A DNA stretch of 64,000 bases from Candidatus Saccharimonadota bacterium. Its GTDB lineage: Bacteria > Patescibacteriota > Saccharimonadia > Saccharimonadales > Saccharimonadaceae. The stretch is taken from assembly GCA_017619315.1 (NCBI GenBank), contig JAFZSN010000001.1, forward strand, positions 79,979-143,978. The letters run 5' to 3'. The translations under genes and the position numbers were made by a program. Below, piece after piece: positions 1-64,000 of this stretch; the first letter of the stretch is position 1, and every line of letters begins with the position of its first letter. Under the pieces are notes generated by a model. The model saw nothing but the letters and a program-made list of their open reading frames with translations, was not told the DNA's origin and did not search any database.

Positions 1-434
1 GCGGCATTGAGCGTACCGAAGATGGCGAATCAGAGAAAAAATTCCGTGAAGAGATTCGCGAGCAAGAAGGCAAAGACTGGGTAGTTAATCAAGTTATTGC
101 CGAGACCAAAGATTTAATCAACGCAGGCCAAAAGCGTATCGTGCTTGATGGCGTATACTCGTGGACTGAATATAGGATTCTAAAACACGAGTTCCCGAAA
201 GCTCTTACATTTGTTGCTGTTGTCGTTGACAAGAAATTACGCTATGAACGCGTCGCTAAGCGACCAGGACGCTCCTTTGATGCCAAGGCCATCCGTGAAC
301 GCGACCGCAGTGAGATCGAGAACCTCGAGAAAGGCGGCCCTATCGTCGCGGCTGACTACTATCTTCTAAATAACGGCACCGTCGAAGAATTGCAGGACAG
401 TTTAAAAGACCTCTTAAAGAGGATTGAGTTCTAA
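1..434 (+). CDS. P-loop nucleotide kinase, dephospho-CoA-kinase-like (3' end only)
   Basis: The reading frame is open from the left edge, so the start and the Walker A loop lie outside the window. The visible C-terminal part (about 144 residues) has the order of small nucleotide kinases: a beta-strand VLDGVYSW, a strand FVAVVVD followed by LRYERVAKR (LID-like arginines), and a helix RERDRSEIENLEKGG ending in a strand YYLLNNG. The pattern is like CoaE-type and archaeal dephospho-CoA kinase-like ATPases, but the substrate cannot be told from this part. It ends 8 bases before polA, so the two are probably co-transcribed. Confidence 0.6.
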   Translation, partial: GIERTEDGESEKKFREEIREQEGKDWVVNQVIAETKDLINAGQKRIVLDGVYSWTEYRILKHEFPKALTFVAVVVDKKLRYERVAKRPGRSFDAKAIRERDRSEIENLEKGGPIVAADYYLLNNGTVEELQDSLKDLLKRIEF

Positions 435-442
435 CAAAGCAT

Positions 443-2821
443 ATGGCCACGATGAAAAGATTAGTACTAATAGACGGAAAATCAGTTTTCTATCGTGGTT
501 ATTATGCAATGGGCGCCCTCAGCCTCACCGACGGCACCCCGACTGGTGGCATTTATGGCTTTGCTGCCATCTCTATGGAAATCGTCAAGAAGCTAAATCC
601 CACTAAGGTCGTAGTGGCCTGGGATTCCAAGTCTTCCACCTCTAAACGTCGCGCAATTTATGCAGACTACAAAGCCGGACGCGTCAAACCAGGCGAGGAT
701 TTTTATGCCCAAATCCCGTTCCTTGAAGCGCTTATCAAGGATCTTGGTTGGGATTTTGTCGAAATCCCAGATTACGAAGCTGATGACATTATTGGTACTT
801 TGAGCAAACAAGCCGATGATGCCGGCGACTGGGAAACCTATATTATTTCTAGCGACCTCGATATGCTTCAAATCGTCGACGACAACACTCATATGTGGCG
901 CATCCTTAAGGGCTTTACTAACATTGAACAAATAAATGTACCAGAGCTAGAGGCTAAGTACGGCATCAATAAATCTCAATTCTTAGACCTAAAAGCCTTA
1001 AAGGGCGATTCCTCAGATAACATTCCAGGCGTTCCGGGTATCGGCGAAAAAACCGCCGCGAAGCTCCTCGGTGAGTACGGTGACCTGGACGGTGTTTACT
1101 CGCATATAGATGAGATCACTGGCTCCACCAAGGCCAAGCTCGAATCCGGCAAAGAATCGGCTTATATGTCACGAGATTTAGCCCGTATCATGTTTGACGC
1201 CCCAGTTAAGCTTGACGATCTCCCGGACTTCTCGTTTGACGAAGAACGCGTGGTTGCGGGCCTAAAAAAGCTCGAGTTCAACTCCCTCATTCGTAAGGTA
1301 AAACACGCGTCAACATTCGAGAGCGGCACTTCGAAGGAGCAAACTGTAGAGCCTAGGAAAGAGCCCGAAACTCCTAAGAAAGCCCCGATCATGGCTCCTC
1401 TAGGCGACGCCGTCATTGATTGGGATATCAAATCCTTAATGCATCAAAACGACAGAATTGCAGAGAAAATCCTAAAAGGTGAGAGTTTTTGGGACCTTGG
1501 CCAGGCCGCATTCCTTTTGAACCCTTTGATGCGAGAGATTCCTCAACTCGTCGTCCCCGAAGAGGAGCGAGAACGCCAGTATCTCGAATTCGAAAAATAC
1601 CCCAAGCTTTACGATATTTATCAAAACCTAGACCTGCCACTCATCCCAATTCTTTATAAAATGGAAAAGAAGGGAATGCTGATCGACCGCGACTATTTCA
1701 AGAATCTCCAAACCGAGTATACTGCCGAAGTAGCGAGGCTGGAATCTGAGGTCCAAGAATTAGCCGGCACTAGTTTTAACGTCAATTCGCCAGTTCAACT
1801 CTCCGAGGTTTTATTCACTAAGCTGGGGCTCCCGGTTAAAGGTATCAAGAAGACTACTCGCGGCTACTCCACTGGCGCCAAAGAGCTAGAGAAATTAAAA
1901 GACGAGCATCCTATCATCGAGAAGATTACCGAATATCGCGAAGCAGCGAAACTTCTAAATACCTACATCGTCCCAATGCCAAACTTAGCCGACGTCGACG
2001 GCCGTATTCATACCACCTTTACTCAGAACGTAACCGCAACTGGACGTCTTAGCTCCAAGGATCCAAACCTACAAAACATCCCGGTCCGCACCGAAGAAGG
2101 TAAACGCATCCGTACCGGCTTTGTGGCTAGCAAAGGCAAAGTTTTCGTTTCCGCCGATTATTCTCAGTTTGAATTGCGTCTAGCTGCCGTCTTGTCTGGC
2201 GACCAGGCCTTAATTGACGATTTTAATCACGACATCGATATTCATACTAAAACTGCTGCCGAAGCCTTCAAGATCCCGATGGATAAGGTTACCAGGGACC
2301 AACGTCGTGCCGCCAAGGTGATTAATTTTGGTATTCTATATGGCATGAGTGTTAAAGGCCTTGCTGATGCCGCCAAGATGCCAATCGGCGAAGCCAAGAA
2401 GTTTATTGATAATTACTTTGAACTTCGTGCCCCAATCAAACGCAAACTAGAAGAGATCTTAAAACAGGCCAGGGAAGAAGGATATGTTGAAACTTATTAC
2501 GGTCGTCGCCGCCCTACTCCCGATGTAAAATCTCCGAATTTCATTATTCGCCAAGCCGCTGAGCGTGCCGCGCAGAATATGCCAATTCAGGGCACCGAAG
2601 CCGACCTTATGAAGCGTGCCATGATCAAAATTGACCAAGCCCTTCCGAAGGGTGCCGAGCTAGTCATGCAAGTGCACGACTCTCTTATCGTTGAATGCGA
2701 CGAGAAACAAAAAGACGAAGTAAGCAAAATCCTCCAAGCCGAAATGGAGTCAGTTGCGCCGGAGCTCCCCATTAAGCTGGCTACCGAAGTTACATCCGGG
2801 CACAACTGGGGCGAATTGTAA
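443..2821 (+). CDS. polA: DNA polymerase I, 3'-5' exonuclease domain vestigial
   Basis: Family A polymerase for gap filling and Okazaki primer removal. Residues 1-285 are the 5'-3' exonuclease/FEN domain (LIDGKSVFYRG at the start; helix-hairpin GDSSDNIPGVPGIG near 188). Polymerase motifs are intact: A (DYSQFELRLAA near 571), B (RRAAKVINFGILYG near 622) and C (QVHDSLIVE near 743). The protein has 792 residues against about 930 in E. coli. The proofreading domain between 290 and 390 is reduced to a short Pro/Lys/Glu linker plus a remnant without DEDD acidic residues, so it should not proofread. The start could also be the second ATG at 452 (MKRLVLIDG); no good ribosome site distinguishes them. 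Confidence 0.95.
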   Translation: MATMKRLVLIDGKSVFYRGYYAMGALSLTDGTPTGGIYGFAAISMEIVKKLNPTKVVVAWDSKSSTSKRRAIYADYKAGRVKPGEDFYAQIPFLEALIKDLGWDFVEIPDYEADDIIGTLSKQADDAGDWETYIISSDLDMLQIVDDNTHMWRILKGFTNIEQINVPELEAKYGINKSQFLDLKALKGDSSDNIPGVPGIGEKTAAKLLGEYGDLDGVYSHIDEITGSTKAKLESGKESAYMSRDLARIMFDAPVKLDDLPDFSFDEERVVAGLKKLEFNSLIRKVKHASTFESGTSKEQTVEPRKEPETPKKAPIMAPLGDAVIDWDIKSLMHQNDRIAEKILKGESFWDLGQAAFLLNPLMREIPQLVVPEEERERQYLEFEKYPKLYDIYQNLDLPLIPILYKMEKKGMLIDRDYFKNLQTEYTAEVARLESEVQELAGTSFNVNSPVQLSEVLFTKLGLPVKGIKKTTRGYSTGAKELEKLKDEHPIIEKITEYREAAKLLNTYIVPMPNLADVDGRIHTTFTQNVTATGRLSSKDPNLQNIPVRTEEGKRIRTGFVASKGKVFVSADYSQFELRLAAVLSGDQALIDDFNHDIDIHTKTAAEAFKIPMDKVTRDQRRAAKVINFGILYGMSVKGLADAAKMPIGEAKKFIDNYFELRAPIKRKLEEILKQAREEGYVETYYGRRRPTPDVKSPNFIIRQAAERAAQNMPIQGTEADLMKRAMIKIDQALPKGAELVMQVHDSLIVECDEKQKDEVSKILQAEMESVAPELPIKLATEVTSGHNWGEL

Positions 2822-2934
2822 TCGATTTAACCTTAGGCGCTTTCTCTTAAAACGCTCATGCAATGATTCTTAAATTTTGAACTTGTTTTTTGTTAGGCGG
2901 TGTGTTTTATATGTCCCAAAATAAAGGAGACACC

Positions 2935-4695
2935 ATGTTGAAAACACTTCAAAATGCCATACATGCACCTCTGCCCGTCAGGGCTCGCAAAATCTGTTAT
3001 ACCATTATCCTCCTCGCATTTATCTTCCTATTTTTCTTAAAGCCAGCCGCAACACCGACCTACGCTGCTTCATCTTGCCCCGACTTGAAAATTATTTTCG
3101 CTCGCGGCTCTGGCGGTGAACGCTACAACAACGGCGAATATCAGGCCTTCGAGAGCTCTCTAGAAGCAAAGCTTTCGACCTCATCTCTGTCTTACGCTTT
3201 TGACGACCTAGATTATCCAGCTGTTAGCGTAGGTATCGGCGACGGGCACTTTGGTACTATGCTTGGCGCCTATATCAGCGGAGGCGACTCTTATGAATTT
3301 GGTGAGAGCGTCAAAGAGGGAACGAAGAAACTACATAAAATTATTAACTCCAGCACTTGCCCAAACACTAAATATGTCATAGCTGGCTATTCGCAAGGGG
3401 CACTGGTTGTATTGAAAGATCTCGCGGAAATCAATCCTGATAAACTCATCTACGCCGCCACCTTTGGTGACCCAAAAATCTATCTACCAGAAGGTGCGGG
3501 GCTATTGCCAGCAGCTTGCCGAGGGGATAATTTGTCAGAGTATCGCGCCTACGTCCCAGATTGTCGTGCCTACAAAGGACTTTTAGGCGGCAGGGATCCA
3601 TACGTTGCGTCAGGTTTTCAAGGCAAGATTGGGGCCTGGTGTAATAAAGCAGACATATTTTGCAGCTCTCATTTTAGTATCGAAGCCCACACCCACTATG
3701 TTGAAGATGGCCTCTACGAAGATGCCTCTCGCCTGATTTTCAGTAAAATTGCTGCCGAATTTGGCTTCAAAAACCAATATACCTCACCTCACGATACTGC
3801 CATTCTGATCGACTCGACCGGGTCCATGAGGGATCTCATAGACGAGTATAAAGCTGAAGCCCTGAGGCTAGCTGAAAAAACTATCAATTCCGGTGGCCGT
3901 GTTGCTCTTTACGATTATCGCGACCTAAAAGACCCCTACCAGCCAGTCGAGAGATGTAGCTTCAAGACTTGCGACATGGAAACTTTCAAGGCTGGCTTAG
4001 ACCAAATACAAGTTGATGGTGGAGGCGACACGAAAGAATCTCTCCTTTCCGCCTCTCTCCACGTCATGAAGAGTCTAGACTGGCAGCTCGGCTCCACTAA
4101 GTCACTAGTCATTCTGACGGACGCCGGATATCATTCTCCCGATTGTGACGGCACCACCTTCTATGATGTAAAAACTCTCAGTAAACAAATTGACCCAGTC
4201 AACTTCTATATCATTACTACGCCAAAAAACTTATCGTCCTACCAATCCTTGGCCGATGCAACTGACGGAGCCGTGATCTCCTCTGTCGATGACCTTAGTC
4301 TTCTTACCGACAATATTATCAAACGTTTCGATAGCCTACCTCGCGTCGAGGAAGATCTCACAGACCCAGGCGAAACCGCACTCCACCTAGAAATTACCAA
4401 CAGTACTATCCTCCCGGATAACTCAATCAGGGTTGGCTTTGTTAGCGACGCGCCTTACACTCTCGTTGTGCTAAATGACGTATTGCTCGGGATGGCCGAC
4501 CGTGCTGACTTTACTATTACAGGACTAGACTTAAACCGAGACAATAATCTTATTCTCGTGCCGTTTGATGGAACTATGCGCGGCGATTCGGTCTCCGTGG
4601 AACTAAATACCGGTTACGGTGGCACCACCAGCCCTGAGTCAAGCTACGTGGTCACACCGGTAGCCCCCAAAGCTCCTAATACCGGCAGAAGGTAG
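2935..4695 (+). CDS. Secreted cutinase-family hydrolase fused to a von Willebrand A domain
   Basis: The start at 2935 follows AAAGGAGA with 4-5 nt spacing; an earlier ATG at 2911 has no ribosome site. The N-terminus is a signal peptide (basic ARKICYT, then a hydrophobic stretch and TYAASS). The cutinase/alpha-beta hydrolase domain (about residues 47-285) opens with FARGSGG and has nucleophile GYSQGA, Asp in CNKADIFC and His in HTHYVEDG, so the Ser-Asp-His triad looks complete. The VWA domain (about 295-470) has MIDAS DSTGS and TDAG. A short beta-rich tail ends APNTGRR, which resembles a PxTG motif but has no membrane segment after it. It probably acts outside the cell on esters or lipids with adhesion through the VWA; the substrate is unknown. 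Confidence 0.85.
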   Translation: MLKTLQNAIHAPLPVRARKICYTIILLAFIFLFFLKPAATPTYAASSCPDLKIIFARGSGGERYNNGEYQAFESSLEAKLSTSSLSYAFDDLDYPAVSVGIGDGHFGTMLGAYISGGDSYEFGESVKEGTKKLHKIINSSTCPNTKYVIAGYSQGALVVLKDLAEINPDKLIYAATFGDPKIYLPEGAGLLPAACRGDNLSEYRAYVPDCRAYKGLLGGRDPYVASGFQGKIGAWCNKADIFCSSHFSIEAHTHYVEDGLYEDASRLIFSKIAAEFGFKNQYTSPHDTAILIDSTGSMRDLIDEYKAEALRLAEKTINSGGRVALYDYRDLKDPYQPVERCSFKTCDMETFKAGLDQIQVDGGGDTKESLLSASLHVMKSLDWQLGSTKSLVILTDAGYHSPDCDGTTFYDVKTLSKQIDPVNFYIITTPKNLSSYQSLADATDGAVISSVDDLSLLTDNIIKRFDSLPRVEEDLTDPGETALHLEITNSTILPDNSIRVGFVSDAPYTLVVLNDVLLGMADRADFTITGLDLNRDNNLILVPFDGTMRGDSVSVELNTGYGGTTSPESSYVVTPVAPKAPNTGRR

Positions 4696-4700
4696 CGCAT

Positions 4701-4737
4701 TAAAAAAGAATTGGACTTTATCTCCAATTCTTTTTTA
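4701..4737. terminator. Bidirectional intrinsic terminator
   Basis: A 15-bp inverted repeat (TAAAAAAGAATTGGA and its complement, 7-base loop) lies between two convergent genes. A-rich and T-rich arm ends give a U-tract on either strand, so it can stop both the cutinase-VWA transcript and the opposite minus-strand gene. Confidence 0.85.
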
Positions 4738-4751
4738 TTAAGCTCCAAAAT

Positions 4752-5189
4752 CTATCTGGTGTAAGCTAAATTCTGTGCCATAGCTTGAGTTTCAAGTGCT
4801 ACCAAGCGTTCTGCGTCATTGATGGACGAATTCACGCAGTGTTTGACACGTGCTTTCTCTTCGGCTTTCTTTGCATCATTCCATCTATCCAGAGTACCAA
4901 CTAGATACCCAGTAATTCGGCGTAGTCTCTCAAATTTACCTTCATCAAACCATTCAGCATGCTCGTTAAAATACTCTTTCATTGCTGCATCACCAGCCTT
5001 CGCACCGATTAGCTTCATCCCTACCTCTACTAGGCAGGAAACATGCATAGTTTCATATTGATCAAACTCAGCGAGTGCCTCTTTCACTTCCTTCTGTGTG
5101 ACCTTGGCATACTTCGCAATCGACTTTTCAAACCTCTTGAGATCGAAGTTTTCGATATCGTTTGGGTTTTTGTATACGATTTTTTTCAT
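4752..5189 (-). CDS. Stand-alone NrdD-like glycyl-radical-loop protein
   Basis: A 145-residue protein. The start at 5189 follows AAAGAAAGG; the ATG at 5213 lacks a ribosome site. Residues 87-117 contain RRITGYLVGTLDRWNDAK and ARVKH, which match the C-terminal glycyl-radical loop of class III (anaerobic) ribonucleotide reductase NrdD; Gly94 would be the radical glycine. The large NrdD barrel is absent, as is the CxxC..CxxC zinc site that normally precedes the loop (only Cys52 and Cys118 remain). The N-terminal 85 residues are helical and faintly ATP-cone-like (FDLKRFEKSI), but this is weak. By analogy with GrcA/YfiD, which replaces a damaged radical domain of pyruvate formate-lyase, it could be a radical-loop spare part or a regulator of NrdD. 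That function is inference. Its promoter carries a NrdR-box-like palindrome. Confidence 0.75.
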   Translation of the reverse strand: MKKIVYKNPNDIENFDLKRFEKSIAKYAKVTQKEVKEALAEFDQYETMHVSCLVEVGMKLIGAKAGDAAMKEYFNEHAEWFDEGKFERLRRITGYLVGTLDRWNDAKKAEEKARVKHCVNSSINDAERLVALETQAMAQNLAYTR

Positions 5190-5266
5190 GATTTTCCTTT
5201 CTTTTTGCTGCATAGGGCTGAATTCCCGGTTAGCAGAATCACTTTTATAAGCATTACCTGGAATCT

Positions 5267-5321
5267 ATTCTAACCCCACATATAGCGTATGTCAAGACCC
5301 AATATACACTAAATATAGTGT
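5267..5321 (-). promoter_or_regulatory. Promoter with NrdR-box-like operator
   Basis: Read on the minus strand, TTGACA (5295-5290), a 17-base spacer and TAGAAT (5272-5267) form a sigma70-type promoter for the NrdD-like gene. Just upstream, 5306-5321 is the palindrome ACACTAAATATAGTGT. It matches the published NrdR box (acaCwAtATaTwGtgt) at 15 of 16 positions, the only mismatch being a weakly conserved base. A weaker palindrome, ACATA-N5-TATGT (5278-5292), overlaps the spacer and the edge of the -35 and could be a second, degenerate half of the usual NrdR pair. The centres are about 28 bp apart, less than the usual 31-32. Confidence 0.75.
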
Positions 5322-5372
5322 TTTTCCACAATTAACGGCCCCTATATATTATATATATGGTAGAATATAGAT

Positions 5373-6011
5373 ATGCCGAGTTGGAATATACATCTAGAAG
5401 CGGGGAACCGCCTTGCTGATAAATTGAAATTCAAAGGAAAAGCCAGACAAGAGTTTTTGCTGGGCTGCCTTTTGCCCGACATCAATAATGGCTACATCAA
5501 TAAAGTCAGCACCAGAAAAGAACACGGTGAAACCCACTATGCTTACAACCAGCGCTCATCTCTCAATTTTTATGCCGAAAATAAGGACGAGATCGACCGC
5601 AAAGACCCAATTTTTTTAGGCTATCTATTTCATTTGTACACTGATGGATTCTTTAATTATGATTTCTACCGCACCATCAAACGTCATCGTCTCGGCGAGG
5701 GGCTGACCCATAAAGAGAAGCAGAAGATTAAGCACCATGATTTCTGGATCTATGACACCAACTTCCATCACCACCTAGATTATGCCCCATCCGACCTCGG
5801 GCGGCTCGCTTCGTATGCTAATCAAATTAACGTCACCGATATTACTCCCGAAGACATCGAAAACATTGAACACATTTTGACCGACGAAGCCTTTGGCCAA
5901 AACATGAAAGGCGAGAAGTACCAGTTCTACACCAAAAAACGCCTCGATGATCTGATGGAGGACATGATCGACAGCTTCTCTCACGATTATCTCGGGGAGG
6001 ATTATGCCTGA
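5373..6011 (+). CDS. Zinc-dependent phospholipase C-like (S1/P1 fold) protein
   Basis: A 212-residue protein rich in His and Asp. The N-terminus (MPSWNIHLEAGNRLADKL, then LLGCLLPDI) and internal GYLFHLYTDGFFNYDFY and NFHHHLDY resemble the zinc-dependent PLC family that starts MPS..HL. Spaced His/Asp residues could bind metal. There is no signal peptide, so the role is not clear. It appears leaderless: TAGAAT (5361-5366) ends 6 bases before the ATG and there is no ribosome site. It overlaps mutM by 8 bases, so both are likely in one operon. Confidence 0.6.
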   Translation: MPSWNIHLEAGNRLADKLKFKGKARQEFLLGCLLPDINNGYINKVSTRKEHGETHYAYNQRSSLNFYAENKDEIDRKDPIFLGYLFHLYTDGFFNYDFYRTIKRHRLGEGLTHKEKQKIKHHDFWIYDTNFHHHLDYAPSDLGRLASYANQINVTDITPEDIENIEHILTDEAFGQNMKGEKYQFYTKKRLDDLMEDMIDSFSHDYLGEDYA

Positions 6012-6900
6012 GCTCCCTGAAGTCGAAACAATTCGTCGTGGGCTGAATAAATATATTGTTCATAAAAAAATCATCCGTACCGAAGTTTTGTGCGACAAAT
6101 CTTTTATAGGCGAACCAGCTACGGGTGTAGTCAAAACCCTCCGACGCTTTGGTAAGGCGCTAGTTATCGATTTAGATAATAGCTTATCCTTAATGATTCA
6201 TCTTCGCATGACTGGTCAATTGATTTTCGACCCGGGACCAGGCGATAAGCCAGATTCTCGTTTTGCTGCCGGCCATCCAAGCGACAGTTTTACCGATAAG
6301 CTACCCAATAAACAAACTCGCGTTATTTTGGAATTTGATGACGGGGGCCACCTGTTTTTCAACGACCAACGTAAGTTTGGCTTCATTAAGGTTCTTCCAA
6401 CGAACGAAGTAGGGAACGACCCCTTCATCAAGAAACTCGCTAAGGAACCCTGGCAGATGAAAGAGGGCGAATTCTATGAAAAACTAAAGAAGCATCAGAA
6501 TTCTTGCGTCAAAGCTACAATCCTAGACCAGTCGGTCATTTGTGGGCTTGGCAACATTTATGCCGACGAAGCTTTATTCATGTCCAAAATCCACCCCGAG
6601 AGGAAAAGCGGCTCCATCACCAAAAAAGAAGCCAGCCTTCTTCTAAAATCTGCGCGCGAAGTCATGGATAAATCCATAAGTTCGGGTGGCTCCACTATGC
6701 ATACTTATGTCAAAGCTGATGGCACCAAAGGAGACTATCTCGAGCTCTTCGCCAATGTGTTCCGCCGTAACGGCAAGCCTTGCCCGCGTTGTGGCACCGA
6801 GATTCAGAAAATCAGAGTCGCAGGCCGCGGCACGCACATTTGCCCAAAATGCCAGCAACTAAAAGGCGGCTCAAAAAGCCAAAGAAAGGTAGACTCATGA
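6004..6900 (+). CDS. mutM: Formamidopyrimidine-DNA glycosylase
   Basis: Excises 8-oxoguanine and FaPy lesions and nicks the abasic site. The N-terminus is MPELPEVETIRRGL, giving catalytic Pro2 and Glu3. The middle has NIYADEALF and the C-terminus carries a zinc finger of four cysteines (CPRCG...HICPKCQ). With 298 residues it is near family length, with a Lys/Ser tail. The start is fixed by GGGGAGG 5-6 bases upstream and by the PELPE sequence. It overlaps the PLC-like gene by 8 bases and holA by 4 (ATGA). Confidence 0.96.
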   Translation: MPELPEVETIRRGLNKYIVHKKIIRTEVLCDKSFIGEPATGVVKTLRRFGKALVIDLDNSLSLMIHLRMTGQLIFDPGPGDKPDSRFAAGHPSDSFTDKLPNKQTRVILEFDDGGHLFFNDQRKFGFIKVLPTNEVGNDPFIKKLAKEPWQMKEGEFYEKLKKHQNSCVKATILDQSVICGLGNIYADEALFMSKIHPERKSGSITKKEASLLLKSAREVMDKSISSGGSTMHTYVKADGTKGDYLELFANVFRRNGKPCPRCGTEIQKIRVAGRGTHICPKCQQLKGGSKSQRKVDS

Positions 6901-7502
6901 TCAGAATTTTTACCGGCGACGACCGCGTTAGGGCTAGCCAAGAAATCGCTAAAAAACTAGGTGATTCATACGAGATAATCGAAGGGGCAGACTTAACCCC
7001 AGATGCTTTGCCCAGCGTCTTTCTCGGCAATTCACTTTTTTCCGATCAGCGTAAAATCCTAATCCGCGATATCAGCACTAATAAGCTCGTCTTCGAAAAG
7101 CTCCCAGACTATCTTGATACCCCGCACGACGTTATCATCCAAGAATTAAAACTAGACAAACGCTCTAGCGCCTATAAAGCTATCAAGGACAAGGTCGAAA
7201 TCAAAGACTTTCCGCTTCCCGAGAATCCTAACCTCCGTCTCGTTTTTGACATTTATAAAACCGCCAAAACAGATGGCAAAAAAGCCGTCGAAATGCTAGA
7301 AAAAATCAAGACAGAAGAAGACCCGATTATGTTTTTTGGTCTCTTGACCTCGCAAGCCATTAAAGATTACAACAATAGACAGGGAACCAAAGAAAAACGA
7401 GTTCTAAGAGAACTCGCTAAACTTGACTTAAGCCTGAAATCTTCATCCCACGATCCGTGGCTGTTGATAGAGGCGTTTTTACTTCTTCTTCGCAGCTTTT
7501 AG
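6897..7502 (+). CDS. holA: DNA polymerase III delta subunit-like, short form
   Basis: The clamp-loader delta subunit opens the beta clamp. The N-terminus MIRIFTGDDRVRASQEIAKKL, then SVFLGNSLFSDQRKILIRD, fits the first domain of HolA. PIMFFGLLTSQAIKDYNNR and LLIEAFLLLL fit the collar helices. At 201 residues it is well below the usual 320-340, so the AAA lid region is compressed. The start is set by the ATGA overlap with mutM; a longer frame upstream only shadows mutM. Its last 24 bases overlap the 3' end of rpsT on the other strand. Confidence 0.75.
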   Translation: MIRIFTGDDRVRASQEIAKKLGDSYEIIEGADLTPDALPSVFLGNSLFSDQRKILIRDISTNKLVFEKLPDYLDTPHDVIIQELKLDKRSSAYKAIKDKVEIKDFPLPENPNLRLVFDIYKTAKTDGKKAVEMLEKIKTEEDPIMFFGLLTSQAIKDYNNRQGTKEKRVLRELAKLDLSLKSSSHDPWLLIEAFLLLLRSF

Positions 7503-7727
7503 GATAGCATGAAGCTTTGCTTTGCGGCGAGAAGCAGTATTCTTTTTCATCAAATCCTTCTTTACGGCTTTGTCGTACTCTGATTGAGCTTTCGCCAAAG
7601 TCTTCTGTGAAGGTTTCTCTTTAAAAGCCTTCAACGCAACCTTAATATCTTTCTTGATTTGCTGGTTGTGTGCAGTACGCTTTTCTGCTTGTCTCGCTGC
7701 TTTTTTGGCAGATTTTATAATCGGCAT
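7479..7727 (-). CDS. rpsT: 30S ribosomal protein bS20
   Basis: An 82-residue, strongly basic helical protein: MPIIKSAKKAARQAEKR..., KKDLMKKNTASRRKAKL, typical S20. TAGGAA lies 5 bases before the ATG. It is transcribed alone against the mutM-holA operon and overlaps the end of holA by 24 bases. Confidence 0.95.
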   Translation of the reverse strand: MPIIKSAKKAARQAEKRTAHNQQIKKDIKVALKAFKEKPSQKTLAKAQSEYDKAVKKDLMKKNTASRRKAKLHAILKAAKKK

Positions 7728-7767
7728 TTAAATTCCTATTTAGATTAAAAATTAATAACTTTTGATT

Positions 7768-7796
7768 ATTATATCTCATAATCCCGAAATTGTAAA
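7768..7796 (-). promoter_or_regulatory. rpsT promoter
   Basis: On the minus strand: TTTACA (7796-7791), 17-base spacer, TATAAT (7773-7768), about 40 bases before the rpsT start. Confidence 0.7.
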
Positions 7797-7929
7797 GAGT
7801 AGTTTCCCCAATGGCTTTAGACCGAAACAAGGGAAGGGTATTAAATGATCATCTAGCTTCAAGTCGCAAAATATAACCTTGCGAATTTGAAAAGCTTATG
7901 CTATATATATTCTATAGAAAGGTTTAAAA

Positions 7930-10032
7930 ATGCCAGACGATAGCGCTACTACAACTCAAGACAACAACGTAACTGCCCCGCCGGCAGACAATTTTGTCGC
8001 TCCTGCGATGCCGGATTCGGGTACCGCTGATCCTTCCACGCCTGCACCAGATCCTACCCCAACAGCGGACGGTAGTTTTGATGTAAATCCTGCGCCTGAA
8101 CCTACGCCTGGTCCAACACCAGAACCAACCCCAGAATCAACCCCAGAACCGGCCGCCTCAGCCGTGCCGGATTTTATGCCAGAACCGACAGCGCCGACCA
8201 GCGAACTGAGCGAGGCTCCTATCGAGGAGAGTGCTGCCAATCGCGAAATGTATACCAACATCGCCAACAAAATTTCCGAATCACACAATATCCTAATTGC
8301 GCTCTCGAGCGATCCTTCGGTTGACGAAATGTCTGCCGCTATCGGCCTCTCTCTCTTTTTGGATAAACTAGGTAAGCGCGCCACGGCAATTTATTCTGGC
8401 TCGACCCCGAATGCACTCGAATTTTTAAACCCAGAGCAAACTTTTGAGCCGTCGGCTGACTCCCTTCAGGATTTCGTTATAGCTCTGAATAAGGACAAAG
8501 CAGACCACCTACGCTACAAACTTGACGGTGACTATGTTAAGATTTATATCACCCCATATCAATCTAAGATAAACCCAGAAGATCTTGAATTCTCTTACGG
8601 TGATTTCAATGTTGATTTAGTACTTGCCCTAGATATTGCAAACGGCATCGACCTAGATTCTGCTCTCCGCGAACATGGTCGTATCATGCACGACGCTGTG
8701 ATTATCAATATCACCACAGGGAATCCTGGCAAATTCGGTGAAATCGAATGGAGCGACAAGCGGGCCAGCTCGGTTTCCGAAATGGTGGCCAAATTGCTCT
8801 ACAGTATCAATAGCGAAGTTCCGATCGGCAAGGAAGAAGCCACTGCCTTCCTCACCGGTATTGTTGCCGCAACCAACCGTTTCTCCAAGGCGAACACTAC
8901 CCCAGAAACTATGCAAATATCTAGCAAGCTTATGCGGTCCGGAGCCAACCAGCAATTGATTTCTAAGAATATCACGCCAGACATTGAGAACGAAATGATC
9001 TCCATGTTAAACACTTCAAGCGAATCTCAGCCTAAAGTAGCTAAATCTGACGAGTCGGCTGAACCTGCTGCTAACGACGCTACAAAACTAGACATAAAGC
9101 ACGACGGCGGAGATGCTGTAGATGAGTCAGCAGAAGTAAGCGATACTATCACGGAAAAACCATCAACTTTGCTTGATGATTTGAAGGCTGCCGAGGCGAG
9201 CCTTGCCCAAACTGGTAGCGAAACTACTCCAGACACGAGCAACCAGCCAAAGCTTATCGGTAATACGACCTCGAAAGAAGAACCAGCAGCCGGAACGCAA
9301 GAAGAAACCCCCGTTCAATCAGACACTTTGCCAGAAGTCCAACCGATGTCAGAGCCGGAGACCGAAGCAGAATCTTCGCCTGCTCCAGAGCTAAACTCTT
9401 TACCTGAACCAGAAACCACTACCCCTGGAATCACTTTAAATCCAGAGAATGCGGCCACAGATACCTTAGATACAGATACTCCAGCTAAGGATGCTACCCC
9501 AGAAATAGGTATTATTGGTTCAGATACTACACCAGATGCAGAGCCTGCCACCACTGATTCTTTGCCAGAAGTTCCTGGTGATGCCGATAAAGCAGAGAAA
9601 GTCATTACTCCATCGGCCGATTTTGAACAATCTGCAGCTGAAGCAGACAGTGATAAATATGGCCGTATGCTAGAAGAGGCTATATCTGATCTCACTAATC
9701 CAGGCAGTGCAACCGCTCTAAATAGCAATCCTGCCACTGCTAGCACCCCAGAAGTATCTACTGAACCCGAAATCAATGGAGTCCCAGAAATGAATTTCAA
9801 TCCTCCTGAAGGAGAGAACATTCTTCCACCGCCGCCCGCTCCTCCGATAGATATGTCTGCAGGTAGTTTGGACGCTAGCCTACCTACCGAGCCAGCTCCG
9901 GCAGCCCCACTAACCCCAGCCGCTCCAGCCGCAGAGCCCGCAGCCACCGCTCCGCTTGACGCTCAGCCAACCATGCAGTCTCCAGCCTCCCAAGCAGACA
10001 ATGCCGGCGCTTTCAAAATCCCAGGCATGTAA
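7930..10032 (+). CDS. DHH-phosphoesterase-like protein lacking catalytic residues, with disordered tails
   Basis: A 700-residue protein with AAAGG before its ATG. Residues 1-100 and about 365-700 are Pro/Glu/Thr/Ala-rich and likely disordered. Residues 105-360 follow the NrnA/DHH fold: DPSVDEMSAAIGLSLFLDKLGKRATAIYSG, VDLVLALDIANG, FGEIEWSDKRASSVSEMVAKLL, AFLTGIVAATNRF. The metal-binding parts are lost: the DxD of the first motif reads DPSVDE, the DHH motif reads INI (AVIINITTGNPGKFG), and the DTGSF-like motif is AATNRF. Nucleotide binding without hydrolysis is plausible. Related DHH proteins with long tails occur in CPR genomes, but the role is unknown. Confidence 0.6.
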   Translation: MPDDSATTTQDNNVTAPPADNFVAPAMPDSGTADPSTPAPDPTPTADGSFDVNPAPEPTPGPTPEPTPESTPEPAASAVPDFMPEPTAPTSELSEAPIEESAANREMYTNIANKISESHNILIALSSDPSVDEMSAAIGLSLFLDKLGKRATAIYSGSTPNALEFLNPEQTFEPSADSLQDFVIALNKDKADHLRYKLDGDYVKIYITPYQSKINPEDLEFSYGDFNVDLVLALDIANGIDLDSALREHGRIMHDAVIINITTGNPGKFGEIEWSDKRASSVSEMVAKLLYSINSEVPIGKEEATAFLTGIVAATNRFSKANTTPETMQISSKLMRSGANQQLISKNITPDIENEMISMLNTSSESQPKVAKSDESAEPAANDATKLDIKHDGGDAVDESAEVSDTITEKPSTLLDDLKAAEASLAQTGSETTPDTSNQPKLIGNTTSKEEPAAGTQEETPVQSDTLPEVQPMSEPETEAESSPAPELNSLPEPETTTPGITLNPENAATDTLDTDTPAKDATPEIGIIGSDTTPDAEPATTDSLPEVPGDADKAEKVITPSADFEQSAAEADSDKYGRMLEEAISDLTNPGSATALNSNPATASTPEVSTEPEINGVPEMNFNPPEGENILPPPPAPPIDMSAGSLDASLPTEPAPAAPLTPAAPAAEPAATAPLDAQPTMQSPASQADNAGAFKIPGM

Positions 10033-10074
10033 TCTCGAAGCTAAAAACATCTCCAACAATACGCCTCTAACCCC

Positions 10075-10103
10075 TTGCTTTTGTTTTATTATTGCGGTAT
10101 AAT
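10075..10103 (+). promoter_or_regulatory. tRNA-Asp promoter
   Basis: TTGCTT (10075-10080), 17-base spacer and TATAAT (10098-10103), 11 bases before the mature tRNA. Confidence 0.75.
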
Positions 10104-10114
10104 ACTAACACAAT

Positions 10115-10191
10115 GGATTCGTAGCTCAGTTGGTTAGAGCGCTGCCCTGTCACGGCAGAGGTCGCGAGTTCGAGTCTCGTCGGATCCGCCA
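10115..10191 (+). tRNA. tRNA-Asp (GTC)
   Basis: A 77-nt cloverleaf with GGATTCG/CGGATCC acceptor stem (one G-U pair), anticodon stem CTGCC/GGCAG, loop CTGTCAC with anticodon GTC, TTCGAGT in the T arm, and CCA encoded in the gene. Confidence 0.97.
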
Positions 10192-10234
10192 TTAGCATAA
10201 AAATAAGTCCCAAAGGGACTAATTTTTATGCTAA
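10192..10234 (+). terminator. Long hairpin directly after tRNA-Asp CCA
   Basis: TTAGCATAAAAAT-AAGTCCC, a 3-base loop, then GGGACT-AATTTTTATGCTAA. The 20-bp stem has A/T tracts in its lower half and begins at the base after CCA. The same design follows tRNA-Thr and tRNA-Val. Confidence 0.7.
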
Positions 10235-10244
10235 TAACGATCCT

Positions 10245-10361
10245 ACGAGTCACGAACGTAGTTCGCCCGGACGACGCAGCGAGGGAATATCATGAGCTCG
10301 CTCATGATATTCCGAGCAAGGAGGACGGTGTCCTTTTGCGCCAGCAAAAGGACTGACTCGT
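10245..10361 (+). repeat. 117-bp cloverleaf-like structured element, copy 1
   Basis: An outer 8-bp stem (ACGAGTCA/TGACTCGT) encloses three hairpins: A, GAAC-GTA-GTTC (10254-10264); B, a 30-base palindrome with arm GGAATATCATGAGC (10284-10313); C, GTCCTTTTGC-4 nt-GCAAAAGGAC (10330-10353). A 119-bp element with the same order and matching A and C arms lies beyond tRNA-Thr (28109-28227). No coding potential is visible. Confidence 0.65.
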
Positions 10362-10417
10362 CTTTCTCGCCAGAGTCCCTTGCGCATCTCCCCACTCTGT
10401 GATATAATTACCCTAAT

Positions 10418-10636
10418 ATGACAATTAAAGTAACTAGAAAAGATCAGGGCGAGGCAAACGAGAACATTATTCGTCGTTTCAATCGCAAAGTCCTTCAGAG
10501 TGGTATGATGCCTCTTAAGAAGTCGCAAATGCGCTTTAGCAAGCCAATGTCTAAGCGTGAGCGCCGCCTTAAGGCCATCATTCGCGAAGCTCGCAAGGCT
10601 GAGAAGACCGAACGCATCAAGTTAGGACTTAAATAA
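10418..10636 (+). CDS. rpsU: 30S ribosomal protein bS21
   Basis: A 72-residue basic protein with the S21 core (FNRKVLQSGMMPLKKS, KRERRLKAIIREARK). TATAAT at 10403-10408 ends 9 bases before the ATG and there is no Shine-Dalgarno, so the message has almost no leader. Confidence 0.92.
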   Translation: MTIKVTRKDQGEANENIIRRFNRKVLQSGMMPLKKSQMRFSKPMSKRERRLKAIIREARKAEKTERIKLGLK

Positions 10637-10640
10637 TCGC

Positions 10641-10669
10641 AAATCTCCCTGTCAAAAGGGAGATTTTTT
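10641..10669 (+). terminator. rpsU terminator
   Basis: AAATCTCCCT, 5-base loop, AGGGAGATTTTTT: a GC-containing stem followed by a U-tract just after the rpsU stop. Confidence 0.88.
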
Positions 10670-10695
10670 GTAGTATAATAAAGAAAAGGAGATTT

Positions 10696-11289
10696 ATGAT
10701 AATATTATTTGGTTTAGCAGGTTCTGGTAAAGGAACACAAGGAAAAGCATTGTCTGAGATTTTTGGCTGGCGCTGGTTATCAGTTGGTGAAGCTATTCGC
10801 CAAACCGGCAATTATGAGGAGACCGTTAACAGCGGAGGATTAATTCCAGACGAAGACGTCATTAAAATCATGGATAAACAAATCGAAAAAGCCGAAGCCG
10901 AAGGTTTCGATGTTATTTTGGATGGTTACCCACGCGACATCGTGCAAGCTAGATATATTATGGATACCATGGCAGAAAAAATTGACGGAGCTATCATTCT
11001 CGACGTCTCCAAAGAAGAGCTTTATGAACGCCTCGCTTTGCGTGGTCGCGAGGATGACAGAGAAAAAGAATCCATCGATCGCCGCTTTGATATCTTTGAA
11101 CAAAATATTTCCCAAATCGTTCCTCTGTTTGAATCCCACGGGGTTCCAGTTGAACGCGTAAATGGTTCAGGCAAGATTGAAGAAATCACCGATCGTCTCG
11201 TCGAAGTAGTCAAACGATTAAATCCTGAAGCCGTTGCACAGACGCAAGATGTCAATGGTGGAGAAATCGAGCACAGCTATGGGGAATAA
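10696..11289 (+). CDS. adk: Adenylate kinase-family nucleoside monophosphate kinase
   Basis: Interconverts AMP, ATP and ADP. Walker A is GLAGSGKGTQG (residues 6-16). The NMP-binding part has GGLIPDEDV and DGYPRD, and the LID is LRGREDDREKESIDRRFDIF without the Cys zinc site. At 197 residues it is a short-LID form. Its own promoter (TATAAT 10674-10679) and AAGGAG precede it. It overlaps map by 11 bases, giving the common adk-map order. Confidence 0.9.
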   Translation: MIILFGLAGSGKGTQGKALSEIFGWRWLSVGEAIRQTGNYEETVNSGGLIPDEDVIKIMDKQIEKAEAEGFDVILDGYPRDIVQARYIMDTMAEKIDGAIILDVSKEELYERLALRGREDDREKESIDRRFDIFEQNISQIVPLFESHGVPVERVNGSGKIEEITDRLVEVVKRLNPEAVAQTQDVNGGEIEHSYGE

Positions 11290-12070
11290 AGACCTTATTA
11301 ACATCGAGACTGCTACTCGCGCTGAGGTTGACCAGAAGATTTCCGCCATGCGTGAAGGTGGCAAAATCCTTGGCAATCTCTTGAGAGATCTTAAAGCATA
11401 CGTCAAGCCAGGTATGACTGGCAAGCAAATTGATGCTTGGGTTCGCCAGGAAATAGTAAAGCGTGGTGCCAAGGTGGCCTACGATATGCTAGACGAAGAA
11501 TTCCCAGGAGCCATTTGCATTTCGATTAACGATGCGCTTGTTCACGGCGCCCCTACGGACGACGTATTAGAAGAAGGGGATAAGGTTTCGTTTGACCTAG
11601 ATATCTATTACAAAGGCTATTTCACTGACTCAGCCTTCACTATGCTAGTTGGCGGCAAGGGCAGCCCAGCGGTTAAGAAGATGATTGAAGTTACAGAAGC
11701 CTCCATGTGGGAGGGAATTGAACAGGTGAGGCCCGGTGCCCACATTGGTGATATCGGCCAGGCCGTCGAGAAGGTTCTAAAAAAAGGCCACCTTGGCGTG
11801 ATCATGAATTATATTGGCCACGGCATCGGCAAAACCATGCACGAACTTCCAGAAGTCCCAAATTATGGCAAAAAAGGCCACGGCTACAAATTGGTCGAAG
11901 GCGACACTATCTGTATAGAACCAATGTCTGCTCTCGGTAAGCCAGCCAACTATGTTGACAAAGACAGTAACTGGACCGTCCGCATGAAGGACGGCAGCAC
12001 TGGTTGCCATTGTGAACATACCGTTCTCGTTACCGCTACCGGCTACGAGATCCTAACCATGCCAGATTAA
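11279..12070 (+). CDS. map: Methionine aminopeptidase type I
   Basis: Removes the initiator Met. Metal ligands are visible: FDLDIYYKGYFTDSA (two Asp), GHGIGKTMHELP (His), ICIEPM (Glu) and CHCEHTVLVT (Glu); the substrate His lies in DALVHGAP. The start at 11279 (MGNKDLINIETATRAE) overlaps the end of adk. Upstream in-frame starts at 11249 and 11255 are possible because GGTGGAG is nearer to neither clearly. The result is 263 residues, normal for this class, without the SH3-binding zinc extension. Confidence 0.94.
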   Translation: MGNKDLINIETATRAEVDQKISAMREGGKILGNLLRDLKAYVKPGMTGKQIDAWVRQEIVKRGAKVAYDMLDEEFPGAICISINDALVHGAPTDDVLEEGDKVSFDLDIYYKGYFTDSAFTMLVGGKGSPAVKKMIEVTEASMWEGIEQVRPGAHIGDIGQAVEKVLKKGHLGVIMNYIGHGIGKTMHELPEVPNYGKKGHGYKLVEGDTICIEPMSALGKPANYVDKDSNWTVRMKDGSTGCHCEHTVLVTATGYEILTMPD

Positions 12071-12101
12071 GCCAATCTAACACACTTTATAATTAATATG
12101 C

Positions 12102-12116
12102 TATAATATGCTTATG
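12102..12116 (+). promoter_or_regulatory. ftsA extended -10 with leaderless start
   Basis: ATGC-TATAAT (12102-12107) ends 6 bases before the ATG at 12114. No Shine-Dalgarno is present. Transcription is expected to begin at or beside the start codon. Confidence 0.65.
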
Positions 12117-13352
12117 GATGACAACAAACGCTTTGTTACAGGCTTAGATGTCGGCACGGAGAACATTCGCGCCGTAATTGCAAGTGTCAACAAATCTGGC
12201 GAAATCGCCATAGTTGGCTACAATGAAGGCAAATCTGCCGGTATGCGAAAAGGTGTCCCCGCCAATCTCGCTGGCCCCGCTGGTGCCATTGATAGAACCT
12301 TGGGCGATGCCGAGCGTATGGGCGGCTATGATGTTCGTAGTGCGTTTGTTTCAATCAATGGCTCCACGCTAATTTCTACCCATGTTGAGGGTATGATCGC
12401 AGTTGGTGCCGCCGAGCACGAGATTAATGACGAAGATTTAGACCGCGTCGAAAGTGTTGCAGTTAGTGGCCGTATTCCGGCAAACCGCGATGTCTTAGAC
12501 GTTATCCCATTAGAGTATGCTTTGGATGGTCAGGGCGGTATCAAAGATCCCCTCGGCATGTCCGGCGCACGTCTCGAGATGCGCGCCAACGTCGTTTCGG
12601 CCCTCACCCCGAACTGTGAGAATCTTAAGAGATCCACCGCCGCAGCCGATGTCCAGGCCCTGCGCCTTATCCCTAGCCCAGTCGCCGCCGCTAAAGCCGT
12701 TCTTACTGAGAAACAGAAAGAAAACGGCGTCGCCGTTGTTGATTTTGGTGCAGCCACTACTTCCATCGCTGTTTACGAAGAGGGTGATCTGCAATACGTC
12801 GGCGTCATTCCAGCCGGTTCCAACAACATCACGAACGACCTCGCTATTGTTCTCGCAATCGATCCCGAACTTGCCGAAGAAATCAAAACTCGTTTCATCA
12901 CCGGTGACTTTAATTCCGAAAAATCCATCGCTATCAAAGTAGGGAAGAACGGCGAACGTACCTTTGAACGTAAAGAAGTAGAAGAAGTCGTAAAGGCTCG
13001 CCTCGACGAAATCTTCGCTGAAATTCGCAAGAAACTAAAGAGCGCCCACTACGATCAACGTCTCCCAGAAGGTATCATTCTAACAGGTGGTGGCGCCAAG
13101 ATGCGCGACATCGAAGTATTTGCGAAAGACGCCCTCGAAGCCTCTGTCAAAGTCGGTACTCCGGTTGCCCTCGGCGGCGTTTCCGAATCTGTCGCGAAAC
13201 CAGAATTTGCCGTAGCTATTGGTCTTGCTATTATCGCTGCCGAATCCGGTGAACTCTCCGTTGCTACCGGTAAGAAATCCAAGAAATCCGGCAAGAAGCC
13301 ATCGGTTCCAAACCCATTGAAATTCGTCAAAAAGATCTTCTCCAAGTTCTAA
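12114..13352 (+). CDS. ftsA: Cell division protein FtsA
   Basis: Actin-like ATPase that anchors FtsZ to the membrane. Actin-fold phosphate motifs are present: TGLDVGTENIRAVI near the start, VAVVDFGAATTSIAVYEEG and ILTGGGAKMRDIE. The C-terminus ends KNPLKFVKKIFSKF-like, an amphipathic membrane-targeting helix. The start at 12114 (MDDNKRFVTGLDVG) fits the leaderless pattern; an ATG at 12108 abuts the -10. It forms a division pair with ftsZ 77 bases downstream. Confidence 0.95.
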   Translation: MDDNKRFVTGLDVGTENIRAVIASVNKSGEIAIVGYNEGKSAGMRKGVPANLAGPAGAIDRTLGDAERMGGYDVRSAFVSINGSTLISTHVEGMIAVGAAEHEINDEDLDRVESVAVSGRIPANRDVLDVIPLEYALDGQGGIKDPLGMSGARLEMRANVVSALTPNCENLKRSTAAADVQALRLIPSPVAAAKAVLTEKQKENGVAVVDFGAATTSIAVYEEGDLQYVGVIPAGSNNITNDLAIVLAIDPELAEEIKTRFITGDFNSEKSIAIKVGKNGERTFERKEVEEVVKARLDEIFAEIRKKLKSAHYDQRLPEGIILTGGGAKMRDIEVFAKDALEASVKVGTPVALGGVSESVAKPEFAVAIGLAIIAAESGELSVATGKKSKKSGKKPSVPNPLKFVKKIFSKF

Positions 13353-13429
13353 ACACCTCCCATACCTGAAAGCCCTTGATTTTGGTGGCTTTTCGGTGTA
13401 TACTAAATCTAAAATAAAGTGAGGTGATT

Positions 13430-14596
13430 ATGCCAGAAGTTAAACCAACAGAGGTGGAAAGTAAAGCAAGTATTAAAGTAGTAGGTGTAGGTGGCGCCGG
13501 TGGTTCTGCGGTTGAGCGCATGAAAGAAGTAGGTCTTTCTGGCGTTGAATTCGTTGCAATTAACACCGATGCACAAGCCCTTCATCATTCTCCTGCCGAC
13601 GTCAAAGTTCATATCGGCAAAGGACTAGGTGCAGGTGGTGACCCCGAGAAAGGCCGTGAAGCTGCCGAAGAGGGTAGAGAAGCCATTGACAAAGCTCTAG
13701 ATGGCGCCGACATGGTCTTTATTACGCTCGGTGCAGGTGGTGGTACCGGTTCCGGTGCTGGCCCTATTGTAGCTGAAGAGGCTCGCAAGAAAGACATCCT
13801 AACCGTAGGTGTTGCTACTAAACCATTCACATTCGAAGGCGCTCGTCGTCGTGCTAACGCTGACGTTGCTATCGACAAATTATCACGTCAAGTAGATGCC
13901 CTAATCACAATTCCAAATGATAGATTATTGCAGACTATTGATCCTCGCACCCCATTACTTGAGACTTTCAAGATTGCTGACGATGTATTAAGGCAGGGTG
14001 TCCAAGGTATTTCTGAGCTTATTACTGAGCATTCGCTTATTAACCTAGACTTCGCCGATGTCAAAGCCATCATGAAGAACGCCGGCTCCGCCCTTATGGG
14101 GATTGGTCGCGCTTCAGGTGAGAATCGTGCCGTTATTGCTGCTCAGCAAGCTGTTGAGTCACCACTTATCGAAGTCAAGATCGAAGGTGCCCGTGGCGTA
14201 CTATTTAGCGTCGCCGGTGGTTATGATATGTCTATGAGCGAAATTCAAGAGGCAGCCGAGGTTATTACTGGAGCTGTTTCACCTGACGCCAACATTATCT
14301 TCGGTGCGTCTATCCGCCCAGAACTAGAAGACGAGATCGTTGTTACCGTGGTTGCTACTGGATTTGACTCTGATTATTACAACGAGCCAGAGCTAGACGA
14401 AACCCCAGTATCTACTGTCGAGAACGAAAAGCCAGCCGCTGAACCTAAAGATTTTGCCCTTGAAAACAAGTCCAATATGTGGGACTCTATCAAGCATGAA
14501 CCCGAACCAGAAGAAACACCAGCCCCCAGCGAGGAAGAGGACATGGACGTCCCGCCTTCCCTAAGAGATCGTCTTAAGAATCGCAAAAAGAAATAA
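13430..14596 (+). CDS. ftsZ: Cell division protein FtsZ
   Basis: Tubulin-like GTPase forming the Z ring. The GTP-binding motif GAGGGTGSGAGP is near residue 103, with VVGVGGAGGSAVERM at the N-terminus and NLDFADVKAIM in the T7 loop region. A Glu/Pro-rich linker runs from about 325, and the end is basic (RDRLKNRKKK). The start at 13430 is set by GAGGTG four bases upstream; a GTG at 13424 lies within the ribosome site. Confidence 0.97.
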   Translation: MPEVKPTEVESKASIKVVGVGGAGGSAVERMKEVGLSGVEFVAINTDAQALHHSPADVKVHIGKGLGAGGDPEKGREAAEEGREAIDKALDGADMVFITLGAGGGTGSGAGPIVAEEARKKDILTVGVATKPFTFEGARRRANADVAIDKLSRQVDALITIPNDRLLQTIDPRTPLLETFKIADDVLRQGVQGISELITEHSLINLDFADVKAIMKNAGSALMGIGRASGENRAVIAAQQAVESPLIEVKIEGARGVLFSVAGGYDMSMSEIQEAAEVITGAVSPDANIIFGASIRPELEDEIVVTVVATGFDSDYYNEPELDETPVSTVENEKPAAEPKDFALENKSNMWDSIKHEPEPEETPAPSEEEDMDVPPSLRDRLKNRKKK

Positions 14597-14612
14597 ATAA
14601 GGTATAACGCGG

Positions 14613-15065
14613 ATGGAACGACAGTTTAGAATCGGAGATAGCAAAGTTCTAGAAAGCCGCGAGACGGTAGACGGCACCATGATTCGTCGTCGTCGCGAAT
14701 CAAGCGACGGCCACCGGTTTACCACCTACGAACGTATAGAAATGCCGCAGCTTACCGTCACGAAGCGTAGCGGCAACAAGGAAATCTACGACCGCGACAA
14801 GCTCCTTCTGGCTGTCAAACGCAGCGTTGGTAAATTCTTCAACTCCGAGCTCGAAATTGAAGAAGTAGTCAACCGCGCCTCTGATATTCTATATTCTTAT
14901 AATACTGATCAAATCACCAGCAAGCAAATCGGCGAAGCCGTCCTAGATGTTCTTGCCGACGTCAACCAAGTGGCTTATGTTCGTTTCGCCAGCGTCTTCC
15001 GTGAGTTTAAGACTCTAGATGACTTTGAAAATATCCTAAAAGAGCAAAAAAAGAAACGAAACTAA
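14613..15065 (+). CDS. nrdR: Transcriptional repressor NrdR without zinc-ribbon cysteines
   Basis: The protein aligns with NrdR along its length (150 residues, normal). The DNA-contact segment DGTMIRRRRESSDGHRFTTYERIE and the ATP-cone (QLTVTKRSGNKEIYDRDKLLLAVKRS...QVAYVRFASVFREFKTLDDF) are recognisable. In typical NrdR the first 35 residues hold two CxxC pairs (CPYCG..., ECxxCGKRF). Here these positions read RQFR and ESSDGHRF, so all four zinc cysteines are gone. It follows ftsZ by 16 bases. It may bind the box at 5306-5321 (inference). Confidence 0.85.
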   Translation: MERQFRIGDSKVLESRETVDGTMIRRRRESSDGHRFTTYERIEMPQLTVTKRSGNKEIYDRDKLLLAVKRSVGKFFNSELEIEEVVNRASDILYSYNTDQITSKQIGEAVLDVLADVNQVAYVRFASVFREFKTLDDFENILKEQKKKRN

Positions 15066-15086
15066 CATTAAAAGGGAAGGGAAAAT

Positions 15087-15341
15087 ATGAGAGTTGTATG
15101 CGTTTATCGAGATAACCAAGATTATTCAAGGTCGGTTAACGACTGGATTGAGAACGTCCGTCGTCAGACCGGTCGGGAAATTGAAACTATGGATCCAGAC
15201 ACCAATACCGGTTTCTGCGAGGCATACGACATAGTTGAATACCCCACCATCCTAGCCCTCGGTGAAAATGGTGATGTTCGTGCATCATGGCGAGGCCCGA
15301 GCTTGCCACTCATCAACGAAGTACTATATTATATGGTATAA
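15087..15341 (+). CDS. Thioredoxin-fold protein without CxxC
   Basis: An 84-residue protein with AAGGGAAGG before its start. The fold is suggested by the first strand MRVVCVY, the cis-proline segment YDIVEYPTILALGENGDV and WRGPSLPLINEVL, as in thioredoxins. The redox CxxC is missing: its expected place reads RDNQDYS, and the only cysteines are Cys5 and Cys44. It lies between nrdR and mscS. A redox role would need another mechanism; a binding role is more likely. Confidence 0.55.
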   Translation: MRVVCVYRDNQDYSRSVNDWIENVRRQTGREIETMDPDTNTGFCEAYDIVEYPTILALGENGDVRASWRGPSLPLINEVLYYMV

Positions 15342-15348
15342 TAAACAT

Positions 15349-16149
15349 ATGGATTTTATTAGGGATATTGTAGAAAATGTATGGGTTAGACGCTGTTTTT
15401 GGTCAGCAATCGTTATTCTAATAAGCATCTTGATCTACGCGATTGTTTCCAGGTTTTTGACTAGAAAAGAGAAGAAAAATTCCAAAATCCTCTCTAATAA
15501 GCAGAACAAAACTTTTATTCGCATGCTAAAAAGCATCGTGGGCTACACTTTAAGCATTTTTACTCTTCTAGTCATTCTCCAAATCTTTGGCGTCAACGTC
15601 ACATCGATGCTTGCCGGCGTAGGTATCGTTAGTATCGTCATTGGTCTTGCTCTCCAGGATGCATTGAAAGACATCTTCCGCGGCTTTGAGATCATCTCTG
15701 ACAATTACTATAGCATTGGTGACGTTATTAAATACGGTAACAACACCGGCCAAGTTCAATCTATCAGCCTTCGCACCACTAAAATCCAAGACATCAACAC
15801 GATGAATATTGTGTCTATTGCTAACCGTAACATTGATCAGGTCGAGGTTCTTTCTGGTAATATCTATATCCCTATTCCACTCCCCTACAGTCTCAAAGTT
15901 AAGGATGCCGAAGCGATTATGGGAGAAATAATTAAGACTCTAGAGAAAAGAGACACTATCAAGAGCGTTAGATATCAGGGGATCAACGCCTTTTCAGACT
16001 CTTCGCTAAACTATCAAATAGTCGTCACTTGCGACCCTATGAATCAACTCCAAGTTCGCCGTGAAGCTTTGAAAACCATCATCCTAACACTCGAAGAGCA
16101 CAAGCTCAGCATCCCATATCCTCAACTCGACATCCACACCAAAAAATAA
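15349..16149 (+). CDS. mscS: MscS-family mechanosensitive channel
   Basis: Small-conductance channel relieving turgor under hypo-osmotic shock. Three membrane segments lie in residues 12-100. The pore helix GVGIVSIVIGLALQDALKDIFRGFEI and the beta domain YSIGDVIKYG..GQVQSISLRTTKIQ are classic. The start at 15349 is 6 bases after TATAAT (15337-15342), which itself overlaps the stop of the upstream gene, so it has its own leaderless promoter. It has 266 residues. Confidence 0.92.
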   Translation: MDFIRDIVENVWVRRCFWSAIVILISILIYAIVSRFLTRKEKKNSKILSNKQNKTFIRMLKSIVGYTLSIFTLLVILQIFGVNVTSMLAGVGIVSIVIGLALQDALKDIFRGFEIISDNYYSIGDVIKYGNNTGQVQSISLRTTKIQDINTMNIVSIANRNIDQVEVLSGNIYIPIPLPYSLKVKDAEAIMGEIIKTLEKRDTIKSVRYQGINAFSDSSLNYQIVVTCDPMNQLQVRREALKTIILTLEEHKLSIPYPQLDIHTKK

Positions 16150-16186
16150 CCAGCGGAGCCCCTCTGGCCATTTTTTGGTTAATATG

Positions 16187-16363
16187 TTAAAATGAAGAAA
16201 AGCGTTAGAGCAGCTATCACCTGCGAGCTGGCGGAAGAAAGGGAGTTAACCCGATTAGACCCGCCCGTGAATCCGCGTGAGAGACAAATTAAGTGTCGGC
16301 ATTAGCCGGAAATTGGATGGTACCGCTCATCATGAGTTCCAATGGTTAACATTGGAATTTTTT
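16187..16363 (+). promoter_or_regulatory. T-box leader of ileS
   Basis: A -10-like TTAAAAT near 16187 starts a leader. The T-box core TTGGATGGTACCGC is at 16313-16326. The antiterminator can be drawn completely: ATTGGA (16312-16317), the 7-base bulge TGGTACC, GCTCA-TCA-TGAGT, then TCCAAT (16338-16343). The competing terminator is TTCCAAT/ATTGGAA with T6 (16337-16363), using the same TCCAAT. Upstream, a stem with GGCGG/CCGCC and CAGCT/AGCTG fits stem I. A possible Ile specifier ATC in GTGAATC is at 16271-16273. Uncharged tRNA-Ile would allow read-through into ileS. Confidence 0.85.
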
Positions 16364-16378
16364 AATGAAAGGAGCGAT

Positions 16379-19378
16379 ATGAAATACCAAGCCGGCCAAA
16401 GAAGAAAAGCCGCCGAATACGAAAAAGCCGTATCGGAGTGGTGGCAAAAAAACAAGGTTTTCGAACAATCTATCGAAAACAGACCAGTCGACAAATCTTT
16501 TGTTTTTTATGACGGCCCGCCGTTCATTACTGGTAATCCGCACCATGGTACTCTTCTAAGCTCCGTTGTCAAAGACGCCGTCCCGCGCTACTGGACCATG
16601 AATGGATATCGCGTCGAGCGCCGTTGGGGCTGGGACTGCCACGGCCTACCCGCTGAGAATTTTGTTGAAAAACAGCTTGGTATTACTGATCGTCGCGACA
16701 TCGGCACTAAATGGACTCTCGAGGAATATATAATAAAGGCTCGCGAATCCATGGTAGAGAACTCCGAAACTTGGCAAAGTACCATTAACCGTGTCGGCCG
16801 CTGGGTTGATCTCGATAACTGCTACCGCACCATGAATAAAGATTTTATGGAATCCGTTTGGTGGGCTTTCAAACAACTCTACGATGCCGGTAAAATTTAC
16901 GAAGGTCGTAAAGTCTTGATGTATGATACCAAATTCGCTACACCTGTTTCCAAAGCAGAAGTCACTATGGATAACGACGCCTACCAGACTGTCACCGACC
17001 CCAGCGCATATGTCAAGTTTAGACTGGTAGATTTAGAGGATAGTCTTTCATCTATCTCTGAATCTACCTATCTACTCGCCTGGACCACTACCCCTTGGAC
17101 CCTGCCAGCCAATATGTGTCTTGCCATCAATCCTGAGTTAGACTATGGTATCTACGACGTCGATGGCGAGAGATTTATCCTAGCCGTGGACCGCGCCAAA
17201 GTTCTATTCGAAGGCAAAAAACCAGAAAAAGCCTTCAAGGGCACAGCTCTCATCGGCAAAAAATACCAGCCGATCATCGAGGTAGCTGACGGTCTTTACG
17301 ACCTAGGCCTCAGAGGCGACGACGGTACAATCGAGCGAAAGGACACCTATACTGTGCTCCCAGCCGACTTTGTCTCATCCGAAGAAGGCACTGGTATTGT
17401 CCACTGTGCTCCCGCATATGGTGAGGACGACTACTCATTGACGAACGAATACGAGTTAGACTTCGTCGACTGTCTAGACGAAAACGGATACTATCTACCG
17501 GAAATGGCCGATAAGCTCCACGCTCTTGGCGTCCGCGATACCGACGAGCACGGCATCCAAATCTGGGCCGCCAACAAATTCATTGCCAAATGCCTAGAAC
17601 AAGAGGGAATTATCTACAAAATCGACTACATCCAGCACGAATACCCATTTAACCCTCGCAGTAAAGAGCGCATCATGTACCGCGCATTCCCGAGCTGGTT
17701 CTTCGATATAGAGGGTCAAAAACAAATGATGCTCGACGAGAACGAAAACATCAACTGGTTCCCAAGCCATTTGAAACACGGTCGTTTCGCCAAAAACATC
17801 GAGGCTGCCCCCGACTGGAATTTGTCGCGTGATCGCTTCTGGGCTACCGCTATGCCGGTCTGGAAGGGCGACAAAGGCTCCGTTAAGGTCGTCGGCTCCT
17901 ACGCCGAGCTAAAGGAGCTCTCCGGCAAGGAATTAGAGGACTATCACCGCCCTTGGGTCGATGAAATTGAATTCGACATCGATGGCGAGCACTTCACTCG
18001 TATCGAGAAGGTCTTAGACTGCTGGTTCGAATCTGGCTCCATGCCTTTCGCCCAACTCCATTATCCTTTCGAAAACAAAGAGAAATTCGAACGGAACTAC
18101 CCCGCCGACTTCATTGTAGAATATGTCGGCCAGGTTCGCGCTTGGTTCTACTACGTCCACGCTGTTAATACCGCATTGGCTAGTATCGGCGCCTTCGGCG
18201 AAAAGGCCAAAAAAGGTCCAAAAAACGCTTACAAAAACGTCATCACCACAGGCACCCTAGCCGGCAACGATGGCCGCAAAATGAGTAAATCCCTCGGTAA
18301 CTACACCGATCCAAATGAACTCATGGACCAATTTTCCGCCGACGCCTATCGCTTCCTACTTCTCTCGAGTCCAGTCATGTCGGGCGAGGATTTCACCATG
18401 CTTGATAAGGATGTCTCCGACGTCAACCGCAAGCTCGCTATGGTCTGGAACGTTTACGACTTCTTTACTACCTACGCCGAACTCGAAGGGCTAGGCAGCG
18501 AAGATTTCGACGATGACACCAAGGACGCGGAAAAACAGGGCTTCACAGGCCTCGATAATCCTCTAGACGTCTGGATTGTTTCTAGACTGTTCCAGCTCCG
18601 CGATAGCATCACGGAGGGCATGAATGAATACAATATTCCAAAAGCTCTCGAGCCCGTACTGCCGTTTATCGACGACCTCAGTAACTGGTTCGTCCGCCGC
18701 TCTCGCCGCCGCTTCAGCAAAAACGACAACGCAACCGACAAATACCAGGCGTTCGCTACTTTGGGCTATGTATTAACTTATTTGTCCAAGCTTCTTGCAC
18801 CATTTACTCCGTTCCTCGCCGAAGAACTATACCAAAAAATGACTTTGACTGCGGGCTCGGTCCACCTTCTTGATTGGCCTGAGGCAGGCGTTATCGACAC
18901 CGACGTCCTAGATAACATGGCCAGAACCCGCCAGATCATCACTGACGCTTTGGCGCTCAGAATGCAAAAATCTGACACTGAGGACCAAATCAAGATCCGC
19001 CAGCCGCTAAGCTCACTCACCTATGACGGCGACAAGCTCGACGACTTCTACGAGCAGATCATCGCCGATGAGGTTAATGTTAAAAAGGTTACAAATGGTA
19101 AAGAGCTCGCTCTCGATAAAACTCTAACCGAGGAGCTCCTAGAAGAGGGAAGGGCCCGCGAGATCATTCGCGCCGTCCAAGCCGCTCGTAAGCACGCTGG
19201 CCTGCGCCAAGACGACCAGATTAAGCTATCTCTCACTTGCGGCCTCCCAGCAGGCTATGAGGACCTCATTAAATCAGAAGTTGGCGCCGCCGACATAGAT
19301 AAGGACCAGAACTATGCCCATGACGAGGTCGCCAAGGTAAACGGCGAAAACATCACCATCTCACTCGAAAAGGCCTAA
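16379..19378 (+). CDS. ileS: Isoleucyl-tRNA synthetase
   Basis: Class I synthetase of 999 residues. The HIGH-type motif is GNPHHGT (in PPFITGNPHHGTLL), the KMSKS motif is GRKMSKSLGNY, and WGWDCHGLPAE and AWTTTPWTLPANMCLAI (editing domain) are present. The C-terminus lacks zinc cysteines, as in the eukaryote-like type of IleRS. AAAGGAG 5 bases before 16379 fixes the start; the frame further upstream lies inside the T-box leader. Confidence 0.96.
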   Translation: MKYQAGQRRKAAEYEKAVSEWWQKNKVFEQSIENRPVDKSFVFYDGPPFITGNPHHGTLLSSVVKDAVPRYWTMNGYRVERRWGWDCHGLPAENFVEKQLGITDRRDIGTKWTLEEYIIKARESMVENSETWQSTINRVGRWVDLDNCYRTMNKDFMESVWWAFKQLYDAGKIYEGRKVLMYDTKFATPVSKAEVTMDNDAYQTVTDPSAYVKFRLVDLEDSLSSISESTYLLAWTTTPWTLPANMCLAINPELDYGIYDVDGERFILAVDRAKVLFEGKKPEKAFKGTALIGKKYQPIIEVADGLYDLGLRGDDGTIERKDTYTVLPADFVSSEEGTGIVHCAPAYGEDDYSLTNEYELDFVDCLDENGYYLPEMADKLHALGVRDTDEHGIQIWAANKFIAKCLEQEGIIYKIDYIQHEYPFNPRSKERIMYRAFPSWFFDIEGQKQMMLDENENINWFPSHLKHGRFAKNIEAAPDWNLSRDRFWATAMPVWKGDKGSVKVVGSYAELKELSGKELEDYHRPWVDEIEFDIDGEHFTRIEKVLDCWFESGSMPFAQLHYPFENKEKFERNYPADFIVEYVGQVRAWFYYVHAVNTALASIGAFGEKAKKGPKNAYKNVITTGTLAGNDGRKMSKSLGNYTDPNELMDQFSADAYRFLLLSSPVMSGEDFTMLDKDVSDVNRKLAMVWNVYDFFTTYAELEGLGSEDFDDDTKDAEKQGFTGLDNPLDVWIVSRLFQLRDSITEGMNEYNIPKALEPVLPFIDDLSNWFVRRSRRRFSKNDNATDKYQAFATLGYVLTYLSKLLAPFTPFLAEELYQKMTLTAGSVHLLDWPEAGVIDTDVLDNMARTRQIITDALALRMQKSDTEDQIKIRQPLSSLTYDGDKLDDFYEQIIADEVNVKKVTNGKELALDKTLTEELLEEGRAREIIRAVQAARKHAGLRQDDQIKLSLTCGLPAGYEDLIKSEVGAADIDKDQNYAHDEVAKVNGENITISLEKA

Positions 19379-19434
19379 ATAGGCCTAAGCAAGCGCCAGC
19401 AGGGCACTAAATAACGCAGCCAGCGCCCACTTAT

Positions 19435-19466
19435 AACACGTGGCTAAGCACAAGCCACGTGTTTTT
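19435..19466 (+). terminator. ileS terminator
   Basis: AACACGTGGCT, 7-base loop, AGCCACGTGTTTTT: an 11-bp stem with U-tract. Between it and ileS there is only a short direct repeat of AGGCCTAA. Confidence 0.88.
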
Positions 19467-19535
19467 GTACAAAAATTATTGCAAAACTTACCCCTGTTAA
19501 TTTGACAAAATATCAAAAAATTAGCATAAGCAGTA

Positions 19536-19564
19536 TTGACAAATTTCGCATTGTGTGCTATACT
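19536..19564 (+). promoter_or_regulatory. Sigma70-type promoter
   Basis: TTGACA (19536-19541), 17-base spacer, TATACT (19559-19564). It drives the small gene at 19642 through a ~70-base A-rich leader. Confidence 0.75.
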
Positions 19565-19641
19565 CAAGACAAGTTAGAACACAAAATAAAAATTCTAACA
19601 AACAAAAATAAAAACAATATAAAAAACAAAAAAGGAAAAAA

Positions 19642-19890
19642 ATGGAAAAACTAAAAACAAACAAAAAGGTCGAAAAACTACAATTACCAGACGAAGTCGT
19701 CAACGCAGGTTGGGAAAATATAAACTTCGAAACGTACGGTACTAACAAGCAGGAAATGGAATACGTTCCACCAGAGAAAGTATCGGAAGAGTCCATCGAG
19801 AGAATTAAAGAAAGAGAACAGAAACTGAAACGTGGATCCATGCTTCGCCTGGTATTTAGTAGAGGAAACAAGAATAAATTAGCGGCCTAA
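19642..19890 (+). CDS. Small hypothetical protein, highly charged
   Basis: An 82-residue protein starting after AAAAAAGGA. It is Lys/Glu-rich with a central helix (KVSEESIERIKEREQKLKRG) and a basic C-terminal end (LRLVFSRGNKNKLAA). There is no signal peptide or membrane segment, and no family was recognised. A strong consensus promoter suggests it is expressed. Downstream, 19891-20024 holds no convincing gene; there is a ribosome site followed by ATG-TAA at 19936-19941. Confidence 0.5.
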   Translation: MEKLKTNKKVEKLQLPDEVVNAGWENINFETYGTNKQEMEYVPPEKVSEESIERIKEREQKLKRGSMLRLVFSRGNKNKLAA

Positions 19891-20024
19891 CCATAAACCA
19901 TATTTTTCCAAATAACCAAAAGAAAGGAACTACCGATGTAAGACAAGCATCAAAACAAACACAACACTAATTATCAACAGGAGAAACTGCCTATACGATA
20001 GACAAAACTAACCATAAATTACGC

Positions 20025-20054
20025 AAAAAACCGAACATCCCGTTCGGTTTTTTG
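20025..20054 (+). terminator. Intrinsic terminator
   Basis: AAAAAACCGAAC, 5-base loop, GTTCGGTTTTTT; ends the transcript of the small gene at 19642. Confidence 0.88.
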
Positions 20055-20077
20055 TCACTCTGGGTCCGAAATAAAAG

Positions 20078-20106
20078 TTGACCAAGAAAACCGATTATGC
20101 TAAACT
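20078..20106 (+). promoter_or_regulatory. Promoter of the surface-protein operon
   Basis: TTGACC (20078-20083), 17-base spacer, TAAACT (20101-20106), 44 bases before the first gene of the operon. Confidence 0.6.
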
Positions 20107-20149
20107 TTAAACCAGAAAGGTCAACAACATCAATTAACAAAAAGCTCAC

Positions 20150-20488
20150 ATGGACAACTATCTTCTCGATCGCGAAACGCTGGAAAAAATCGTTGACGGC
20201 ATCATGTCAGCGAAAGAGGCTGAGGCACCCTCCTCGCAAAACGCCGAAGAAAAAAGCGCTCTTCGCGAAGAATACATCAAAAAGTTAGACGACAAAATCG
20301 CCACCGCGATTTTTAGTTCTCTTAACAACCAACAACTGCAAGAAATCAGGGAATTATTTAGCAAGGAAGATAGTTCACCAGAGACATTTGAGCAATTTTT
20401 CAAAGGCGCAGGCGTCGATGTCGAAAGAATCATCGCCGACACTGCGATAGAATTTAAAGATGAAATCTCAGGAGGCACAAATGGTTAA
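20150..20488 (+). CDS. Hypothetical acidic protein, first gene of surface operon
   Basis: A 112-residue helical, acidic protein. A Glu/Ala linker (KEAEAPSSQNAEEKS) sits between a short N-terminal helix (LDRETLEKIVDGIM) and a helical C-terminal region (IFSSLNNQQLQEIRELFSKED..FKGAGVDVERIIADTAIEF). The pattern resembles small CPR proteins annotated DUF5663, but this is not certain. The ribosome site is weak. It overlaps the next gene by 8 bases, so translation is coupled. Confidence 0.55.
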   Translation: MDNYLLDRETLEKIVDGIMSAKEAEAPSSQNAEEKSALREEYIKKLDDKIATAIFSSLNNQQLQEIRELFSKEDSSPETFEQFFKGAGVDVERIIADTAIEFKDEISGGTNG

Positions 20489-22367
20489 AGGTGGTGAAAC
20501 AATCGGTGGCGACATATTTAAATCGGAAGTTGCAGAAAAGGACCATGGGACTTTTGAGCCAAGAGGCAAAATGGCCAACACCGTAATATTATTAGACAAA
20601 AAAGAAAAACTGATCAACGAATTATTGGAAGAAAGAGAAAAATTAGTCCAGCAGATAAACCAAATTCTAACGGAACAGGAGTCACGTAAACAAAAGATAG
20701 AAGCTCTTCGCAAGGCTAGTGTTGCTTTGTCACCGGACACCACACGAAATCCCGTTCCAGGCACTGCTCTAGTCACTCCAGCAGACACCACGCCAGAGGA
20801 CGTCCTGGTAGACGTTCCATTAGATATCCCGGAGGATACCACAGCGGGCACCCCAGAAGCAGCCCCAGAGGATACTCCAGAAGCAGCCCCAGAGGATACT
20901 CCAGAAGCAGCCCCAGAGGATACCCCAGCGACGGACGACGAAGCCCAGGAAATTGACGACGAAACTGTTAGTCAGGTGGTCGAAAAAGCTATCAATTTGG
21001 CAGGCGAAGACCAACCAAGCCCTGAGGCTATCAAAGAAGCGATAGAGGAGTCCAAGAAATCTAAGAGTTTCAAGAGAAAAGTTGCCGCATTCGGGATCGG
21101 CGCACTAACCTTGATTATTTCGTTTCTTAGTATTGTGCCCAACATCACTAAAGGTGGCGAAGGAAACAAAACCCCACAATCCAACCCTAAACAAACAGAA
21201 GCTAGCGCAATTCCCGGCCAAACCGATAAGGGTGAAAAATCCATTGACAAAAACGAAAACGCTCCATTTGACTATGAGTCCGTCTCTGGTATTATAGATG
21301 GCTACGGTGAAAAAGGCATGTTCTTGTCTCCGAACAAGGGTGGCCAATACGACTTTGCTGCAGCCCAGGAAGTCGCCAAAGTCTGCAAAAACGACAAAAA
21401 TGAGATGCTGAAATATGTGGCTAGATTGCAGGTCGGGAATCTAGCATCCTATATCGCCGGTATGCCAGAAGAGTTGCAGCCAGAAGGATTCAAAGGACTC
21501 TCGATCCTTGAAGCGGAAGAAAAAATTGAAAGCCTTAGCCCTGATAAGTATGACGCACTTTTCAAAGACTATGGTCTAAAGATAGAAGACTCATTGACTA
21601 GAGAAGTCGTGTTGGAAGGCGAATATGAAAATGTCTATATGAAGATTATAGATCCTTCAAAGCCGGTTACGCATGAGAATGTTGAGCTGGTTACATGTGT
21701 CACAGAGGAGCATGGCACGAAGGCGATAGAACGCTACTGGCTAGACGATGAGGGTAACGAAATCGGCTCCATAATTATCAAAATAGAATGCGACGAAGAT
21801 GGAAATGTTGTTGGTGGATGTACCCAGCTAGTTAAAAAGAAAGGCACCACGACTATCTTCGAACGCCTGAAGATAATTGATGGAGAACCAACGAAGCCAA
21901 AAGAAATAATTAAGCAGAAAAATGAAAAAAAGCTCGTCAAAATCGACAAAAAAATGAACAAAGAGACCGAAGATAATATCAAAACCGGAGAGTTTAGAGA
22001 TTACGTCAGTCCAGGCGTCAAGAAGGAAGATAAAACCACCGAACCAGTGATCAAACAGGAAACCGCGGTCCAGAACGATGACTCGAAACCAGCCGAAAAA
22101 GTGACCACAGAGCTTCCAGACAATAATTACGGGACCAATCAAGGCGGAGCCAACAGCGACGGATATCAACCAGTTGATGATAAAGCCGAGGATGTTTCCC
22201 CAACCTACATATTGCCAGAAGATTCCAGCCCGAAGGAAATTTACGATTACGTCGGTGCTATTATGGACGACCTCGATCGTATGGATGCAGAGAGAGAACA
22301 ACAAAAACTACAGCAGCAACTGCAAGAACAGCTACGGCAGCAGCCGCAACAAGAGCAGCAACAATAA
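20481..22367 (+). CDS. Single-pass membrane protein with coiled coil and Gln-rich tail
   Basis: The start at 20481 follows AGGAGG by 7 bases. Its 628 residues comprise: a coiled coil (residues 35-80: KKEKLINELLEEREKLVQQ), a Pro/Glu/Asp/Thr spacer with three copies of TPEAAPED coded by near-identical 24-bp repeats, a Lys-rich stretch, one membrane segment (AAFGIGALTLIISFLSIVP near 203-221), and a large acidic part with ILEAEEKIESLSPDKYDALFKDYG and a beta region. The end is a Gln-rich coiled tail. No catalytic motif is recognised. The membrane topology and neighbours suggest an envelope structural or adhesion role. Confidence 0.7.
   Translation: MVKGGETIGGDIFKSEVAEKDHGTFEPRGKMANTVILLDKKEKLINELLEEREKLVQQINQILTEQESRKQKIEALRKASVALSPDTTRNPVPGTALVTPADTTPEDVLVDVPLDIPEDTTAGTPEAAPEDTPEAAPEDTPEAAPEDTPATDDEAQEIDDETVSQVVEKAINLAGEDQPSPEAIKEAIEESKKSKSFKRKVAAFGIGALTLIISFLSIVPNITKGGEGNKTPQSNPKQTEASAIPGQTDKGEKSIDKNENAPFDYESVSGIIDGYGEKGMFLSPNKGGQYDFAAAQEVAKVCKNDKNEMLKYVARLQVGNLASYIAGMPEELQPEGFKGLSILEAEEKIESLSPDKYDALFKDYGLKIEDSLTREVVLEGEYENVYMKIIDPSKPVTHENVELVTCVTEEHGTKAIERYWLDDEGNEIGSIIIKIECDEDGNVVGGCTQLVKKKGTTTIFERLKIIDGEPTKPKEIIKQKNEKKLVKIDKKMNKETEDNIKTGEFRDYVSPGVKKEDKTTEPVIKQETAVQNDDSKPAEKVTTELPDNNYGTNQGGANSDGYQPVDDKAEDVSPTYILPEDSSPKEIYDYVGAIMDDLDRMDAEREQQKLQQQLQEQLRQQPQQEQQQ
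20853..20924 (+). repeat. Three tandem 24-bp units in a coding region
   Basis: Units start at 20853, 20877 and 20901 and encode PEAAPEDT in phase. They are nearly identical at DNA level, so recent expansion or slippage is likely. Confidence 0.85.
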
Positions 22368-22387
22368 TGGTGGGAGGAAGGAACCAA

Positions 22388-23860
22388 ATGAAAAAACTAA
22401 AAATTAACCACAAAGTACTAGGAGTCGCAGCGACATTAGGGCTTAGCCTAGTAGCTGTCGCCAACGTCTCCGCTTGGGGTCCGGAGCGTGAGACCTTCAC
22501 TATGAAGAACCCAGCGACTTATCCCACATTCAATTCTATAACCGATAACCCGTCCATCGGCGACGAAAGGGACTTCGTCAGGGTCGGGGAAATTAACGCC
22601 GACGTTACTCAATTGAAAAACGAAGTTGAGGTGGTGCCAGGCAGACAATATATAGTCTCTATCTATTTCCACAATAACGCTTCTTCAACTTTCAACAACG
22701 CAGCCCATAACTATTCCGGTGTCGCAATAGGTACGCGTATGTCCTCAACTTTTTCAACTTACTTAACGTCTGGTGAAAGAGGGGCAATCGCAGCCACTAT
22801 CAAGGCAAACAATTCTAAGCCAGGTTCAGTTTGGGACGAGGCCTACATGACTACAAAGAGCGACAGGGTTGTCATGCGTTATGTCACAGGTTCTGCCAAA
22901 ATCCACAATAACTGGAAAACCAGTAATACTACCTTGCCATCAACCCTCTTTACAGAAGGAGGTGCCTACCTTGGCCTCAACGCTCTTAATGGTGTAATCC
23001 CAGGGTGCGAAGAATACCACGGCGTCGTGAGGTATGTCCTTCAAGCTGAAGAGCTTGGCGGGACGATCACGAAATCCGTTTCTAAAGACGGGACGAACTT
23101 CGGCGAAAGTGTCACGCTTGCTCCTAACGAAGAAGCGACCTACAAACTTACCATTAGAAATACTGGCGACATGGCGTTAACTAACGCCACAGTTAAAGAT
23201 GTTCTGCCGGCCGGCCTAACTTTGGTATCGGGTAGTGTGCAGCTCTCGGCCAACGAGTCAACGACACCAGAGCCTCTATCTGACAATATCTTCGGCACCG
23301 GTTACAATCTTGGTACTATCGGCACGGGCAACACGGTTTATATAACTTACAGAGTCAAAGCGGGACCAGATTTTGACTGTAACGGTACAGAGCTTACTAA
23401 CAAAGCAACTTTGACGTACGACACTAACAAATCTAGCGGTGAGACTAAGGAGGCCTCTACTACTATCACAGTCAAACGCACCGACGGATGCGACGAGCCG
23501 GAACCAACACCGGACACCTGTGAGACCAACCCAGCCTTACCGGAATGTCAAGAAGAAAACTGTCAAACCAACCCGGACTTGCCAGGCTGCCAGAACCCGG
23601 ATCAAAACTGTAAAACCAACCCCGACATGGAGGGTTGCCAGGAGCTCCCAAACACTGGCCCGCTAGAGATAATCCTCGCGATCATTATCGTTCTCGGTAT
23701 CGGTGGTGGTGGCTACTACTTCTACCGCACTAAGAAAACATTGAAAGCCGTTAAAGATAACGTTTCAGGCAAAGACGCCAATAAACCCGCGGATAAAGAA
23801 GAGCCAAAAAAAGAAGACCCCGCAAAAGAACAAAAAGTCGACACCACTGACAAGAAATAA
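22388..23860 (+). CDS. Secreted LPNTG surface protein with DUF11-type domain
   Basis: GGGAGGAAGG precedes the start by about 6 bases. A signal peptide (KKLKINHKVLGVAATLGLSLVAVANVSA) is followed by a beta-rich domain (about 30-215), a DUF11-like repeat (TITKSVSKDGTNFGESVTLAPNEEATYKLTIRNTGDMALTNATVKDVLPAGL, about 225-350), three cysteine-rich units CxTNPxxxxCQ (about 378-420), the sortase-type motif LPNTG, a membrane helix (IILAIIIVLGIGGGGYYFY) and a 45-residue Lys/Asp/Glu tail. The long tail is unlike standard LPXTG anchors, so it may stay in the membrane. It is the last gene of the operon. Confidence 0.8.
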   Translation: MKKLKINHKVLGVAATLGLSLVAVANVSAWGPERETFTMKNPATYPTFNSITDNPSIGDERDFVRVGEINADVTQLKNEVEVVPGRQYIVSIYFHNNASSTFNNAAHNYSGVAIGTRMSSTFSTYLTSGERGAIAATIKANNSKPGSVWDEAYMTTKSDRVVMRYVTGSAKIHNNWKTSNTTLPSTLFTEGGAYLGLNALNGVIPGCEEYHGVVRYVLQAEELGGTITKSVSKDGTNFGESVTLAPNEEATYKLTIRNTGDMALTNATVKDVLPAGLTLVSGSVQLSANESTTPEPLSDNIFGTGYNLGTIGTGNTVYITYRVKAGPDFDCNGTELTNKATLTYDTNKSSGETKEASTTITVKRTDGCDEPEPTPDTCETNPALPECQEENCQTNPDLPGCQNPDQNCKTNPDMEGCQELPNTGPLEIILAIIIVLGIGGGGYYFYRTKKTLKAVKDNVSGKDANKPADKEEPKKEDPAKEQKVDTTDKK

Positions 23861-23964
23861 CTAAAAAAACTTCGCCACCAGAATAGAGCTGCTATTAACT
23901 ATGGCTACCTCTTCACAAAATCCAAGAAATGTGATAGAATAGTACGAATAAATAAAGGAAAATT

Positions 23965-24273
23965 ATGAAAAAAGCAGTCATTCTGGTTGGCGGTAAGCAA
24001 TATATCGTCGCCGAAAAAGAGACCCTACGGGTGGACCTCCTCCCGGCAGGCACCAAAGAGCTCGAACTTGACGCTTTACTCGTAACCGATGGTGACAAAA
24101 CCACAGTCGGTACACCTACAGTAAAGGGCGTAAAAGTTTCAGCTAAAGTCAAAACGCCCGAAGTAAAGGGTGATAAGATCCGCGTTATCCGCTACAAAGC
24201 CAAGAAGCGCGTCCACAAAGAAACTGGCCACCGCCAGAAATACTCTGAAATCGAAATCACCAAAATCGCTTAA
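23965..24273 (+). CDS. rplU: 50S ribosomal protein bL21
   Basis: A 102-residue protein with the L21 pattern: KKAVILVGGKQYIVAEKETLRVDLL at the start and YKAKKRVHKETGHRQKYSEIEITKI at the end. AAAGGA precedes the ATG. The usual partner rpmA (L27) does not follow; a terminator and parA come next. Confidence 0.95.
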   Translation: MKKAVILVGGKQYIVAEKETLRVDLLPAGTKELELDALLVTDGDKTTVGTPTVKGVKVSAKVKTPEVKGDKIRVIRYKAKKRVHKETGHRQKYSEIEITKIA

Positions 24274-24282
24274 GGGATATCG

Positions 24283-24319
24283 TAAAAATAAACTTACCTC
24301 AGGTAAGTTTATTTTTTTA
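24283..24319 (+). terminator. rplU terminator
   Basis: TAAAAATAAACTTACC, two-base loop, then the complementary arm GGTAAGTTTATTTTTTT. A strong stem with a U-tract. Confidence 0.88.
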
Positions 24320-24360
24320 CTTTATGCTTTTCGCCTTTTATGCTATAATACTTAAGTATT

Positions 24361-25131
24361 ATGAGTGCGAAGGTAATTTGTGTCACAAACCAAAAAGGCG
24401 GCGTAGGGAAGACCACCACGGCCGTCAATCTCGCCTATTACCTCGCCAAAGACAAGTTCAAAACTCTTCTAATCGATTTTGACCCCCAGGGCAATGCTAC
24501 CTCCGGCCTCGGCATCGACAAAGCTAATGGCTTAGAGGGCACCATGACCGAAGTCGTACTCGGCGAAGCGAAGCTGGAGGCTATTATCAAGCCCACCAAA
24601 TACAAGAACTATGACCTCGCTCCCACTACCCCAGAGCTTGCCAACGCCGAAGTTGAGATCACTTCTCAGAACAAAAAATTTACTCGTCTCCGCGACGCTA
24701 TCCGTACCGTATCTGATAACTATGACTATATCATTATTGACCTTCCGCCCTCTCTTAGTCTTCTCACCGTGAACGGTATGATCGCATCCAATTATCTTCT
24801 CCTTCCAGTCCAGACTGAATTCTACGCGCTAGAAGGTGTCGCACAGCTTCTCGAATCCATGAAGCTCGTCATGAAGCAGGCGAACCCGAGCCTCAAGCTT
24901 CTCGGCGTCCTCGCTACCATGTACGATAGGCGCACCAGCCTAAGCGCACAGGTTTACGACGAGATCAAGAAATACTTCAAGCAGCTTACCTTTAAGACTA
25001 CCATCCCCCGTAACGTACGCGTCGCTGAGGCTCCGTCCCACGGCGTCCCAGTAGGAGCATATGATAAATTCAGTAAAGGCGCCAAAGCCTATAAAGAATT
25101 CACTAAAGAAGTAGAGGAGAGAACCAAATGA
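24361..25131 (+). CDS. parA: Chromosome-partitioning ATPase ParA
   Basis: A deviant Walker A ATPase of the Soj type: VTNQKGGVGKTTTAVNLA (residues 8-25), LIDFDPQGNATSGLG, and YDYIIIDLPPSLSLLT. It moves ParB-parS complexes during segregation. The 256-residue length is normal. TGC-TATAAT at 24344-24349 ends 11 bases before the ATG and no ribosome site is visible. It overlaps parB by 4 bases (ATGA). Confidence 0.96.
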   Translation: MSAKVICVTNQKGGVGKTTTAVNLAYYLAKDKFKTLLIDFDPQGNATSGLGIDKANGLEGTMTEVVLGEAKLEAIIKPTKYKNYDLAPTTPELANAEVEITSQNKKFTRLRDAIRTVSDNYDYIIIDLPPSLSLLTVNGMIASNYLLLPVQTEFYALEGVAQLLESMKLVMKQANPSLKLLGVLATMYDRRTSLSAQVYDEIKKYFKQLTFKTTIPRNVRVAEAPSHGVPVGAYDKFSKGAKAYKEFTKEVEERTK

Positions 25132-25967
25132 AAGGATTAGGCCGCGGTTTTGAATCACTAATTCCCACCGAGCTCATTGATGACGAGTTCGACCCTACAG
25201 CAATCGAGGACAAGAAAGAAAGCAAACTAAAAGACATTAAACTAGACGATATCATTCGTGACGAGGACCAGCCCCGTCGTGAATTTGACCAAGGCGCCCT
25301 CGAGGCTCTCGCCGCTTCCATCAAGGAGCACGGCGTCCTCCAGCCCATCGTCGTCACAAAAGAAGAAGGCAAATACAAGATCGTCGCCGGTGAACGCCGT
25401 TGGCGAGCCAGTAAACTAGCTGGCCTCACCACCATCCCCGCCATCATTCGTACTCTCGATTCCCAGAACCGTCTCGAACTATCTATCATCGAGAACGCTC
25501 AGCGCGAAGATCTGAACGCCGTAGAACTTGCAACCGCCTACGCCAAGCTCCAAACTCAGTTCAACCTCAGCACCGAAGATATTGCCGCCAAAGTCGGCAA
25601 GTCCGAATCCACCATTCAGAACACTATGCGCTTACTTAGCCTCCCAGAAGAAGTTAAGAAGACCATGGTCAAAGAGAAACTCACTGAAGGCGTCATGCGC
25701 CCACTAGTTTCTTGCGACCAAGAAACTATCGACAAAATCCTCCCAAAGATCGTCAAAGAAGAATGGACCGCTCGCAAAGTAGAACGCTACATCGCCGAAC
25801 ACAAGAAGAGCTCCAGTGCTGCCGCCATCAAGCGCAGCGAACACGTCAAAGAAGAAAACGCCCTCTCGGCCAAATACGGTGCCACTGCTGTCATTCGTGG
25901 CCGCTCACTTACCTTTAAGTGTAAAAGTGGAGCAGAGCTCCAAAAACTCGTCAAAGATTTGTTATAA
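25128..25967 (+). CDS. parB: Chromosome-partitioning protein ParB
   Basis: A DNA-binding CTPase. The N-terminus is MKGLGRGFESLIP (ParA-stimulating peptide with Arg). The ParB/Sulfiredoxin domain has DQPRREFDQ, GVLQPIVVT and the CTP-binding GERRWRASKLAGL; SIIENAQREDLNAVE and the helix-turn-helix (TEDIAAKVGKSESTIQNTMRLL) follow. It has 279 residues. No parS-like TGTTTCACGTGAAACA was seen in the window, so its sites lie elsewhere or differ. Confidence 0.96.
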   Translation: MKGLGRGFESLIPTELIDDEFDPTAIEDKKESKLKDIKLDDIIRDEDQPRREFDQGALEALAASIKEHGVLQPIVVTKEEGKYKIVAGERRWRASKLAGLTTIPAIIRTLDSQNRLELSIIENAQREDLNAVELATAYAKLQTQFNLSTEDIAAKVGKSESTIQNTMRLLSLPEEVKKTMVKEKLTEGVMRPLVSCDQETIDKILPKIVKEEWTARKVERYIAEHKKSSSAAAIKRSEHVKEENALSAKYGATAVIRGRSLTFKCKSGAELQKLVKDLL

Positions 25968-25977
25968 TAGAGGAATG
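25963..25977 (+). promoter_or_regulatory. Leaderless promoter of relA/spoT
   Basis: TGT-TATAAT (25963-25968) overlaps the parB stop codon and ends 6 bases before the ATG at 25975. Confidence 0.6.
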
Positions 25978-27444
25978 GAAGATTCACCACGGATCCAAAA
26001 AGCCGTCGAAATCGCCAAAAAGGCCCACGAAGGCCAGCTCCGAAAAAATGGCGAGCCTTATATCGTTCACCCCTTAGCTGTCAAAAAAATCCTTGAAGAA
26101 TGGGGCATGGACGAAGATACCATCATCGCCGGCATCCTGCATGACACGGTCGAAGATACCGACCTAACTTTAGAAGATATCAAAAAAGAATTTGGTGAAT
26201 CAGTAGCCTTCCTTGTTGATGGCGTCACTAAGCTTTCAACGGCGCGCAACGGTATGCGCGATCTCGATACCTATCTCCCAGCCACCAAGGATAATTTCTT
26301 GAGGCTCATGATCGCCCTCGGCGACGACATCCGTGTCCTCATCATTAAGCTCGCCGACCGCCTACATAACCTGAGAACTCTAAACGCCCTTCCGCCAGAC
26401 AAGCAAAAGAAGATCGCCAAAGAAACCCTCGAGGTCTTCGCCCCCCTTGCCGACCGTTTGAATATGGGTTTGCTCCGCGTCGAGCTCGCTGATCTTGCCT
26501 TCAAATACGTCGATCCGCGCCGTTTCGAAGAACTCAGTAACCTCATCAAAAAATACAACAAATCCGCCGAGAAATCCCTCAAAAATATTGAAGACGAAAT
26601 TGGACAAGCCCTCAAAAAAGAGGGAATAAAATACGAGATCTCCGGCCGCGTGAAGTCAGTTTACTCACTTCACAAAAAACTCGCCAAACACAACCAAAAC
26701 ATGGGCGAGATTTACGACCTCGTGGCTCTTCGCATCATCGTGGATGACGTCACCGACTGCTACCTCGTCCTCGGCCTTATCCACTCCCTCTACACTCCGA
26801 TGAACGGTCGCATCAAGGACTACATCGCCATGCCGAAGCAAAACGGTTACCAGTCTCTTCATACCACCGCTATCACCAAAGACAAGCGTATCGTTGAGTT
26901 CCAAATTCGCACCAAAGAGATGCACGAATACGCCGAACGCGGTCTCGCCGCCAGCTTCTATTACAACGAACAAAAACTCACCGAGAACTACAAAAAAGGG
27001 AAGATCGAACATCTCCCCACTAACCTTCTCTGGATCACCGAGCTCCAAATGACCGCCGCTCGCCTCCGCGAAGGCAAAAAGGTCGATCTAAAGAAACTCA
27101 AAATCAACCTCTTCGCTGACAAAATCTTCGTATACACCCCTAAAGGCGATATTATCGACCTGCCAAAAGGCGCCCTACCTCTAGACTTCGCCTACAAACT
27201 TCACTCCGAAATCGGCGACCACGTCGTAGGCGTTAAGGTTAACGGTAAGATGAGCAACTTGAACAAAAGATTAGAACAAGGTGACGTCGTCGAAATCCTC
27301 ACCTCTAAAAACCAAACCCCCAAATCCAGCTGGCTCGACAAGATCTTCACCCCCCACGCCCGTTCCAAACTCCTCCGTGCCCTCCGCCTCTCAAACTCCC
27401 CCGACCCAGCTGCCCCCAAGAAAAAGCGCAAACCCCGCAAATAA
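25975..27444 (+). CDS. relA: (p)ppGpp synthetase/hydrolase of the RelA/SpoT family
   Basis: Controls the stringent response. The HD hydrolase domain is intact (YIVHPLAVKKIL, ILHDTVEDTDL, LADRLHNLRTL), and so is the synthetase domain (SGRVKSVYSLHKKL, YDLVALRIIVDDV, GYQSLHTTAI, EFQIRTKEMHEYAERG). A TGS domain follows (FVYTPKGDIIDLPKGALPLDFAYKLHSEIGDHVVG). The ACT/zinc-finger regulatory domains are missing (489 residues against about 740), so ribosome sensing may be altered. The start at 25975 is taken from the promoter; the longer frame upstream runs over parB. Confidence 0.93.
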   Translation: MEDSPRIQKAVEIAKKAHEGQLRKNGEPYIVHPLAVKKILEEWGMDEDTIIAGILHDTVEDTDLTLEDIKKEFGESVAFLVDGVTKLSTARNGMRDLDTYLPATKDNFLRLMIALGDDIRVLIIKLADRLHNLRTLNALPPDKQKKIAKETLEVFAPLADRLNMGLLRVELADLAFKYVDPRRFEELSNLIKKYNKSAEKSLKNIEDEIGQALKKEGIKYEISGRVKSVYSLHKKLAKHNQNMGEIYDLVALRIIVDDVTDCYLVLGLIHSLYTPMNGRIKDYIAMPKQNGYQSLHTTAITKDKRIVEFQIRTKEMHEYAERGLAASFYYNEQKLTENYKKGKIEHLPTNLLWITELQMTAARLREGKKVDLKKLKINLFADKIFVYTPKGDIIDLPKGALPLDFAYKLHSEIGDHVVGVKVNGKMSNLNKRLEQGDVVEILTSKNQTPKSSWLDKIFTPHARSKLLRALRLSNSPDPAAPKKKRKPRK

Positions 27445-27454
27445 AGGAAAAGCT

Positions 27455-28087
27455 ATGGTGAATGAAAGAATTAAAAACACAGTTTCGTTTTACGTATTAT
27501 GTAGCAGGCTAAAAGATACGATACGGAAAGGTCCGTTAGTATGGAATGCTAACAGGGAAAGAATCGAAAGCGTCGCGGAACACATCTACGGAACGCAAAT
27601 GCTTGCAATTTCAGTTTACTACCAATTCGGGTATAAACTGGATTTAAACAAAATAATATATATGATCGCTGTCCATGAGCTAGAAGAGATTGAGACCGGA
27701 GATCTTGCTTTTTACGAAATAACTAAAGAAGAGAAGACAAAAAAGAGCAAAGAAGCCATCGGCTTTTTGCTAAAAGACTTTCTCGGTAAAGATGAAATTG
27801 TGCACTTATTGGATGAGTACAGTGAAAGGAAAACACCAGAGGCAATTTTTGCTCACCACTGCGATAAGCTAGAATGCGATATCCAGATAAAGTTATATGA
27901 TCAGGAAGGATGTTTTGATTTAGGTCACCAACCAAATAACCCGATCATCAATACGCCAAACGTCAGAAAAGTATTAGAAAGCGAAAACAGTATTTCCAAT
28001 GCATGGATTGAGTTCGACAGAGACAAATACGAAGACGACCCAATATTTATTGATATTATAGACTGGCTCAAAGGCAACGATATTTAG
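27455..28087 (+). CDS. HD-domain phosphohydrolase (YfbR/HDDC2-like)
   Basis: A 210-residue protein with AAAGGAAAA before its ATG. The HD-superfamily pattern has SVAEHIYGTQMLAI (first His), IAVHELEEIETGD (second His, with Glu where Asp is usual) and AHHCDKLECDIQIKLYD (late Asp). It resembles 5'-deoxynucleotidases, but the HD to HE change and an uncertain substrate limit the call. It lies 10 bases after relA and may be part of the same transcript. Confidence 0.75.
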   Translation: MVNERIKNTVSFYVLCSRLKDTIRKGPLVWNANRERIESVAEHIYGTQMLAISVYYQFGYKLDLNKIIYMIAVHELEEIETGDLAFYEITKEEKTKKSKEAIGFLLKDFLGKDEIVHLLDEYSERKTPEAIFAHHCDKLECDIQIKLYDQEGCFDLGHQPNNPIINTPNVRKVLESENSISNAWIEFDRDKYEDDPIFIDIIDWLKGNDI

Positions 28088-28108
28088 AAAAGAGTAGCTC
28101 AGGGCGTG

Positions 28109-28227
28109 GCAGGGGTAGACTTTTGCTAAAGCAAAAGTCTATGCCGGGCGTCGCCTCGAAGAATCTAAAACACATTTTAGATTCTTGCTCGGCTCCTACG
28201 GCATCCGAACCTACGGTTCACCCCTGC
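28109..28227 (-). repeat. 119-bp cloverleaf-like structured element, copy 2
   Basis: Read in the sense of tRNA-Thr, the outer stem GCAGGGGT/ACCCCTGC encloses: hairpin A, GAACC-GTA-GGTTC (28219-28207); hairpin B, arm AGAATCTAAAA (28185-28160), framed by ATGCCG/CGGCAT; hairpin C, AGACTTTTGC-4 nt-GCAAAAGTCT (28140-28117). The order, size and arms A and C match copy 1 at 10245-10361. Confidence 0.65.
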
Positions 28228-28238
28228 TATCAAACTTA

Positions 28239-28277
28239 ATAAGTAATAAGCAGACCATACGGTCTGCTTATTACTTA
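28239..28277 (-). terminator. Long hairpin directly after tRNA-Thr CCA
   Basis: An 18-bp perfect stem (ATAAGTAATAAGCAGACC and complement, 4-base loop) abuts the CCA end of tRNA-Thr. It lacks a long U-tract, as do its counterparts, but has an A/T-rich base. Confidence 0.65.
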
Positions 28278-28353
28278 TGGAGCCGATGACAGGGATTGAA
28301 CCTGCGACCTGCTCGTTACGAATGAGCTGCTCTACCAACTGAGCTACATCGGC
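28278..28353 (-). tRNA. tRNA-Thr (CGT)
   Basis: A 76-nt tRNA on the minus strand: acceptor GCCGATG/CATCGGC, loop TTCGTAA with anticodon CGT, T arm GGTTCAATCC, discriminator T and encoded CCA. The last anticodon-stem pair is an A-C mismatch. The promoter TGT-TATAAT (28368-28363) lies 9 bases upstream and is back to back with the promoter of the next gene. Confidence 0.95.
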
Positions 28354-28409
28354 ACTTGTTACATTATAACACATTTGTGGTATAATAGATTCAGTAAAAG
28401 GAGTTAAAT

Positions 28410-29003
28410 ATGCCAAAGGTGGAAATTATCAAAAGGCCAATCGAACAGGTTGGCAGTAACATCAAGAAATCAGCTTGGTCTGCAGTTATCGAGTCTCTCG
28501 TCTTGATAATACTAGGCATATTGTTTATTGTCCTTCAGGACGCCATGGTAAAAGCCTTAGCTTACCTTGTCGGCGCATTATTTATCGTCAAAGGTGGCTT
28601 CCAGATCATCAATTATTATATGGAAAAAGGCCAGAAAGACTTTCTAAACAACGGCCTCCTCTCTGGCGTCGTATCTGTCTTGATCGGTATTGCCGCTCTT
28701 CTAGTCGGTGAAGACATCGCCAATGTCTTCCGTGTCATCATCGGCATCATCATTATTTACGAATCTCTGGTCCGTATCAATACCGCTACCAAGCTTGCTA
28801 GCGCCGGGATCAACGTTTGGAAATATATCCTCATCATCGCTCTCATCATGCTGGTTCTTGGCATTTTCGTGACCTTCAACAGCGGAGCGGTTGTTGTGCT
28901 AGTTGGGTGGATGATGATTCTAACCGGTATCATCGGCATCGTCGGCGACGTCATGTTTATTCAACATGTTAATCAAGTAGTAAACAAGTTGACCGGGAAA
29001 TAA
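28410..29003 (+). CDS. HdeD-family (DUF308) membrane protein
   Basis: A 197-residue protein with six hydrophobic segments, for example SLVLIILGILFIVL, YLVGALFIVKGGFQII and AVVVLVGWMMILTGIIGIVGD. The pattern matches the DUF308/HdeD family of unknown molecular function, linked to acid resistance in E. coli. AAAGGAG is 7 bases before the ATG, and TGG-TATAAT (28381-28386) is the promoter. Confidence 0.8.
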   Translation: MPKVEIIKRPIEQVGSNIKKSAWSAVIESLVLIILGILFIVLQDAMVKALAYLVGALFIVKGGFQIINYYMEKGQKDFLNNGLLSGVVSVLIGIAALLVGEDIANVFRVIIGIIIIYESLVRINTATKLASAGINVWKYILIIALIMLVLGIFVTFNSGAVVVLVGWMMILTGIIGIVGDVMFIQHVNQVVNKLTGK

Positions 29004-29009
29004 TCCTTT

Positions 29010-29375
29010 ATGAAAAGCAGTTTTAAGTCTGATTTTGTTAAGTTGTATCAGAACGAGCGGGGAATTATCGTCCTTATGATTTTAAATCTCTTGCTCGCCC
29101 TCGTTTTCTTTGTATTCTCGCTTATCCATTTAAATCCTAACGCTGCCGTGGTTAAGATTGGCTATGGCGACATCGGTGGTTATCGCGACGGAAGCTGGCT
29201 TGATATGCTTGCCTTCCCGCTACTCTTCCTCACCTTTGGCATTTTGCATGGCATCCTCACCGTCAGAATCTTCCACAAACGCGGTGGAGGCATGGCAAAA
29301 TTCTTCTTAATCACCACAACCATGCTAATCCTAGGAAGCTTTCTCGCGTTAATACGCCTCCTTGGCGAGGGCTAA
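29010..29375 (+). CDS. Small membrane protein, unknown
   Basis: A 121-residue protein with three hydrophobic segments (IVLMILNLLLALVFFVFSLI, LAFPLLFLTFGILHGILTV, FFLITTTMLILGSFLALI). It sits 6 bases after the HdeD-like gene and 13 before the glycosyltransferase, so it is likely in the same operon and may assist the transferase; this is inferred from position only. Confidence 0.65.
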   Translation: MKSSFKSDFVKLYQNERGIIVLMILNLLLALVFFVFSLIHLNPNAAVVKIGYGDIGGYRDGSWLDMLAFPLLFLTFGILHGILTVRIFHKRGGGMAKFFLITTTMLILGSFLALIRLLGEG

Positions 29376-29388
29376 TATAAAGGAAAAA

Positions 29389-31023
29389 ATGAACCGTAGA
29401 GATCTCGAGATTCCCCAGGGCAAAAGAACAAAGCTATACCGTTTTTTTGAAATTTTGCCTGGCGTTATCTCCTACGGAGCAATCATTTTGCTTTTCCTTT
29501 TATCTTGGCTTGACCCAGTCGCCGGCGCCGTCTATCTATTCATCCTGATCTCCGCTACGCTTGTTAAAGCTATCGGCGTAGCCTTCCGTACAGTGCAAGG
29601 CTATAACGTAATCAAAAGAGCCCTCCATATTGATTGGCGAAAACGTATCGAAGATTTGGAAAACCCGCACGAAGCTTATGAGCGCTTGCGTGATAGCAAC
29701 AACAAAAGCTACCATTTTGACGAGCACGTCGAGAACCTCAAACTAATCGCCGCTATGGGCAAAGAATACCCCACCCCATCAAAGATCTATCATGTCGTCA
29801 TCATGACCGCGTACAACGAAGGGGAAGAGGTGCTTACTCCTTCCATCGAGGCGGTCAAGGATACTACTTTCCCGAACGACCGCATCATTTTTGTCCTAGC
29901 TTACGAGGAGCGTGGTGGCGCCGCTATGGAAGCTACCGCCGAAGCCCTTGAGAAAAAGTACAAAGGCGTTTTCAAACAGTTCCTTCTGGTTAAGCACCCC
30001 GACAATATCCCCGGCGAAATTGTCGGTAAAGGCCCAAATCTTGCCTATGCTGGCAACGCCGTCAAAGAATACGTCGCAGATGTTAATCTCCCAGTTGAAA
30101 ACATTATCGTTACCTCACTAGATAGCGACAATCACATGCACCCAAAGTACCTTGACTCTGTCGCTTACGAATTTATCACGCACCCTAATCGCCAGCGCCT
30201 TAGCTATCAGCCGGTCTCAATCTTTACTAACAACATCTGGGACGCCCCTGCTCCATCCCGGGTCATTGCGGTATCAAACTCATTCTTCAACGTTATTACG
30301 ACCATGCGCCCACATGTGATTCGCAACTTTGCCTCTCACTCGCAGCCGCTCCAAGCCCTAGAGGCAATGGATTTTTGGAGTAAGCGCACCATTGTTGAAG
30401 ACGGGCACCAGTACTGGCGCAGCCTGTTCTTCTTCCATGGCGATTATACCGTGCTGCCTATTCGTGTCCCAATCTACCAGGACGCTGTCATTGACGACAC
30501 TTTCTGGAAAACCGTCAAAGCCCAGTTCGTCCAAGTGCGCCGCTGGTATTATGGTGCGAGTGACGTTGCCTATGTTGGTACCCGCCTCTTCGCCAAAAAA
30601 GAAGACCGCATCATGCCATTCTGGCAACTTTTCCCGAAGTTTTGGCGTCTCCTTGATGGACACATTACTTTGGCAATCCTTGCTCCGATCGTCGCATTTG
30701 GTGGTTGGGTCCCTATGATCATGAATACTTCAGCCCATACCATGGTGGCCTACAATCTCCCCAATATCGTGAGCGTAGTCGAGACGGTCGCCTCTATTGG
30801 TCTTATCGTTTCTGTTTTGGTCTCCTTCAAAATCTTACCAAAGCGCCCAGCCAAATATCGTAAAGGCCGCAGCATCCTCATGCTGATCCAATGGATCCTG
30901 ATGCCAATCACCTCCATTATTTACCAGTCACTAGCTGCTTTTTATGCTCAAACTCGCCTGATGCTAGGCTTATATATGGAAAAATTTGACGTTACTAAAA
31001 AGGTGGTAAAGAAAAACCAATAA
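29389..31023 (+). CDS. Membrane glycosyltransferase, family 2-like
   Basis: A 544-residue protein with AAAGGAAAAA before the start. Two N-terminal membrane segments precede a GT-A type domain: VVIMTAYNEGEEVLTPSIEAV, LTSLDSDNHMHPKYLDSVAYEF (DxD as DSD) and QVRRWYYGASD (a QxxRW motif). Membrane helices follow (WVPMIM, VASIGLIVSVLVSFKIL, IQWILMPITSIIYQSLAAFYA). It is likely a processive or cell-envelope glycosyltransferase; sugar and acceptor are unknown. Confidence 0.8.
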   Translation: MNRRDLEIPQGKRTKLYRFFEILPGVISYGAIILLFLLSWLDPVAGAVYLFILISATLVKAIGVAFRTVQGYNVIKRALHIDWRKRIEDLENPHEAYERLRDSNNKSYHFDEHVENLKLIAAMGKEYPTPSKIYHVVIMTAYNEGEEVLTPSIEAVKDTTFPNDRIIFVLAYEERGGAAMEATAEALEKKYKGVFKQFLLVKHPDNIPGEIVGKGPNLAYAGNAVKEYVADVNLPVENIIVTSLDSDNHMHPKYLDSVAYEFITHPNRQRLSYQPVSIFTNNIWDAPAPSRVIAVSNSFFNVITTMRPHVIRNFASHSQPLQALEAMDFWSKRTIVEDGHQYWRSLFFFHGDYTVLPIRVPIYQDAVIDDTFWKTVKAQFVQVRRWYYGASDVAYVGTRLFAKKEDRIMPFWQLFPKFWRLLDGHITLAILAPIVAFGGWVPMIMNTSAHTMVAYNLPNIVSVVETVASIGLIVSVLVSFKILPKRPAKYRKGRSILMLIQWILMPITSIIYQSLAAFYAQTRLMLGLYMEKFDVTKKVVKKNQ

Positions 31024-31120
31024 AGACTATATTTTTAGCAAGGATATCATCTCCACTTCTATTGCAGCGATACTAGTTTGCGTATTCGCCTAACTTTTTC
31101 TATTACTCTTACACTTACTC

Positions 31121-34100
31121 CTACTTCTGCTCTTCTTCGTCATCGTCTCTGCCGCGCCTAGCTAGCAGGAGGAATGCAGTGCCAGAGGCTACGGCGGCCC
31201 CAGTTGCTACAGCGAGCACTAATCCGATAGCGTTGTCGTCGTTGTCGCTAATTTCTTCTGCTTGATAGGTCCCTTGAGGGTTGTGGCGGGTGTCGCCAGA
31301 GTCAGAATCCGACTTCTCAGTTGACTCACTCTGTTCCTCCGAGCCCGCAGTGCTTGGTGTCGCAAGCTGAGTAGCCCTTGAAGAAGTCGACAGTGGCGCA
31401 GCGGAGCTGCTTGCGCTTGTCGTTTGGCTAGTTTCTGAGGCTGGCGCAACCACGGTATTGCTCGGGATAAATGTTCCGTTTGAATCCCAAGTACCAGCAC
31501 GTCTGGTGAAGTTTGGATGGGATTGAGTATAGGCAAACATCATGAAGAAATTGTTATTGTCGATAGAGCTAGCCCCAGCTGTGGCCACAACGCTATTGAT
31601 ATCCCAATTATTAATTGCAGAAGGATTCGTGATAAACCAATCCCATGCGAACATGGACTGCATGTTTGTTACATTGCCAGTGTTCCAATTCGCAATCCCG
31701 CTTATATCTTCTAGATAATTATCATCTTCGAACATACCGCTCATATCAGTTACGTTGCTAGTATTCCAGACGGATAAAGCATTTACGTCGACAATGGCGG
31801 TGCTATCAAACATATGGCTCATGTTGGTTACGCTGCTAATATTCCAACCGGCAGGAACGCTTAGGTCGGCAATAAAGGTGTTTCTAAACATATAACTCAT
31901 ATCTGTCACGTTACCGGTGTTCCAATTCGCAATAGGGCTCAAATCATCGAGATAAGTATAATGGAACAAGTTGTTCATATTCGTTACGCTACTGGTATTC
32001 CAACCCGTAAGAGGAGTGATATCCACGACGCCAGAATTACCAATAGCCCGAAACGCACCACTCATATCCGTCACGCTACTGGTATTCCAGCCAGCAACGG
32101 CGCTTATATCCGAAATATGATACGAAGAAGCGAACAAATTACTCATGTTTACGATACTGCCAGTATTCCAACTAGAGAGTGCGGAGATATCTGTGAGAGA
32201 ATAATTAGAAGAGAACATACCACTTATATTCGTAACGGAGCCTGTGCTCCAGCCTGCAAGAGAGTTCAGGGCTGTCACGCCAGTGTTATAGAACATGTTG
32301 CTCATATCTGTTACATTCCCAGTATTCCAATTTGCAATACCAGAAAGATCCGTGAGGGACTGCGTATTGCTAAACATGCCACTCATATCTGTTGCACTAC
32401 TAGTATTCCAACCAGACAAATCGTCCACATCGGTTATGTCGGTCGCGGCGAACATTCCACTCATGTCCGTAACACCACTGGTATTCCAGCTGGTGATAGC
32501 AGAAAAATCATTGAGTCTATAAGACCCTGCGAACATATCGCTCATATCAGTGACGTTGTCAACGTTCCAGTTTGCAAGAGCCGAGATATCAGTCAAGCCT
32601 GTATTGGAGAACGCACCGCTCATATTCACTACATTGTTAGTATTCCAACCAGACAAAGCGTTTAGGTTGGCTAATGACCAGCTGGCGGAGAACATATTAC
32701 TCATATCCGTCACACTACTAGTGTTCCAGTTGGCAACAACGCTAATATCTGGCGCGGAGATAGCGGAAAGCGCACTACTCATATTTACAACATTTCTAGT
32801 GTCCCAGTCTGCAATAGCAGAAATATCAGTTGTATAAACATTGGCATAGAAAGAATAACTGGAGTCCTCATTCATGTAGATTCTTCCTGCCTCGGTGTAG
32901 AAATACATTATGTTTTCATCATCGAGGTCGTCGAAGAAAATATAGGTTGGTACATCGGAGTCAATTGTAGATACAGTATTGGCAGAAGATGGAGTGAAAT
33001 CATCGGGAAGCTGGTCAGCCATACGGAATGCTTTAATCTTGTACGACACATAATCATACTCCACATCCATTCCTTCCGCTAATGTTTTCAACTTAGCATT
33101 TAATTCTTGACCCGGGATGAGTGTAGTAGTATTAATGTTTTCTAGGCTGGTAAGGGTGAGGGTAGTATTACCAACGACGACGTAAGTAGTAGTATAGTTG
33201 GTGGCGGCACCAAGTATACCATTTTGCGTGGTAGTCCATGTATCAATTTTGTAACCCGGTTCGAACGAGGAAACTAACGTGTAGACTTCATCTCTTCTTA
33301 ACGAAGCCGTGCCAGTGTAGGTACCATCATGGTTGTCTGTAGCGGTAGCCTTTGTGATATGCTGATTTGGATAATTAGAGCTATTAATATCTATACTAGA
33401 TACATATTCGTCAAATATGACCGTAGCGGTGTAAGTTGGGATAGCTTGACTAGCTACTACAAGGGAAGAATCATCAATCGCTGCATAAGTAGAAGGATTA
33501 ATATATGGATTCGCTATAATACCATTCGGGTCTGTAGCCCAACTTGCAAATTCATAACCAACCTCAAAAGCGGCAGTTATATCGTATACGGCTCCATGCT
33601 TTAGAGAGACTACTGTGTTATCTGTTGTGACTTCTTGGCTTCCGTACTGTTCATTGTAGAACTTAACGCTACTGACGTGGCTACCCAAGCTCACGGTGAC
33701 ATCGTGATTAGAATTAGTACTTGTGACACTCAAGGTGGCGTTTCCCGTGACGGCATACGTCGTCGGGTTGATGACCGTTGAATCAAGAGTGCCGCCAACG
33801 GTCGTGCTCCAACTAGATACCCCATAGCTCTTGTCGTTAAAGAAGGCCGTAACCGTATATTCTGTATTATCTCTAAGATCTGCCTCAAACCCATCCCTTA
33901 TGGCGACCCTAGTAGGCCAGTTCGGGTTGCTAAATATAACATACGAAACATTCGGGTCCATATTAACCGTCACTGTATGTGTGGCTACAGCTACGGCGGA
34001 AGTAACAGTGAGAGTAGAATCGCTAGTCGGGGTGAAATTATTGTGCATGCCGGCGTTATTACTGAGCGTGCCACCTACAGCAGCCCACGAGGTAATTTCG

Positions 34101-37100
34101 TATCCAGACTTAACGTCAGCAGTTATATCATAAGACGTACCCTGCTTCAACGTAATAGCGTCGCCATTTTCTACGACCAAAGTATCATCATTTTTATCAT
34201 TACGGAAGGTTAACTTCGATATATTCGAATCTAAATTAACGGTAGTAGTAACGTCTTCCGGCTCCGGAGCAATAAGTTGACTTGTAGCAGTGAGCAGAAC
34301 ATCATCTACGGGATTAAGTGTCATATAGTCAAGTAAACGATCATAACTAATATTCCCATTCCCGTCCGTTGTCCAGGAACCAAGTTCGTATCCGGTCTTA
34401 AAGTCAGCCTCGATCTTATATCTGAAGCCAGATCTGAGAGTTACGCTACCCCCAGAAGTCGTTATGGTGGTGTAGTTCACACTTACGCTATTGATGTGTT
34501 CATCGAAGTTAACAGTGATATTAACGTTTTTAATGAAATAATTTGGCACAAAAGTACCATATTGGTCCCAAGTGCCGGAACGCTTTGTGAAATTCGGATG
34601 ATTTGGATTAAGTGAATAATCCTCACTAGGACAAGGCCCCAAATGCCCTAGAGCAAACATGCAATCAAATCCAGTGCCCTGAACAACTTGATCCTTTTCA
34701 ACGGCCCGAATGTCCCAGTCGTTAATAACGGAGCCATCGGCATTTGTACCAATGCTTCTGAATATCGACCTCATATCCACCACTTTGCTAGTATTCCAAT
34801 TTGCGGCGCCGCCTATATCCGCGAGGGAATTCGCGCTGGAGAACATATAACTCATATTAGTCACATTACTAGTATCCCAGTTTATGGCCCCATCTATATT
34901 AGTGAGAGATTTGGCATATTCGAACATATAACTCATATTAGTCACATTACTAGTATCCCAGTTTATGGCCCCGTCTATATTAGTGAGGGAACTGGCATCA
35001 TAGAACATCTCATGCATACTAGTTACATTACTAGTATCCCAGTTGGCCGCCCCATCTATATTAGTGAGGGAACTGGCATCATAGAACATCTCGTACATGC
35101 TTGTCACATTACTAGTATCCCAGTTTATGGCCCCATCTATATTGGTGAGAGATTCGGCCCGATAGAACGTAATGCTCATACTTGTTACATTGCTAGTATC
35201 CCAGTTTATAGCCCCGTCTATATTGGTGAGAGATGTAGATTCTTGGAACATGCCATATATAGCAGTTACGCTACTAGTGTCCCAATTCGACAAAGCATCT
35301 ATGTCGGTGATACCCGTCATCGAGAACATGCCGCCCATATTAGTCACATTACCAGTATCCCAGTTGGCCGCCCCATCTATATTAGTGAGATCCCAGTCCG
35401 CACTAAACATTCCATACATGTTTGTTACGTTTTCGGTATTCCAATTCGCGGCACCATTTATATTTGTTATTCTGGTGTTGGAGAACATATCACTCATATC
35501 CGTCACATCGCCAGTATCCCAATCCACTAAGGCATCTATATCGGTTATATTGGTTATACCAAATAGGCCGCTCATATCTGTAACATTGCTAGTATCCCAG
35601 CCCGCCAGGGCATCTATATTGGAAAGACCAGTCGAGCTGAACAAGTTACTCATGTTCGTTACGCTATTAGTTTTCCAACTTGCTAAAGTAGCTATGTTCA
35701 CTAAGCCCAGATTATTGCTGAAGGCGTAGCTTGAGTCTGGGTTCATCACAATGTCTTTAGCGTCTGTATAGAAATACATGATGCCGGCACCATTAGTATC
35801 GTCAAAGAAGATGTATATTGGGTAAGTAGCATTTGGTATCGAGACGGTGTTGCCACTTGATGGGACGAAACCGGCCGGGAGAGCATCGGCCACACGGAGA
35901 TCTTTTATTTTGGATGACTCATCTTCGTAAGTCATACTTGTGCCTTCTGCGAGTGATTTCATTTTGGCGTTTAGTTCGGGGCCAGGAAGAAGCATGGTGG
36001 CTCCAGTTTTTCCTGCACTCGTAAGCGTAAGGTCGGCCGCACCAGTGATTGTATAGTCAGTAGATGAAGCGGTAGGGTCAGAAAGAGTGCCATTAGAAGT
36101 AGTAGACCAAGATCCAATTCTGTGCCCGGTCTCAAAAGTCGAGGCTAAGCTATAGACCGTGACACTATACAGAACAACAGTAGAAGTATAAGTGCCATCA
36201 TGGTTATCTGTGGCAGTATCCTTGGTGATGTGGTAGCTTGGGTAAGTATCATTGTCGATATCAATAGTAGCCACGTACTCGTCAAAGGTTACATTTACGT
36301 TGAAAGGAGTAGCCTCAACGAGAGTGAACGTAAGTGTAGAATCATCAGTAATGCTGATCGTGGTTGGGTTTTGACTTTGATCACCCAAGGTGACATTTGC
36401 CCCCGGGATCCAGCTTGACAGCCTGTTACCCGCGGCGAGATTTGCCGTCATAGTGTAAGTTGCCCCCTGTACCAAACTCACAACTGGGCTCCCAGGAGTA
36501 GCGGTCTCAGTGCCATAGACATCGTTTGCGAAGGTTACGCTCGTGGCATTCTGCGGAAAAGTAACGGCGAGATTGTTGTACTGGGTCGCACTGGAATCAT
36601 AAACACATCGCACGGCGAAGCCATCCCATTTATCGAAAGCTCTATTCTTTAATGTGACCTCATTACTCTTAAAGCCGGCGCGGTAGGCAGTGGCGTTGTC
36701 TTTAGCGGTGGCGGAAGAAATACGACCGTTAGCGTAGCCACTGGTTCTTTTGTTGTTATTATAGTCGCCGGACCAAATAAAGTTCACCGGGTAATTTCTG
36801 AGGCCGGTATCGTCAGCGGTTTTTCCGCCATTCACTGCGATATTCAGTTTATCATAATCGCCGGAAGAGTTGCCGGAAGGAAGACGCCATTTTCTCGGAC
36901 AAATATCCCCGCCTACGGTACCATTATGGTTTGGTCCGCCAGATGAAGTTGTATCATAAACGCCATTCCCGGCGGTAGCAGTATACCAGTTGTAATAAAC
37001 GCCATAGGAATACCAAGCGACATTGTTGGCCGCAGTGCTTTCGTCTTGGGCTAGGGAACGATCTAAGCTATTCGAGTTATATTGGATTTGATTTATGCAA

Positions 37101-38824
37101 TCTCTAGTGCTAGCTTTACACATAGTATTAGTAGATAAGGAGTACGGATTGCCACTACCGTCGTCCGTAGTAGACTCAGTTATAAAGGTAGAAGTTGGAT
37201 TATGGGTGTTGTCCGCGGAGATGGTAGAAAGCCCCGGATCTAGCCTCAAGTTTTCCATTGTCCAGCAATTGCCATCCGCAAGCTTCGTTACAGTATAGAC
37301 GTTATTGTCGCGAGTGTCTGTCAATGCGACGACCTGGTTTTCTGCCAAGGTGCCGCAGTTTCCCCAAGTTTGGAGATCGCCAGATGATTTAACCCATTTA
37401 GCGTAGAGCTGTAAGCCAGAAGAGGATAAATCATTTATAGAGATAGTGGCATTAGGGCCATAGGGTGTAGCATTCGCATCCGTAACCCAACCAGCAAAAC
37501 CATAACCGGATCTAGAATAGTTAGATGGGATTAGAGTCACGTTACTACCAGTGGCGTCCTGGTTGCTCATAGTCCCGCGGCCGCCATCTAATACGTCTGC
37601 ACCATTGTCGTCGTAGCAGACTTTATTGGCTGGGCAAGATGATATTTGTTGGAACACTGGATAAAGAGTCTTGGTGGTAACCGGACCAGTACTAGCCATC
37701 GTAATAGTATCGCCCGAAACATAATCTACGCTTGCACCATGGCCACTGCCATCGTTAGTCTCGCTCCAGCCAAGAAGAGCGTAACCATAATAAATAGGGG
37801 CTTGATTCGTAATGATAAAACTTTGGGTGGCATTGTGGCTAATTGCGGTCTGACTGCCCGGAGCATCAGTGCCGCCATTGGCGTCATAGATCAAATTATA
37901 AGTTAGTGCACCATTCTCCCAAATAGCATACAACGTAACATTGCCAATCAGTTCGCCTTCGCCGGTGCCGATATGGATGACGGCTCCAGCCGGGAATGAA
38001 CCGCCGGAACCATTCGGGTTAGTGTTCCATTCTTTAAAAATGTACCCAGCACGTTCAGGGCGTTTACTGGAAAGAGTAAGAGTATTGTTCAAAGGATCAA
38101 AAACATTTTCCGACGCGGTCGGCAAGTTGGTGACCTCATCGCTACCAGCGTTTTTGTCAAAGACTACGGTTAAGTCCGAATTACATGCTGGACTGGTTAT
38201 TGCGGTATATACCAATACCCCAGGAGTACCTGGGGTATTAGGGTCGTCTATGAGGGTATAGTTGCCTGCAAAGTTGCTGGATGAGGCATTCACCCCATAA
38301 TAAATACTAAATCTATCATCGATATCGGTTTCCGATTGCGTAGACTCGGGGGTTTTTATGGAGACGGGAGATGAACTATTTGGGACCGCACTGAATGGGT
38401 CATTGATGGTGGGCGGCGCATATTCACTTGCCCCCGGTCTCAATACGGCCAGGGAATAACCCCAAGTATTTGAAGCAAGGCTAAGAGGTGTACTTCCATT
38501 ACTGGGCGCAAAATAACCGCTAGCGGCAGTAGAAGCATCGCCATTAAGGTATAGACCATTATTATTTACGCTTGTACTAAGAGTAAGGGTATAACCTGCA
38601 TGGCAGGTGGTAATAATCTCAACCTCACTACTACCGATGGCGCTTTCGCCGCCGTGGGCGAGAAGATTGACCGAGGTTGACGTTGAGATAGAGATACTGT
38701 CATCAGCGAAGGCGGCGTTAGAAACAAAAGACATCAACAAAAATGACAGCATTGTTGTACCTGCGAAAAACAACAAGTTGCGCAGCAACGCGAAACACAC
38801 CTTTCGTGCCTGTATGACCTCCAT
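31121..38824 (-). CDS. Giant cell-surface protein with BspA-like (DUF285) repeats
   Basis: A 2567-residue protein. It has a signal peptide (LLRNLLFFAGTTMLSFLLMSFVSNAAFA), InlB/Listeria-Bacteroides-type repeats (about 210-480: FDKNAGSDEV..YIFKEWNTNPNGSGG), a FIB_SUCC-like domain (about 485-760: NCWTMENLRLDPG, ICPRKWRLPSG, FAVRCVYD), beta modules of the type VTFDEYVATIDI..FETGHRIGSWSTT, a first array of about 27-residue DUF285 repeats (LTNIDGAINWDTSNVTSMxxMF), more beta modules, a second array, a Ser/Thr/Glu stalk, and a C-terminal helix (AIGLVLAVATGAAVASGTAFLLLA) with basic tail. No LPXTG is present. It is probably a long adhesin. The start is leaderless (see promoter). Confidence 0.9.
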   Translation of the reverse strand: MEVIQARKVCFALLRNLLFFAGTTMLSFLLMSFVSNAAFADDSISISTSTSVNLLAHGGESAIGSSEVEIITTCHAGYTLTLSTSVNNNGLYLNGDASTAASGYFAPSNGSTPLSLASNTWGYSLAVLRPGASEYAPPTINDPFSAVPNSSSPVSIKTPESTQSETDIDDRFSIYYGVNASSSNFAGNYTLIDDPNTPGTPGVLVYTAITSPACNSDLTVVFDKNAGSDEVTNLPTASENVFDPLNNTLTLSSKRPERAGYIFKEWNTNPNGSGGSFPAGAVIHIGTGEGELIGNVTLYAIWENGALTYNLIYDANGGTDAPGSQTAISHNATQSFIITNQAPIYYGYALLGWSETNDGSGHGASVDYVSGDTITMASTGPVTTKTLYPVFQQISSCPANKVCYDDNGADVLDGGRGTMSNQDATGSNVTLIPSNYSRSGYGFAGWVTDANATPYGPNATISINDLSSSGLQLYAKWVKSSGDLQTWGNCGTLAENQVVALTDTRDNNVYTVTKLADGNCWTMENLRLDPGLSTISADNTHNPTSTFITESTTDDGSGNPYSLSTNTMCKASTRDCINQIQYNSNSLDRSLAQDESTAANNVAWYSYGVYYNWYTATAGNGVYDTTSSGGPNHNGTVGGDICPRKWRLPSGNSSGDYDKLNIAVNGGKTADDTGLRNYPVNFIWSGDYNNNKRTSGYANGRISSATAKDNATAYRAGFKSNEVTLKNRAFDKWDGFAVRCVYDSSATQYNNLAVTFPQNATSVTFANDVYGTETATPGSPVVSLVQGATYTMTANLAAGNRLSSWIPGANVTLGDQSQNPTTISITDDSTLTFTLVEATPFNVNVTFDEYVATIDIDNDTYPSYHITKDTATDNHDGTYTSTVVLYSVTVYSLASTFETGHRIGSWSTTSNGTLSDPTASSTDYTITGAADLTLTSAGKTGATMLLPGPELNAKMKSLAEGTSMTYEDESSKIKDLRVADALPAGFVPSSGNTVSIPNATYPIYIFFDDTNGAGIMYFYTDAKDIVMNPDSSYAFSNNLGLVNIATLASWKTNSVTNMSNLFSSTGLSNIDALAGWDTSNVTDMSGLFGITNITDIDALVDWDTGDVTDMSDMFSNTRITNINGAANWNTENVTNMYGMFSADWDLTNIDGAANWDTGNVTNMGGMFSMTGITDIDALSNWDTSSVTAIYGMFQESTSLTNIDGAINWDTSNVTSMSITFYRAESLTNIDGAINWDTSNVTSMYEMFYDASSLTNIDGAANWDTSNVTSMHEMFYDASSLTNIDGAINWDTSNVTNMSYMFEYAKSLTNIDGAINWDTSNVTNMSYMFSSANSLADIGGAANWNTSKVVDMRSIFRSIGTNADGSVINDWDIRAVEKDQVVQGTGFDCMFALGHLGPCPSEDYSLNPNHPNFTKRSGTWDQYGTFVPNYFIKNVNITVNFDEHINSVSVNYTTITTSGGSVTLRSGFRYKIEADFKTGYELGSWTTDGNGNISYDRLLDYMTLNPVDDVLLTATSQLIAPEPEDVTTTVNLDSNISKLTFRNDKNDDTLVVENGDAITLKQGTSYDITADVKSGYEITSWAAVGGTLSNNAGMHNNFTPTSDSTLTVTSAVAVATHTVTVNMDPNVSYVIFSNPNWPTRVAIRDGFEADLRDNTEYTVTAFFNDKSYGVSSWSTTVGGTLDSTVINPTTYAVTGNATLSVTSTNSNHDVTVSLGSHVSSVKFYNEQYGSQEVTTDNTVVSLKHGAVYDITAAFEVGYEFASWATDPNGIIANPYINPSTYAAIDDSSLVVASQAIPTYTATVIFDEYVSSIDINSSNYPNQHITKATATDNHDGTYTGTASLRRDEVYTLVSSFEPGYKIDTWTTTQNGILGAATNYTTTYVVVGNTTLTLTSLENINTTTLIPGQELNAKLKTLAEGMDVEYDYVSYKIKAFRMADQLPDDFTPSSANTVSTIDSDVPTYIFFDDLDDENIMYFYTEAGRIYMNEDSSYSFYANVYTTDISAIADWDTRNVVNMSSALSAISAPDISVVANWNTSSVTDMSNMFSASWSLANLNALSGWNTNNVVNMSGAFSNTGLTDISALANWNVDNVTDMSDMFAGSYRLNDFSAITSWNTSGVTDMSGMFAATDITDVDDLSGWNTSSATDMSGMFSNTQSLTDLSGIANWNTGNVTDMSNMFYNTGVTALNSLAGWSTGSVTNISGMFSSNYSLTDISALSSWNTGSIVNMSNLFASSYHISDISAVAGWNTSSVTDMSGAFRAIGNSGVVDITPLTGWNTSSVTNMNNLFHYTYLDDLSPIANWNTGNVTDMSYMFRNTFIADLSVPAGWNISSVTNMSHMFDSTAIVDVNALSVWNTSNVTDMSGMFEDDNYLEDISGIANWNTGNVTNMQSMFAWDWFITNPSAINNWDINSVVATAGASSIDNNNFFMMFAYTQSHPNFTRRAGTWDSNGTFIPSNTVVAPASETSQTTSASSSAAPLSTSSRATQLATPSTAGSEEQSESTEKSDSDSGDTRHNPQGTYQAEEISDNDDNAIGLVLAVATGAAVASGTAFLLLARRGRDDDEEEQK

Positions 38825-38860
38825 ACATATAATAATAAACTGTGCTTATGCTTTTGTCAA
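38822..38860 (-). promoter_or_regulatory. Promoter of the giant surface protein
   Basis: On the minus strand TTGACA (38860-38855), 17-base spacer, TATTAT (38837-38832), ending 7 bases before the ATG (38824). GGAGG lies just inside the gene rather than upstream, so initiation on a leaderless message is likely. Confidence 0.75.
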
Positions 38861-38946
38861 CAAAAAACCCTTTTTTCTGGTATTTTTACCCCAGTTTTCT
38901 TAGCGTCTAGCATTATCCTTGGAGATGTGGTATAATTACTGTCAAT

Positions 38947-39023
38947 GGGTTGTTAGCTCAGTTGGCTAGAGCGTCTCGTTTACACCGAGAAGGTCGGGGG
39001 TTCGAGCCCCTCACAACCCACCA
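38947..39023 (+). tRNA. tRNA-Val (TAC)
   Basis: A 77-nt tRNA with GGGTTGT/ACAACCC acceptor, anticodon stem TCTCG/CGAGA, loop TTTACAC with anticodon TAC, T arm GGGGGTTCGAGCCCC and encoded CCA. TGG-TATAAT (38931-38936) is its promoter. Confidence 0.97.
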
Positions 39024-39065
39024 GTATAAAAAAATAAACTCCGAAGGAGTTTAATTTTTTATACT
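39023..39065 (+). terminator. Long hairpin directly after tRNA-Val CCA
   Basis: AGTATAAAAAAAT-AAACTCC, 3-base loop, GGAGTTT-AATTTTTTATACT. It has the same arrangement as the hairpins after tRNA-Asp and tRNA-Thr. Confidence 0.7.
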
Positions 39066-39092
39066 GATAGCGTAGCTAGGCTTGCTCCGTAA

Positions 39093-39150
39093 GGGGGTTC
39101 GAATCGAGCGAGCCCCAGCGAGCGAGATCCCTGCCCCTCACAACCCACCA
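39093..39150 (+). repeat. Split second copy of the tRNA-Val 3' end
   Basis: GGGGGTTCGA (39093-39102) repeats the T-arm start of tRNA-Val (38996-39005), and GCCCCTCACAACCCACCA (39133-39150) repeats its last 18 bases exactly (39006-39023). In the tRNA these two pieces are adjacent; in the copy a 30-base insert separates them. Such copies of tRNA 3' ends are often left by integration at tRNA genes. Confidence 0.75.
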
Positions 39151-39215
39151 TTCGGGTTATGAAATAATATTAACTATTTCGTAATCTGTTAGTGTCTATT
39201 AAATCTCTTGATAAA

Positions 39216-40088
39216 TTATTCTTGAGATTTATTATATGCACCTCTGTGGAGAATAACAATTGGTATACCAAAATGTACTGCATGATGTTTTTGTGCATCA
39301 GTTAAATCATCGACAGTCTCGACAAAATTAGGACAATATATAAAGCTTGGGAATAATGAATGTCCATTGTCCTCTTCATAACGATTGAAAGCCACCTCAT
39401 TAGCCCCGTCTGACTCTTCTATTTCATCTATGGTCTGTATCGTTCTTACATCTGCTTCATCTTCGATGGCGCTAGTCCAGCCTTGATGTACACCCATGTC
39501 TCCGCGACCAGCTTTTATAATTCCACGATGACCTATATTCGAAAATCCATAGTAGATAGCCCTCTCGCTATCACCCCAATGCCCATCAGGGACTTTGTTG
39601 GATACGAGTGAGCTAGAAATGTTATTTGCTGAACTAGTTTTAGCGAGTCCATTACTAATATTATGTGGATTGTTCTCTGGAGCGATAGTCTCCCAGTTAC
39701 TAGGGTTATCTCTGATTCCTTTACTTTTCTTATAGGCTTCAGGGTAGATAATTTTATCCGCTTTGCTTCCTCGATAGTCTATACAATGGACTAAAGCTAA
39801 AAACTCATGCCCGGTGAGATGGTAAACCTTGATCTTTGTCCCCTCAAATTCTATTTCTTCTTCAGATATACCATCCTCTTCAGAAGCGACCCATTCGGCA
39901 AATTGTTCTGGTCCAGTTGCGCGTTCATTAAAATCCATTCGGAAAGCCTCTGATGCTGCTCTATAACTATCTATGGCCTCTTTTTTCTTCACCTTTTTAT
40001 CTTCTACCTCATCAGCCCAATTGGCAAGCGAATCCCATTCGCTATTGTTTTCCTCACTATTATTACTGACCAATTCGAGGTTTTTCAT
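39216..40088 (-). CDS. Hypothetical protein of unknown family
   Basis: The start at 40088 follows TGC-TATAAT (40100-40095) by 6 bases, so it looks leaderless; the longer frame has no better start. It has 290 residues, an acidic N-terminus (NNSEENNSEWDSLANWADEVEDKK), then EFEGTKIKVYHLTGHEFLALVHCIDYRGS, IYPEAYKKSKGI, ERAIYYGFSNIGHRGIIKAGRGDMGVH and DAQKHHAVHFGIPIVILHRGAY. There is no signal or membrane segment. The mix of conserved-looking His, Arg, Tyr and Gly blocks suggests an enzyme or toxin-like fold, but I do not recognise it. It sits beside the tRNA-Val repeat, so acquisition is possible. Confidence 0.6.
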   Translation of the reverse strand: MKNLELVSNNSEENNSEWDSLANWADEVEDKKVKKKEAIDSYRAASEAFRMDFNERATGPEQFAEWVASEEDGISEEEIEFEGTKIKVYHLTGHEFLALVHCIDYRGSKADKIIYPEAYKKSKGIRDNPSNWETIAPENNPHNISNGLAKTSSANNISSSLVSNKVPDGHWGDSERAIYYGFSNIGHRGIIKAGRGDMGVHQGWTSAIEDEADVRTIQTIDEIEESDGANEVAFNRYEEDNGHSLFPSFIYCPNFVETVDDLTDAQKHHAVHFGIPIVILHRGAYNKSQE

Positions 40089-40197
40089 ATCTATATTATA
40101 GCACGGAGCTTTCTTTAGTCTTTCCTGTATATCTTTCTCGTATTCTGTTAATACCTGGCGAATTTTGCCCCACCCCTGTAAGTAATGGACTTTTTTT

Positions 40198-40227
40198 GGA
40201 GATATGAGACATATGTCCCATATCTCC
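40198..40227. promoter_or_regulatory. 30-bp palindrome between divergent genes
   Basis: Arms GGAGATATG/CATATCTCC flank an inner GACATATGTC, with a single mismatched pair over 30 bp. It lies about 100 bp upstream of the minus-strand gene and 70 bp upstream of the plus-strand gene, a typical operator position. There is no U-tract. Confidence 0.5.
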
Positions 40228-40294
40228 AAATTTCATTTTTTCGGGACGGCCGAACGATGTTAAAATCGACCAGAGCGGAGGAGAAAGGAATCAA

Positions 40295-40957
40295 ATGTTA
40301 AAAATAGTAGTTTATGATAGTGGGTATGGCGGGGAAGTTTTTGCCGATAGGTTAGAGGAAGAACTGCCGACCATTGATGTTATTAGGGTGATTGACTGGC
40401 GTCACGCCGAGAAAATCCAGGCGAATGCCAAAGATGCGAGGAAATATGCAGAGAAAGCCTTATCACCATATATTAATAAGGTAGACTTAATCATTTTCGC
40501 GAATCATCTACTCACTATCACTAGCCTTAAGTACTTCATTCAAAAATATAAGGACCAGAGGTTTACTGGTCTACAACTTGAACACCCTTGTGCTTTTATT
40601 GAGCGAGACATGCTAGCTCTCACCACTAGGGCTGTATTCAAAACTATAAAATATCACAGCTTCATTCATCAATTAAAGATGAACACCAAGACTCTTGTCT
40701 TAGAATCCTGGCCGATCAAAATCGATGACGGGGAATTGTCTCCTACTGAAATCAAAGATAAAATGCAAAGAGACGTCATCAACTACAATTTTCACCCTTG
40801 CGGTATCATTATAGCTTGTTCGCAATTCAGTGACATTGTTCCAGAATTGAAACATATATTCGGTAGGAACATCAAGATCTATGATGGGTATCGCGACGCG
40901 ATTAGTAGTGTTTATAAATTACTCCACCTAAAAGGCTATGCCGGGAGAAAGAGATAA
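40295..40957 (+). CDS. Aspartate/glutamate racemase-like protein missing catalytic residues
   Basis: A 220-residue protein with GGAGGAGAAAGG upstream. The start KIVVYDSGYGGEVFADRLEEELP matches the MurI opening (DSGxGG). The first catalytic Cys segment (usually CNTAS) reads ANHLLTITS, and the second (usually GCTHYPLL) reads ACSQFSDIV, so one Cys and the partner His are lost. Racemisation of glutamate by the two-base mechanism seems unlikely; a single-Cys activity or a regulatory role is possible. Confidence 0.65.
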   Translation: MLKIVVYDSGYGGEVFADRLEEELPTIDVIRVIDWRHAEKIQANAKDARKYAEKALSPYINKVDLIIFANHLLTITSLKYFIQKYKDQRFTGLQLEHPCAFIERDMLALTTRAVFKTIKYHSFIHQLKMNTKTLVLESWPIKIDDGELSPTEIKDKMQRDVINYNFHPCGIIIACSQFSDIVPELKHIFGRNIKIYDGYRDAISSVYKLLHLKGYAGRKR

Positions 40958-41025
40958 TAACGGCTAACCTCAAATTTTTCTAGCCCCGTTGTGGTATAAT
41001 AGTATGTGAACTAAACGGAGTTAAC

Positions 41026-42765
41026 ATGAACAAACAAGAAGCAATGCGACATACTTTGAGCCACGTCTTAGCTGCCGCCGTTAAGGAGTTATACCCAAAT
41101 GTCAAATTTGGCATCGGTCCAGCTATTGATAATGGTTTCTACTACGACATAGATTTTGGTGATGCTAAGGTTAGCGACACCGATCTCGGCAAGATTGAAA
41201 AGAAAATGCGTGGTATCATCCAGCGCAAACTCAAGATGACAAAACGCGAAGCTACTAAGTCTGAGGCTCTAGATTGGGCTCGCGATAATAAACAAGATTA
41301 CAAAATTGAATTAATCGAAGAGCTCCCAGAGAAGGAAACAATCACTTTCTACGATATGGGTGATTTGTTTACCGATCTCTGCAAAGGTCCTCATGTCAAA
41401 GATTTATCCGAGACAGGTCCATTCAAATTGATCCGCGTTGCTGGCGCTTACTGGCGCGGCGACGAGAAACGCCCGATGTTAACCCGTATTTATGGCGTTG
41501 CTTTTGAGACAGAAGATGAGTTGAACAAATATTTAGAACAGCAAGAAGAGGCTAAGAAGCGTGATCACCGCAAACTCGGCAAGGAACTAGATCTGTTTTG
41601 CTTCTCAGACCTAGTCGGCTCCGGTTTACCGCTATTCACCCCGCGCGGAACTGTTCTCCGAGACCTAATTAATGAATTTACTCAGAGTTATCGTCTCAAA
41701 AATGGATACGAGAAAGTCTGCATCCCACATATTGCAAACGTGGATCTCTACAAGGCTTCGGGTCATTATGAAAAATTCCCAGAAATGCTCCAGTTCGTTT
41801 CTCAAGAGTCTGGAGATCATCTAGCGATCAAGCCAGTGTCTTGCCCTCACCATGCACAGATCTTTGCTGGTTCACCGCGTTCTTATAAGGACCTTCCGAT
41901 TAAATATCTAGAGACTACCATGGTCTACCGCGATGAACGTAAAGGCGAGCTCGGCGGTCTTTCTCGTGTGCGCGCTATCACTCAGGATGATTCACACGTG
42001 TTCTGTACCGAAGACCAAATCGGTGATATCTTTGGCGAGCTCATCGAATCCGCAAAGGATCTTTACAAGGTAATCGACATGAAGCTTCGTCTCCGTCTCT
42101 CTTTCCGCGACGACGGCGATGGCTACATTGGTACCCCAGAAATGTGGAAGAAAGCCGAGAGTGCCATCAAAGACATGGCAGAGAAGTACAAAATGGATTA
42201 CTTCATCGGTGAAGGAGAAGCCGCTATGTATGGCCCGAAGATGGACTTCATGGCCGTGGATGCATTGGGTCGCGAATGGCAGCTTGCTACCGTGCAGCTA
42301 GACTACGCGATGCCTACCCGCTTCCATCTAGAGTACACCGACGTTGATGGCTCCAAGAAGACCCCTGTCATGATCCACTGCGCCCTGCTTGGCTCTATCG
42401 AGAGATTCCTCAGTATTTATATTGAGCATACCGCCGGTTGGTTCCCAATGTGGTGCGCTCCTGAGAACGTCCGTATTCTCACCGTCAATAATCAGGTAAC
42501 CGATTACGTTAAGAGAATTAAAGATGTCCTAGATACCGTAGTTCTGAATGAACCTATCAAGAACAACAAGCTACGCGTAACCATAGATGACTCCGCCGAC
42601 TCTCTCGGCAAGAAGATTCGTCGCGCTACCGAGATGAAGATCCCATGCGTAATCATTGTCGGTCCGAAAGACGCCGAAGAGGAAATCGTCTCCATTCGCC
42701 TTCGCGACAAAGAAGAAAAGGTTAAATTGAAAGACCTCGCCAAGTTCCTAGGAAAACTGAGTTAA
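41026..42765 (+). CDS. thrS: Threonyl-tRNA synthetase, no TGS domain
   Basis: Class II synthetase, 579 residues against about 640. It begins directly with the editing-domain part (MRHTLSHVLAAAVKELYP), so the N-terminal TGS domain is absent. Zinc ligands are Cys in PVSCPHHAQIF, His in DDSHVFCT and His in VMIHCALLGS. Motif 2 (MVYRDERKGELGGLSRVRAITQDD) and motif 3 (GSIERFLSIYIEH) are present. The usual HRA before motif 3 is HCA. The anticodon domain ends the protein. TGG-TATAAT and a GGAG site precede it. It overlaps miaA by one base. Confidence 0.95.
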   Translation: MNKQEAMRHTLSHVLAAAVKELYPNVKFGIGPAIDNGFYYDIDFGDAKVSDTDLGKIEKKMRGIIQRKLKMTKREATKSEALDWARDNKQDYKIELIEELPEKETITFYDMGDLFTDLCKGPHVKDLSETGPFKLIRVAGAYWRGDEKRPMLTRIYGVAFETEDELNKYLEQQEEAKKRDHRKLGKELDLFCFSDLVGSGLPLFTPRGTVLRDLINEFTQSYRLKNGYEKVCIPHIANVDLYKASGHYEKFPEMLQFVSQESGDHLAIKPVSCPHHAQIFAGSPRSYKDLPIKYLETTMVYRDERKGELGGLSRVRAITQDDSHVFCTEDQIGDIFGELIESAKDLYKVIDMKLRLRLSFRDDGDGYIGTPEMWKKAESAIKDMAEKYKMDYFIGEGEAAMYGPKMDFMAVDALGREWQLATVQLDYAMPTRFHLEYTDVDGSKKTPVMIHCALLGSIERFLSIYIEHTAGWFPMWCAPENVRILTVNNQVTDYVKRIKDVLDTVVLNEPIKNNKLRVTIDDSADSLGKKIRRATEMKIPCVIIVGPKDAEEEIVSIRLRDKEEKVKLKDLAKFLGKLS

Positions 42766-43541
42766 TGCGAAACGGATCAGGCGCCGAACATATCCCTACC
42801 ATCATTATCTTAGGCCCAACTGGCTCCGGCAAAACCGGAGTCAGTATAGAGCTCGCCAAGGCCTTAAACGGCGAGATTATCTCCGCTGACTCCCGTGCGA
42901 TATATAAGGGTATGGATATCGGCACCGCCAAACCCACAAAAGAAGAGCAGAGCAGCGTCCCCCATTACGGCCTCGATCTAGTCGAACCAGGCGAGAGGTT
43001 CACTGTTGCAGACTGGAAAACCTACGCTGAGGATAAGATCAAAGATATTAGGTCTCGCGGCAAAGTCCCGATCGTAGTGGGCGGCACCGGCCTTTACATT
43101 GATGCATTAATCTATGACTACAAATTTAAAGGCCCGACCGGCCACAAGATTGGCGATATTGAACAAAAATCCTGTTCAGACCGCAAAGATATCAAAGGTG
43201 ACTATTTAATCATTGGCATCAAATGCAAGACGGAAGACTTGAGAACTAGGCTAAAGAAGCGTATCGACAAAATGTTCTGCCAAGATTTATACGACGAGCT
43301 AAACTCACTTGTTCAGAAATATGGCTGGGGTAGCGGCGCCATGAAGAGCGATATCTACGAATACGCCTGGAAATATCTTGAGGGCGAACTCACCTTGGAA
43401 GAAGCCAAAGAGAAATGCTTCTACGAAGATTGGCACCTCGCCAAGCGTCAAATGACCTGGTTTAAGAGGAACACCCAAATAGAATGGATGGAGCTGGAAA
43501 AAGTTTATTCATACGTCACAAAAAAGTATCGAGCAGGTTAA
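42765..43541 (+). CDS. miaA: tRNA dimethylallyltransferase
   Basis: Adds the isopentenyl group to A37 of tRNAs reading U-initial codons. Walker A is ILGPTGSGKTGVSIELA; SADSRAIYKGMDIGTAKPT, HYGLDLVEP and VVGGTGLYIDALI follow, and AKRQMTWFKRN is near the end. It has 258 residues against about 310, with the central insertion domain shortened. The start overlaps the thrS stop (TAATG). Confidence 0.93.
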   Translation: MRNGSGAEHIPTIIILGPTGSGKTGVSIELAKALNGEIISADSRAIYKGMDIGTAKPTKEEQSSVPHYGLDLVEPGERFTVADWKTYAEDKIKDIRSRGKVPIVVGGTGLYIDALIYDYKFKGPTGHKIGDIEQKSCSDRKDIKGDYLIIGIKCKTEDLRTRLKKRIDKMFCQDLYDELNSLVQKYGWGSGAMKSDIYEYAWKYLEGELTLEEAKEKCFYEDWHLAKRQMTWFKRNTQIEWMELEKVYSYVTKKYRAG

Positions 43542-43596
43542 ATCTACTAAATTTAATTCCGATATTTATTAAAATCGTGCTACAATAATATACAGA

Positions 43597-44202
43597 ATGA
43601 CCAAAGTTGCTAACACTCCAACAGAAAAATTGTTTGGTTCTAAGACTAGGGCCAAATTGTTGAAGTTATTCTTTGAAAATCCCGAGAAATCCTTCTATGT
43701 CCGAGAGATGACAAGGGTAATAGACGAGCAGATCAACTCGGTCCGTAGAGAACTATTGAACCTCGAAAGTATCGGCATCATCAAAAACGATACTTTTGAC
43801 AACAAAATCTATTACTCGGCCAATAATAAACATCCATTTTGTCGTCCACTCACGGAAATCTTTTCCAAAAAAATTAATACACTGAGCGACCAAGATATCC
43901 GCGAGACCACATGGGAAGAATATTGCCGTCCGGTCAAGAAATACCTGAAGGGCCTTATTGTCACCAATCGTTTGCCAGGCCAAGAAGGTGTCGACCTTCT
44001 CATCATCGGCAACGATAAGACCAAGAAGCTTACCCGTTGGGCCGAAGTCATAGAGAAGAAACAGGGCAAACCAATCAATTATGTAATTATGACGCCCGAC
44101 GACTTTGTTTATCGTAAGAGCGTCCAAGACCGTTTCCTCGGCGATGTTCTCGAGATGGAAATAACTGAAATCATTGACCCAGATAAAATAATCAAAGAAT
44201 AG
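43597..44202 (+). CDS. Winged-helix regulator with C-terminal nucleotidyltransferase-like domain
   Basis: A 201-residue protein. Residues 10-75 form a winged helix (LFGSKTRAKLLKLFFENPEKSFYVREMTRVIDEQINSVRRELLNLESIGII), followed by a region like degenerate MNT/nucleotidyltransferase folds in such regulators (YLKGLIVTNRLPGQEGVDLLIIGND..INYVIMTPDDF). Acidic catalytic residues are not clear. The promoter is GTGC-TACAAT (43581-43586), 10 bases before the ATG. It is followed within 7 bases by the MBL-like gene, so it may regulate the downstream operon. Confidence 0.65.
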   Translation: MTKVANTPTEKLFGSKTRAKLLKLFFENPEKSFYVREMTRVIDEQINSVRRELLNLESIGIIKNDTFDNKIYYSANNKHPFCRPLTEIFSKKINTLSDQDIRETTWEEYCRPVKKYLKGLIVTNRLPGQEGVDLLIIGNDKTKKLTRWAEVIEKKQGKPINYVIMTPDDFVYRKSVQDRFLGDVLEMEITEIIDPDKIIKE

Positions 44203-44209
44203 GAGCAAA

Positions 44210-44656
44210 ATGTTTGAACTAGAAAGCAAAAACCAAGACGAAATCATTGTCTCTACCAAGAGTACTACGGTAAAGTTTAATATTGCCGATGCTACGATCG
44301 ACGCTAACCTCCCTGTTGGCAAAATCGAAGGCCCAGGCGAATTCGAAATTGGTGATGTCTCCATTCGTGGCATTTTGACCGAAAGCAAGAAAACCATCTA
44401 CGATGTCGAAATTGGCGGCATCCACACTGGGATCATCGGTGGGATCGAAGAGAATCTTGATGATATCGTGGCTGACATCCTCTGTACTTCCTCTATTCGC
44501 GCCATTCGTGAAATCGAACCAAAACTAATCGTCTCTATGGGCAATGTCGATGCTATGGTCTCCGATCTGAAGCTCACCGCCCGCACCGAGAAGAAATTGA
44601 AAGTAAAGAATCTCGACAGCCTCCCTGCTACTAAAGAGGTGGTCGTTCTAACATGA
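44210..44656 (+). CDS. Metallo-beta-lactamase-fold fragment without metal ligands
   Basis: A 148-residue protein with AGGAG before the ATG. GKIEGPGEFEIGDVSIRGI resembles the GPGEYEVKGVxIxGI segment of UlaG-like MBL proteins found in CPR genomes. The HxHxDH metal motif is absent, so it is not expected to hydrolyse substrate. It overlaps the M50 protease gene by 4 bases (ATGA). Confidence 0.55.
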   Translation: MFELESKNQDEIIVSTKSTTVKFNIADATIDANLPVGKIEGPGEFEIGDVSIRGILTESKKTIYDVEIGGIHTGIIGGIEENLDDIVADILCTSSIRAIREIEPKLIVSMGNVDAMVSDLKLTARTEKKLKVKNLDSLPATKEVVVLT

Positions 44657-45297
44657 ACCTAGACTTTGGATCTATCCTTATAATTCTAATCATCATCGTG
44701 GGATCCGTGATTCTTCACGAACTGTCGCATGGCTTGGTTGCATATTGGCTTGGTGATCGTACTGCAAAAGAAGCCGGTCGCCTCTCCTTGAACCCGTTAA
44801 AACATATCGACCCCTTCATGTCTATCCTTGTGCCAGTGATACTGTATATGCTAAAGGCGCCAGTTTTTGGCGGCGCCAAACCAGTCCCTATCAATAAATA
44901 TAATCTAAAAGGCCGGGAATGGGGAATGGCACTCGTAGCTTTTGCGGGGCCGTTTACTAATCTTTTAATTGCATTTATATCATTTGTAATTGGCCATTTT
45001 ACAGGACTAATATATGGAACGTGTGGTCAGCTACCTGAATTTATCTTCTCCGAGCTGGTGTTCGTAAATCTTGGTTTTACAATATTCAACATTATTCCAA
45101 TCCCACCGCTAGACGGCTCCAGGATCCTTTACGCTATTTCGCCGGACTTCGTTCGCGACATCCTCTCCACTATTGAGCCGTATGGGTTTATTGTCGTCTA
45201 TCTCCTCATAGTTATCCTCGGCCAGGTCTTTTCAAATGTTATGATCGGTGCTACAAACGCTATCCTATCTGCCTTCTATTTTATTGTTGGTGCCTGA
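44653..45297 (+). CDS. M50-family site-2-type intramembrane protease
   Basis: A 214-residue, multi-pass protein. The zinc motif HELSHG is in the first membrane segment (residues 22-27), followed by RLSLNPLKHIDPF. The third ligand Asp lies in NIIPIPPLDGSRIL. It cleaves substrates within the membrane; the target is unknown. Its overlap with the MBL-like gene and closeness to the winged-helix regulator suggest one small operon. Confidence 0.88.
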   Translation: MNLDFGSILIILIIIVGSVILHELSHGLVAYWLGDRTAKEAGRLSLNPLKHIDPFMSILVPVILYMLKAPVFGGAKPVPINKYNLKGREWGMALVAFAGPFTNLLIAFISFVIGHFTGLIYGTCGQLPEFIFSELVFVNLGFTIFNIIPIPPLDGSRILYAISPDFVRDILSTIEPYGFIVVYLLIVILGQVFSNVMIGATNAILSAFYFIVGA

Positions 45298-45314
45298 TAT
45301 GTTATAATAAAAGT

Positions 45315-45443
45315 AGCCCTGTTGGCGACATGATTTTCCTGAATAATCATGTTATAGGGATTTCGTGGCTTACACCCGTGGGTGTATCGCATAAGATCTT
45401 ACCCACCTTGTATATATTACGGGGAAAACAGGCTGGCAGGGTC
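45315..45443 (+). ncRNA. Structured RNA, leader or independent ncRNA
   Basis: TGT-TATAAT (45303-45308) should start an RNA near 45315. It can fold with closing stem CCCTG/CAGGG, an internal hairpin ACATGATT/AATCATGT and hairpin TACACCC/GGGTGTA. Competing pairings exist: CCTGTT with AACAGG, and GTGGGT with ACCCAC. No U-run terminator separates it from the Nudix-RNase H gene 17 bases later. It could be a riboswitch-like leader or a 6S-like RNA; no known family is recognised with confidence. Confidence 0.4.
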
Positions 45444-45459
45444 CAAGAAAAAGGCGGGC

Positions 45460-46311
45460 ATGAAACAAAGAATACGCGTAGTTGGAATAATTAGAAATTC
45501 AGAGGGGGTTTTAGTTTTTAAACGCAACCGGGGTCGTAGTGAGTCGCCGGTTTTTTGGGAGCTTCCTACCGGTAAGATTAAATTCGGTGAACAACCCGAA
45601 GAGGCGATGGCTCGCTCTCTTGCCGAATACACTGGGCTTGTTGCCTCATCGATCAGATTAAAAGATGCCATTACTTTCTTGGCCCCAGAGGGCTCCAGCC
45701 AACTCAGTAATTTATATATAGTATATGAACTCGGCGTCGACGGTGACGCTAAACCAGAGCCAAGAGACAGATATACTGCCTATAAGTATATTAAAGATTT
45801 CGCGAACTCCGGTGTTCACCTTAACGAGACTAGCCTCTCTGTAATTGACATCGAAGGGGAGAAGACCACCTCTGACCACAACTATCACCGTGACACCGCG
45901 AACGGCGTCACCATCAATGTCGACGGTGCTTCGCGCGGCAACCCGGGTCCGGCAGGGATTGGTTATATTATCTACGATGAAAGAGGGCAGCTTATTGAAA
46001 AAGGCGGAGAGTTTATCGGTTTTTCTACTTCTCGGATGGCAGAGTATCATGCTATGCGTAAAGGTGTTGAACGTGCCATCGAACTGGGGTATAAGACCGT
46101 CAGATTTATCTCGGACAACCTAATGGTGGTAAACCAACTTTCAGGCATCTTCACTGTTAAGAATCGTGACATCATGCCAATCTACAGGGATATCAAGAAA
46201 AAGCTCGACCAATTCGAGGCAGTTTCCTTTACTCATGTTCCGCGCTCGCAGAATGCAGCGGCTGATTCAGAGGCAAATCAAGCTATCGACAACATCCTAA
46301 AAAAATCGTAA
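45460..46311 (+). CDS. Fusion of a Nudix-like domain with ribonuclease HI
   Basis: A 283-residue protein. Residues 1-140 are Nudix-like (VVGIIRNSEGVLVFKRN, ELPTGKIKFGEQPEEAMARSLAEYTGLV). The Nudix box should read REUxEExGU but here is RSLAEYTGL, losing two of the catalytic acids. Residues 148-283 are an RNase HI domain with all four acidic residues: TINVDGASRGNPGP (Asp), AEYHAMRKGVE (Glu), FISDNLMVV (Asp) and NAAADSEANQAID (Asp). It probably removes RNA from RNA-DNA hybrids; the Nudix part may bind a nucleotide. The start at 45460 follows AAGGCGGG. Confidence 0.8.
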   Translation: MKQRIRVVGIIRNSEGVLVFKRNRGRSESPVFWELPTGKIKFGEQPEEAMARSLAEYTGLVASSIRLKDAITFLAPEGSSQLSNLYIVYELGVDGDAKPEPRDRYTAYKYIKDFANSGVHLNETSLSVIDIEGEKTTSDHNYHRDTANGVTINVDGASRGNPGPAGIGYIIYDERGQLIEKGGEFIGFSTSRMAEYHAMRKGVERAIELGYKTVRFISDNLMVVNQLSGIFTVKNRDIMPIYRDIKKKLDQFEAVSFTHVPRSQNAAADSEANQAIDNILKKS

Positions 46312-46324
46312 CAGAGGTAGGGCA

Positions 46325-46353
46325 TTGACATCCACCCCAGGAAGTGGTATAAT
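46325..46353 (+). promoter_or_regulatory. Consensus sigma70 promoter of the RimK cluster
   Basis: TTGACA (46325-46330), 17-base spacer, TATAAT (46348-46353); both hexamers are perfect. The ATG is 9 bases further, leaving at most a very short leader. Confidence 0.85.
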
Positions 46354-46362
46354 AATTAAATT

Positions 46363-46914
46363 ATGTTGTGTCACAACGATTCAAAGAAGCTAGATGTCAT
46401 TGGCTCTACTGAGCGTATTACTGTTGCTGGAATCAAAAATGTCCCGGCCAAGATTGACACCGGTGCCGATTCATCCTCTATCTGGGCGAGTCATATTCGT
46501 GTGACCAAGGATGGCGTCCTTCGGTTTAGGCTATTTGGCGAGGGGAGCCCATATTACACCGGCAAAGACTATGAGCGTACGGACTTTAAGGTCACCGTTG
46601 TCCGTAGCTCTTTCGGACATGAGCAAATACGCTACCGTACCCATCTTAGGACTACTCTTGGCGGTCGCACCATCAGAGTTCTTTTTAATTTGTCAGATCG
46701 TAGCAATAATAACTACCCTGTCCTGATCGGTCGTCGTACTATTTCGCGAAAATTCATCGTGGATGTTTCTAAAAACCATACCAGAATCCGCTCCAAAAGT
46801 CCGAAAACGAAACTAGCCCAGAAATATTTGGAAAAAGATCCATATAAGTTTCATAAAAAATATGTTAAAAATAATACTAACGGTAATATAAAACTAGAAC
46901 AGAAAGGAGAATAG
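46363..46914 (+). CDS. Retropepsin-like aspartic protease (RimB/Zn-protease family)
   Basis: A 183-residue protein. VPAKIDTGADSSSIWASHI is the Asp-Thr-Gly active site of the ATP-dependent-protease-like family that accompanies RimK; VLFNLSDRSNNNYPVLIGRRTISRKFIVDV is the second conserved block. The tail is Lys-rich. It ends two bases before the RimK gene and shares the consensus promoter. A role in trimming poly-glutamate tails made by RimK is known for relatives and inferred here. Confidence 0.8.
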   Translation: MLCHNDSKKLDVIGSTERITVAGIKNVPAKIDTGADSSSIWASHIRVTKDGVLRFRLFGEGSPYYTGKDYERTDFKVTVVRSSFGHEQIRYRTHLRTTLGGRTIRVLFNLSDRSNNNYPVLIGRRTISRKFIVDVSKNHTRIRSKSPKTKLAQKYLEKDPYKFHKKYVKNNTNGNIKLEQKGE

Positions 46915-46915
46915 C

Positions 46916-47824
46916 ATGAACCTCGCAATCCTATCAAACGGCAACGCCAACTATTCCACCAAACGTCTCGTAGAAGAGGCCGAGAAACGCGGCCACAAGG
47001 TTAAAGTTATTAAGTATAAAAACTGCTACCTTTCTCTAGACGACAAACACCCAGACGTATATTACAAGGGGAAAAAGCTCGAAAAATTTGATGCTATTTT
47101 GCCGCGCATCTCTAATAGCATGACCAAATACGGCTGTGCCGTGGTTCGCCAGTTCGAAATGCAGGGTGTCTATACTCCGACCACCTCTGTGGCTATCACC
47201 CGTGCTCGCGATAAATTGCGCGCCTCTCAGATTCTAGCCAAATACGACGTTGATACCCCAAAGACCTTAGTATCACGAAATACTTCTGATATCGATGATT
47301 TGTTGGAGCAAATTGGCCTCCCTGTAATTATCAAGTTGGCCTCTGGCACTCATGGTAATGGCGTGATCCTTGCTGACACTCGTAAAGCTGCAAGATCCGC
47401 TCTTCAAGCTTTCTACCTCTATAATGAAGACGGCACCAACATCTTACTCCAGGAGTTTATCAAGGAATCGGCTGGTACCGATATCCGTGCTTTCGTGGTA
47501 GGCGGCCGCGTAGTGGCCTCCATGAAGAGGGAATCGCTCGACGACGATTTCCGCTCTAATTTACATAAAGGTGGCCTCGGTGTTCCGATTAAGTTGACCG
47601 ACGAAGAGAAGAAAATGGCAGTCAAAGCCGCCAAGGCTATGGGGCTCCACATTTGCGGCGTTGATCTTATGCGCTCCTCTCGTGGTCCATTGGTCCTCGA
47701 GGTAAATGCTTCGCCAGGCTTTGGTATTGAAAAAGTCACCCGCCGCGACGTCGCCTCTAAGATTATTGAGTATATCGAACACAATGCTCACCGCCGCAAC
47801 GGTAAAGATCGAATTGGCGCTTAA
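46916..47824 (+). CDS. rimK: RimK-family ATP-grasp ligase
   Basis: A 302-residue protein matching RimK: MNLAILSNGNANYSTKRLVEEAEKRGHKV, DAILPRISNSMTKYG, ATP-grasp IIKLASGTHGNGVILA, GTDIRAFVVGGRVVASMKRES and LEVNASPGFGIEKVT. Such enzymes add glutamate to the C-terminus of ribosomal protein S6 or similar acceptors. AAAGGAG precedes the start. The pair with the retropepsin-like gene is conserved in many bacteria. Confidence 0.9.
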   Translation: MNLAILSNGNANYSTKRLVEEAEKRGHKVKVIKYKNCYLSLDDKHPDVYYKGKKLEKFDAILPRISNSMTKYGCAVVRQFEMQGVYTPTTSVAITRARDKLRASQILAKYDVDTPKTLVSRNTSDIDDLLEQIGLPVIIKLASGTHGNGVILADTRKAARSALQAFYLYNEDGTNILLQEFIKESAGTDIRAFVVGGRVVASMKRESLDDDFRSNLHKGGLGVPIKLTDEEKKMAVKAAKAMGLHICGVDLMRSSRGPLVLEVNASPGFGIEKVTRRDVASKIIEYIEHNAHRRNGKDRIGA

Positions 47825-47889
47825 AGAAAGGCTCTCATCAAGACCTGTGCCTGGGGCTGTCTTTTCCATACGCCTCATGGTATAATATA

Positions 47890-48222
47890 GGGGAGCCCAA
47901 AAGACAATCGCTTGCAAAAGAGGAAAGTCCGGGCAACATCGAGCAAGGTAGTCGCTAACAGCGACCGTCCGCAAGGATAGGGAAAGTACCACAGAGACAA
48001 TACCGCCTTTCTAGGCAAGGGTGAAAAGAGTGGGGTAAGAGCCCACAGCGCCTCGTAGCGATACGGGGCGGAGGCAAACCCTACCTGTTGCAAGGAGTGC
48101 TATCAGCCCCTGCTCGGGGACGCACGTTTACCGCTAGAGCGCTGTAGCAATGCGGCGTCGAGATAGATGATTGTCAGTTATACCTACGGTGTAACTACAG
48201 AACCCGGCTTAATGAAGGCTCA
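47890..48222 (+). ncRNA. rnpB: RNase P RNA
   Basis: The catalytic RNA of tRNA 5' maturation. Universal parts are clear: GAGGAAAGTCCGGGC near the 5' end, a P4-forming ACAGAACCCGGCTTA near the 3' end, and the closing pair GAGCC/GGCTC. ATGG-TATAAT (47881-47886) is the promoter. The length is about 333 nt. Confidence 0.95.
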
Positions 48223-48227
48223 ATATC

Positions 48228-48255
48228 AAAAAACCACCCGAAAGGGTGGCTTTTT
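48228..48255. terminator. Terminator after rnpB, shared with rpmB
   Basis: AAAAAACCACCC-GAAA-GGGTGGCTTTTT; A and T tracts on the two sides let it work for rnpB and for the convergent rpmB operon. Confidence 0.88.
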
Positions 48256-48269
48256 GATTATCAAATATA

Positions 48270-48497
48270 TTATTTATTCGCTTTTTTCTCAGCTCTAGCT
48301 TTTGGACTTTCAATCAAACCTTTTTTCTTCAAAGTCCTAAGTGCTGAAGCAGAAACGTTGCATTTGATCTTTTGGCCATTGATTACCAAAGTTCTCTTGC
48401 TTACATTTGGCTTGAAAACCTTGCGTGTATGTCTCTGGGAGAACGATACGTTGTGGCCATACATCTTGCCTTTTCCAGTAATTTCACAAATCGCCAT
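48270..48497 (-). CDS. rpmB: 50S ribosomal protein bL28
   Basis: A 75-residue basic protein: MAICEITGKGKMYGHNVSFSQRHTRKVFKPN is the L28 signature, SASALRTLKKKGLIE the end. It starts one base after rplT and has a Lys-rich tail. Confidence 0.94.
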   Translation of the reverse strand: MAICEITGKGKMYGHNVSFSQRHTRKVFKPNVSKRTLVINGQKIKCNVSASALRTLKKKGLIESPKARAEKKANK

Positions 48498-48498
48498 C

Positions 48499-48846
48499 TT
48501 ATTTCTCCTTTACCGTATTTACAATTGCTTTAAATGCTTCAGGATTATTAACAGCGAGGTCAGCTAGTACCTTACGATCGAGTGAAATATTCTTAGCTTT
48601 CATACCAGCGATTAGCTGAGAGTACGAAAGGCCAAGTTCACGGGAAGCGTTGTTGATACGAGTGATCCAGATTGCGCGTAGATCGCGTTTGCGGTTACGG
48701 CGGTCTCTGTAGCTATACTGTAAAGCTTTGATGACACCCTGCTTACCGAGTCTATAGCTACGACGGCGGTAATGCTGCATGCCTTTAGTCTTGTTTAGCA
48801 GCTTCTTATGCTTTGCATGTGCTGCAACACCTCTTTTAACTCTCAT
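48499..48846 (-). CDS. rplT: 50S ribosomal protein bL20
   Basis: A 115-residue protein typical of L20: [73 protein letters not shown]. It is two bases downstream of rpmI in the standard infC-rpmI-rplT order. Confidence 0.97.
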
Positions 48847-48848
48847 AA

Positions 48849-49043
48849 CTAAACCCCCAATGCTTTCTTAATATTCTTGTTGATTTTGCCATTGACGGTA
48901 GCAGCAGTTTTCATGTTGCGCTTCCTGGCTTTAGATTTCTTTGCGAGAATATGATTCCCGAATGCACGCTCACGGACTAGCTTACCAGAACCGGTAATCT
49001 TAATCCTCTTAGCGGTGCCTTTATGCGTCTTTAGTTTCGGCAT
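48849..49043 (-). CDS. rpmI: 50S ribosomal protein bL35
   Basis: A 64-residue basic protein: [51 protein letters not shown] precedes the ATG. The 97 bases between it and infC hold no gene. Confidence 0.96.
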
Positions 49044-49140
49044 AATGTTTTCCTTTGATTATGATTAATATTATTTCCCCCATAACGTACCACCAGGGAA
49101 CCGTGGAAGTAGGAAAATACTTCTTCCGAATTCGATCTGG

Positions 49141-49659
49141 TTATTTCTTGCGAACTTGTACAGACAAGTTCCGTCCGCTCATCTGTTGCTTACCTTCAGT
49201 GACGACGTCTTCGCCAAGTAAACCTATGACTTTACCAAGTAGATCGTTGCCTAGCTCCTTGTGAGCCATCTCGCGACCCTTAAATACGATCATGATTTTT
49301 ACTCGGTCACCGTCATCTAGGAAAGCACGCATCTTGCGGACTTTGATGTTAAGGTCGTTATCTGAAATTTTGAGGCCAATCTTCATCTGCTTGAGCTCGG
49401 CTTGCTTTTCGCGCGCCTTCTTGCGATTCTTGGCTTCTTCTTTCATCTTTTGATACTGGTATTTACCCCAGTCAATGATTTTAACGACCGGCGGATTGGC
49501 ATTAGCAGCAATCTCCACTAAATCCACTCCCTGTTCCTTCGCGAGAAGTTGGGCATCGCGACTCGACATAATGCCAAGCTGCTCCCCATCAGAACCAATT
49601 ACGCGCACCTCGGGATAGCGAATTTCTCCATTCAACCGGGTACGTGATGTATTTTTTAT
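49141..49659 (-). CDS. infC: Translation initiation factor IF-3, probable AUA start
   Basis: Residues match IF-3 from end to end: LNGEIRYPEVRVIGSDGEQLGIMSSRDA, DLVEIAANANPPVVKIIDWGKYQYQ, then the C-domain (KQMKIGLKISDNDL..RAFLDDGDRVKIMIVFKGRE). No in-frame ATG precedes LNGEIR. AAAGGA (49670-49665) sits 5 bases before ATA (49659-49657), which gives (M)KNTSRTRLNGEIR, the expected N-terminus. The alternative start is TTG at 49635, which has no ribosome site and would cut off part of the conserved start. E. coli infC uses AUU for IF-3 feedback; an AUA start could work in the same way. Confidence 0.9.
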   Translation of the reverse strand: MKNTSRTRLNGEIRYPEVRVIGSDGEQLGIMSSRDAQLLAKEQGVDLVEIAANANPPVVKIIDWGKYQYQKMKEEAKNRKKAREKQAELKQMKIGLKISDNDLNIKVRKMRAFLDDGDRVKIMIVFKGREMAHKELGNDLLGKVIGLLGEDVVTEGKQQMSGRNLSVQVRKK

Positions 49660-49695
49660 GATATTCCTTTCTTCTCTTGAATTAACCTGTTAGTA

Positions 49696-49724
49696 ATTAT
49701 AACAAAGTTAAAGGAAAAAAGCAA
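49696..49724 (-). promoter_or_regulatory. infC operon promoter
   Basis: On the minus strand TTGCTT (49724-49719), 17-base spacer, TATAAT (49701-49696), with TGT before the -10; about 30 bases before the infC ribosome site. Confidence 0.75.
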
Positions 49725-49806
49725 GGGATTTGCCCGGCATTTTAAGCATTTATGGCCCCAGTTATGTCCATAGCTACGAGTAGCTTGAAAAACTCGGCCA
49801 TAACAT

Positions 49807-51321
49807 TTACCTTTGCCGGTAGGTTAGAGCCTCGGCGAGGTGGCTAGCCTTTATCATGCTGGCGCCGTCCAGGTCGGCAATAGTTTGAGCGACTTTGATT
49901 GTTTTAAAATACGATCTGGCTGACAGGTTCAGTTTTTCCGAAGCGGTATTTAGGAGCTTCTCCGCCGCACTATCAAGGTTGAGGAGTTGTGTTACCTCAT
50001 AACTAGAAAGGGAACTATTAAACACTCCATCACGGCCATACCTCGCCCTTTGTCGCCGAATTGCCTCTGTTATAGTATTTTTTACAACATTATGCTCATG
50101 GTTACTTGTAGGTATTTCTCCCCTTAACTCTTTATTTTCGACCCTCTCCACCTCTATATTCATGTCAATCCGATCGAACAAAGGCCCAGATAACTTCTTG
50201 TGGTAGTTCTGGATCTGGAGTTCGGTGCATTTGCACTCGCGTGTCGGGTCACCGAGGTGCCCGCAAGGGCAGGGATTCATGGTAGCGACTAGCATAAAGT
50301 CCGCCGGATACACCGACTTCTTGTTGGCCCTCGATATAGAAATCTCTTTATCTTCCAGCGGTTGCCGAAGAGCTTCTAGTACCGGTCGCTGGAATTCCGG
50401 TAGCTCATCTAGAAATAAAACCCCCTTATGCGCCAATGAGATTTCACCGGGCGCCACACCCATCCCACCACCTATTATCGAAGTAGCGCTCGAAGTATGG
50501 TGCGGACTACGGAAGGGCCGCCTTGTTATTATCTCATCCGTCGCGAGCCCAGCGAGAGAGTAAATCTTCGTGATGTCGATTATCTCTTTCTTAGAGAGCT
50601 CAGGAAGCAGATTTGCCGCCGCTTTTGCTAGCAGAGTCTTACCGGCCCCCGGAGGCCCCGAGATCAGGATGTTATGATGTCCAGCAATCGCAATTTCCAT
50701 GGCCCGTTTGGCAGTATTTTGGCCAAGAATATGGTCCAAAATTGGCCCAGAAACGCTCATTCCAGCCGTTTCAAGCTGCGTTTTGACATCATCTGCCATT
50801 GCTAGGTCCAGCTGGTGTTTAAACGCGAGAAAAAGCTCTTTCAATGTTTCCACCCCATATATTTTGATGCCGTCGGTGAGAGACGCCTGTGCCAAATTCT
50901 TCTTCGGCACATAGATTTCCTCACACCCAGCTTTCTTCGCGGCTTCCACGATGTTGATAATACCCTTAATCGGCCTCACCTTACCATCTAACGAGAGCTC
51001 GCCCACGAAAACCCGCTTCGCCACATCGCTTTTTAGTAGCTGACCAGAGATCACCAGCACCGATAACGCAATCGGCAGGTCCAAGTACGACCCATCTTTT
51101 GGTAAATCTGCTGGTGCCAAGTTCACGGTCACTTTCTTAGTCGGGAAGGAAAAACCCGAATTCACTATTGCACTACGCACGCGTTCGCGCGCTTCGTTAA
51201 TTGTTTTGTTTGCCATGCCCACAATATTGAAAGCCGGCAGGCCGCGGTTCATATCAACCTCAACTTCAACGACTTTTGCTTGGTATCCATATGGCACTAT
51301 GGACTGAATTTTTGCTATCAT
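49807..51321 (-). CDS. comM: ComM/YifB-family AAA+ ATPase
   Basis: A 504-residue Mg-chelatase-like protein. The N-terminal Lon-S5-like fold (VEVEVDMNRGLPAFNIVGMANKTINEARERVRSAI) is followed by Walker A ISGPPGAGKTLLAKA, Walker B GVLFLDELPEF, zinc cysteines MNPCPCGHLGDPTRECKC, and arginine-finger region GPLFDRIDM. ComM is a branch-migration helicase used in natural transformation, which fits DNA uptake by an epibiont. Confidence 0.95.
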   Translation of the reverse strand: MIAKIQSIVPYGYQAKVVEVEVDMNRGLPAFNIVGMANKTINEARERVRSAIVNSGFSFPTKKVTVNLAPADLPKDGSYLDLPIALSVLVISGQLLKSDVAKRVFVGELSLDGKVRPIKGIINIVEAAKKAGCEEIYVPKKNLAQASLTDGIKIYGVETLKELFLAFKHQLDLAMADDVKTQLETAGMSVSGPILDHILGQNTAKRAMEIAIAGHHNILISGPPGAGKTLLAKAAANLLPELSKKEIIDITKIYSLAGLATDEIITRRPFRSPHHTSSATSIIGGGMGVAPGEISLAHKGVLFLDELPEFQRPVLEALRQPLEDKEISISRANKKSVYPADFMLVATMNPCPCGHLGDPTRECKCTELQIQNYHKKLSGPLFDRIDMNIEVERVENKELRGEIPTSNHEHNVVKNTITEAIRRQRARYGRDGVFNSSLSSYEVTQLLNLDSAAEKLLNTASEKLNLSARSYFKTIKVAQTIADLDGASMIKASHLAEALTYRQR

Positions 51322-51474
51322 GCTAGCTTTCTAGCACGTCACAAAATAAAAAACAATGCTTTTAAAATGCTCATGCAAATTCGCGTCCAAAATGCTGCAT
51401 CTAAGGCACCTGGTTGTGGCCAAAATGCTTGTGGAAAACTTAACAAAAAAATTAAAAAAAGTATGAAAAAATCA

Positions 51475-51503
51475 TTGACATAACCATTTTTTCGGGTTAT
51501 TAT
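51475..51503 (+). promoter_or_regulatory. Promoter of candidate small RNA
   Basis: TTGACA (51475-51480), 17-base spacer, TATTAT (51498-51503), followed by no open reading frame. Confidence 0.75.
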
Positions 51504-51508
51504 AGAGA

Positions 51509-51620
51509 CAGCTTTTGAATAAAAAAATTATTCAAAAGGTCAAAACAAAAATTAGCCAAAATAACTCCACACTCTACATAGAAGACCGGTTTTCCTCGCA
51601 GTTACCGGTCTTCTTCTATG
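51509..51620 (+). ncRNA. Candidate small RNA of about 110 nt
   Basis: Between a consensus promoter and a strong hairpin lies a short sequence without coding potential. It has an A/T hairpin (CTTTTGAATAA/TTATTCAAAAG, near 51512-51538), an unpaired A-rich linker, and a terminator-like hairpin AGAAGACCGGT/ACCGGTCTTCTTCT (about 51581-51617). No family is recognised. The rest of 51322-51474 shows only A/T-rich DNA. Confidence 0.55.
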
Positions 51621-51652
51621 CTTTCTGGCTGGTTTTTTAAGGCAAAATGTGC

Positions 51653-51658
51653 TATAAT
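51653..51658 (+). promoter_or_regulatory. tmRNA -10
   Basis: TGTGC-TATAAT extended -10, 10 bases before the tmRNA 5' end. Confidence 0.75.
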
Positions 51659-51668
51659 TAAGCCAGTT

Positions 51669-52027
51669 GGGGCTGACATTAGCTTAGACGGGATATTAAC
51701 AGTCATAAGGCGCGTCGATTAAATACCGTAAGTATTGAATAAGTGCTAAAAACACGAAAACTGCGCATGTCATGTACATGCCAGCTTACGCCTAATTATC
51801 ATTTGTAGGCTGGTCCTGGCACGACTTTCCGTAATGTCAGGATTATCATAGTACGGAAATAAGGTTGTTTGAGCGGCGAAAAATAACACGAAAATTTAGC
51901 CTGCGCTTTTGTTAGTTTGGTTTCTTGCACCTAACAAATTAAGCAAAGTCAAAACAGGAAACTATGCGCGTAGAATTATGGCCCAGTGATGTTTCGGACC
52001 CGGAGGCAGTATCCGGCAGCTCCACCA
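51669..52027 (+). ncRNA. ssrA: Transfer-messenger RNA
   Basis: The 359-nt RNA rescues stalled ribosomes. Its ends pair as an Ala-type acceptor stem (GGGGCTG/CAGCTCC, with the G-U at the third pair), with TTCGGACCCGGAGG-like T arm and CCA. The tag frame is 51745-51795: it resumes at GCT and reads AKNTKTAHVMYMPAYA, then TAA. The hydrophobic Ala-Tyr-Ala end fits a protease degron. Confidence 0.95.
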
Positions 52028-52075
52028 CGGAACGAGCGAAGAGAAAGAAGCGAAGCTTCTTTCACAGATTTCGAA

Positions 52076-52112
52076 GAATAAAAAAAGAGAGCTTGCTCTC
52101 TATTTTTTATTC
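52076..52112 (+). terminator. tmRNA downstream hairpin
   Basis: GAATAAAAAAAGAGAGC, TT loop, GCTCTCTATTTTTTATTC. It has the same A/T-tract design as the hairpins after the three tRNAs. A smaller hairpin (GAAAGAAGC/GCTTCTTTC) lies before it at about 52043-52063. Confidence 0.75.
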
Positions 52113-52164
52113 AAAGAAATATGTTGAAAAGGACGGAGTCCTTTTTCTCTGAGCGACTGACTGG

Positions 52165-52329
52165 GGTCTGGTCTCGCGAAGCGAGATCTAGACCACGGAA
52201 GTAGAATATGTTCCGAGGGGGTCTAGGCTTGCAAAGCAAGTCTAGACCACGGAAATAGAATCTCTCCTGACAGTGATCTAGCCTCGCGAAGCGAGATCCA
52301 GACCACGAAACAAAGATTTGAACAGCAAA
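52165..52329. repeat. Three tandem 55-bp hairpin repeats
   Basis: Hairpins start at 52165, 52220 and 52275, an exact 55-bp period. Each has arms like GGTCTGGTCTCGC/GCGAGATCTAGACC around a GAA or AAA loop and is followed by CCACGGAA(G/A)TAGAAT, which weakens in the third copy. The arms vary with compensating changes (CTCGC/GCGAG becomes CTTGC/GCAAG in unit 2), so the structure is conserved. CCACGGAA also follows the tmRNA end. Confidence 0.8.
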
Positions 52330-52459
52330 AACACGACAAAAATAGCCCTAAAACACACCAAACGTTGTAAAAAACACAACAAAACGAACAACAAATTTGA
52401 ACAGGTAATAATAGAGGGCACTGTTGTAACAATTACATCAAATAAATTGAATAAAACTA

Positions 52460-52824
52460 TTGCTTTTTTCCGAGAAACATGATAAGCTGAAAACAGTCGA
52501 GATGACTAAACAAAAACGAAAAACAAAGGACTTTAAAATGATTAAATGTGAAACGTAATATTTTGCGGGCGAAAAGGTAATTTCTAGCCATAAATTACAC
52601 CATTAGGAATTACCTAAAGCTCCGCAAAATTTCCTACATACAAATAGGAAAAAGCGTAGAGCGCATAGTTAAATCTTTCATTTGTACCTTCATCAAGCAT
52701 AAACAAGAATGGAAGAAATAAAACTATAAGGACATTTGCTTCACTTAGGTGAAGCGGTCAAAAGGGATGCTTAGGGGTTGCGGTCAATAGTTATTTTTAT
52801 AAGAGCCGGATAACCCCTAATCCC
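52460..52824 (+). ncRNA. Structured, possibly regulatory RNA with a six-codon ORF
   Basis: TTGCTT (52460-52465) and TAAGCT (52483-52488) may be a promoter. AAAGGA lies 7 bases before a six-codon ORF (52538-52558, MIKCET). Then come a stem ATTTTGCGG/CCGCAAAAT (52560-52630) with inner GGTAATT/AATTACC, a hairpin GCTTCAC/GTGAAGC near 52739-52755, and a 14-bp stem GGGAT..TTAGGGGTT/AACCCCTAATCCC (52764-52824). No long ORF or U-tract is present. It may be one ncRNA or an attenuator-like leader; no family is recognised. Confidence 0.4.
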
Positions 52825-52875
52825 ACCCTTAATTAATCTCTTGGGGGAATCAACTATCTATGGTACAATAGGGTT

Positions 52876-53229
52876 ATGAAGCGTAACCGTGTTGTAATTC
52901 TGATTAGCATAATAGGACTCGCAGCTTTAATCTTTATGCTAAATAATACATCTCCGACGGAAATTGGACCGTTCGGGGTTTTGTTATTTTTTACAACAGT
53001 CTACGTAGTCTGTTTTGGGGTTATGACATTCTTAATCCAATCATTCCTTAAAATTGCATTTAGTAAAACGTCTACCAGCAATAAGGACTATCTATACTCC
53101 GCTATCGCCGCCTTTGCGCCAGTCATGTTCATGATGGCATATTCTTTTGGAGCAGTTAACCTCTGGACTACTGCCCTTATTATCATTTTTGTCTTTTTGG
53201 CCGAATTTCTTGTTCATAAAAAGATTTAA
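52876..53229 (+). CDS. Small integral membrane protein in secretion-ATPase operon
   Basis: A 117-residue protein with four hydrophobic segments (VVILISIIGLAALIFML, FGVLLFFTTVYVVCFGVMTFLI, YSAIAAFAPVMFMMAYSFG, LWTTALIIIFVFLAEFLV). TGG-TACAAT (52864-52869) ends 6 bases before the ATG, without ribosome site: leaderless. The family is unknown; its position before the VirB4-like ATPase suggests a link to the same machine. Confidence 0.65.
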   Translation: MKRNRVVILISIIGLAALIFMLNNTSPTEIGPFGVLLFFTTVYVVCFGVMTFLIQSFLKIAFSKTSTSNKDYLYSAIAAFAPVMFMMAYSFGAVNLWTTALIIIFVFLAEFLVHKKI

Positions 53230-53247
53230 ATGTGATAAAATAAGCAT

Positions 53248-53844
53248 ATGGACAATGGTCAGCAAAGGCAAACGAACCCAAGCGGTCAAACCGTTGATGA
53301 CTTTTTCATGAAAAACACAGGGGTAAATCACGAAAACAGCAATACTCTTGAACCGAACAGTGACCTCAACCCAAATAGTGACAAAGACGATTGGGACCAG
53401 CCCATTGAGCGCGATCAAAGAAAAATAGGCGGCAGCGTCATGAGTTCTTCTCAAGAGCAACCGACGCCATATCCAGAGCAGAATAACGACGAACTAGGTA
53501 AAATAGTTAATCTAGAGATGCCACCCGGGCATCAAGAGGTTAACGAATTGCCGGCTGACGAAGGCGCCGAGTTGAATGACAACACCGTACCGGCCGATAT
53601 TGCTTCAGAAATCGAGGCATTTCGCGCCGAACACGATCATATTTCGCCAAAGACCTTAGAGGTCACCAAGAAAACGATTCGCGACTTTGAGTCAGGCAAG
53701 ATTACACCAGCAGAGCTGGACGAATTTAGGTCGAAATCTGCCAGGCATTACCTTGAAAACAGCTTCGGAAGAGACCCAGGAGAGAACGCACCAACAATCC
53801 CGTTTCAGAAAAACGCAGGGGCAGGAAAGGAGAAGGCAGCATGA
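53248..53844 (+). CDS. Hydrophilic hypothetical protein in secretion-ATPase operon
   Basis: A 198-residue protein. Residues 1-125 are Asn/Asp/Glu/Pro-rich and probably disordered; residues 126-175 are helical (PADIASEIEAFRAEHDHISPKTLEVTKKTIRDFESGKITPAELDEFRSKSARHYL). TAAAAT (53236-53241) ends 6 bases before the ATG: another leaderless arrangement. There is no signal peptide. The function is unknown; it could be a substrate, chaperone or coupling protein of the neighbouring ATPase. Confidence 0.6.
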   Translation: MDNGQQRQTNPSGQTVDDFFMKNTGVNHENSNTLEPNSDLNPNSDKDDWDQPIERDQRKIGGSVMSSSQEQPTPYPEQNNDELGKIVNLEMPPGHQEVNELPADEGAELNDNTVPADIASEIEAFRAEHDHISPKTLEVTKKTIRDFESGKITPAELDEFRSKSARHYLENSFGRDPGENAPTIPFQKNAGAGKEKAA

Positions 53845-53926
53845 CCATCTTAACCTGTTTTAGTATTTTTTACAACAATACTTATTACGGTTTTAATAAA
53901 GTCCATCGTTTAGGAGACACAGAGTA

Positions 53927-56578
53927 ATGGAAACTTGGGTGGTGATTATAGTTATGGTGATTGCGGCGATCCTCTTGTTTATGATTGTTTTCGGCGCCAG
54001 GGTTTCGAAGTTGCGCAAGGCCAAAAAATACGAACGGGGTCTCAAGATGGTACCACTCTTAATTCATTTGCCGCCAACCACCGATGATATCGAGGCGGGG
54101 AGTCGCGACCAAAGGGATGTCGTAAACGAAGCTGTCTCCAAAGCACAGGTTATGTATTCTATCCTTGCGTCAACCATTACCAAAGGGTATAAGACCAAAC
54201 TTTATGGTCAGCGCCATTTTTCATTTGAGATTATCGCTAAAGATAATTACATCAAGTATTATGCCGTAGTCCCAGCCGTTCTTACAGAGACAGTCAAGCA
54301 GGCCATCCAATCAGCGTATTCCACGGCTAGAGTAGAAGAGAAGCGCGAAGAAAACATCTTCGAGGGTGGCGGCGGCATCGAGGCCGTTGCGGGAGCGGAG
54401 CTCACTTTGGACAAGGAGTATTATTTACCGATCGCAACATATGAAGACACTAAGCGTGATGCCCAGCTTGCAATTTTGAACGCAATGACTAACTTGAGTA
54501 ACGGAGAAGGAGTGGCTGTACAAATTTTGTTCCGGCCTGCATCAAAAAAGTGGTCAGAGGGAGCCAAGCAACATGCAGAAGATATTCAGAAAGGCAAGAA
54601 AACTACATCTGGTGGAGCCCTGGTTGGGCAATTAGCACTTGATGTTCTGAAGGCCCCCTTTGAGCCACCTTCCGAGAGAGAAGAAAAGAAAGAAAGTATG
54701 GTCACTAATACCAAACAGGAAGAGGTCAACGCCATCAATAATAAGATCAAATATCCTGCTTTCGAGACCTTAATCAGGGTTGTTGCTAGTTCTACCTCGA
54801 AAGCACGCTCTGAGGCTCTTACTGGTGGGGTCGTCTCTGCCTTTGCACAGTTCAATTCACCGGAGCTTAACAGTTTTAAGGTTAACACTCTGAAAGACCC
54901 TAAGAAACTAACCATCGATTACACCTTCCGTTTCTTCCCATTGAGGAATCGCTCAAGTATTCTAAACAGCGTAGAGCTCGCCAGTATTTATCACCTTCCA
55001 GAACAGAGCGCCATTCCGAACTCCAGCGTGGAACGACAGCTCACGAAGCAGGTCGACGGTCCGGCGCGTCTCGCAACCGAAGGCGTATTCCTTGGCACCA
55101 ACGAATACCGAGGCAACCAAAAAGCCATTTATCTGGACGATACCAACCGTCGCCGTCATATGTATGTAATTGGTCAAACTGGTATGGGTAAGTCGGTATT
55201 TCTTGAGAATATCGCCTTCCAGGATATGTGCGATGGGCGCGGTTTTGCCTTTATTGATCCGCACGGCGACGCTGTCGATGCTATCCTAAAACGCGTTCCA
55301 GAAGAAAGAATGGATGACATCATCTATTTCGACCCTTCCGATATCGAACATCCAGTCGGCATGAACATGTTTGAGTTTACCAACGAAGACCAAAAAGACT
55401 TCATTGTACAAGAAGGGATCAGTATGCTCCAATCCCTATTTGACCCTCAGAACCAAGGCTTCTTCGGTCCCCGTGGCCAGCACATGTTTAGAAACGCCGC
55501 TCTCCTTCTTATGTCTGATCCGGCTGGTGCTACCTTTATCGATATCCCTCAGTGTTTCACTGACCCAGAATTTGTCAAATACAAGCTCAAATTTGTTACC
55601 GATAAAGCAGTCTACGACTACTGGACCAAAGAGTTCCCAGCCTCGCAGAAATCCAGCGACTCTGGCGAAGTCACCACCTGGTTTGCATCTAAATGGGGTC
55701 CGTTCCTCGCGAATACCATTATGAGAAACACTCTAGGTCAGGTGAAGTCCGGCTTTAACATTCGCGAAATCATGGATAATAAGAAAATCTTCCTCGTTAA
55801 CCTCTCTAAAGGTAAACTTGGCGACATCAACTCTAATCTTCTCGGTATGATCTTTGTGATGAAATTCCAACAGGCAGCCATGTCTAGACAGGATATCCCA
55901 GAGGACGAACGTCAAGATTTCTGTCTTTACGTAGATGAGTTCCAAAACTTTGCCACCGATTCATTTGAGTCTATCCTCTCTGAAGCCCGTAAATATCGTC
56001 TTAACCTTATTGTTGCCAACCAGTTTATGACTCAGCTTACTGAGAAAATTAGGGAAGCACTTCTTGGTAACGCTGGTTCCATTATCTGTGGTCGTATTGG
56101 TGTAACTGATGCGGATTTGATGGTCAAAGCCTTTAGCCCGACCTTCTCCGCTGAAGATCTGACCAAAACGCCAAACTTCTCGGCCATTGCTAAGGTGATG
56201 ATGTTTGACATGCCATCCGCACCATTCACAATGAAATTGCCTCCTCTAATGGGTGACCCGAATGAGGAGTTGATGAATAACCTTAAAGCTTACTCTGCTA
56301 CGAAGTATGGTAAGACACGCGCCGAAGTTGAGAAGGAAATCCAGGATCGCTGGGCCGTTGTTGAAAAAGGCATGAAGGAAGCCGCAGGAGGAGCCCCGTC
56401 TGAGGCGTCTGGAAGCCCGCAGGGGCCCGTTTCGGCTGGAGATGGTAAAGGACACGGCCCGAGCTCCAAAACGCCTCCTAGCACCGATGAGAAGCCAAAT
56501 AAAGGCTTTTTGGACAACTGGCTAGCAAGCCACGGCGGGTCCGGCGGCTCTGACGGCGCCGATCAAGGCCAAGCCTAG
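53927..56578 (+). CDS. VirB4/TraG-type secretion or conjugation ATPase
   Basis: An 883-residue protein with TTAGGAG before the start. An N-terminal membrane helix (VVIIVMVIAAILLFMIVF) is followed by a cytoplasmic part and an AAA/HerA-like domain: Walker A GQTGMGKSVFLENIA (near 415), FAFIDPHGDAVDAIL, Walker B LYVDEFQNFA (near 667), and RKYRLNLIVANQFMTQL with the sensor and arginine region. The C-terminal tail is Gly/Ser/Pro-rich. This set resembles CPR DUF87-type ATPases linked to type IV secretion or DNA transport. Substrate and direction are unknown. Confidence 0.85.
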   Translation: METWVVIIVMVIAAILLFMIVFGARVSKLRKAKKYERGLKMVPLLIHLPPTTDDIEAGSRDQRDVVNEAVSKAQVMYSILASTITKGYKTKLYGQRHFSFEIIAKDNYIKYYAVVPAVLTETVKQAIQSAYSTARVEEKREENIFEGGGGIEAVAGAELTLDKEYYLPIATYEDTKRDAQLAILNAMTNLSNGEGVAVQILFRPASKKWSEGAKQHAEDIQKGKKTTSGGALVGQLALDVLKAPFEPPSEREEKKESMVTNTKQEEVNAINNKIKYPAFETLIRVVASSTSKARSEALTGGVVSAFAQFNSPELNSFKVNTLKDPKKLTIDYTFRFFPLRNRSSILNSVELASIYHLPEQSAIPNSSVERQLTKQVDGPARLATEGVFLGTNEYRGNQKAIYLDDTNRRRHMYVIGQTGMGKSVFLENIAFQDMCDGRGFAFIDPHGDAVDAILKRVPEERMDDIIYFDPSDIEHPVGMNMFEFTNEDQKDFIVQEGISMLQSLFDPQNQGFFGPRGQHMFRNAALLLMSDPAGATFIDIPQCFTDPEFVKYKLKFVTDKAVYDYWTKEFPASQKSSDSGEVTTWFASKWGPFLANTIMRNTLGQVKSGFNIREIMDNKKIFLVNLSKGKLGDINSNLLGMIFVMKFQQAAMSRQDIPEDERQDFCLYVDEFQNFATDSFESILSEARKYRLNLIVANQFMTQLTEKIREALLGNAGSIICGRIGVTDADLMVKAFSPTFSAEDLTKTPNFSAIAKVMMFDMPSAPFTMKLPPLMGDPNEELMNNLKAYSATKYGKTRAEVEKEIQDRWAVVEKGMKEAAGGAPSEASGSPQGPVSAGDGKGHGPSSKTPPSTDEKPNKGFLDNWLASHGGSGGSDGADQGQA

Positions 56579-56669
56579 GGAAACACAGCTTTATTAAAGG
56601 GGCACCGAAGGCTTGAATTTTATTCTATAAGGTGTATAATAGATATAAATAATTAAGAAGAGGTACAAA

Positions 56670-58655
56670 ATGGCTGGAAAAGCTGAAGAATATGATTCGT
56701 CCGAAATTCGGGTACTTGAGGGGCTAGAGCCCGTCAGGTTGCGTCCAGGTATGTATATCGGTTCTACTGGGTACGACGGTTTGCATCACCTAATCAAGGA
56801 GATCGCCGACAACTCAATCGACGAGGCTATTGCTGGTTTTGCCAACAGAATAGATATCACCATCTTGAACGATGGCGGTGTACGTATCGACGATAATGGT
56901 CGTGGTATCCCTGTAGATATCCACCCCAAAACAGGTAAATCTACCCTAGAGACCGTACTTACGGTCCTGCACGCCGGAGGTAAATTCGGCGACGGTGGTT
57001 ATAAAGTGTCATCCGGGCTTCACGGTGTGGGCTCATCAGTGGTAAACGCGCTCTCTACTCACATGGTCGCGGAAGTGTATAGAGATGGCAAGAGCCACCA
57101 CATTGAATTTGATACAGGTAAACCTACCTCAGAATTACAGATCACCAAGGGCTCACCGCGCGATTCTGGTACCTCTATTACTTTCTACCCAGACCCCTCT
57201 ATCTTTAAAGAAACCACTACATTTGATTACAACTGGGTATCAAATTACGCTCGTCACCAAGCCTACCTCACCAAAGGCATTCTTATCACAGTTACAGATG
57301 AGCGCACTAACCAAAAAGAATCATTCTACTTCGAAGGCGGTATCAAGAGCTACGTTAAGCGCCTCAATAATGGCAAGGAACTACTCTCTGATGATATCTT
57401 TTACGTCGACAAACAGGTCGGCGACTTCGGTGTAGAGATCGCTCTCCAGTACAACGACAGCTATGCTGAGATCATGAAGCCATTCGCAAACAACGTTCTC
57501 ACCCCGGATGGCGGTATGCACGTGGTTGGTTTTCGCACCGGTCTTACTCGTACAGTCAACGATTACGCCCGCAAGAACAACCTCTTAAAAGAAAAAGAAG
57601 ACAATCTCACCGGTGACGACATCAAGGAAGGTCTCACCGCTGTTATCTTGGTCAAATTACCAGATCCTCAGTTCGAAGGCCAGACCAAGAACAAACTAGG
57701 TAACCCAGAGGTACGCGGTATCGTTGATAAGGTGATGACCGAATATTTCGGCTACTACCTCGAAGAAAACCCAGCTATCGCTAAGAAGATTATCGGCAAG
57801 GCTACCCTGGCTGCCCGTGCTCGTAAAGCCGCACGCGCCGCTAGAGACAACGTGATTAGAAAAGGCGCTTTCGAGGGACTCAACCTCCCAAGTAAGCTTG
57901 CCGACTGTTCTAGTCGCAACAGAGAAGACTGTGAGCTCTTCATCGTAGAGGGTAACTCCGCTGCTGGTTCCGCCAAGGAAGGCCGCAACCCTCAGATTCA
58001 AGCTATTCTACCTCTTAGAGGTAAAGTCTTGAACACCGAGAGAGCGCGTCTTGACAAGATGTTGGCCAACCAAGAGTTAGTCTCCCTAATTAAGGGTCTA
58101 GGTGTAGGGATTGGTGACCAGTTTAACATCGACGGCCTCCGTTATGACAAGATTATCTTCATGACCGATGCTGACGTCGACGGTCTTCATATCGCAACCC
58201 TTCTTTTGACTTTCTTCTTCCGTTATATGCCTCAGGTTATCGAGGAAGGCCACGTCTATCTAGCTAAACCACCTCTATTCGGCCTAATCAAGGGTACCGG
58301 TAACACCCGCAAGATAGACTACGTCTACGATGAGGTTGCTCTCGAGAATAAGCTCACCGAGAAGATCGAAGAGCGCAAGAAAAATGGTACAAAGATCGAT
58401 GAAACCGCCGAGCGCTTCAAGCAGGCAGGCTACACCGCCCAGCAACGCTTTAAGGGTCTAGGCGAAATGGACGCCAAACAGCTCTGGGAGACCACTATGG
58501 ACCCCGAGAACCGTATCTTGGTCAAAGTCCACGTCGAGGACGCCGAGAAAGCTGACGCCGTGTTTACGAAGTTGATGGGAGACCAAGTCGAACTCCGCAA
58601 AAACTTCATTCAGGCCGGCGCCGCATCTGTTAACCTTGATGATTTGGACTTCTAA
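56670..58655 (+). CDS. gyrB: DNA gyrase subunit B
   Basis: The ATPase and TOPRIM subunit of gyrase, 661 residues. The GHKL ATPase has EIADNSIDEAIAGF, DNGRGIPVD and GLHGVGSSVVNALS; TOPRIM has FIVEGNSAAGSAKEGR and MTDADVDGLHIATLL; RFKGLGEMDAKQLWETTMDP is at the end. TGTATAAT and GAAGAGGT precede the ATG. It is followed by gyrA after 9 bases. Confidence 0.97.
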   Translation: MAGKAEEYDSSEIRVLEGLEPVRLRPGMYIGSTGYDGLHHLIKEIADNSIDEAIAGFANRIDITILNDGGVRIDDNGRGIPVDIHPKTGKSTLETVLTVLHAGGKFGDGGYKVSSGLHGVGSSVVNALSTHMVAEVYRDGKSHHIEFDTGKPTSELQITKGSPRDSGTSITFYPDPSIFKETTTFDYNWVSNYARHQAYLTKGILITVTDERTNQKESFYFEGGIKSYVKRLNNGKELLSDDIFYVDKQVGDFGVEIALQYNDSYAEIMKPFANNVLTPDGGMHVVGFRTGLTRTVNDYARKNNLLKEKEDNLTGDDIKEGLTAVILVKLPDPQFEGQTKNKLGNPEVRGIVDKVMTEYFGYYLEENPAIAKKIIGKATLAARARKAARAARDNVIRKGAFEGLNLPSKLADCSSRNREDCELFIVEGNSAAGSAKEGRNPQIQAILPLRGKVLNTERARLDKMLANQELVSLIKGLGVGIGDQFNIDGLRYDKIIFMTDADVDGLHIATLLLTFFFRYMPQVIEEGHVYLAKPPLFGLIKGTGNTRKIDYVYDEVALENKLTEKIEERKKNGTKIDETAERFKQAGYTAQQRFKGLGEMDAKQLWETTMDPENRILVKVHVEDAEKADAVFTKLMGDQVELRKNFIQAGAASVNLDDLDF

Positions 58656-58664
58656 GGAGGAACT

Positions 58665-61259
58665 ATGGAAGAAGATAAAAGCTTAAAGAACAACTCACTA
58701 GAAGAGCCTCAGGACATGCCCGCTGAGGCCCCTGTAGCGACTGATGGCATTGAGGTCAAACCAGTCGAACACACCATGGAAGATTACTTCCTCCGCTATT
58801 CGATGTCTGTTATCGTTGATCGTGCTTTGCCTGACGTTCGTGATGGTTTGAAGCCAGTCAACCGCCGTATCCGCTATACTATGAACAAAAACGGCTGGAA
58901 GGCTCCACATGCCACTGTTAAGTCCGCACGTATCGTCGGTGACGTTATGGGTAAATACCACCCACACGGCGACACCTCTATTTACATGGCAATGGTCAAC
59001 CTAGCTCAGCCTTGGAAGATGCGCTACACCCTTATCGAAGGTCAAGGTAACTTCGGTTCTATGGATGGTGATGAGCCAGCTGCTTATCGTTACACAGAGG
59101 CCCGCATGGACAAAGTCGGCGCTGAGCTTCTTACCGATATCGAGAAAGACACCGTAGATTTCCGTGATAACTTCGATGGCACCGAGCAAGAGCCAGTCGT
59201 ACTCCCAGCTGCCCTCCCGAACATTCTCTTGAATGGTCAGATGGGTATCGCCGTCGGTATGGCCACCAACATCCCACCGCATAACCTTGGTGAATTGATT
59301 GACGCCACCGTCGCACAAATTGACGACCCAGAGATTTCTCTGGATGGCCTCATGAAGCACGTCAAGGGCCCAGATTTTCCTACTGGTGCCGAGGTTTACG
59401 GTGGTGCACCAATGAAGCAAGCCTATGCTACAGGTAAAGGTTCAGTAGTTATCCGTGCTGTCGCCAACATCGAAGAGCGCAAAAACGGCCGCTACAACAT
59501 CGTCATTACAGAGGTGCCATACGGTATGAGCAAAGAGGGCTTTATCGAGAAAGTCCGCGAATTGGTCCTATCTAAGAAGTTGGATCACATCGCCGATGCA
59601 AGAGATGAGTCTGCAAGAGGTAAAATCCGCATCGTCGTAGAGCTAAAGAAAGACGCCTTCCCGAAGAAGATTCTAAATCAACTCTACAAGTTAACTCCGC
59701 TCCAGACCGCTTTTCACTACAATATGCTTGCTCTCGTTGACGGAGTACAGCCTCGTATCTTAGGGCTTAAAGAGATTTTGGCCGAGTTTATCAAGCACCG
59801 CCAGATCGTCACCCGCCGTCGCACTGAGTTTGAGCTAAAGAAAGCCAAAGAGCGTGCCCACATCTTAGAGGGTTTGAAAATCGCTCTCGATAATATCGAT
59901 GAAGTGATCAAAGTAATCCGCTCCTCTTACGACGACGCCGACAAGCAGCTCATGAAGAGATTTGGCCTCTCTGAAATCCAGGCGAACGCCATTCTCCAAA
60001 TGCAACTTCGCCGTCTCCAAGGACTAGAAAGAGACAAAATCGAAGAAGAGTTGAAAGAACTCCACGAATTGATCAAGAGATTAGAGGCTATCCTCGCTGA
60101 TGAGAACGAAATCCTTCGCGTCATCAAGGAAGAACTCCTCGCCTTGAAAGAGAAATACGGTGACGAGCGCCGCTCTAAGATCATCAATCACGAAGTTGGT
60201 AAATTCTCCGAAGAGGAATTGATCCCCGAAGAAGAAAGCGTCATCCTCTTAACCGCAGAGAATTACATGAAGCGTGTCCCTCAGACCGATTTCAGGAAGC
60301 AGAACAGAGGCGGTAAAGGTAAGCGCGGTATGACCACCAAGGAAGAAGATGTAATCGCACAAATTTTGACTGCCAATTCACACGATTATCTCTTATTCTT
60401 CACTAACCAAGGTCGCTTGTTCCGCATGAAAGCCTACGAAGTGCCGCAAGCCTCTCTAGCCGCTAAGGGTACAGCCGCTGTAAATATGCTCAATATGCAC
60501 CCAGAAGAAAAGATCACCGCCATTATTAAGCAAGGTGATGCTGGGGCAGACGGCTTCCTCTTTATGGCTACCAAGAAAGGAACTATCAAGAAATCCGCCA
60601 TCAAAGACTTCTTCAATGTTCGCAGTAACGGCCTCATCGCAATCAAGCTTGCCGACGGTGATGAGTTGAAGTGGGTCAAAGAGACCACCGGTGAAAACGA
60701 CATCGTTATCTCAACCTCTGCTGGTCAGGCCACCAGGTTCAACGAGAAAGAAGTCCGCGCCATGGGACGCTCCGCTATGGGTGTCCGAGGCATGCGCCTC
60801 CGTCCAAAGGACGAAATCGTAGGTATGGATGTCATTACCGACCCTGATCAGAAGCTAATTGCTGTTTCTGCCAATGGTTACGGTAAGGCTACCCTAGTCG
60901 CGAACTTCCCGCCTCATAAGCGTGGTGGAGTCGGCATCAAGGTTGCAGCGGTTACTGCCAAGACTGGCCCAATTGTCGCTGTTCACACCCTTGATCCTCT
61001 CGCTAAGGAGGTCATTATGATGTCCACCAAGGGTCAAGCTATCCGCGTAGCTATGAAAGAAATCCCAACCCTCGGTCGTGCTACCCAAGGCGTCCGCATT
61101 ATGAAGATGAGCGAAGGTGACACCGTTGCCTCAATCGGCATCGTCCTCCCAGACGAAGCTCCAGAGGAAGCAGAAGGCGCGAAGCCAGAGGCTGCTAAGC
61201 CAGAGGCCGCCAAAACGGAAGCCGCCGAGCCTGCCAAATCGGAAGCGACCAAGAAATAA
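58665..61259 (+). CDS. gyrA: DNA gyrase subunit A
   Basis: The DNA-cleaving subunit, 864 residues. The active tyrosine (Tyr143) is in [46 protein letters not shown] (QRDR region) and [14 protein letters not shown] (GyrA box, with QNRGGKG in place of QRRGGKG) follow. The C-terminal beta-pinwheel is present, and the tail is Glu/Ala/Lys-rich. AAGGAGG precedes the start. The GyrA box shows that it is gyrase rather than topoisomerase IV. Confidence 0.97.
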
Positions 61260-61264
61260 AGCAT

Positions 61265-61297
61265 GAAAAAAGACCGCTTAAAACGCGGCCTTTTTTC
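61265..61297. terminator. Bidirectional terminator after gyrA
   Basis: GAAAAAAGACCGC, 7-base loop, GCGGCCTTTTTTC. The complementary A and T tracts serve gyrA and the converging repeat-protein gene. Confidence 0.88.
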
Positions 61298-62406
61298 TAG
61301 ATAGTGTTTTCTTCCGCCTTAACAAACTTTTTCCATGAGCCGAAATGACTAATTACGGCCGAAAGACTCACTGTCTCAGGGCTCTCGTCGAATTCTTTTG
61401 CGGTTGGCAATCTCCCCAACTTTTCTTTCAACATACACAGCTGCGTAATTTTTTCGGCATCTGTCGTTTTCCCTTTATACCTAATCTTACGAAAAGTAGG
61501 ACGATTCTGTGCCAATCCGGCCTCATCGAGAAGAGCATTCCAAGACCCAAACCGATTCTTCACTGCCGTGAAACTGACAGTTCTGGGATCTTCATCGAAC
61601 TCCGTGGCTGTCGGTGTTCTTTTTAACTCCCTGGCAAGCATATGTACCTGCCCAATCATTTCTTCGCGAGAAACTCCGACTGCACGACGACGGTTTATTT
61701 CAAGTCCGGCCTTCTCGAGGAACTCATTCCAAGAACCAAAGCGTTTTTTGACGACATTCACCTTTACTACTCTGGGGTCATCATTAAACTCCTGCATAGT
61801 TGGTGTTTCCCCTAACTCCTTAGCCAGCATTTGTACCTGGCTGATTAATTCCTCGCTAGAATGCTCGCTGCGGCGATAAGACTCAACCTTTGCCACCTTA
61901 AGAAAATTAGTCCAAGAACCAAAGCGTTTTTCGACGATATTCACCTTTACTACTCTGGGGTCATCATTAAACTCTTTCTTAATTGGCGGTCTCCCTAACT
62001 CCTTAGCCAGCATTTGTACCTGGCTGATTAATTCCTCGCTAGTGTATTCGGGGCAATCAACCTCAAATCCGGCCTTTTTAAGAAAATTTTTCCACGTACC
62101 AAAACGAATTACCGTAGTCGATGAGCTCATCGTGCTAGGATCAGCGTCAAATTCTTTCTTCGTTGGTGTCCGTCCTAACTTCTTAGCCAGCGTCCGTACC
62201 TGGTGGAACAGGTCTTCGTCTTGTACTTTTTTATACGGCCTCCTTTTAAAGGTCACTTCAAACCCGGCCTTTTTAAGAAAATTTTTCCACGTACCAAAAC
62301 GAATGATGATAGTACTCGTACACGCTGTCTTCGGATAATCGTCAAACTCCTTCGTCGTCGGTAACCTACCGAGCTTTTTGTGCACCATTTTCAATTGGTT
62401 GATCAA
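61297..62406 (-). CDS. Protein of six homing-endonuclease-associated repeats, 5' end frameshifted
   Basis: This frame codes for 369 residues made of six repeats of about 60 residues: (L/I)ISQVQMLAKELGR(T/P)PT..EF(N/D)DDPRxVxxxxVxxRFGSWxxFLxxAGLE, the pattern of repeats found beside HNH and homing nucleases. No HxN/HNH or LAGLIDADG nuclease motif is present, so it is probably a DNA-binding protein. The only start in this frame is TTG (62406), inside repeat 1. A good ribosome site AAGGAG and ATG (62452 or 62446) lie upstream in a frame that stops after MSKKRKQ; a 7-base A-run (minus strand, 62440-62434) joins the two frames with a +1 shift, giving ..GSSKWSNEDLINQLK, which completes repeat 1. 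Confidence 0.7.
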   Translation of the reverse strand: MINQLKMVHKKLGRLPTTKEFDDYPKTACTSTIIIRFGTWKNFLKKAGFEVTFKRRPYKKVQDEDLFHQVRTLAKKLGRTPTKKEFDADPSTMSSSTTVIRFGTWKNFLKKAGFEVDCPEYTSEELISQVQMLAKELGRPPIKKEFNDDPRVVKVNIVEKRFGSWTNFLKVAKVESYRRSEHSSEELISQVQMLAKELGETPTMQEFNDDPRVVKVNVVKKRFGSWNEFLEKAGLEINRRRAVGVSREEMIGQVHMLARELKRTPTATEFDEDPRTVSFTAVKNRFGSWNALLDEAGLAQNRPTFRKIRYKGKTTDAEKITQLCMLKEKLGRLPTAKEFDESPETVSLSAVISHFGSWKKFVKAEENTI

Positions 62407-62526
62407 GTCTTCGTTACTCCATTTACTGCTTCCTTTTTTTCGACATCTTCATTATCTCCTTCCAAAATACTCGACAACACTACCTTAAATAACAATTGGC
62501 TATTCTTCATAGCCAACACTTCACTA

Positions 62527-62554
62527 ATTATATCATAAAACAACAAAAAGTCAA
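62527..62554 (-). promoter_or_regulatory. Promoter of repeat-protein gene
   Basis: On the minus strand TTGACT (62554-62549), 16-base spacer, TATAAT (62532-62527). A hairpin TTGGCTAT/ATAGCCAA (62493-62513) lies in the leader. The other side, 62560-62640, has a hairpin GCATAAG/CTTATGC but no gene. Confidence 0.65.
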
Positions 62555-62699
62555 GAACGAAGGTGGCTGAGCCGGGGTAAACCAGGCCTGCATAAGCGTT
62601 ACTCTTTACCCTTATGCAAAGATTCCAGAATTAGGCACTTGAAATAATTGTTTTCTAGTGTTTATATTTCTCCAAAATTACCTAACAGAGGAGAAAAAT

Positions 62700-63827
62700 A
62701 TGAAGGATATGAGAAAAATAAGATTTGTACTGCTCGCTTTTACCGTGTGTACATCCTTTCAATTTGCCCACCCCACCCACGCCACTATAGAAAGAGATGG
62801 TGCCACCTGGTGGTCGGTCGAAGAGTTATTAGGGGTATACAAAGAAACAGAGGCGGAGAAAATAGCAGAATGCGGCGATGTCCAAAACGGGTGTTACAGG
62901 AACAAGCATATCGACTTAATCAGCAGAAGACCAGAGTATAGGGCGCTTGAACGCTTGGTTAACGCGCAGCTAACGGCTACCTCAATTAATCCAGCCAAAG
63001 AAGAACTGAAAATCATCTTTTTTGACAGAACCAACTCGTCGTATCTCGATGGCAGAAGAGACAACTTCAAGATAGAGCGGCTATATCTAGGTTGGTTTGA
63101 GCGCTGGGAGCAACAAATATTTAAATACGATTACGAGAGTTTTCTTGACGGTAGTGTAGAAGGAAGCCACACAGTTTATTACGATAACAGAGAAAAGGGG
63201 AGCGAAAGCCTGGTCGCCGCCGAAAAAGAAGTGTCTCTACCTGTATCCGGTTCCGATCTCGCTAGTAACACCTCTGGCGTTTTAGGGATTAAATCTCTCG
63301 GGTCACCATTCGCTTTGACGGGCTCTATAGATTATTCAAGTTGCCTAAACTCCCCAGATTATCATGAGGGTATGGAGTGCAAACTATACTCTTCGAATAA
63401 AAAAACGCTTACTTATTTCCCAAGCCCCGGGTCATTAAGTAGGCGATCTAGCGAGGAACCCGCAGATAGAGGAGGCGAGCAGTCTAGCGAAGAGTCAACA
63501 GGGGACACGTCAAGGCTAGTTGCCGAGCAATCTAACGAGCGATCACTGATTGAAGAGAGCACCTCAACCGAGTCGAGCCAAGAACCCCCTAAAGAAAACA
63601 CTATGGCAAAGAGCGAGCAAAATGAAACAGTACCAAAAGCCCCCGAAACAGGGAAAAGTCAAATATCCTCAAACCACGATCCGGGCCTCATAATTTGGTT
63701 TATCTCTCTTATGGTAATAGCAGTTTTATTAACTATTTGGTGGTTTATTCCAACTCAGGCCGAAAAAAGTCGAAAAAAGTATAAAAAATCGAAAAAAAGT
63801 ATTGACAAAACTAGGGATCTGCGATAA
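62700..63827 (+). CDS. Secreted, membrane-anchored hypothetical protein
   Basis: A 375-residue protein with GAGGAG before the ATG; an earlier ATG has no ribosome site. A signal peptide (MRKIRFVLLAFTVCTSFQFAHPTHA) is followed by an extracellular domain with about six cysteines (CGDVQNGC, SSCLN, GMECKLYS), then a Ser/Glu-rich stalk, PETGKSQ and a C-terminal helix (LIIWFISLMVIAVLLTIWWFI) with Lys tail. The domain is not recognised. It is probably a surface protein held by its C-terminal helix. Confidence 0.7.
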   Translation: MKDMRKIRFVLLAFTVCTSFQFAHPTHATIERDGATWWSVEELLGVYKETEAEKIAECGDVQNGCYRNKHIDLISRRPEYRALERLVNAQLTATSINPAKEELKIIFFDRTNSSYLDGRRDNFKIERLYLGWFERWEQQIFKYDYESFLDGSVEGSHTVYYDNREKGSESLVAAEKEVSLPVSGSDLASNTSGVLGIKSLGSPFALTGSIDYSSCLNSPDYHEGMECKLYSSNKKTLTYFPSPGSLSRRSSEEPADRGGEQSSEESTGDTSRLVAEQSNERSLIEESTSTESSQEPPKENTMAKSEQNETVPKAPETGKSQISSNHDPGLIIWFISLMVIAVLLTIWWFIPTQAEKSRKKYKKSKKSIDKTRDLR

Positions 63828-63830
63828 GAT
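63802..63830 (+). promoter_or_regulatory. Strong promoter running off the window
   Basis: TTGACA (63802-63807), 17-base spacer, TAAGAT (63825-63830); the -10 overlaps the stop of the preceding gene. The following 160 bases have no start codon with a ribosome site but contain a hairpin GCAAAAACC/GGTTTTTGC (63949-63992). It probably precedes a stable RNA or an operon beyond the end. Confidence 0.65.
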
Positions 63831-64000
63831 ACATATAGTCTAAAGCTGCGAGTATATATTTTAGGAGTCTTTAGAAATATTTTAACAATTTAGTTGTGCA
63901 ATTAATCATCGTCAGTTTTATTTTATGTTGAGTTTTCAAACACAACAAGCAAAAACCATATTTGCCACTCTGGCTAAATAAGCGGTTTTTGCAGTTAGAA

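What the first reader, a model, noticed from the sequence alone, without database searches (positions are those of the whole stretch)
4752..5189. Stand-alone glycyl-radical loop of class III ribonucleotide reductase
RRITGYLVGTLDRWNDAK and ARVKH match the radical loop at the C-terminus of NrdD, but the protein has only 145 residues and no catalytic barrel or zinc site. The only well-known parallel is GrcA/YfiD, a spare radical domain for pyruvate formate-lyase. A similar spare part or regulator for NrdD would be new as far as I know. The function is inferred.
Basis: partly seen in the sequence, partly recalled or inferred. Interest (0 to 1): 0.8.

Follow-up and report, generated by a model that had tools for sequence, protein, structure and literature searches.

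The report
Separate radical subunit of DNA-building enzyme
A small bacterial gene appears to carry, on a separate protein, the radical-bearing loop that the cell's only detected DNA-precursor enzyme has lost, so an enzyme known as a single chain seems here to be made in two pieces.

Summary
In detail: window 4752-5189 (minus strand) encodes a 145-aa protein whose residues 85-117 match the end of the class III ribonucleotide reductase family PF13597, E 2.8e-7. The interpretation needs changing. The genome's only NrdD stops at profile position 529 of 562, just after its zinc site, directly before nrdG. Together the two genes make one complete enzyme. Of 244 genomes sampled from the class, 37 have the cut-off NrdD, and exactly those 37 carry this form of the small protein; 20 others carry a related form beside an intact NrdD. 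No class I/II reductase was found in these 57. On the NrdD tree the cut-off enzymes form one clade nested among genomes with intact NrdD plus the small protein: a spare part seems to have become an obligatory subunit. Separately, 33 of 71 NrdD-bearing genomes in a phylum sample have NrdD cut near the same place with a mini radical-loop gene just downstream. Viral contigs carry stand-alone loops too. Function is inferred; nothing was assayed. My paper searches found no split class III enzyme.

The parts
4752..5189 (-). Gene of the stand-alone glycyl-radical protein, 145 aa (stop codon 4752-4754)
   Evidence: translation; PF13597 match; 193 relatives; pN/pS over 37 genomes 0.20 (residues 1-84), 0.05 (85-117), 0.16 (118-145), synonymous sites saturated
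4839..4937 (-). Glycyl-radical loop, residues 85-117, equals PF13597 positions 532-562
   Evidence: the only PF13597 match in the genome besides NrdD
4908..4910 (-). Codon of Gly94, the inferred radical glycine (RITGYLVG)
   Evidence: aligned with RITGYLVG of PcNrdD in 8p23, whose radical glycine is Gly711 by PMC11226230 (passages); invariant in A1 and in 37 of 37 and 20 of 20 stand-alones
4938..5189 (-). N-terminal domain, residues 1-84, predicted to fold like an ATP-cone; not matched by the ATP-cone sequence profile
   Evidence: AlphaFold2 (pLDDT 74-87 by block over residues 1-80); Foldseek: the 50 hits listed (of 133) are all RNR or NrdR entries, best E 0.013; sequence test weak
5034..5036 (-). 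Codon of Cys52, present in 37 of 37 stand-alones that go with a cut-off NrdD and in 0 of 20 that go with an intact NrdD
4755..4838 (-). C-terminal tail, residues 118-145, conserved among the bacterial stand-alones
   Evidence: it looks unlike the NrdD tails printed (compared by eye)
5267..5295 (-). Promoter-like site TTGACA-17-TAGAAT (11 of 12), about 78 nt upstream of the start codon
   Evidence: consensus scan only, (5 promoter-like sites found in the region, 1.9 expected)

Best explanation
The protein is the radical-bearing subunit of a class III (anaerobic) ribonucleotide reductase that is encoded in two unlinked pieces. The large piece, NrdD (731 aa, another contig, directly before nrdG), keeps the ATP-cone, the catalytic barrel with the thiyl-radical cysteine loop, and the zinc site, but ends where the radical loop should begin. 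The small protein supplies the loop in trans. Inferred working order: the small protein binds NrdD with its loop in or near the barrel; NrdG abstracts hydrogen from Gly94; the loop inserts and passes the radical to the active-site cysteine; nucleotide reduction follows. The N-terminal, cone-like domain is probably a docking handle. Shown by sequence: the complementary cut, its exact co-occurrence, conservation, no other RNR found, and the tree order (intact plus stand-alone next to cut-off). Inferred: binding, activation by NrdG, catalysis, docking.
For: Only two PF13597 matches in the genome, complementary at profile 2-529 and 532-562. NrdD ends ...CPHCGRLEGDLPFEKVSSCAKGE and the next gene overlaps its stop; that gene is a radical SAM protein, PF13353 and PF04055. 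NrdD residues 1-714 align with PcNrdD 5-704, E 1.4e-185. Class search, 244 genomes: 37 with NrdD cut at 529/530 (my count of the rows), and the set of genomes with the high-scoring stand-alone is identical to it. In the genus group g1, 37 of 37 cut-off versus 11 of 27 intact NrdD genomes have a stand-alone, Fisher P 2.7e-8, not corrected for kinship. MGCRTR, HGGQ and cone motifs in 37 of 37 cut-off NrdDs, zinc motif in 36 of 37 (the other, G230, is a contig fragment), GYLVG in 0 of 37. Cut-off NrdD pN/pS 0.089 over 36. PF02867 (class I/II) in 0 of 57 genomes with a stand-alone against 74 of 99 in a class sample. Cut-off NrdDs form one clade, SH-aLRT 98, beside genomes with intact NrdD plus stand-alone. 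A similar cut with an adjacent mini-loop gene in 33 of 71 NrdD-bearing genomes of a phylum sample.
Against: No assay. The 37 are one clade, so their co-occurrence is one origin, not 37 tests; the retention test that allows for branch length is modest (P 0.010 to 0.027). In the gene tree of stand-alones the 20 spare forms group apart from the 37 (94/85), and none of the 20 shares the chromosomal place of the 37, so vertical descent is not shown; it is not rejected either (p-AU 0.254). The large and small genes are unlinked here. Judging by the titles the relatives are metagenome assemblies or drafts. The cone-like fold rests on models of mean pLDDT 70.5 and 72.7 and Foldseek E-values of 0.013 and 0.10 at best; the sequence comparison does not confirm it.
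Confidence: 0.86

Rival explanations
1. It is only a spare part, as GrcA/YfiD is for pyruvate formate-lyase: it replaces the loop of oxygen-cleaved NrdD and is not needed otherwise.
For: This is the probable role in 20 genomes with intact NrdD plus stand-alone, where presence comes and goes (10 changes on the tree). PMC8683613 (passages) says spare parts for other glycyl-radical enzymes are possible.
Against: In this genome and 36 others NrdD has no loop to be damaged.
Confidence: 0.06
2. NrdD is decaying in these symbionts, dNTPs come from the host, and the small protein is a leftover.
For: Small genomes with no other RNR found.
Against: Both genes look constrained: pN/pS 0.089 for NrdD and 0.05 for the loop, with synonymous sites saturated; catalytic motifs kept; similar cuts in other lineages of the phylum keep the loop as a gene.
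Confidence: 0.04
3. The pieces are rejoined after transcription or translation (trans-splicing, frameshift or read-through), so the working enzyme is one chain.
For: In 13 of the 33 adjacent cases the mini gene is in the same frame after a stop, and the phylum search listed some of these pairs with one shared open-frame length (direct translation shows stops between).
Against: Here the genes lie on different contigs and the small one has its own 84-residue N-domain. In 20 of the 33 the frame differs; gap lengths vary; several mini genes have AGGAGG-like sites before their ATG.
Confidence: 0.03
4. It is a regulator or decoy that blocks the NrdD barrel.
For: A cone is a regulatory module in other RNRs (PMC11226230, PMC12662201; passages).
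Against: Complementary loss of the loop from NrdD and invariance of the radical motif.
Confidence: 0.02

Closest known systems
GrcA/YfiD of E. coli and Y06I of phage T4 (spare parts of pyruvate formate-lyase; PMC8683613, passages)
   Same: A small separate protein that repeats the C-terminal radical loop of a glycyl-radical enzyme; a phage carries one too (Y06I; here viral contigs).
   Different: Those serve PFL; here the loop is NrdD's (PF13597). There the enzyme keeps its own loop; here NrdD has lost it, so the part is obligatory. The N-terminal half also differs (YfiD's is disordered by NMR according to that paper).
Class III ribonucleotide reductase NrdD, e.g. Prevotella copri PcNrdD (8p23)
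   Same: Cone, barrel, cysteine loop, zinc site and radical loop are all present in the genome and align.
   Different: In PcNrdD all are on one chain; here the radical loop is on a second, unlinked gene.
Split class II RNR NrdJa/NrdJb (Pseudomonas aeruginosa)
   Same: An RNR divided into two chains, seen in passages of PMC9669993.
   Different: Class II uses adenosylcobalamin, and the piece split off there carries no protein radical (both recalled).
NrdB, the radical-storing subunit of class I RNR
   Same: The radical needed by the catalytic chain sits on another protein (recalled).
   Different: NrdB is a metal-containing ferritin-like protein (recalled); here it is a glycyl-radical loop, presumably installed by NrdG.

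Membership tests
Class III RNR (PF13597, NrdD) | C-terminal glycyl-radical loop | tested here: met
   in the small protein; absent from the large one
Class III RNR (PF13597, NrdD) | catalytic barrel with thiyl-radical cysteine loop, and zinc site | tested here: met
   only in the partner NrdD: aligned to 8p23 over 1-714, MGCRTR in 37 of 37, CPxCGR in 36 of 37. Not in the small protein
Class III RNR (PF13597, NrdD) | all these parts on one chain | tested here: not met
Class III RNR (PF13597, NrdD) | NrdG activase encoded | tested here: met
   ORF L001 3330-3881 overlapping the nrdD stop; PF13353 and PF04055; the name NrdG is my reading of these and of its place
Class III RNR (PF13597, NrdD) | glycyl radical by EPR and NTP reduction | not testable with these tools
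   needs protein
GrcA/YfiD | Gly_radical domain PF01228 (as the family's domain: recalled) | tested here: not met
   P0001 gives only NRDD and a sub-threshold Mnd1 in Pfam at E up to 1
GrcA/YfiD | partner enzyme PFL in the genome | tested here: not met
   no PF01228 match over cut-off in the genome (best E 0.0099, lying in the NrdD frame)
GrcA/YfiD | partner keeps its own loop | tested here: not met
   not in this genome; met in 20 relatives
ATP-cone (PF03477), for residues 1-84 | sequence profile match | tested here: not met
   P0001 has no PF03477 match at E up to 10; not among the 25 shown of 42 families for the 80 members; profile comparison: 2 of 200 shuffles as good, in a register that does not fit the fold. 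Partner NrdD does match, E 1.3e-21
ATP-cone (PF03477), for residues 1-84 | fold | tested here: inconclusive
   two AlphaFold2 models (window protein, phage relative) give RNR/NrdR entries as 50 of 50 and 48 of 50 listed Foldseek hits, but best E 0.013 and 0.10

The most novel reading that the evidence does not exclude
Class III ribonucleotide reductase is, in much of the Patescibacteria, a two-subunit enzyme with a separate and replaceable radical subunit. Stand-alone loops move as spare parts, also on phages, and have repeatedly allowed the host enzyme to lose its own loop. In the Saccharibacteria form the added cone-like domain docks the radical subunit to NrdD and may make docking depend on nucleotides.
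Probability: 0.4. Interest if true: 0.93.

Novelty: new variant of a known kind. Interest (0 to 1): 0.87.

Why it matters
In the passages I saw, class III RNRs carry the radical glycine on the catalytic chain. A two-chain form would make the radical loop a detachable subunit: loop movement, activation by NrdG, repair after oxygen damage and cone regulation could each be tested by mixing parts. PMC8683613 states that only YfiD and Y06I are validated spare parts and that others are only possible (passages); this gives concrete candidates for NrdD, in bacteria and phages. PMC11226230 and PMC12662201 disagree on whether cones act on the radical domain (passages); a cone-like domain fused to a loop bears on that. 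It also shows how a repair part can become an indispensable subunit. Large RNR surveys may have missed such pieces: PMC9531940 removed sequences under 400 residues (passage).

Tried and rejected
Chance match: rejected. Unconserved remnant: rejected. Spare part for PFL: rejected, no PF01228 match over cut-off. A second, intact NrdD or a class I/II RNR: not found. Rfam search for an intron in the interrupted phage copy L242: one match at E 0.66, far under its gathering score, nothing of an intron. Derivation of the N-domain from an NrdD cone by internal deletion: predicted folds agree, sequence comparison does not settle it, so I do not claim it. A disulfide or metal bridge between Cys52 and the Cys-rich NrdD tails: only a correlation, and 3 of 36 tails hold no Cys. 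tblastn in phages and plasmids: 14 and 28 records match, none over 80% of the query; most phage hits lie in records without annotation, and I opened one of the 14. A blastn of the neighbouring polA-like gene in plasmids told nothing of use.

Corrected: the gene-neighbour script mixed coordinates of the two strands; one search repeats it properly and gives the same counts for the two neighbours cited, and only one search is cited.

Rows dropped: A1 holds 79 of the 80 loci (one identical protein left out) and only the type-1 form, so the gap in scores between the two forms is partly its doing; presence or absence is not. A2 holds 36 of those loci, the window protein and 4 phage proteins. G086 (match broken by a stop, ending at position 540) was not counted as cut-off. 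G230 (NrdD in two contig pieces) was left out of the NrdD tree and of the NrdD pN/pS. Of the intact-only genomes, the 16 in the tree are those fetched with a frame over 480 aa and an NrdD of this type; G133, whose frame is interrupted, fell out. G413 was left out of the 33 because its NrdD end lies by a run of N. In the 33, G287 is divergent (its NrdD runs 52 residues past the last CxxC; 31 others 4 to 36, G517 not measured). One search examined 30 viral records chosen from the loci. In one search the pattern caught 17 of 26 mini loops because it demanded 26 letters after the motif.

Full report
OBSERVATION. The ORF at 4752-5189 lies on the minus strand and encodes 145 aa. Residues 85-117 match the end of PF13597 (positions 532-562 of 562; E 2.8e-7, over the curated cut-off), NrdD models of NCBIfam and the C-terminus of Prevotella copri NrdD, 8p23. 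The source is a genome of 847,604 bases in 11 contigs, 98.5% complete; the closest named record is a Candidatus Saccharibacteria assembly from sheep ileum with a 99% identical protein, and one relative is Candidatus Nanosyncoccus alces.

THE PARTNER. The whole genome has two PF13597 matches: one is this loop, the other an NrdD on contig C3 matching positions 2-529. That NrdD (731 aa) carries an ATP-cone (PF03477, E 1.3e-21), aligns with PcNrdD over 1-714, and ends a few residues after the zinc motif: CPHCGRLEGDLPFEKVSSCAKGE. Intact relatives run on at the same place, for example CPSCGREEGDMPFERLRRITGYLVG. nrdG overlaps the stop codon, and the six-frame search found no other loop. The two genes add up to one complete class III RNR.

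CO-OCCURRENCE. In 244 genomes drawn from the class (at least 80% complete), 95 matched PF13597. In 37, by my count of the rows, NrdD ends at 529 or 530 (one of them, G230, in two contig pieces). A profile of 80 stand-alones (A1, all of the window's type) finds a high-scoring form (E below 1e-80) in 37 genomes, and the two sets are identical. Twenty further genomes hold a lower-scoring form (E 1e-53 to 1e-66) and an intact NrdD: 11 in group g1 and 9 in g8. Sixteen g1 genomes have intact NrdD alone. In all, 64 g1 genomes have an NrdD match and none was listed without one. None of the 57 genomes with a stand-alone has PF02867 (class I/II RNR), while 74 of 99 class genomes do.

ORDER OF EVENTS. 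On a tree of 72 NrdD bodies without the loop region (36 cut-off, 20 intact plus stand-alone, 16 intact only), the cut-off ones are one clade (SH-aLRT 98) whose nearest neighbours have intact NrdD plus stand-alone (G163, G180, then G148). Presence of the stand-alone changes 10 times on the tree, never inside that clade; at the outside rate 3.6 to 4.7 changes were expected inside (P 0.027 to 0.010). So the stand-alone most likely came first, as a spare, and NrdD then lost its own loop once. Against a simple descent: the stand-alone tree puts the 20 spare forms in a group of their own (94/85), though a tree placing the three neighbours with the 37 is not rejected (p-AU 0.254). In all 37 the gene sits within 0.8 kb of a mutM-like gene and in 30 a polA-like gene lies in the held flank (names recalled from the sequences); neither is in the held flanks (at least 1.2 kb) of the 20 spare forms.

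SELECTION AND CHANGES WITH THE SPLIT. pN/pS among the 37 is 0.20, 0.05 and 0.16 for N-domain, loop and tail; among the 20 spares 0.32, 0.12 and 0.30; synonymous sites are saturated. Cut-off NrdD has 0.089. Fixed with the split: His711 inside the zinc motif (CPHCGR, 36 of 36; the neighbours have Ser) and Cys52 of the small protein (37 of 37 versus 0 of 20); 29 of 36 NrdD tails have two or more Cys, 4 have one and 3 none. What these do is unknown.

N-TERMINAL DOMAIN. The AlphaFold2 model (mean pLDDT 70.5; most of the loop below 55) shows strand, strand, helix, helix, strand, helix, helix. All 50 Foldseek hits listed (of 133) are RNR or NrdR structures, the best at E 0.013 and probability 1.00. 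A second model, of a phage relative (mean pLDDT 72.7), gives 48 of 50 such hits, best E 0.10. Profile comparison with NrdD cones is weak: 2 of 200 column shuffles score as well, and the register does not fit the fold. I take it as cone-like in fold, with common descent open. In PcNrdD cones pair to make tetramers with dATP (PMC11226230, passages), though not in StNrdD (PMC12662201, passages); docking is a plausible role, not a shown one.

WIDER PHYLUM. In 286 genomes drawn from the phylum, 71 match PF13597. Reading the junctions, 33 of the 71, in 15 family codes, have an NrdD that ends soon after the zinc site (4 to 36 residues past the last CxxC in 31; 52 in the divergent G287; G517 not measured) and a separate ORF of about 40-84 aa directly downstream that carries the loop (for example MKKVKRQKCEVYSRVVGYIRPISQWN). 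In 20 of 33 the frame differs; in 13 it is the same frame after a stop (TAA or TAG in the 10 where one search printed it). Several have an AGGAGG-like site before the ATG, others do not. Relatives differ in stop, frame and gap length, which speaks against recoding or read-through. Four more of the 71 are g1 genomes of the window's kind. A tree of 56 NrdDs of that type (29 split, 27 joined) needs at least 3 changes between the two states, direction unknown; the window's clade, of another NrdD type, is not in that tree and adds one. One genome (G526) has an intact NrdD and an extra 88-aa loop gene beside it.

PHAGES. IMG/VR contigs hold relatives with the N-domain (L223-L227; 43-57% identity) and mini loops of 46-94 aa. 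Of 30 viral records searched, 24 hold only a loop piece (one of them only the part after the glycine), 3 an intact NrdD, one an interrupted NrdD, one both an intact NrdD and a separate loop, one no match; records may be fragments and some are near-copies. Eggerthella phage EL753P1 has an annotated nrdD that ends after the zinc site, with loop-coding DNA about 500 nt further on in which the reading frame changes.

LITERATURE. Ten searches of the held library (three of them returned nothing at all) listed no paper on a split class III RNR or a stand-alone NrdD loop, judging by titles and abstract starts; the library lacks most subscription journals and all preprints. Of five papers I saw passages only: PMC9669993, PMC11226230, PMC8683613, PMC9531940, PMC12662201. 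PMC8683613 states that only YfiD and Y06I are validated spare parts. The NCBIfam and Pfam matches are models of whole NrdD; none describes the stand-alone loop as a family.

VERDICT. Two-chain class III RNR with the radical loop in trans: very likely as gene architecture, likely as mechanism, unproven by experiment.

Noticed in passing
L228, L230, L231, L233-L241, L244, L252, L253, L259, L264, L278, L280 (viral contigs): Viral ORFs of about 46-119 aa that carry the NrdD radical loop; apart from L241's, the records searched hold no other NrdD piece. Candidate phage-borne spare parts for host NrdD; neighbouring ORFs were not classified.
   Followed up: partly
L242: 2998-3276 and 3973-4185: A phage stand-alone whose frame breaks off just after the glycine codon; a 187-aa ORF (not classified) lies between, and the rest of the loop resumes at about 3973. 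Looks like an inserted element; no Rfam intron match.
   Followed up: partly
L281 (Eggerthella phage EL753P1, OP172808.1), 1-3100: Annotated nrdD lacks the radical loop; loop DNA begins at the end of a 42-aa annotated ORF downstream and goes on in another frame. Possibly another split, or a damaged one. Described only.
   Followed up: partly
L284-L319 and L324-L377 (Patescibacteria): NrdD cut soon after the zinc site with an adjacent mini-loop gene in 33 of 71 NrdD-bearing genomes; at least 3 changes between joined and split forms on the tree.
   Followed up: yes
L319 and L337 (G526): Intact NrdD directly followed by an extra 88-aa gene ending in the same radical loop.
   Followed up: no
L001 3330-3881 and relatives: The nrdG-like ORF of cut-off genomes is often about 183 aa from its first ATG against 161-174 aa in many intact-NrdD relatives of the genus, by an N-terminal extension; some g8 genomes also have longer forms.
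   Followed up: no
G330, G377, G425, G460, G473, G488: NrdD frames of 1,025-1,557 aa with the family match interrupted near profile position 157 or at other sites: possible inteins or similar insertions.
   Followed up: no
groups g1 and g8 of the Saccharibacteria family: No class I/II RNR in the g1 and g8 genomes examined (57; 14 and 6), although 74 of 99 sampled class members have one: an apparent switch to anaerobic nucleotide reduction only.
   Followed up: partly
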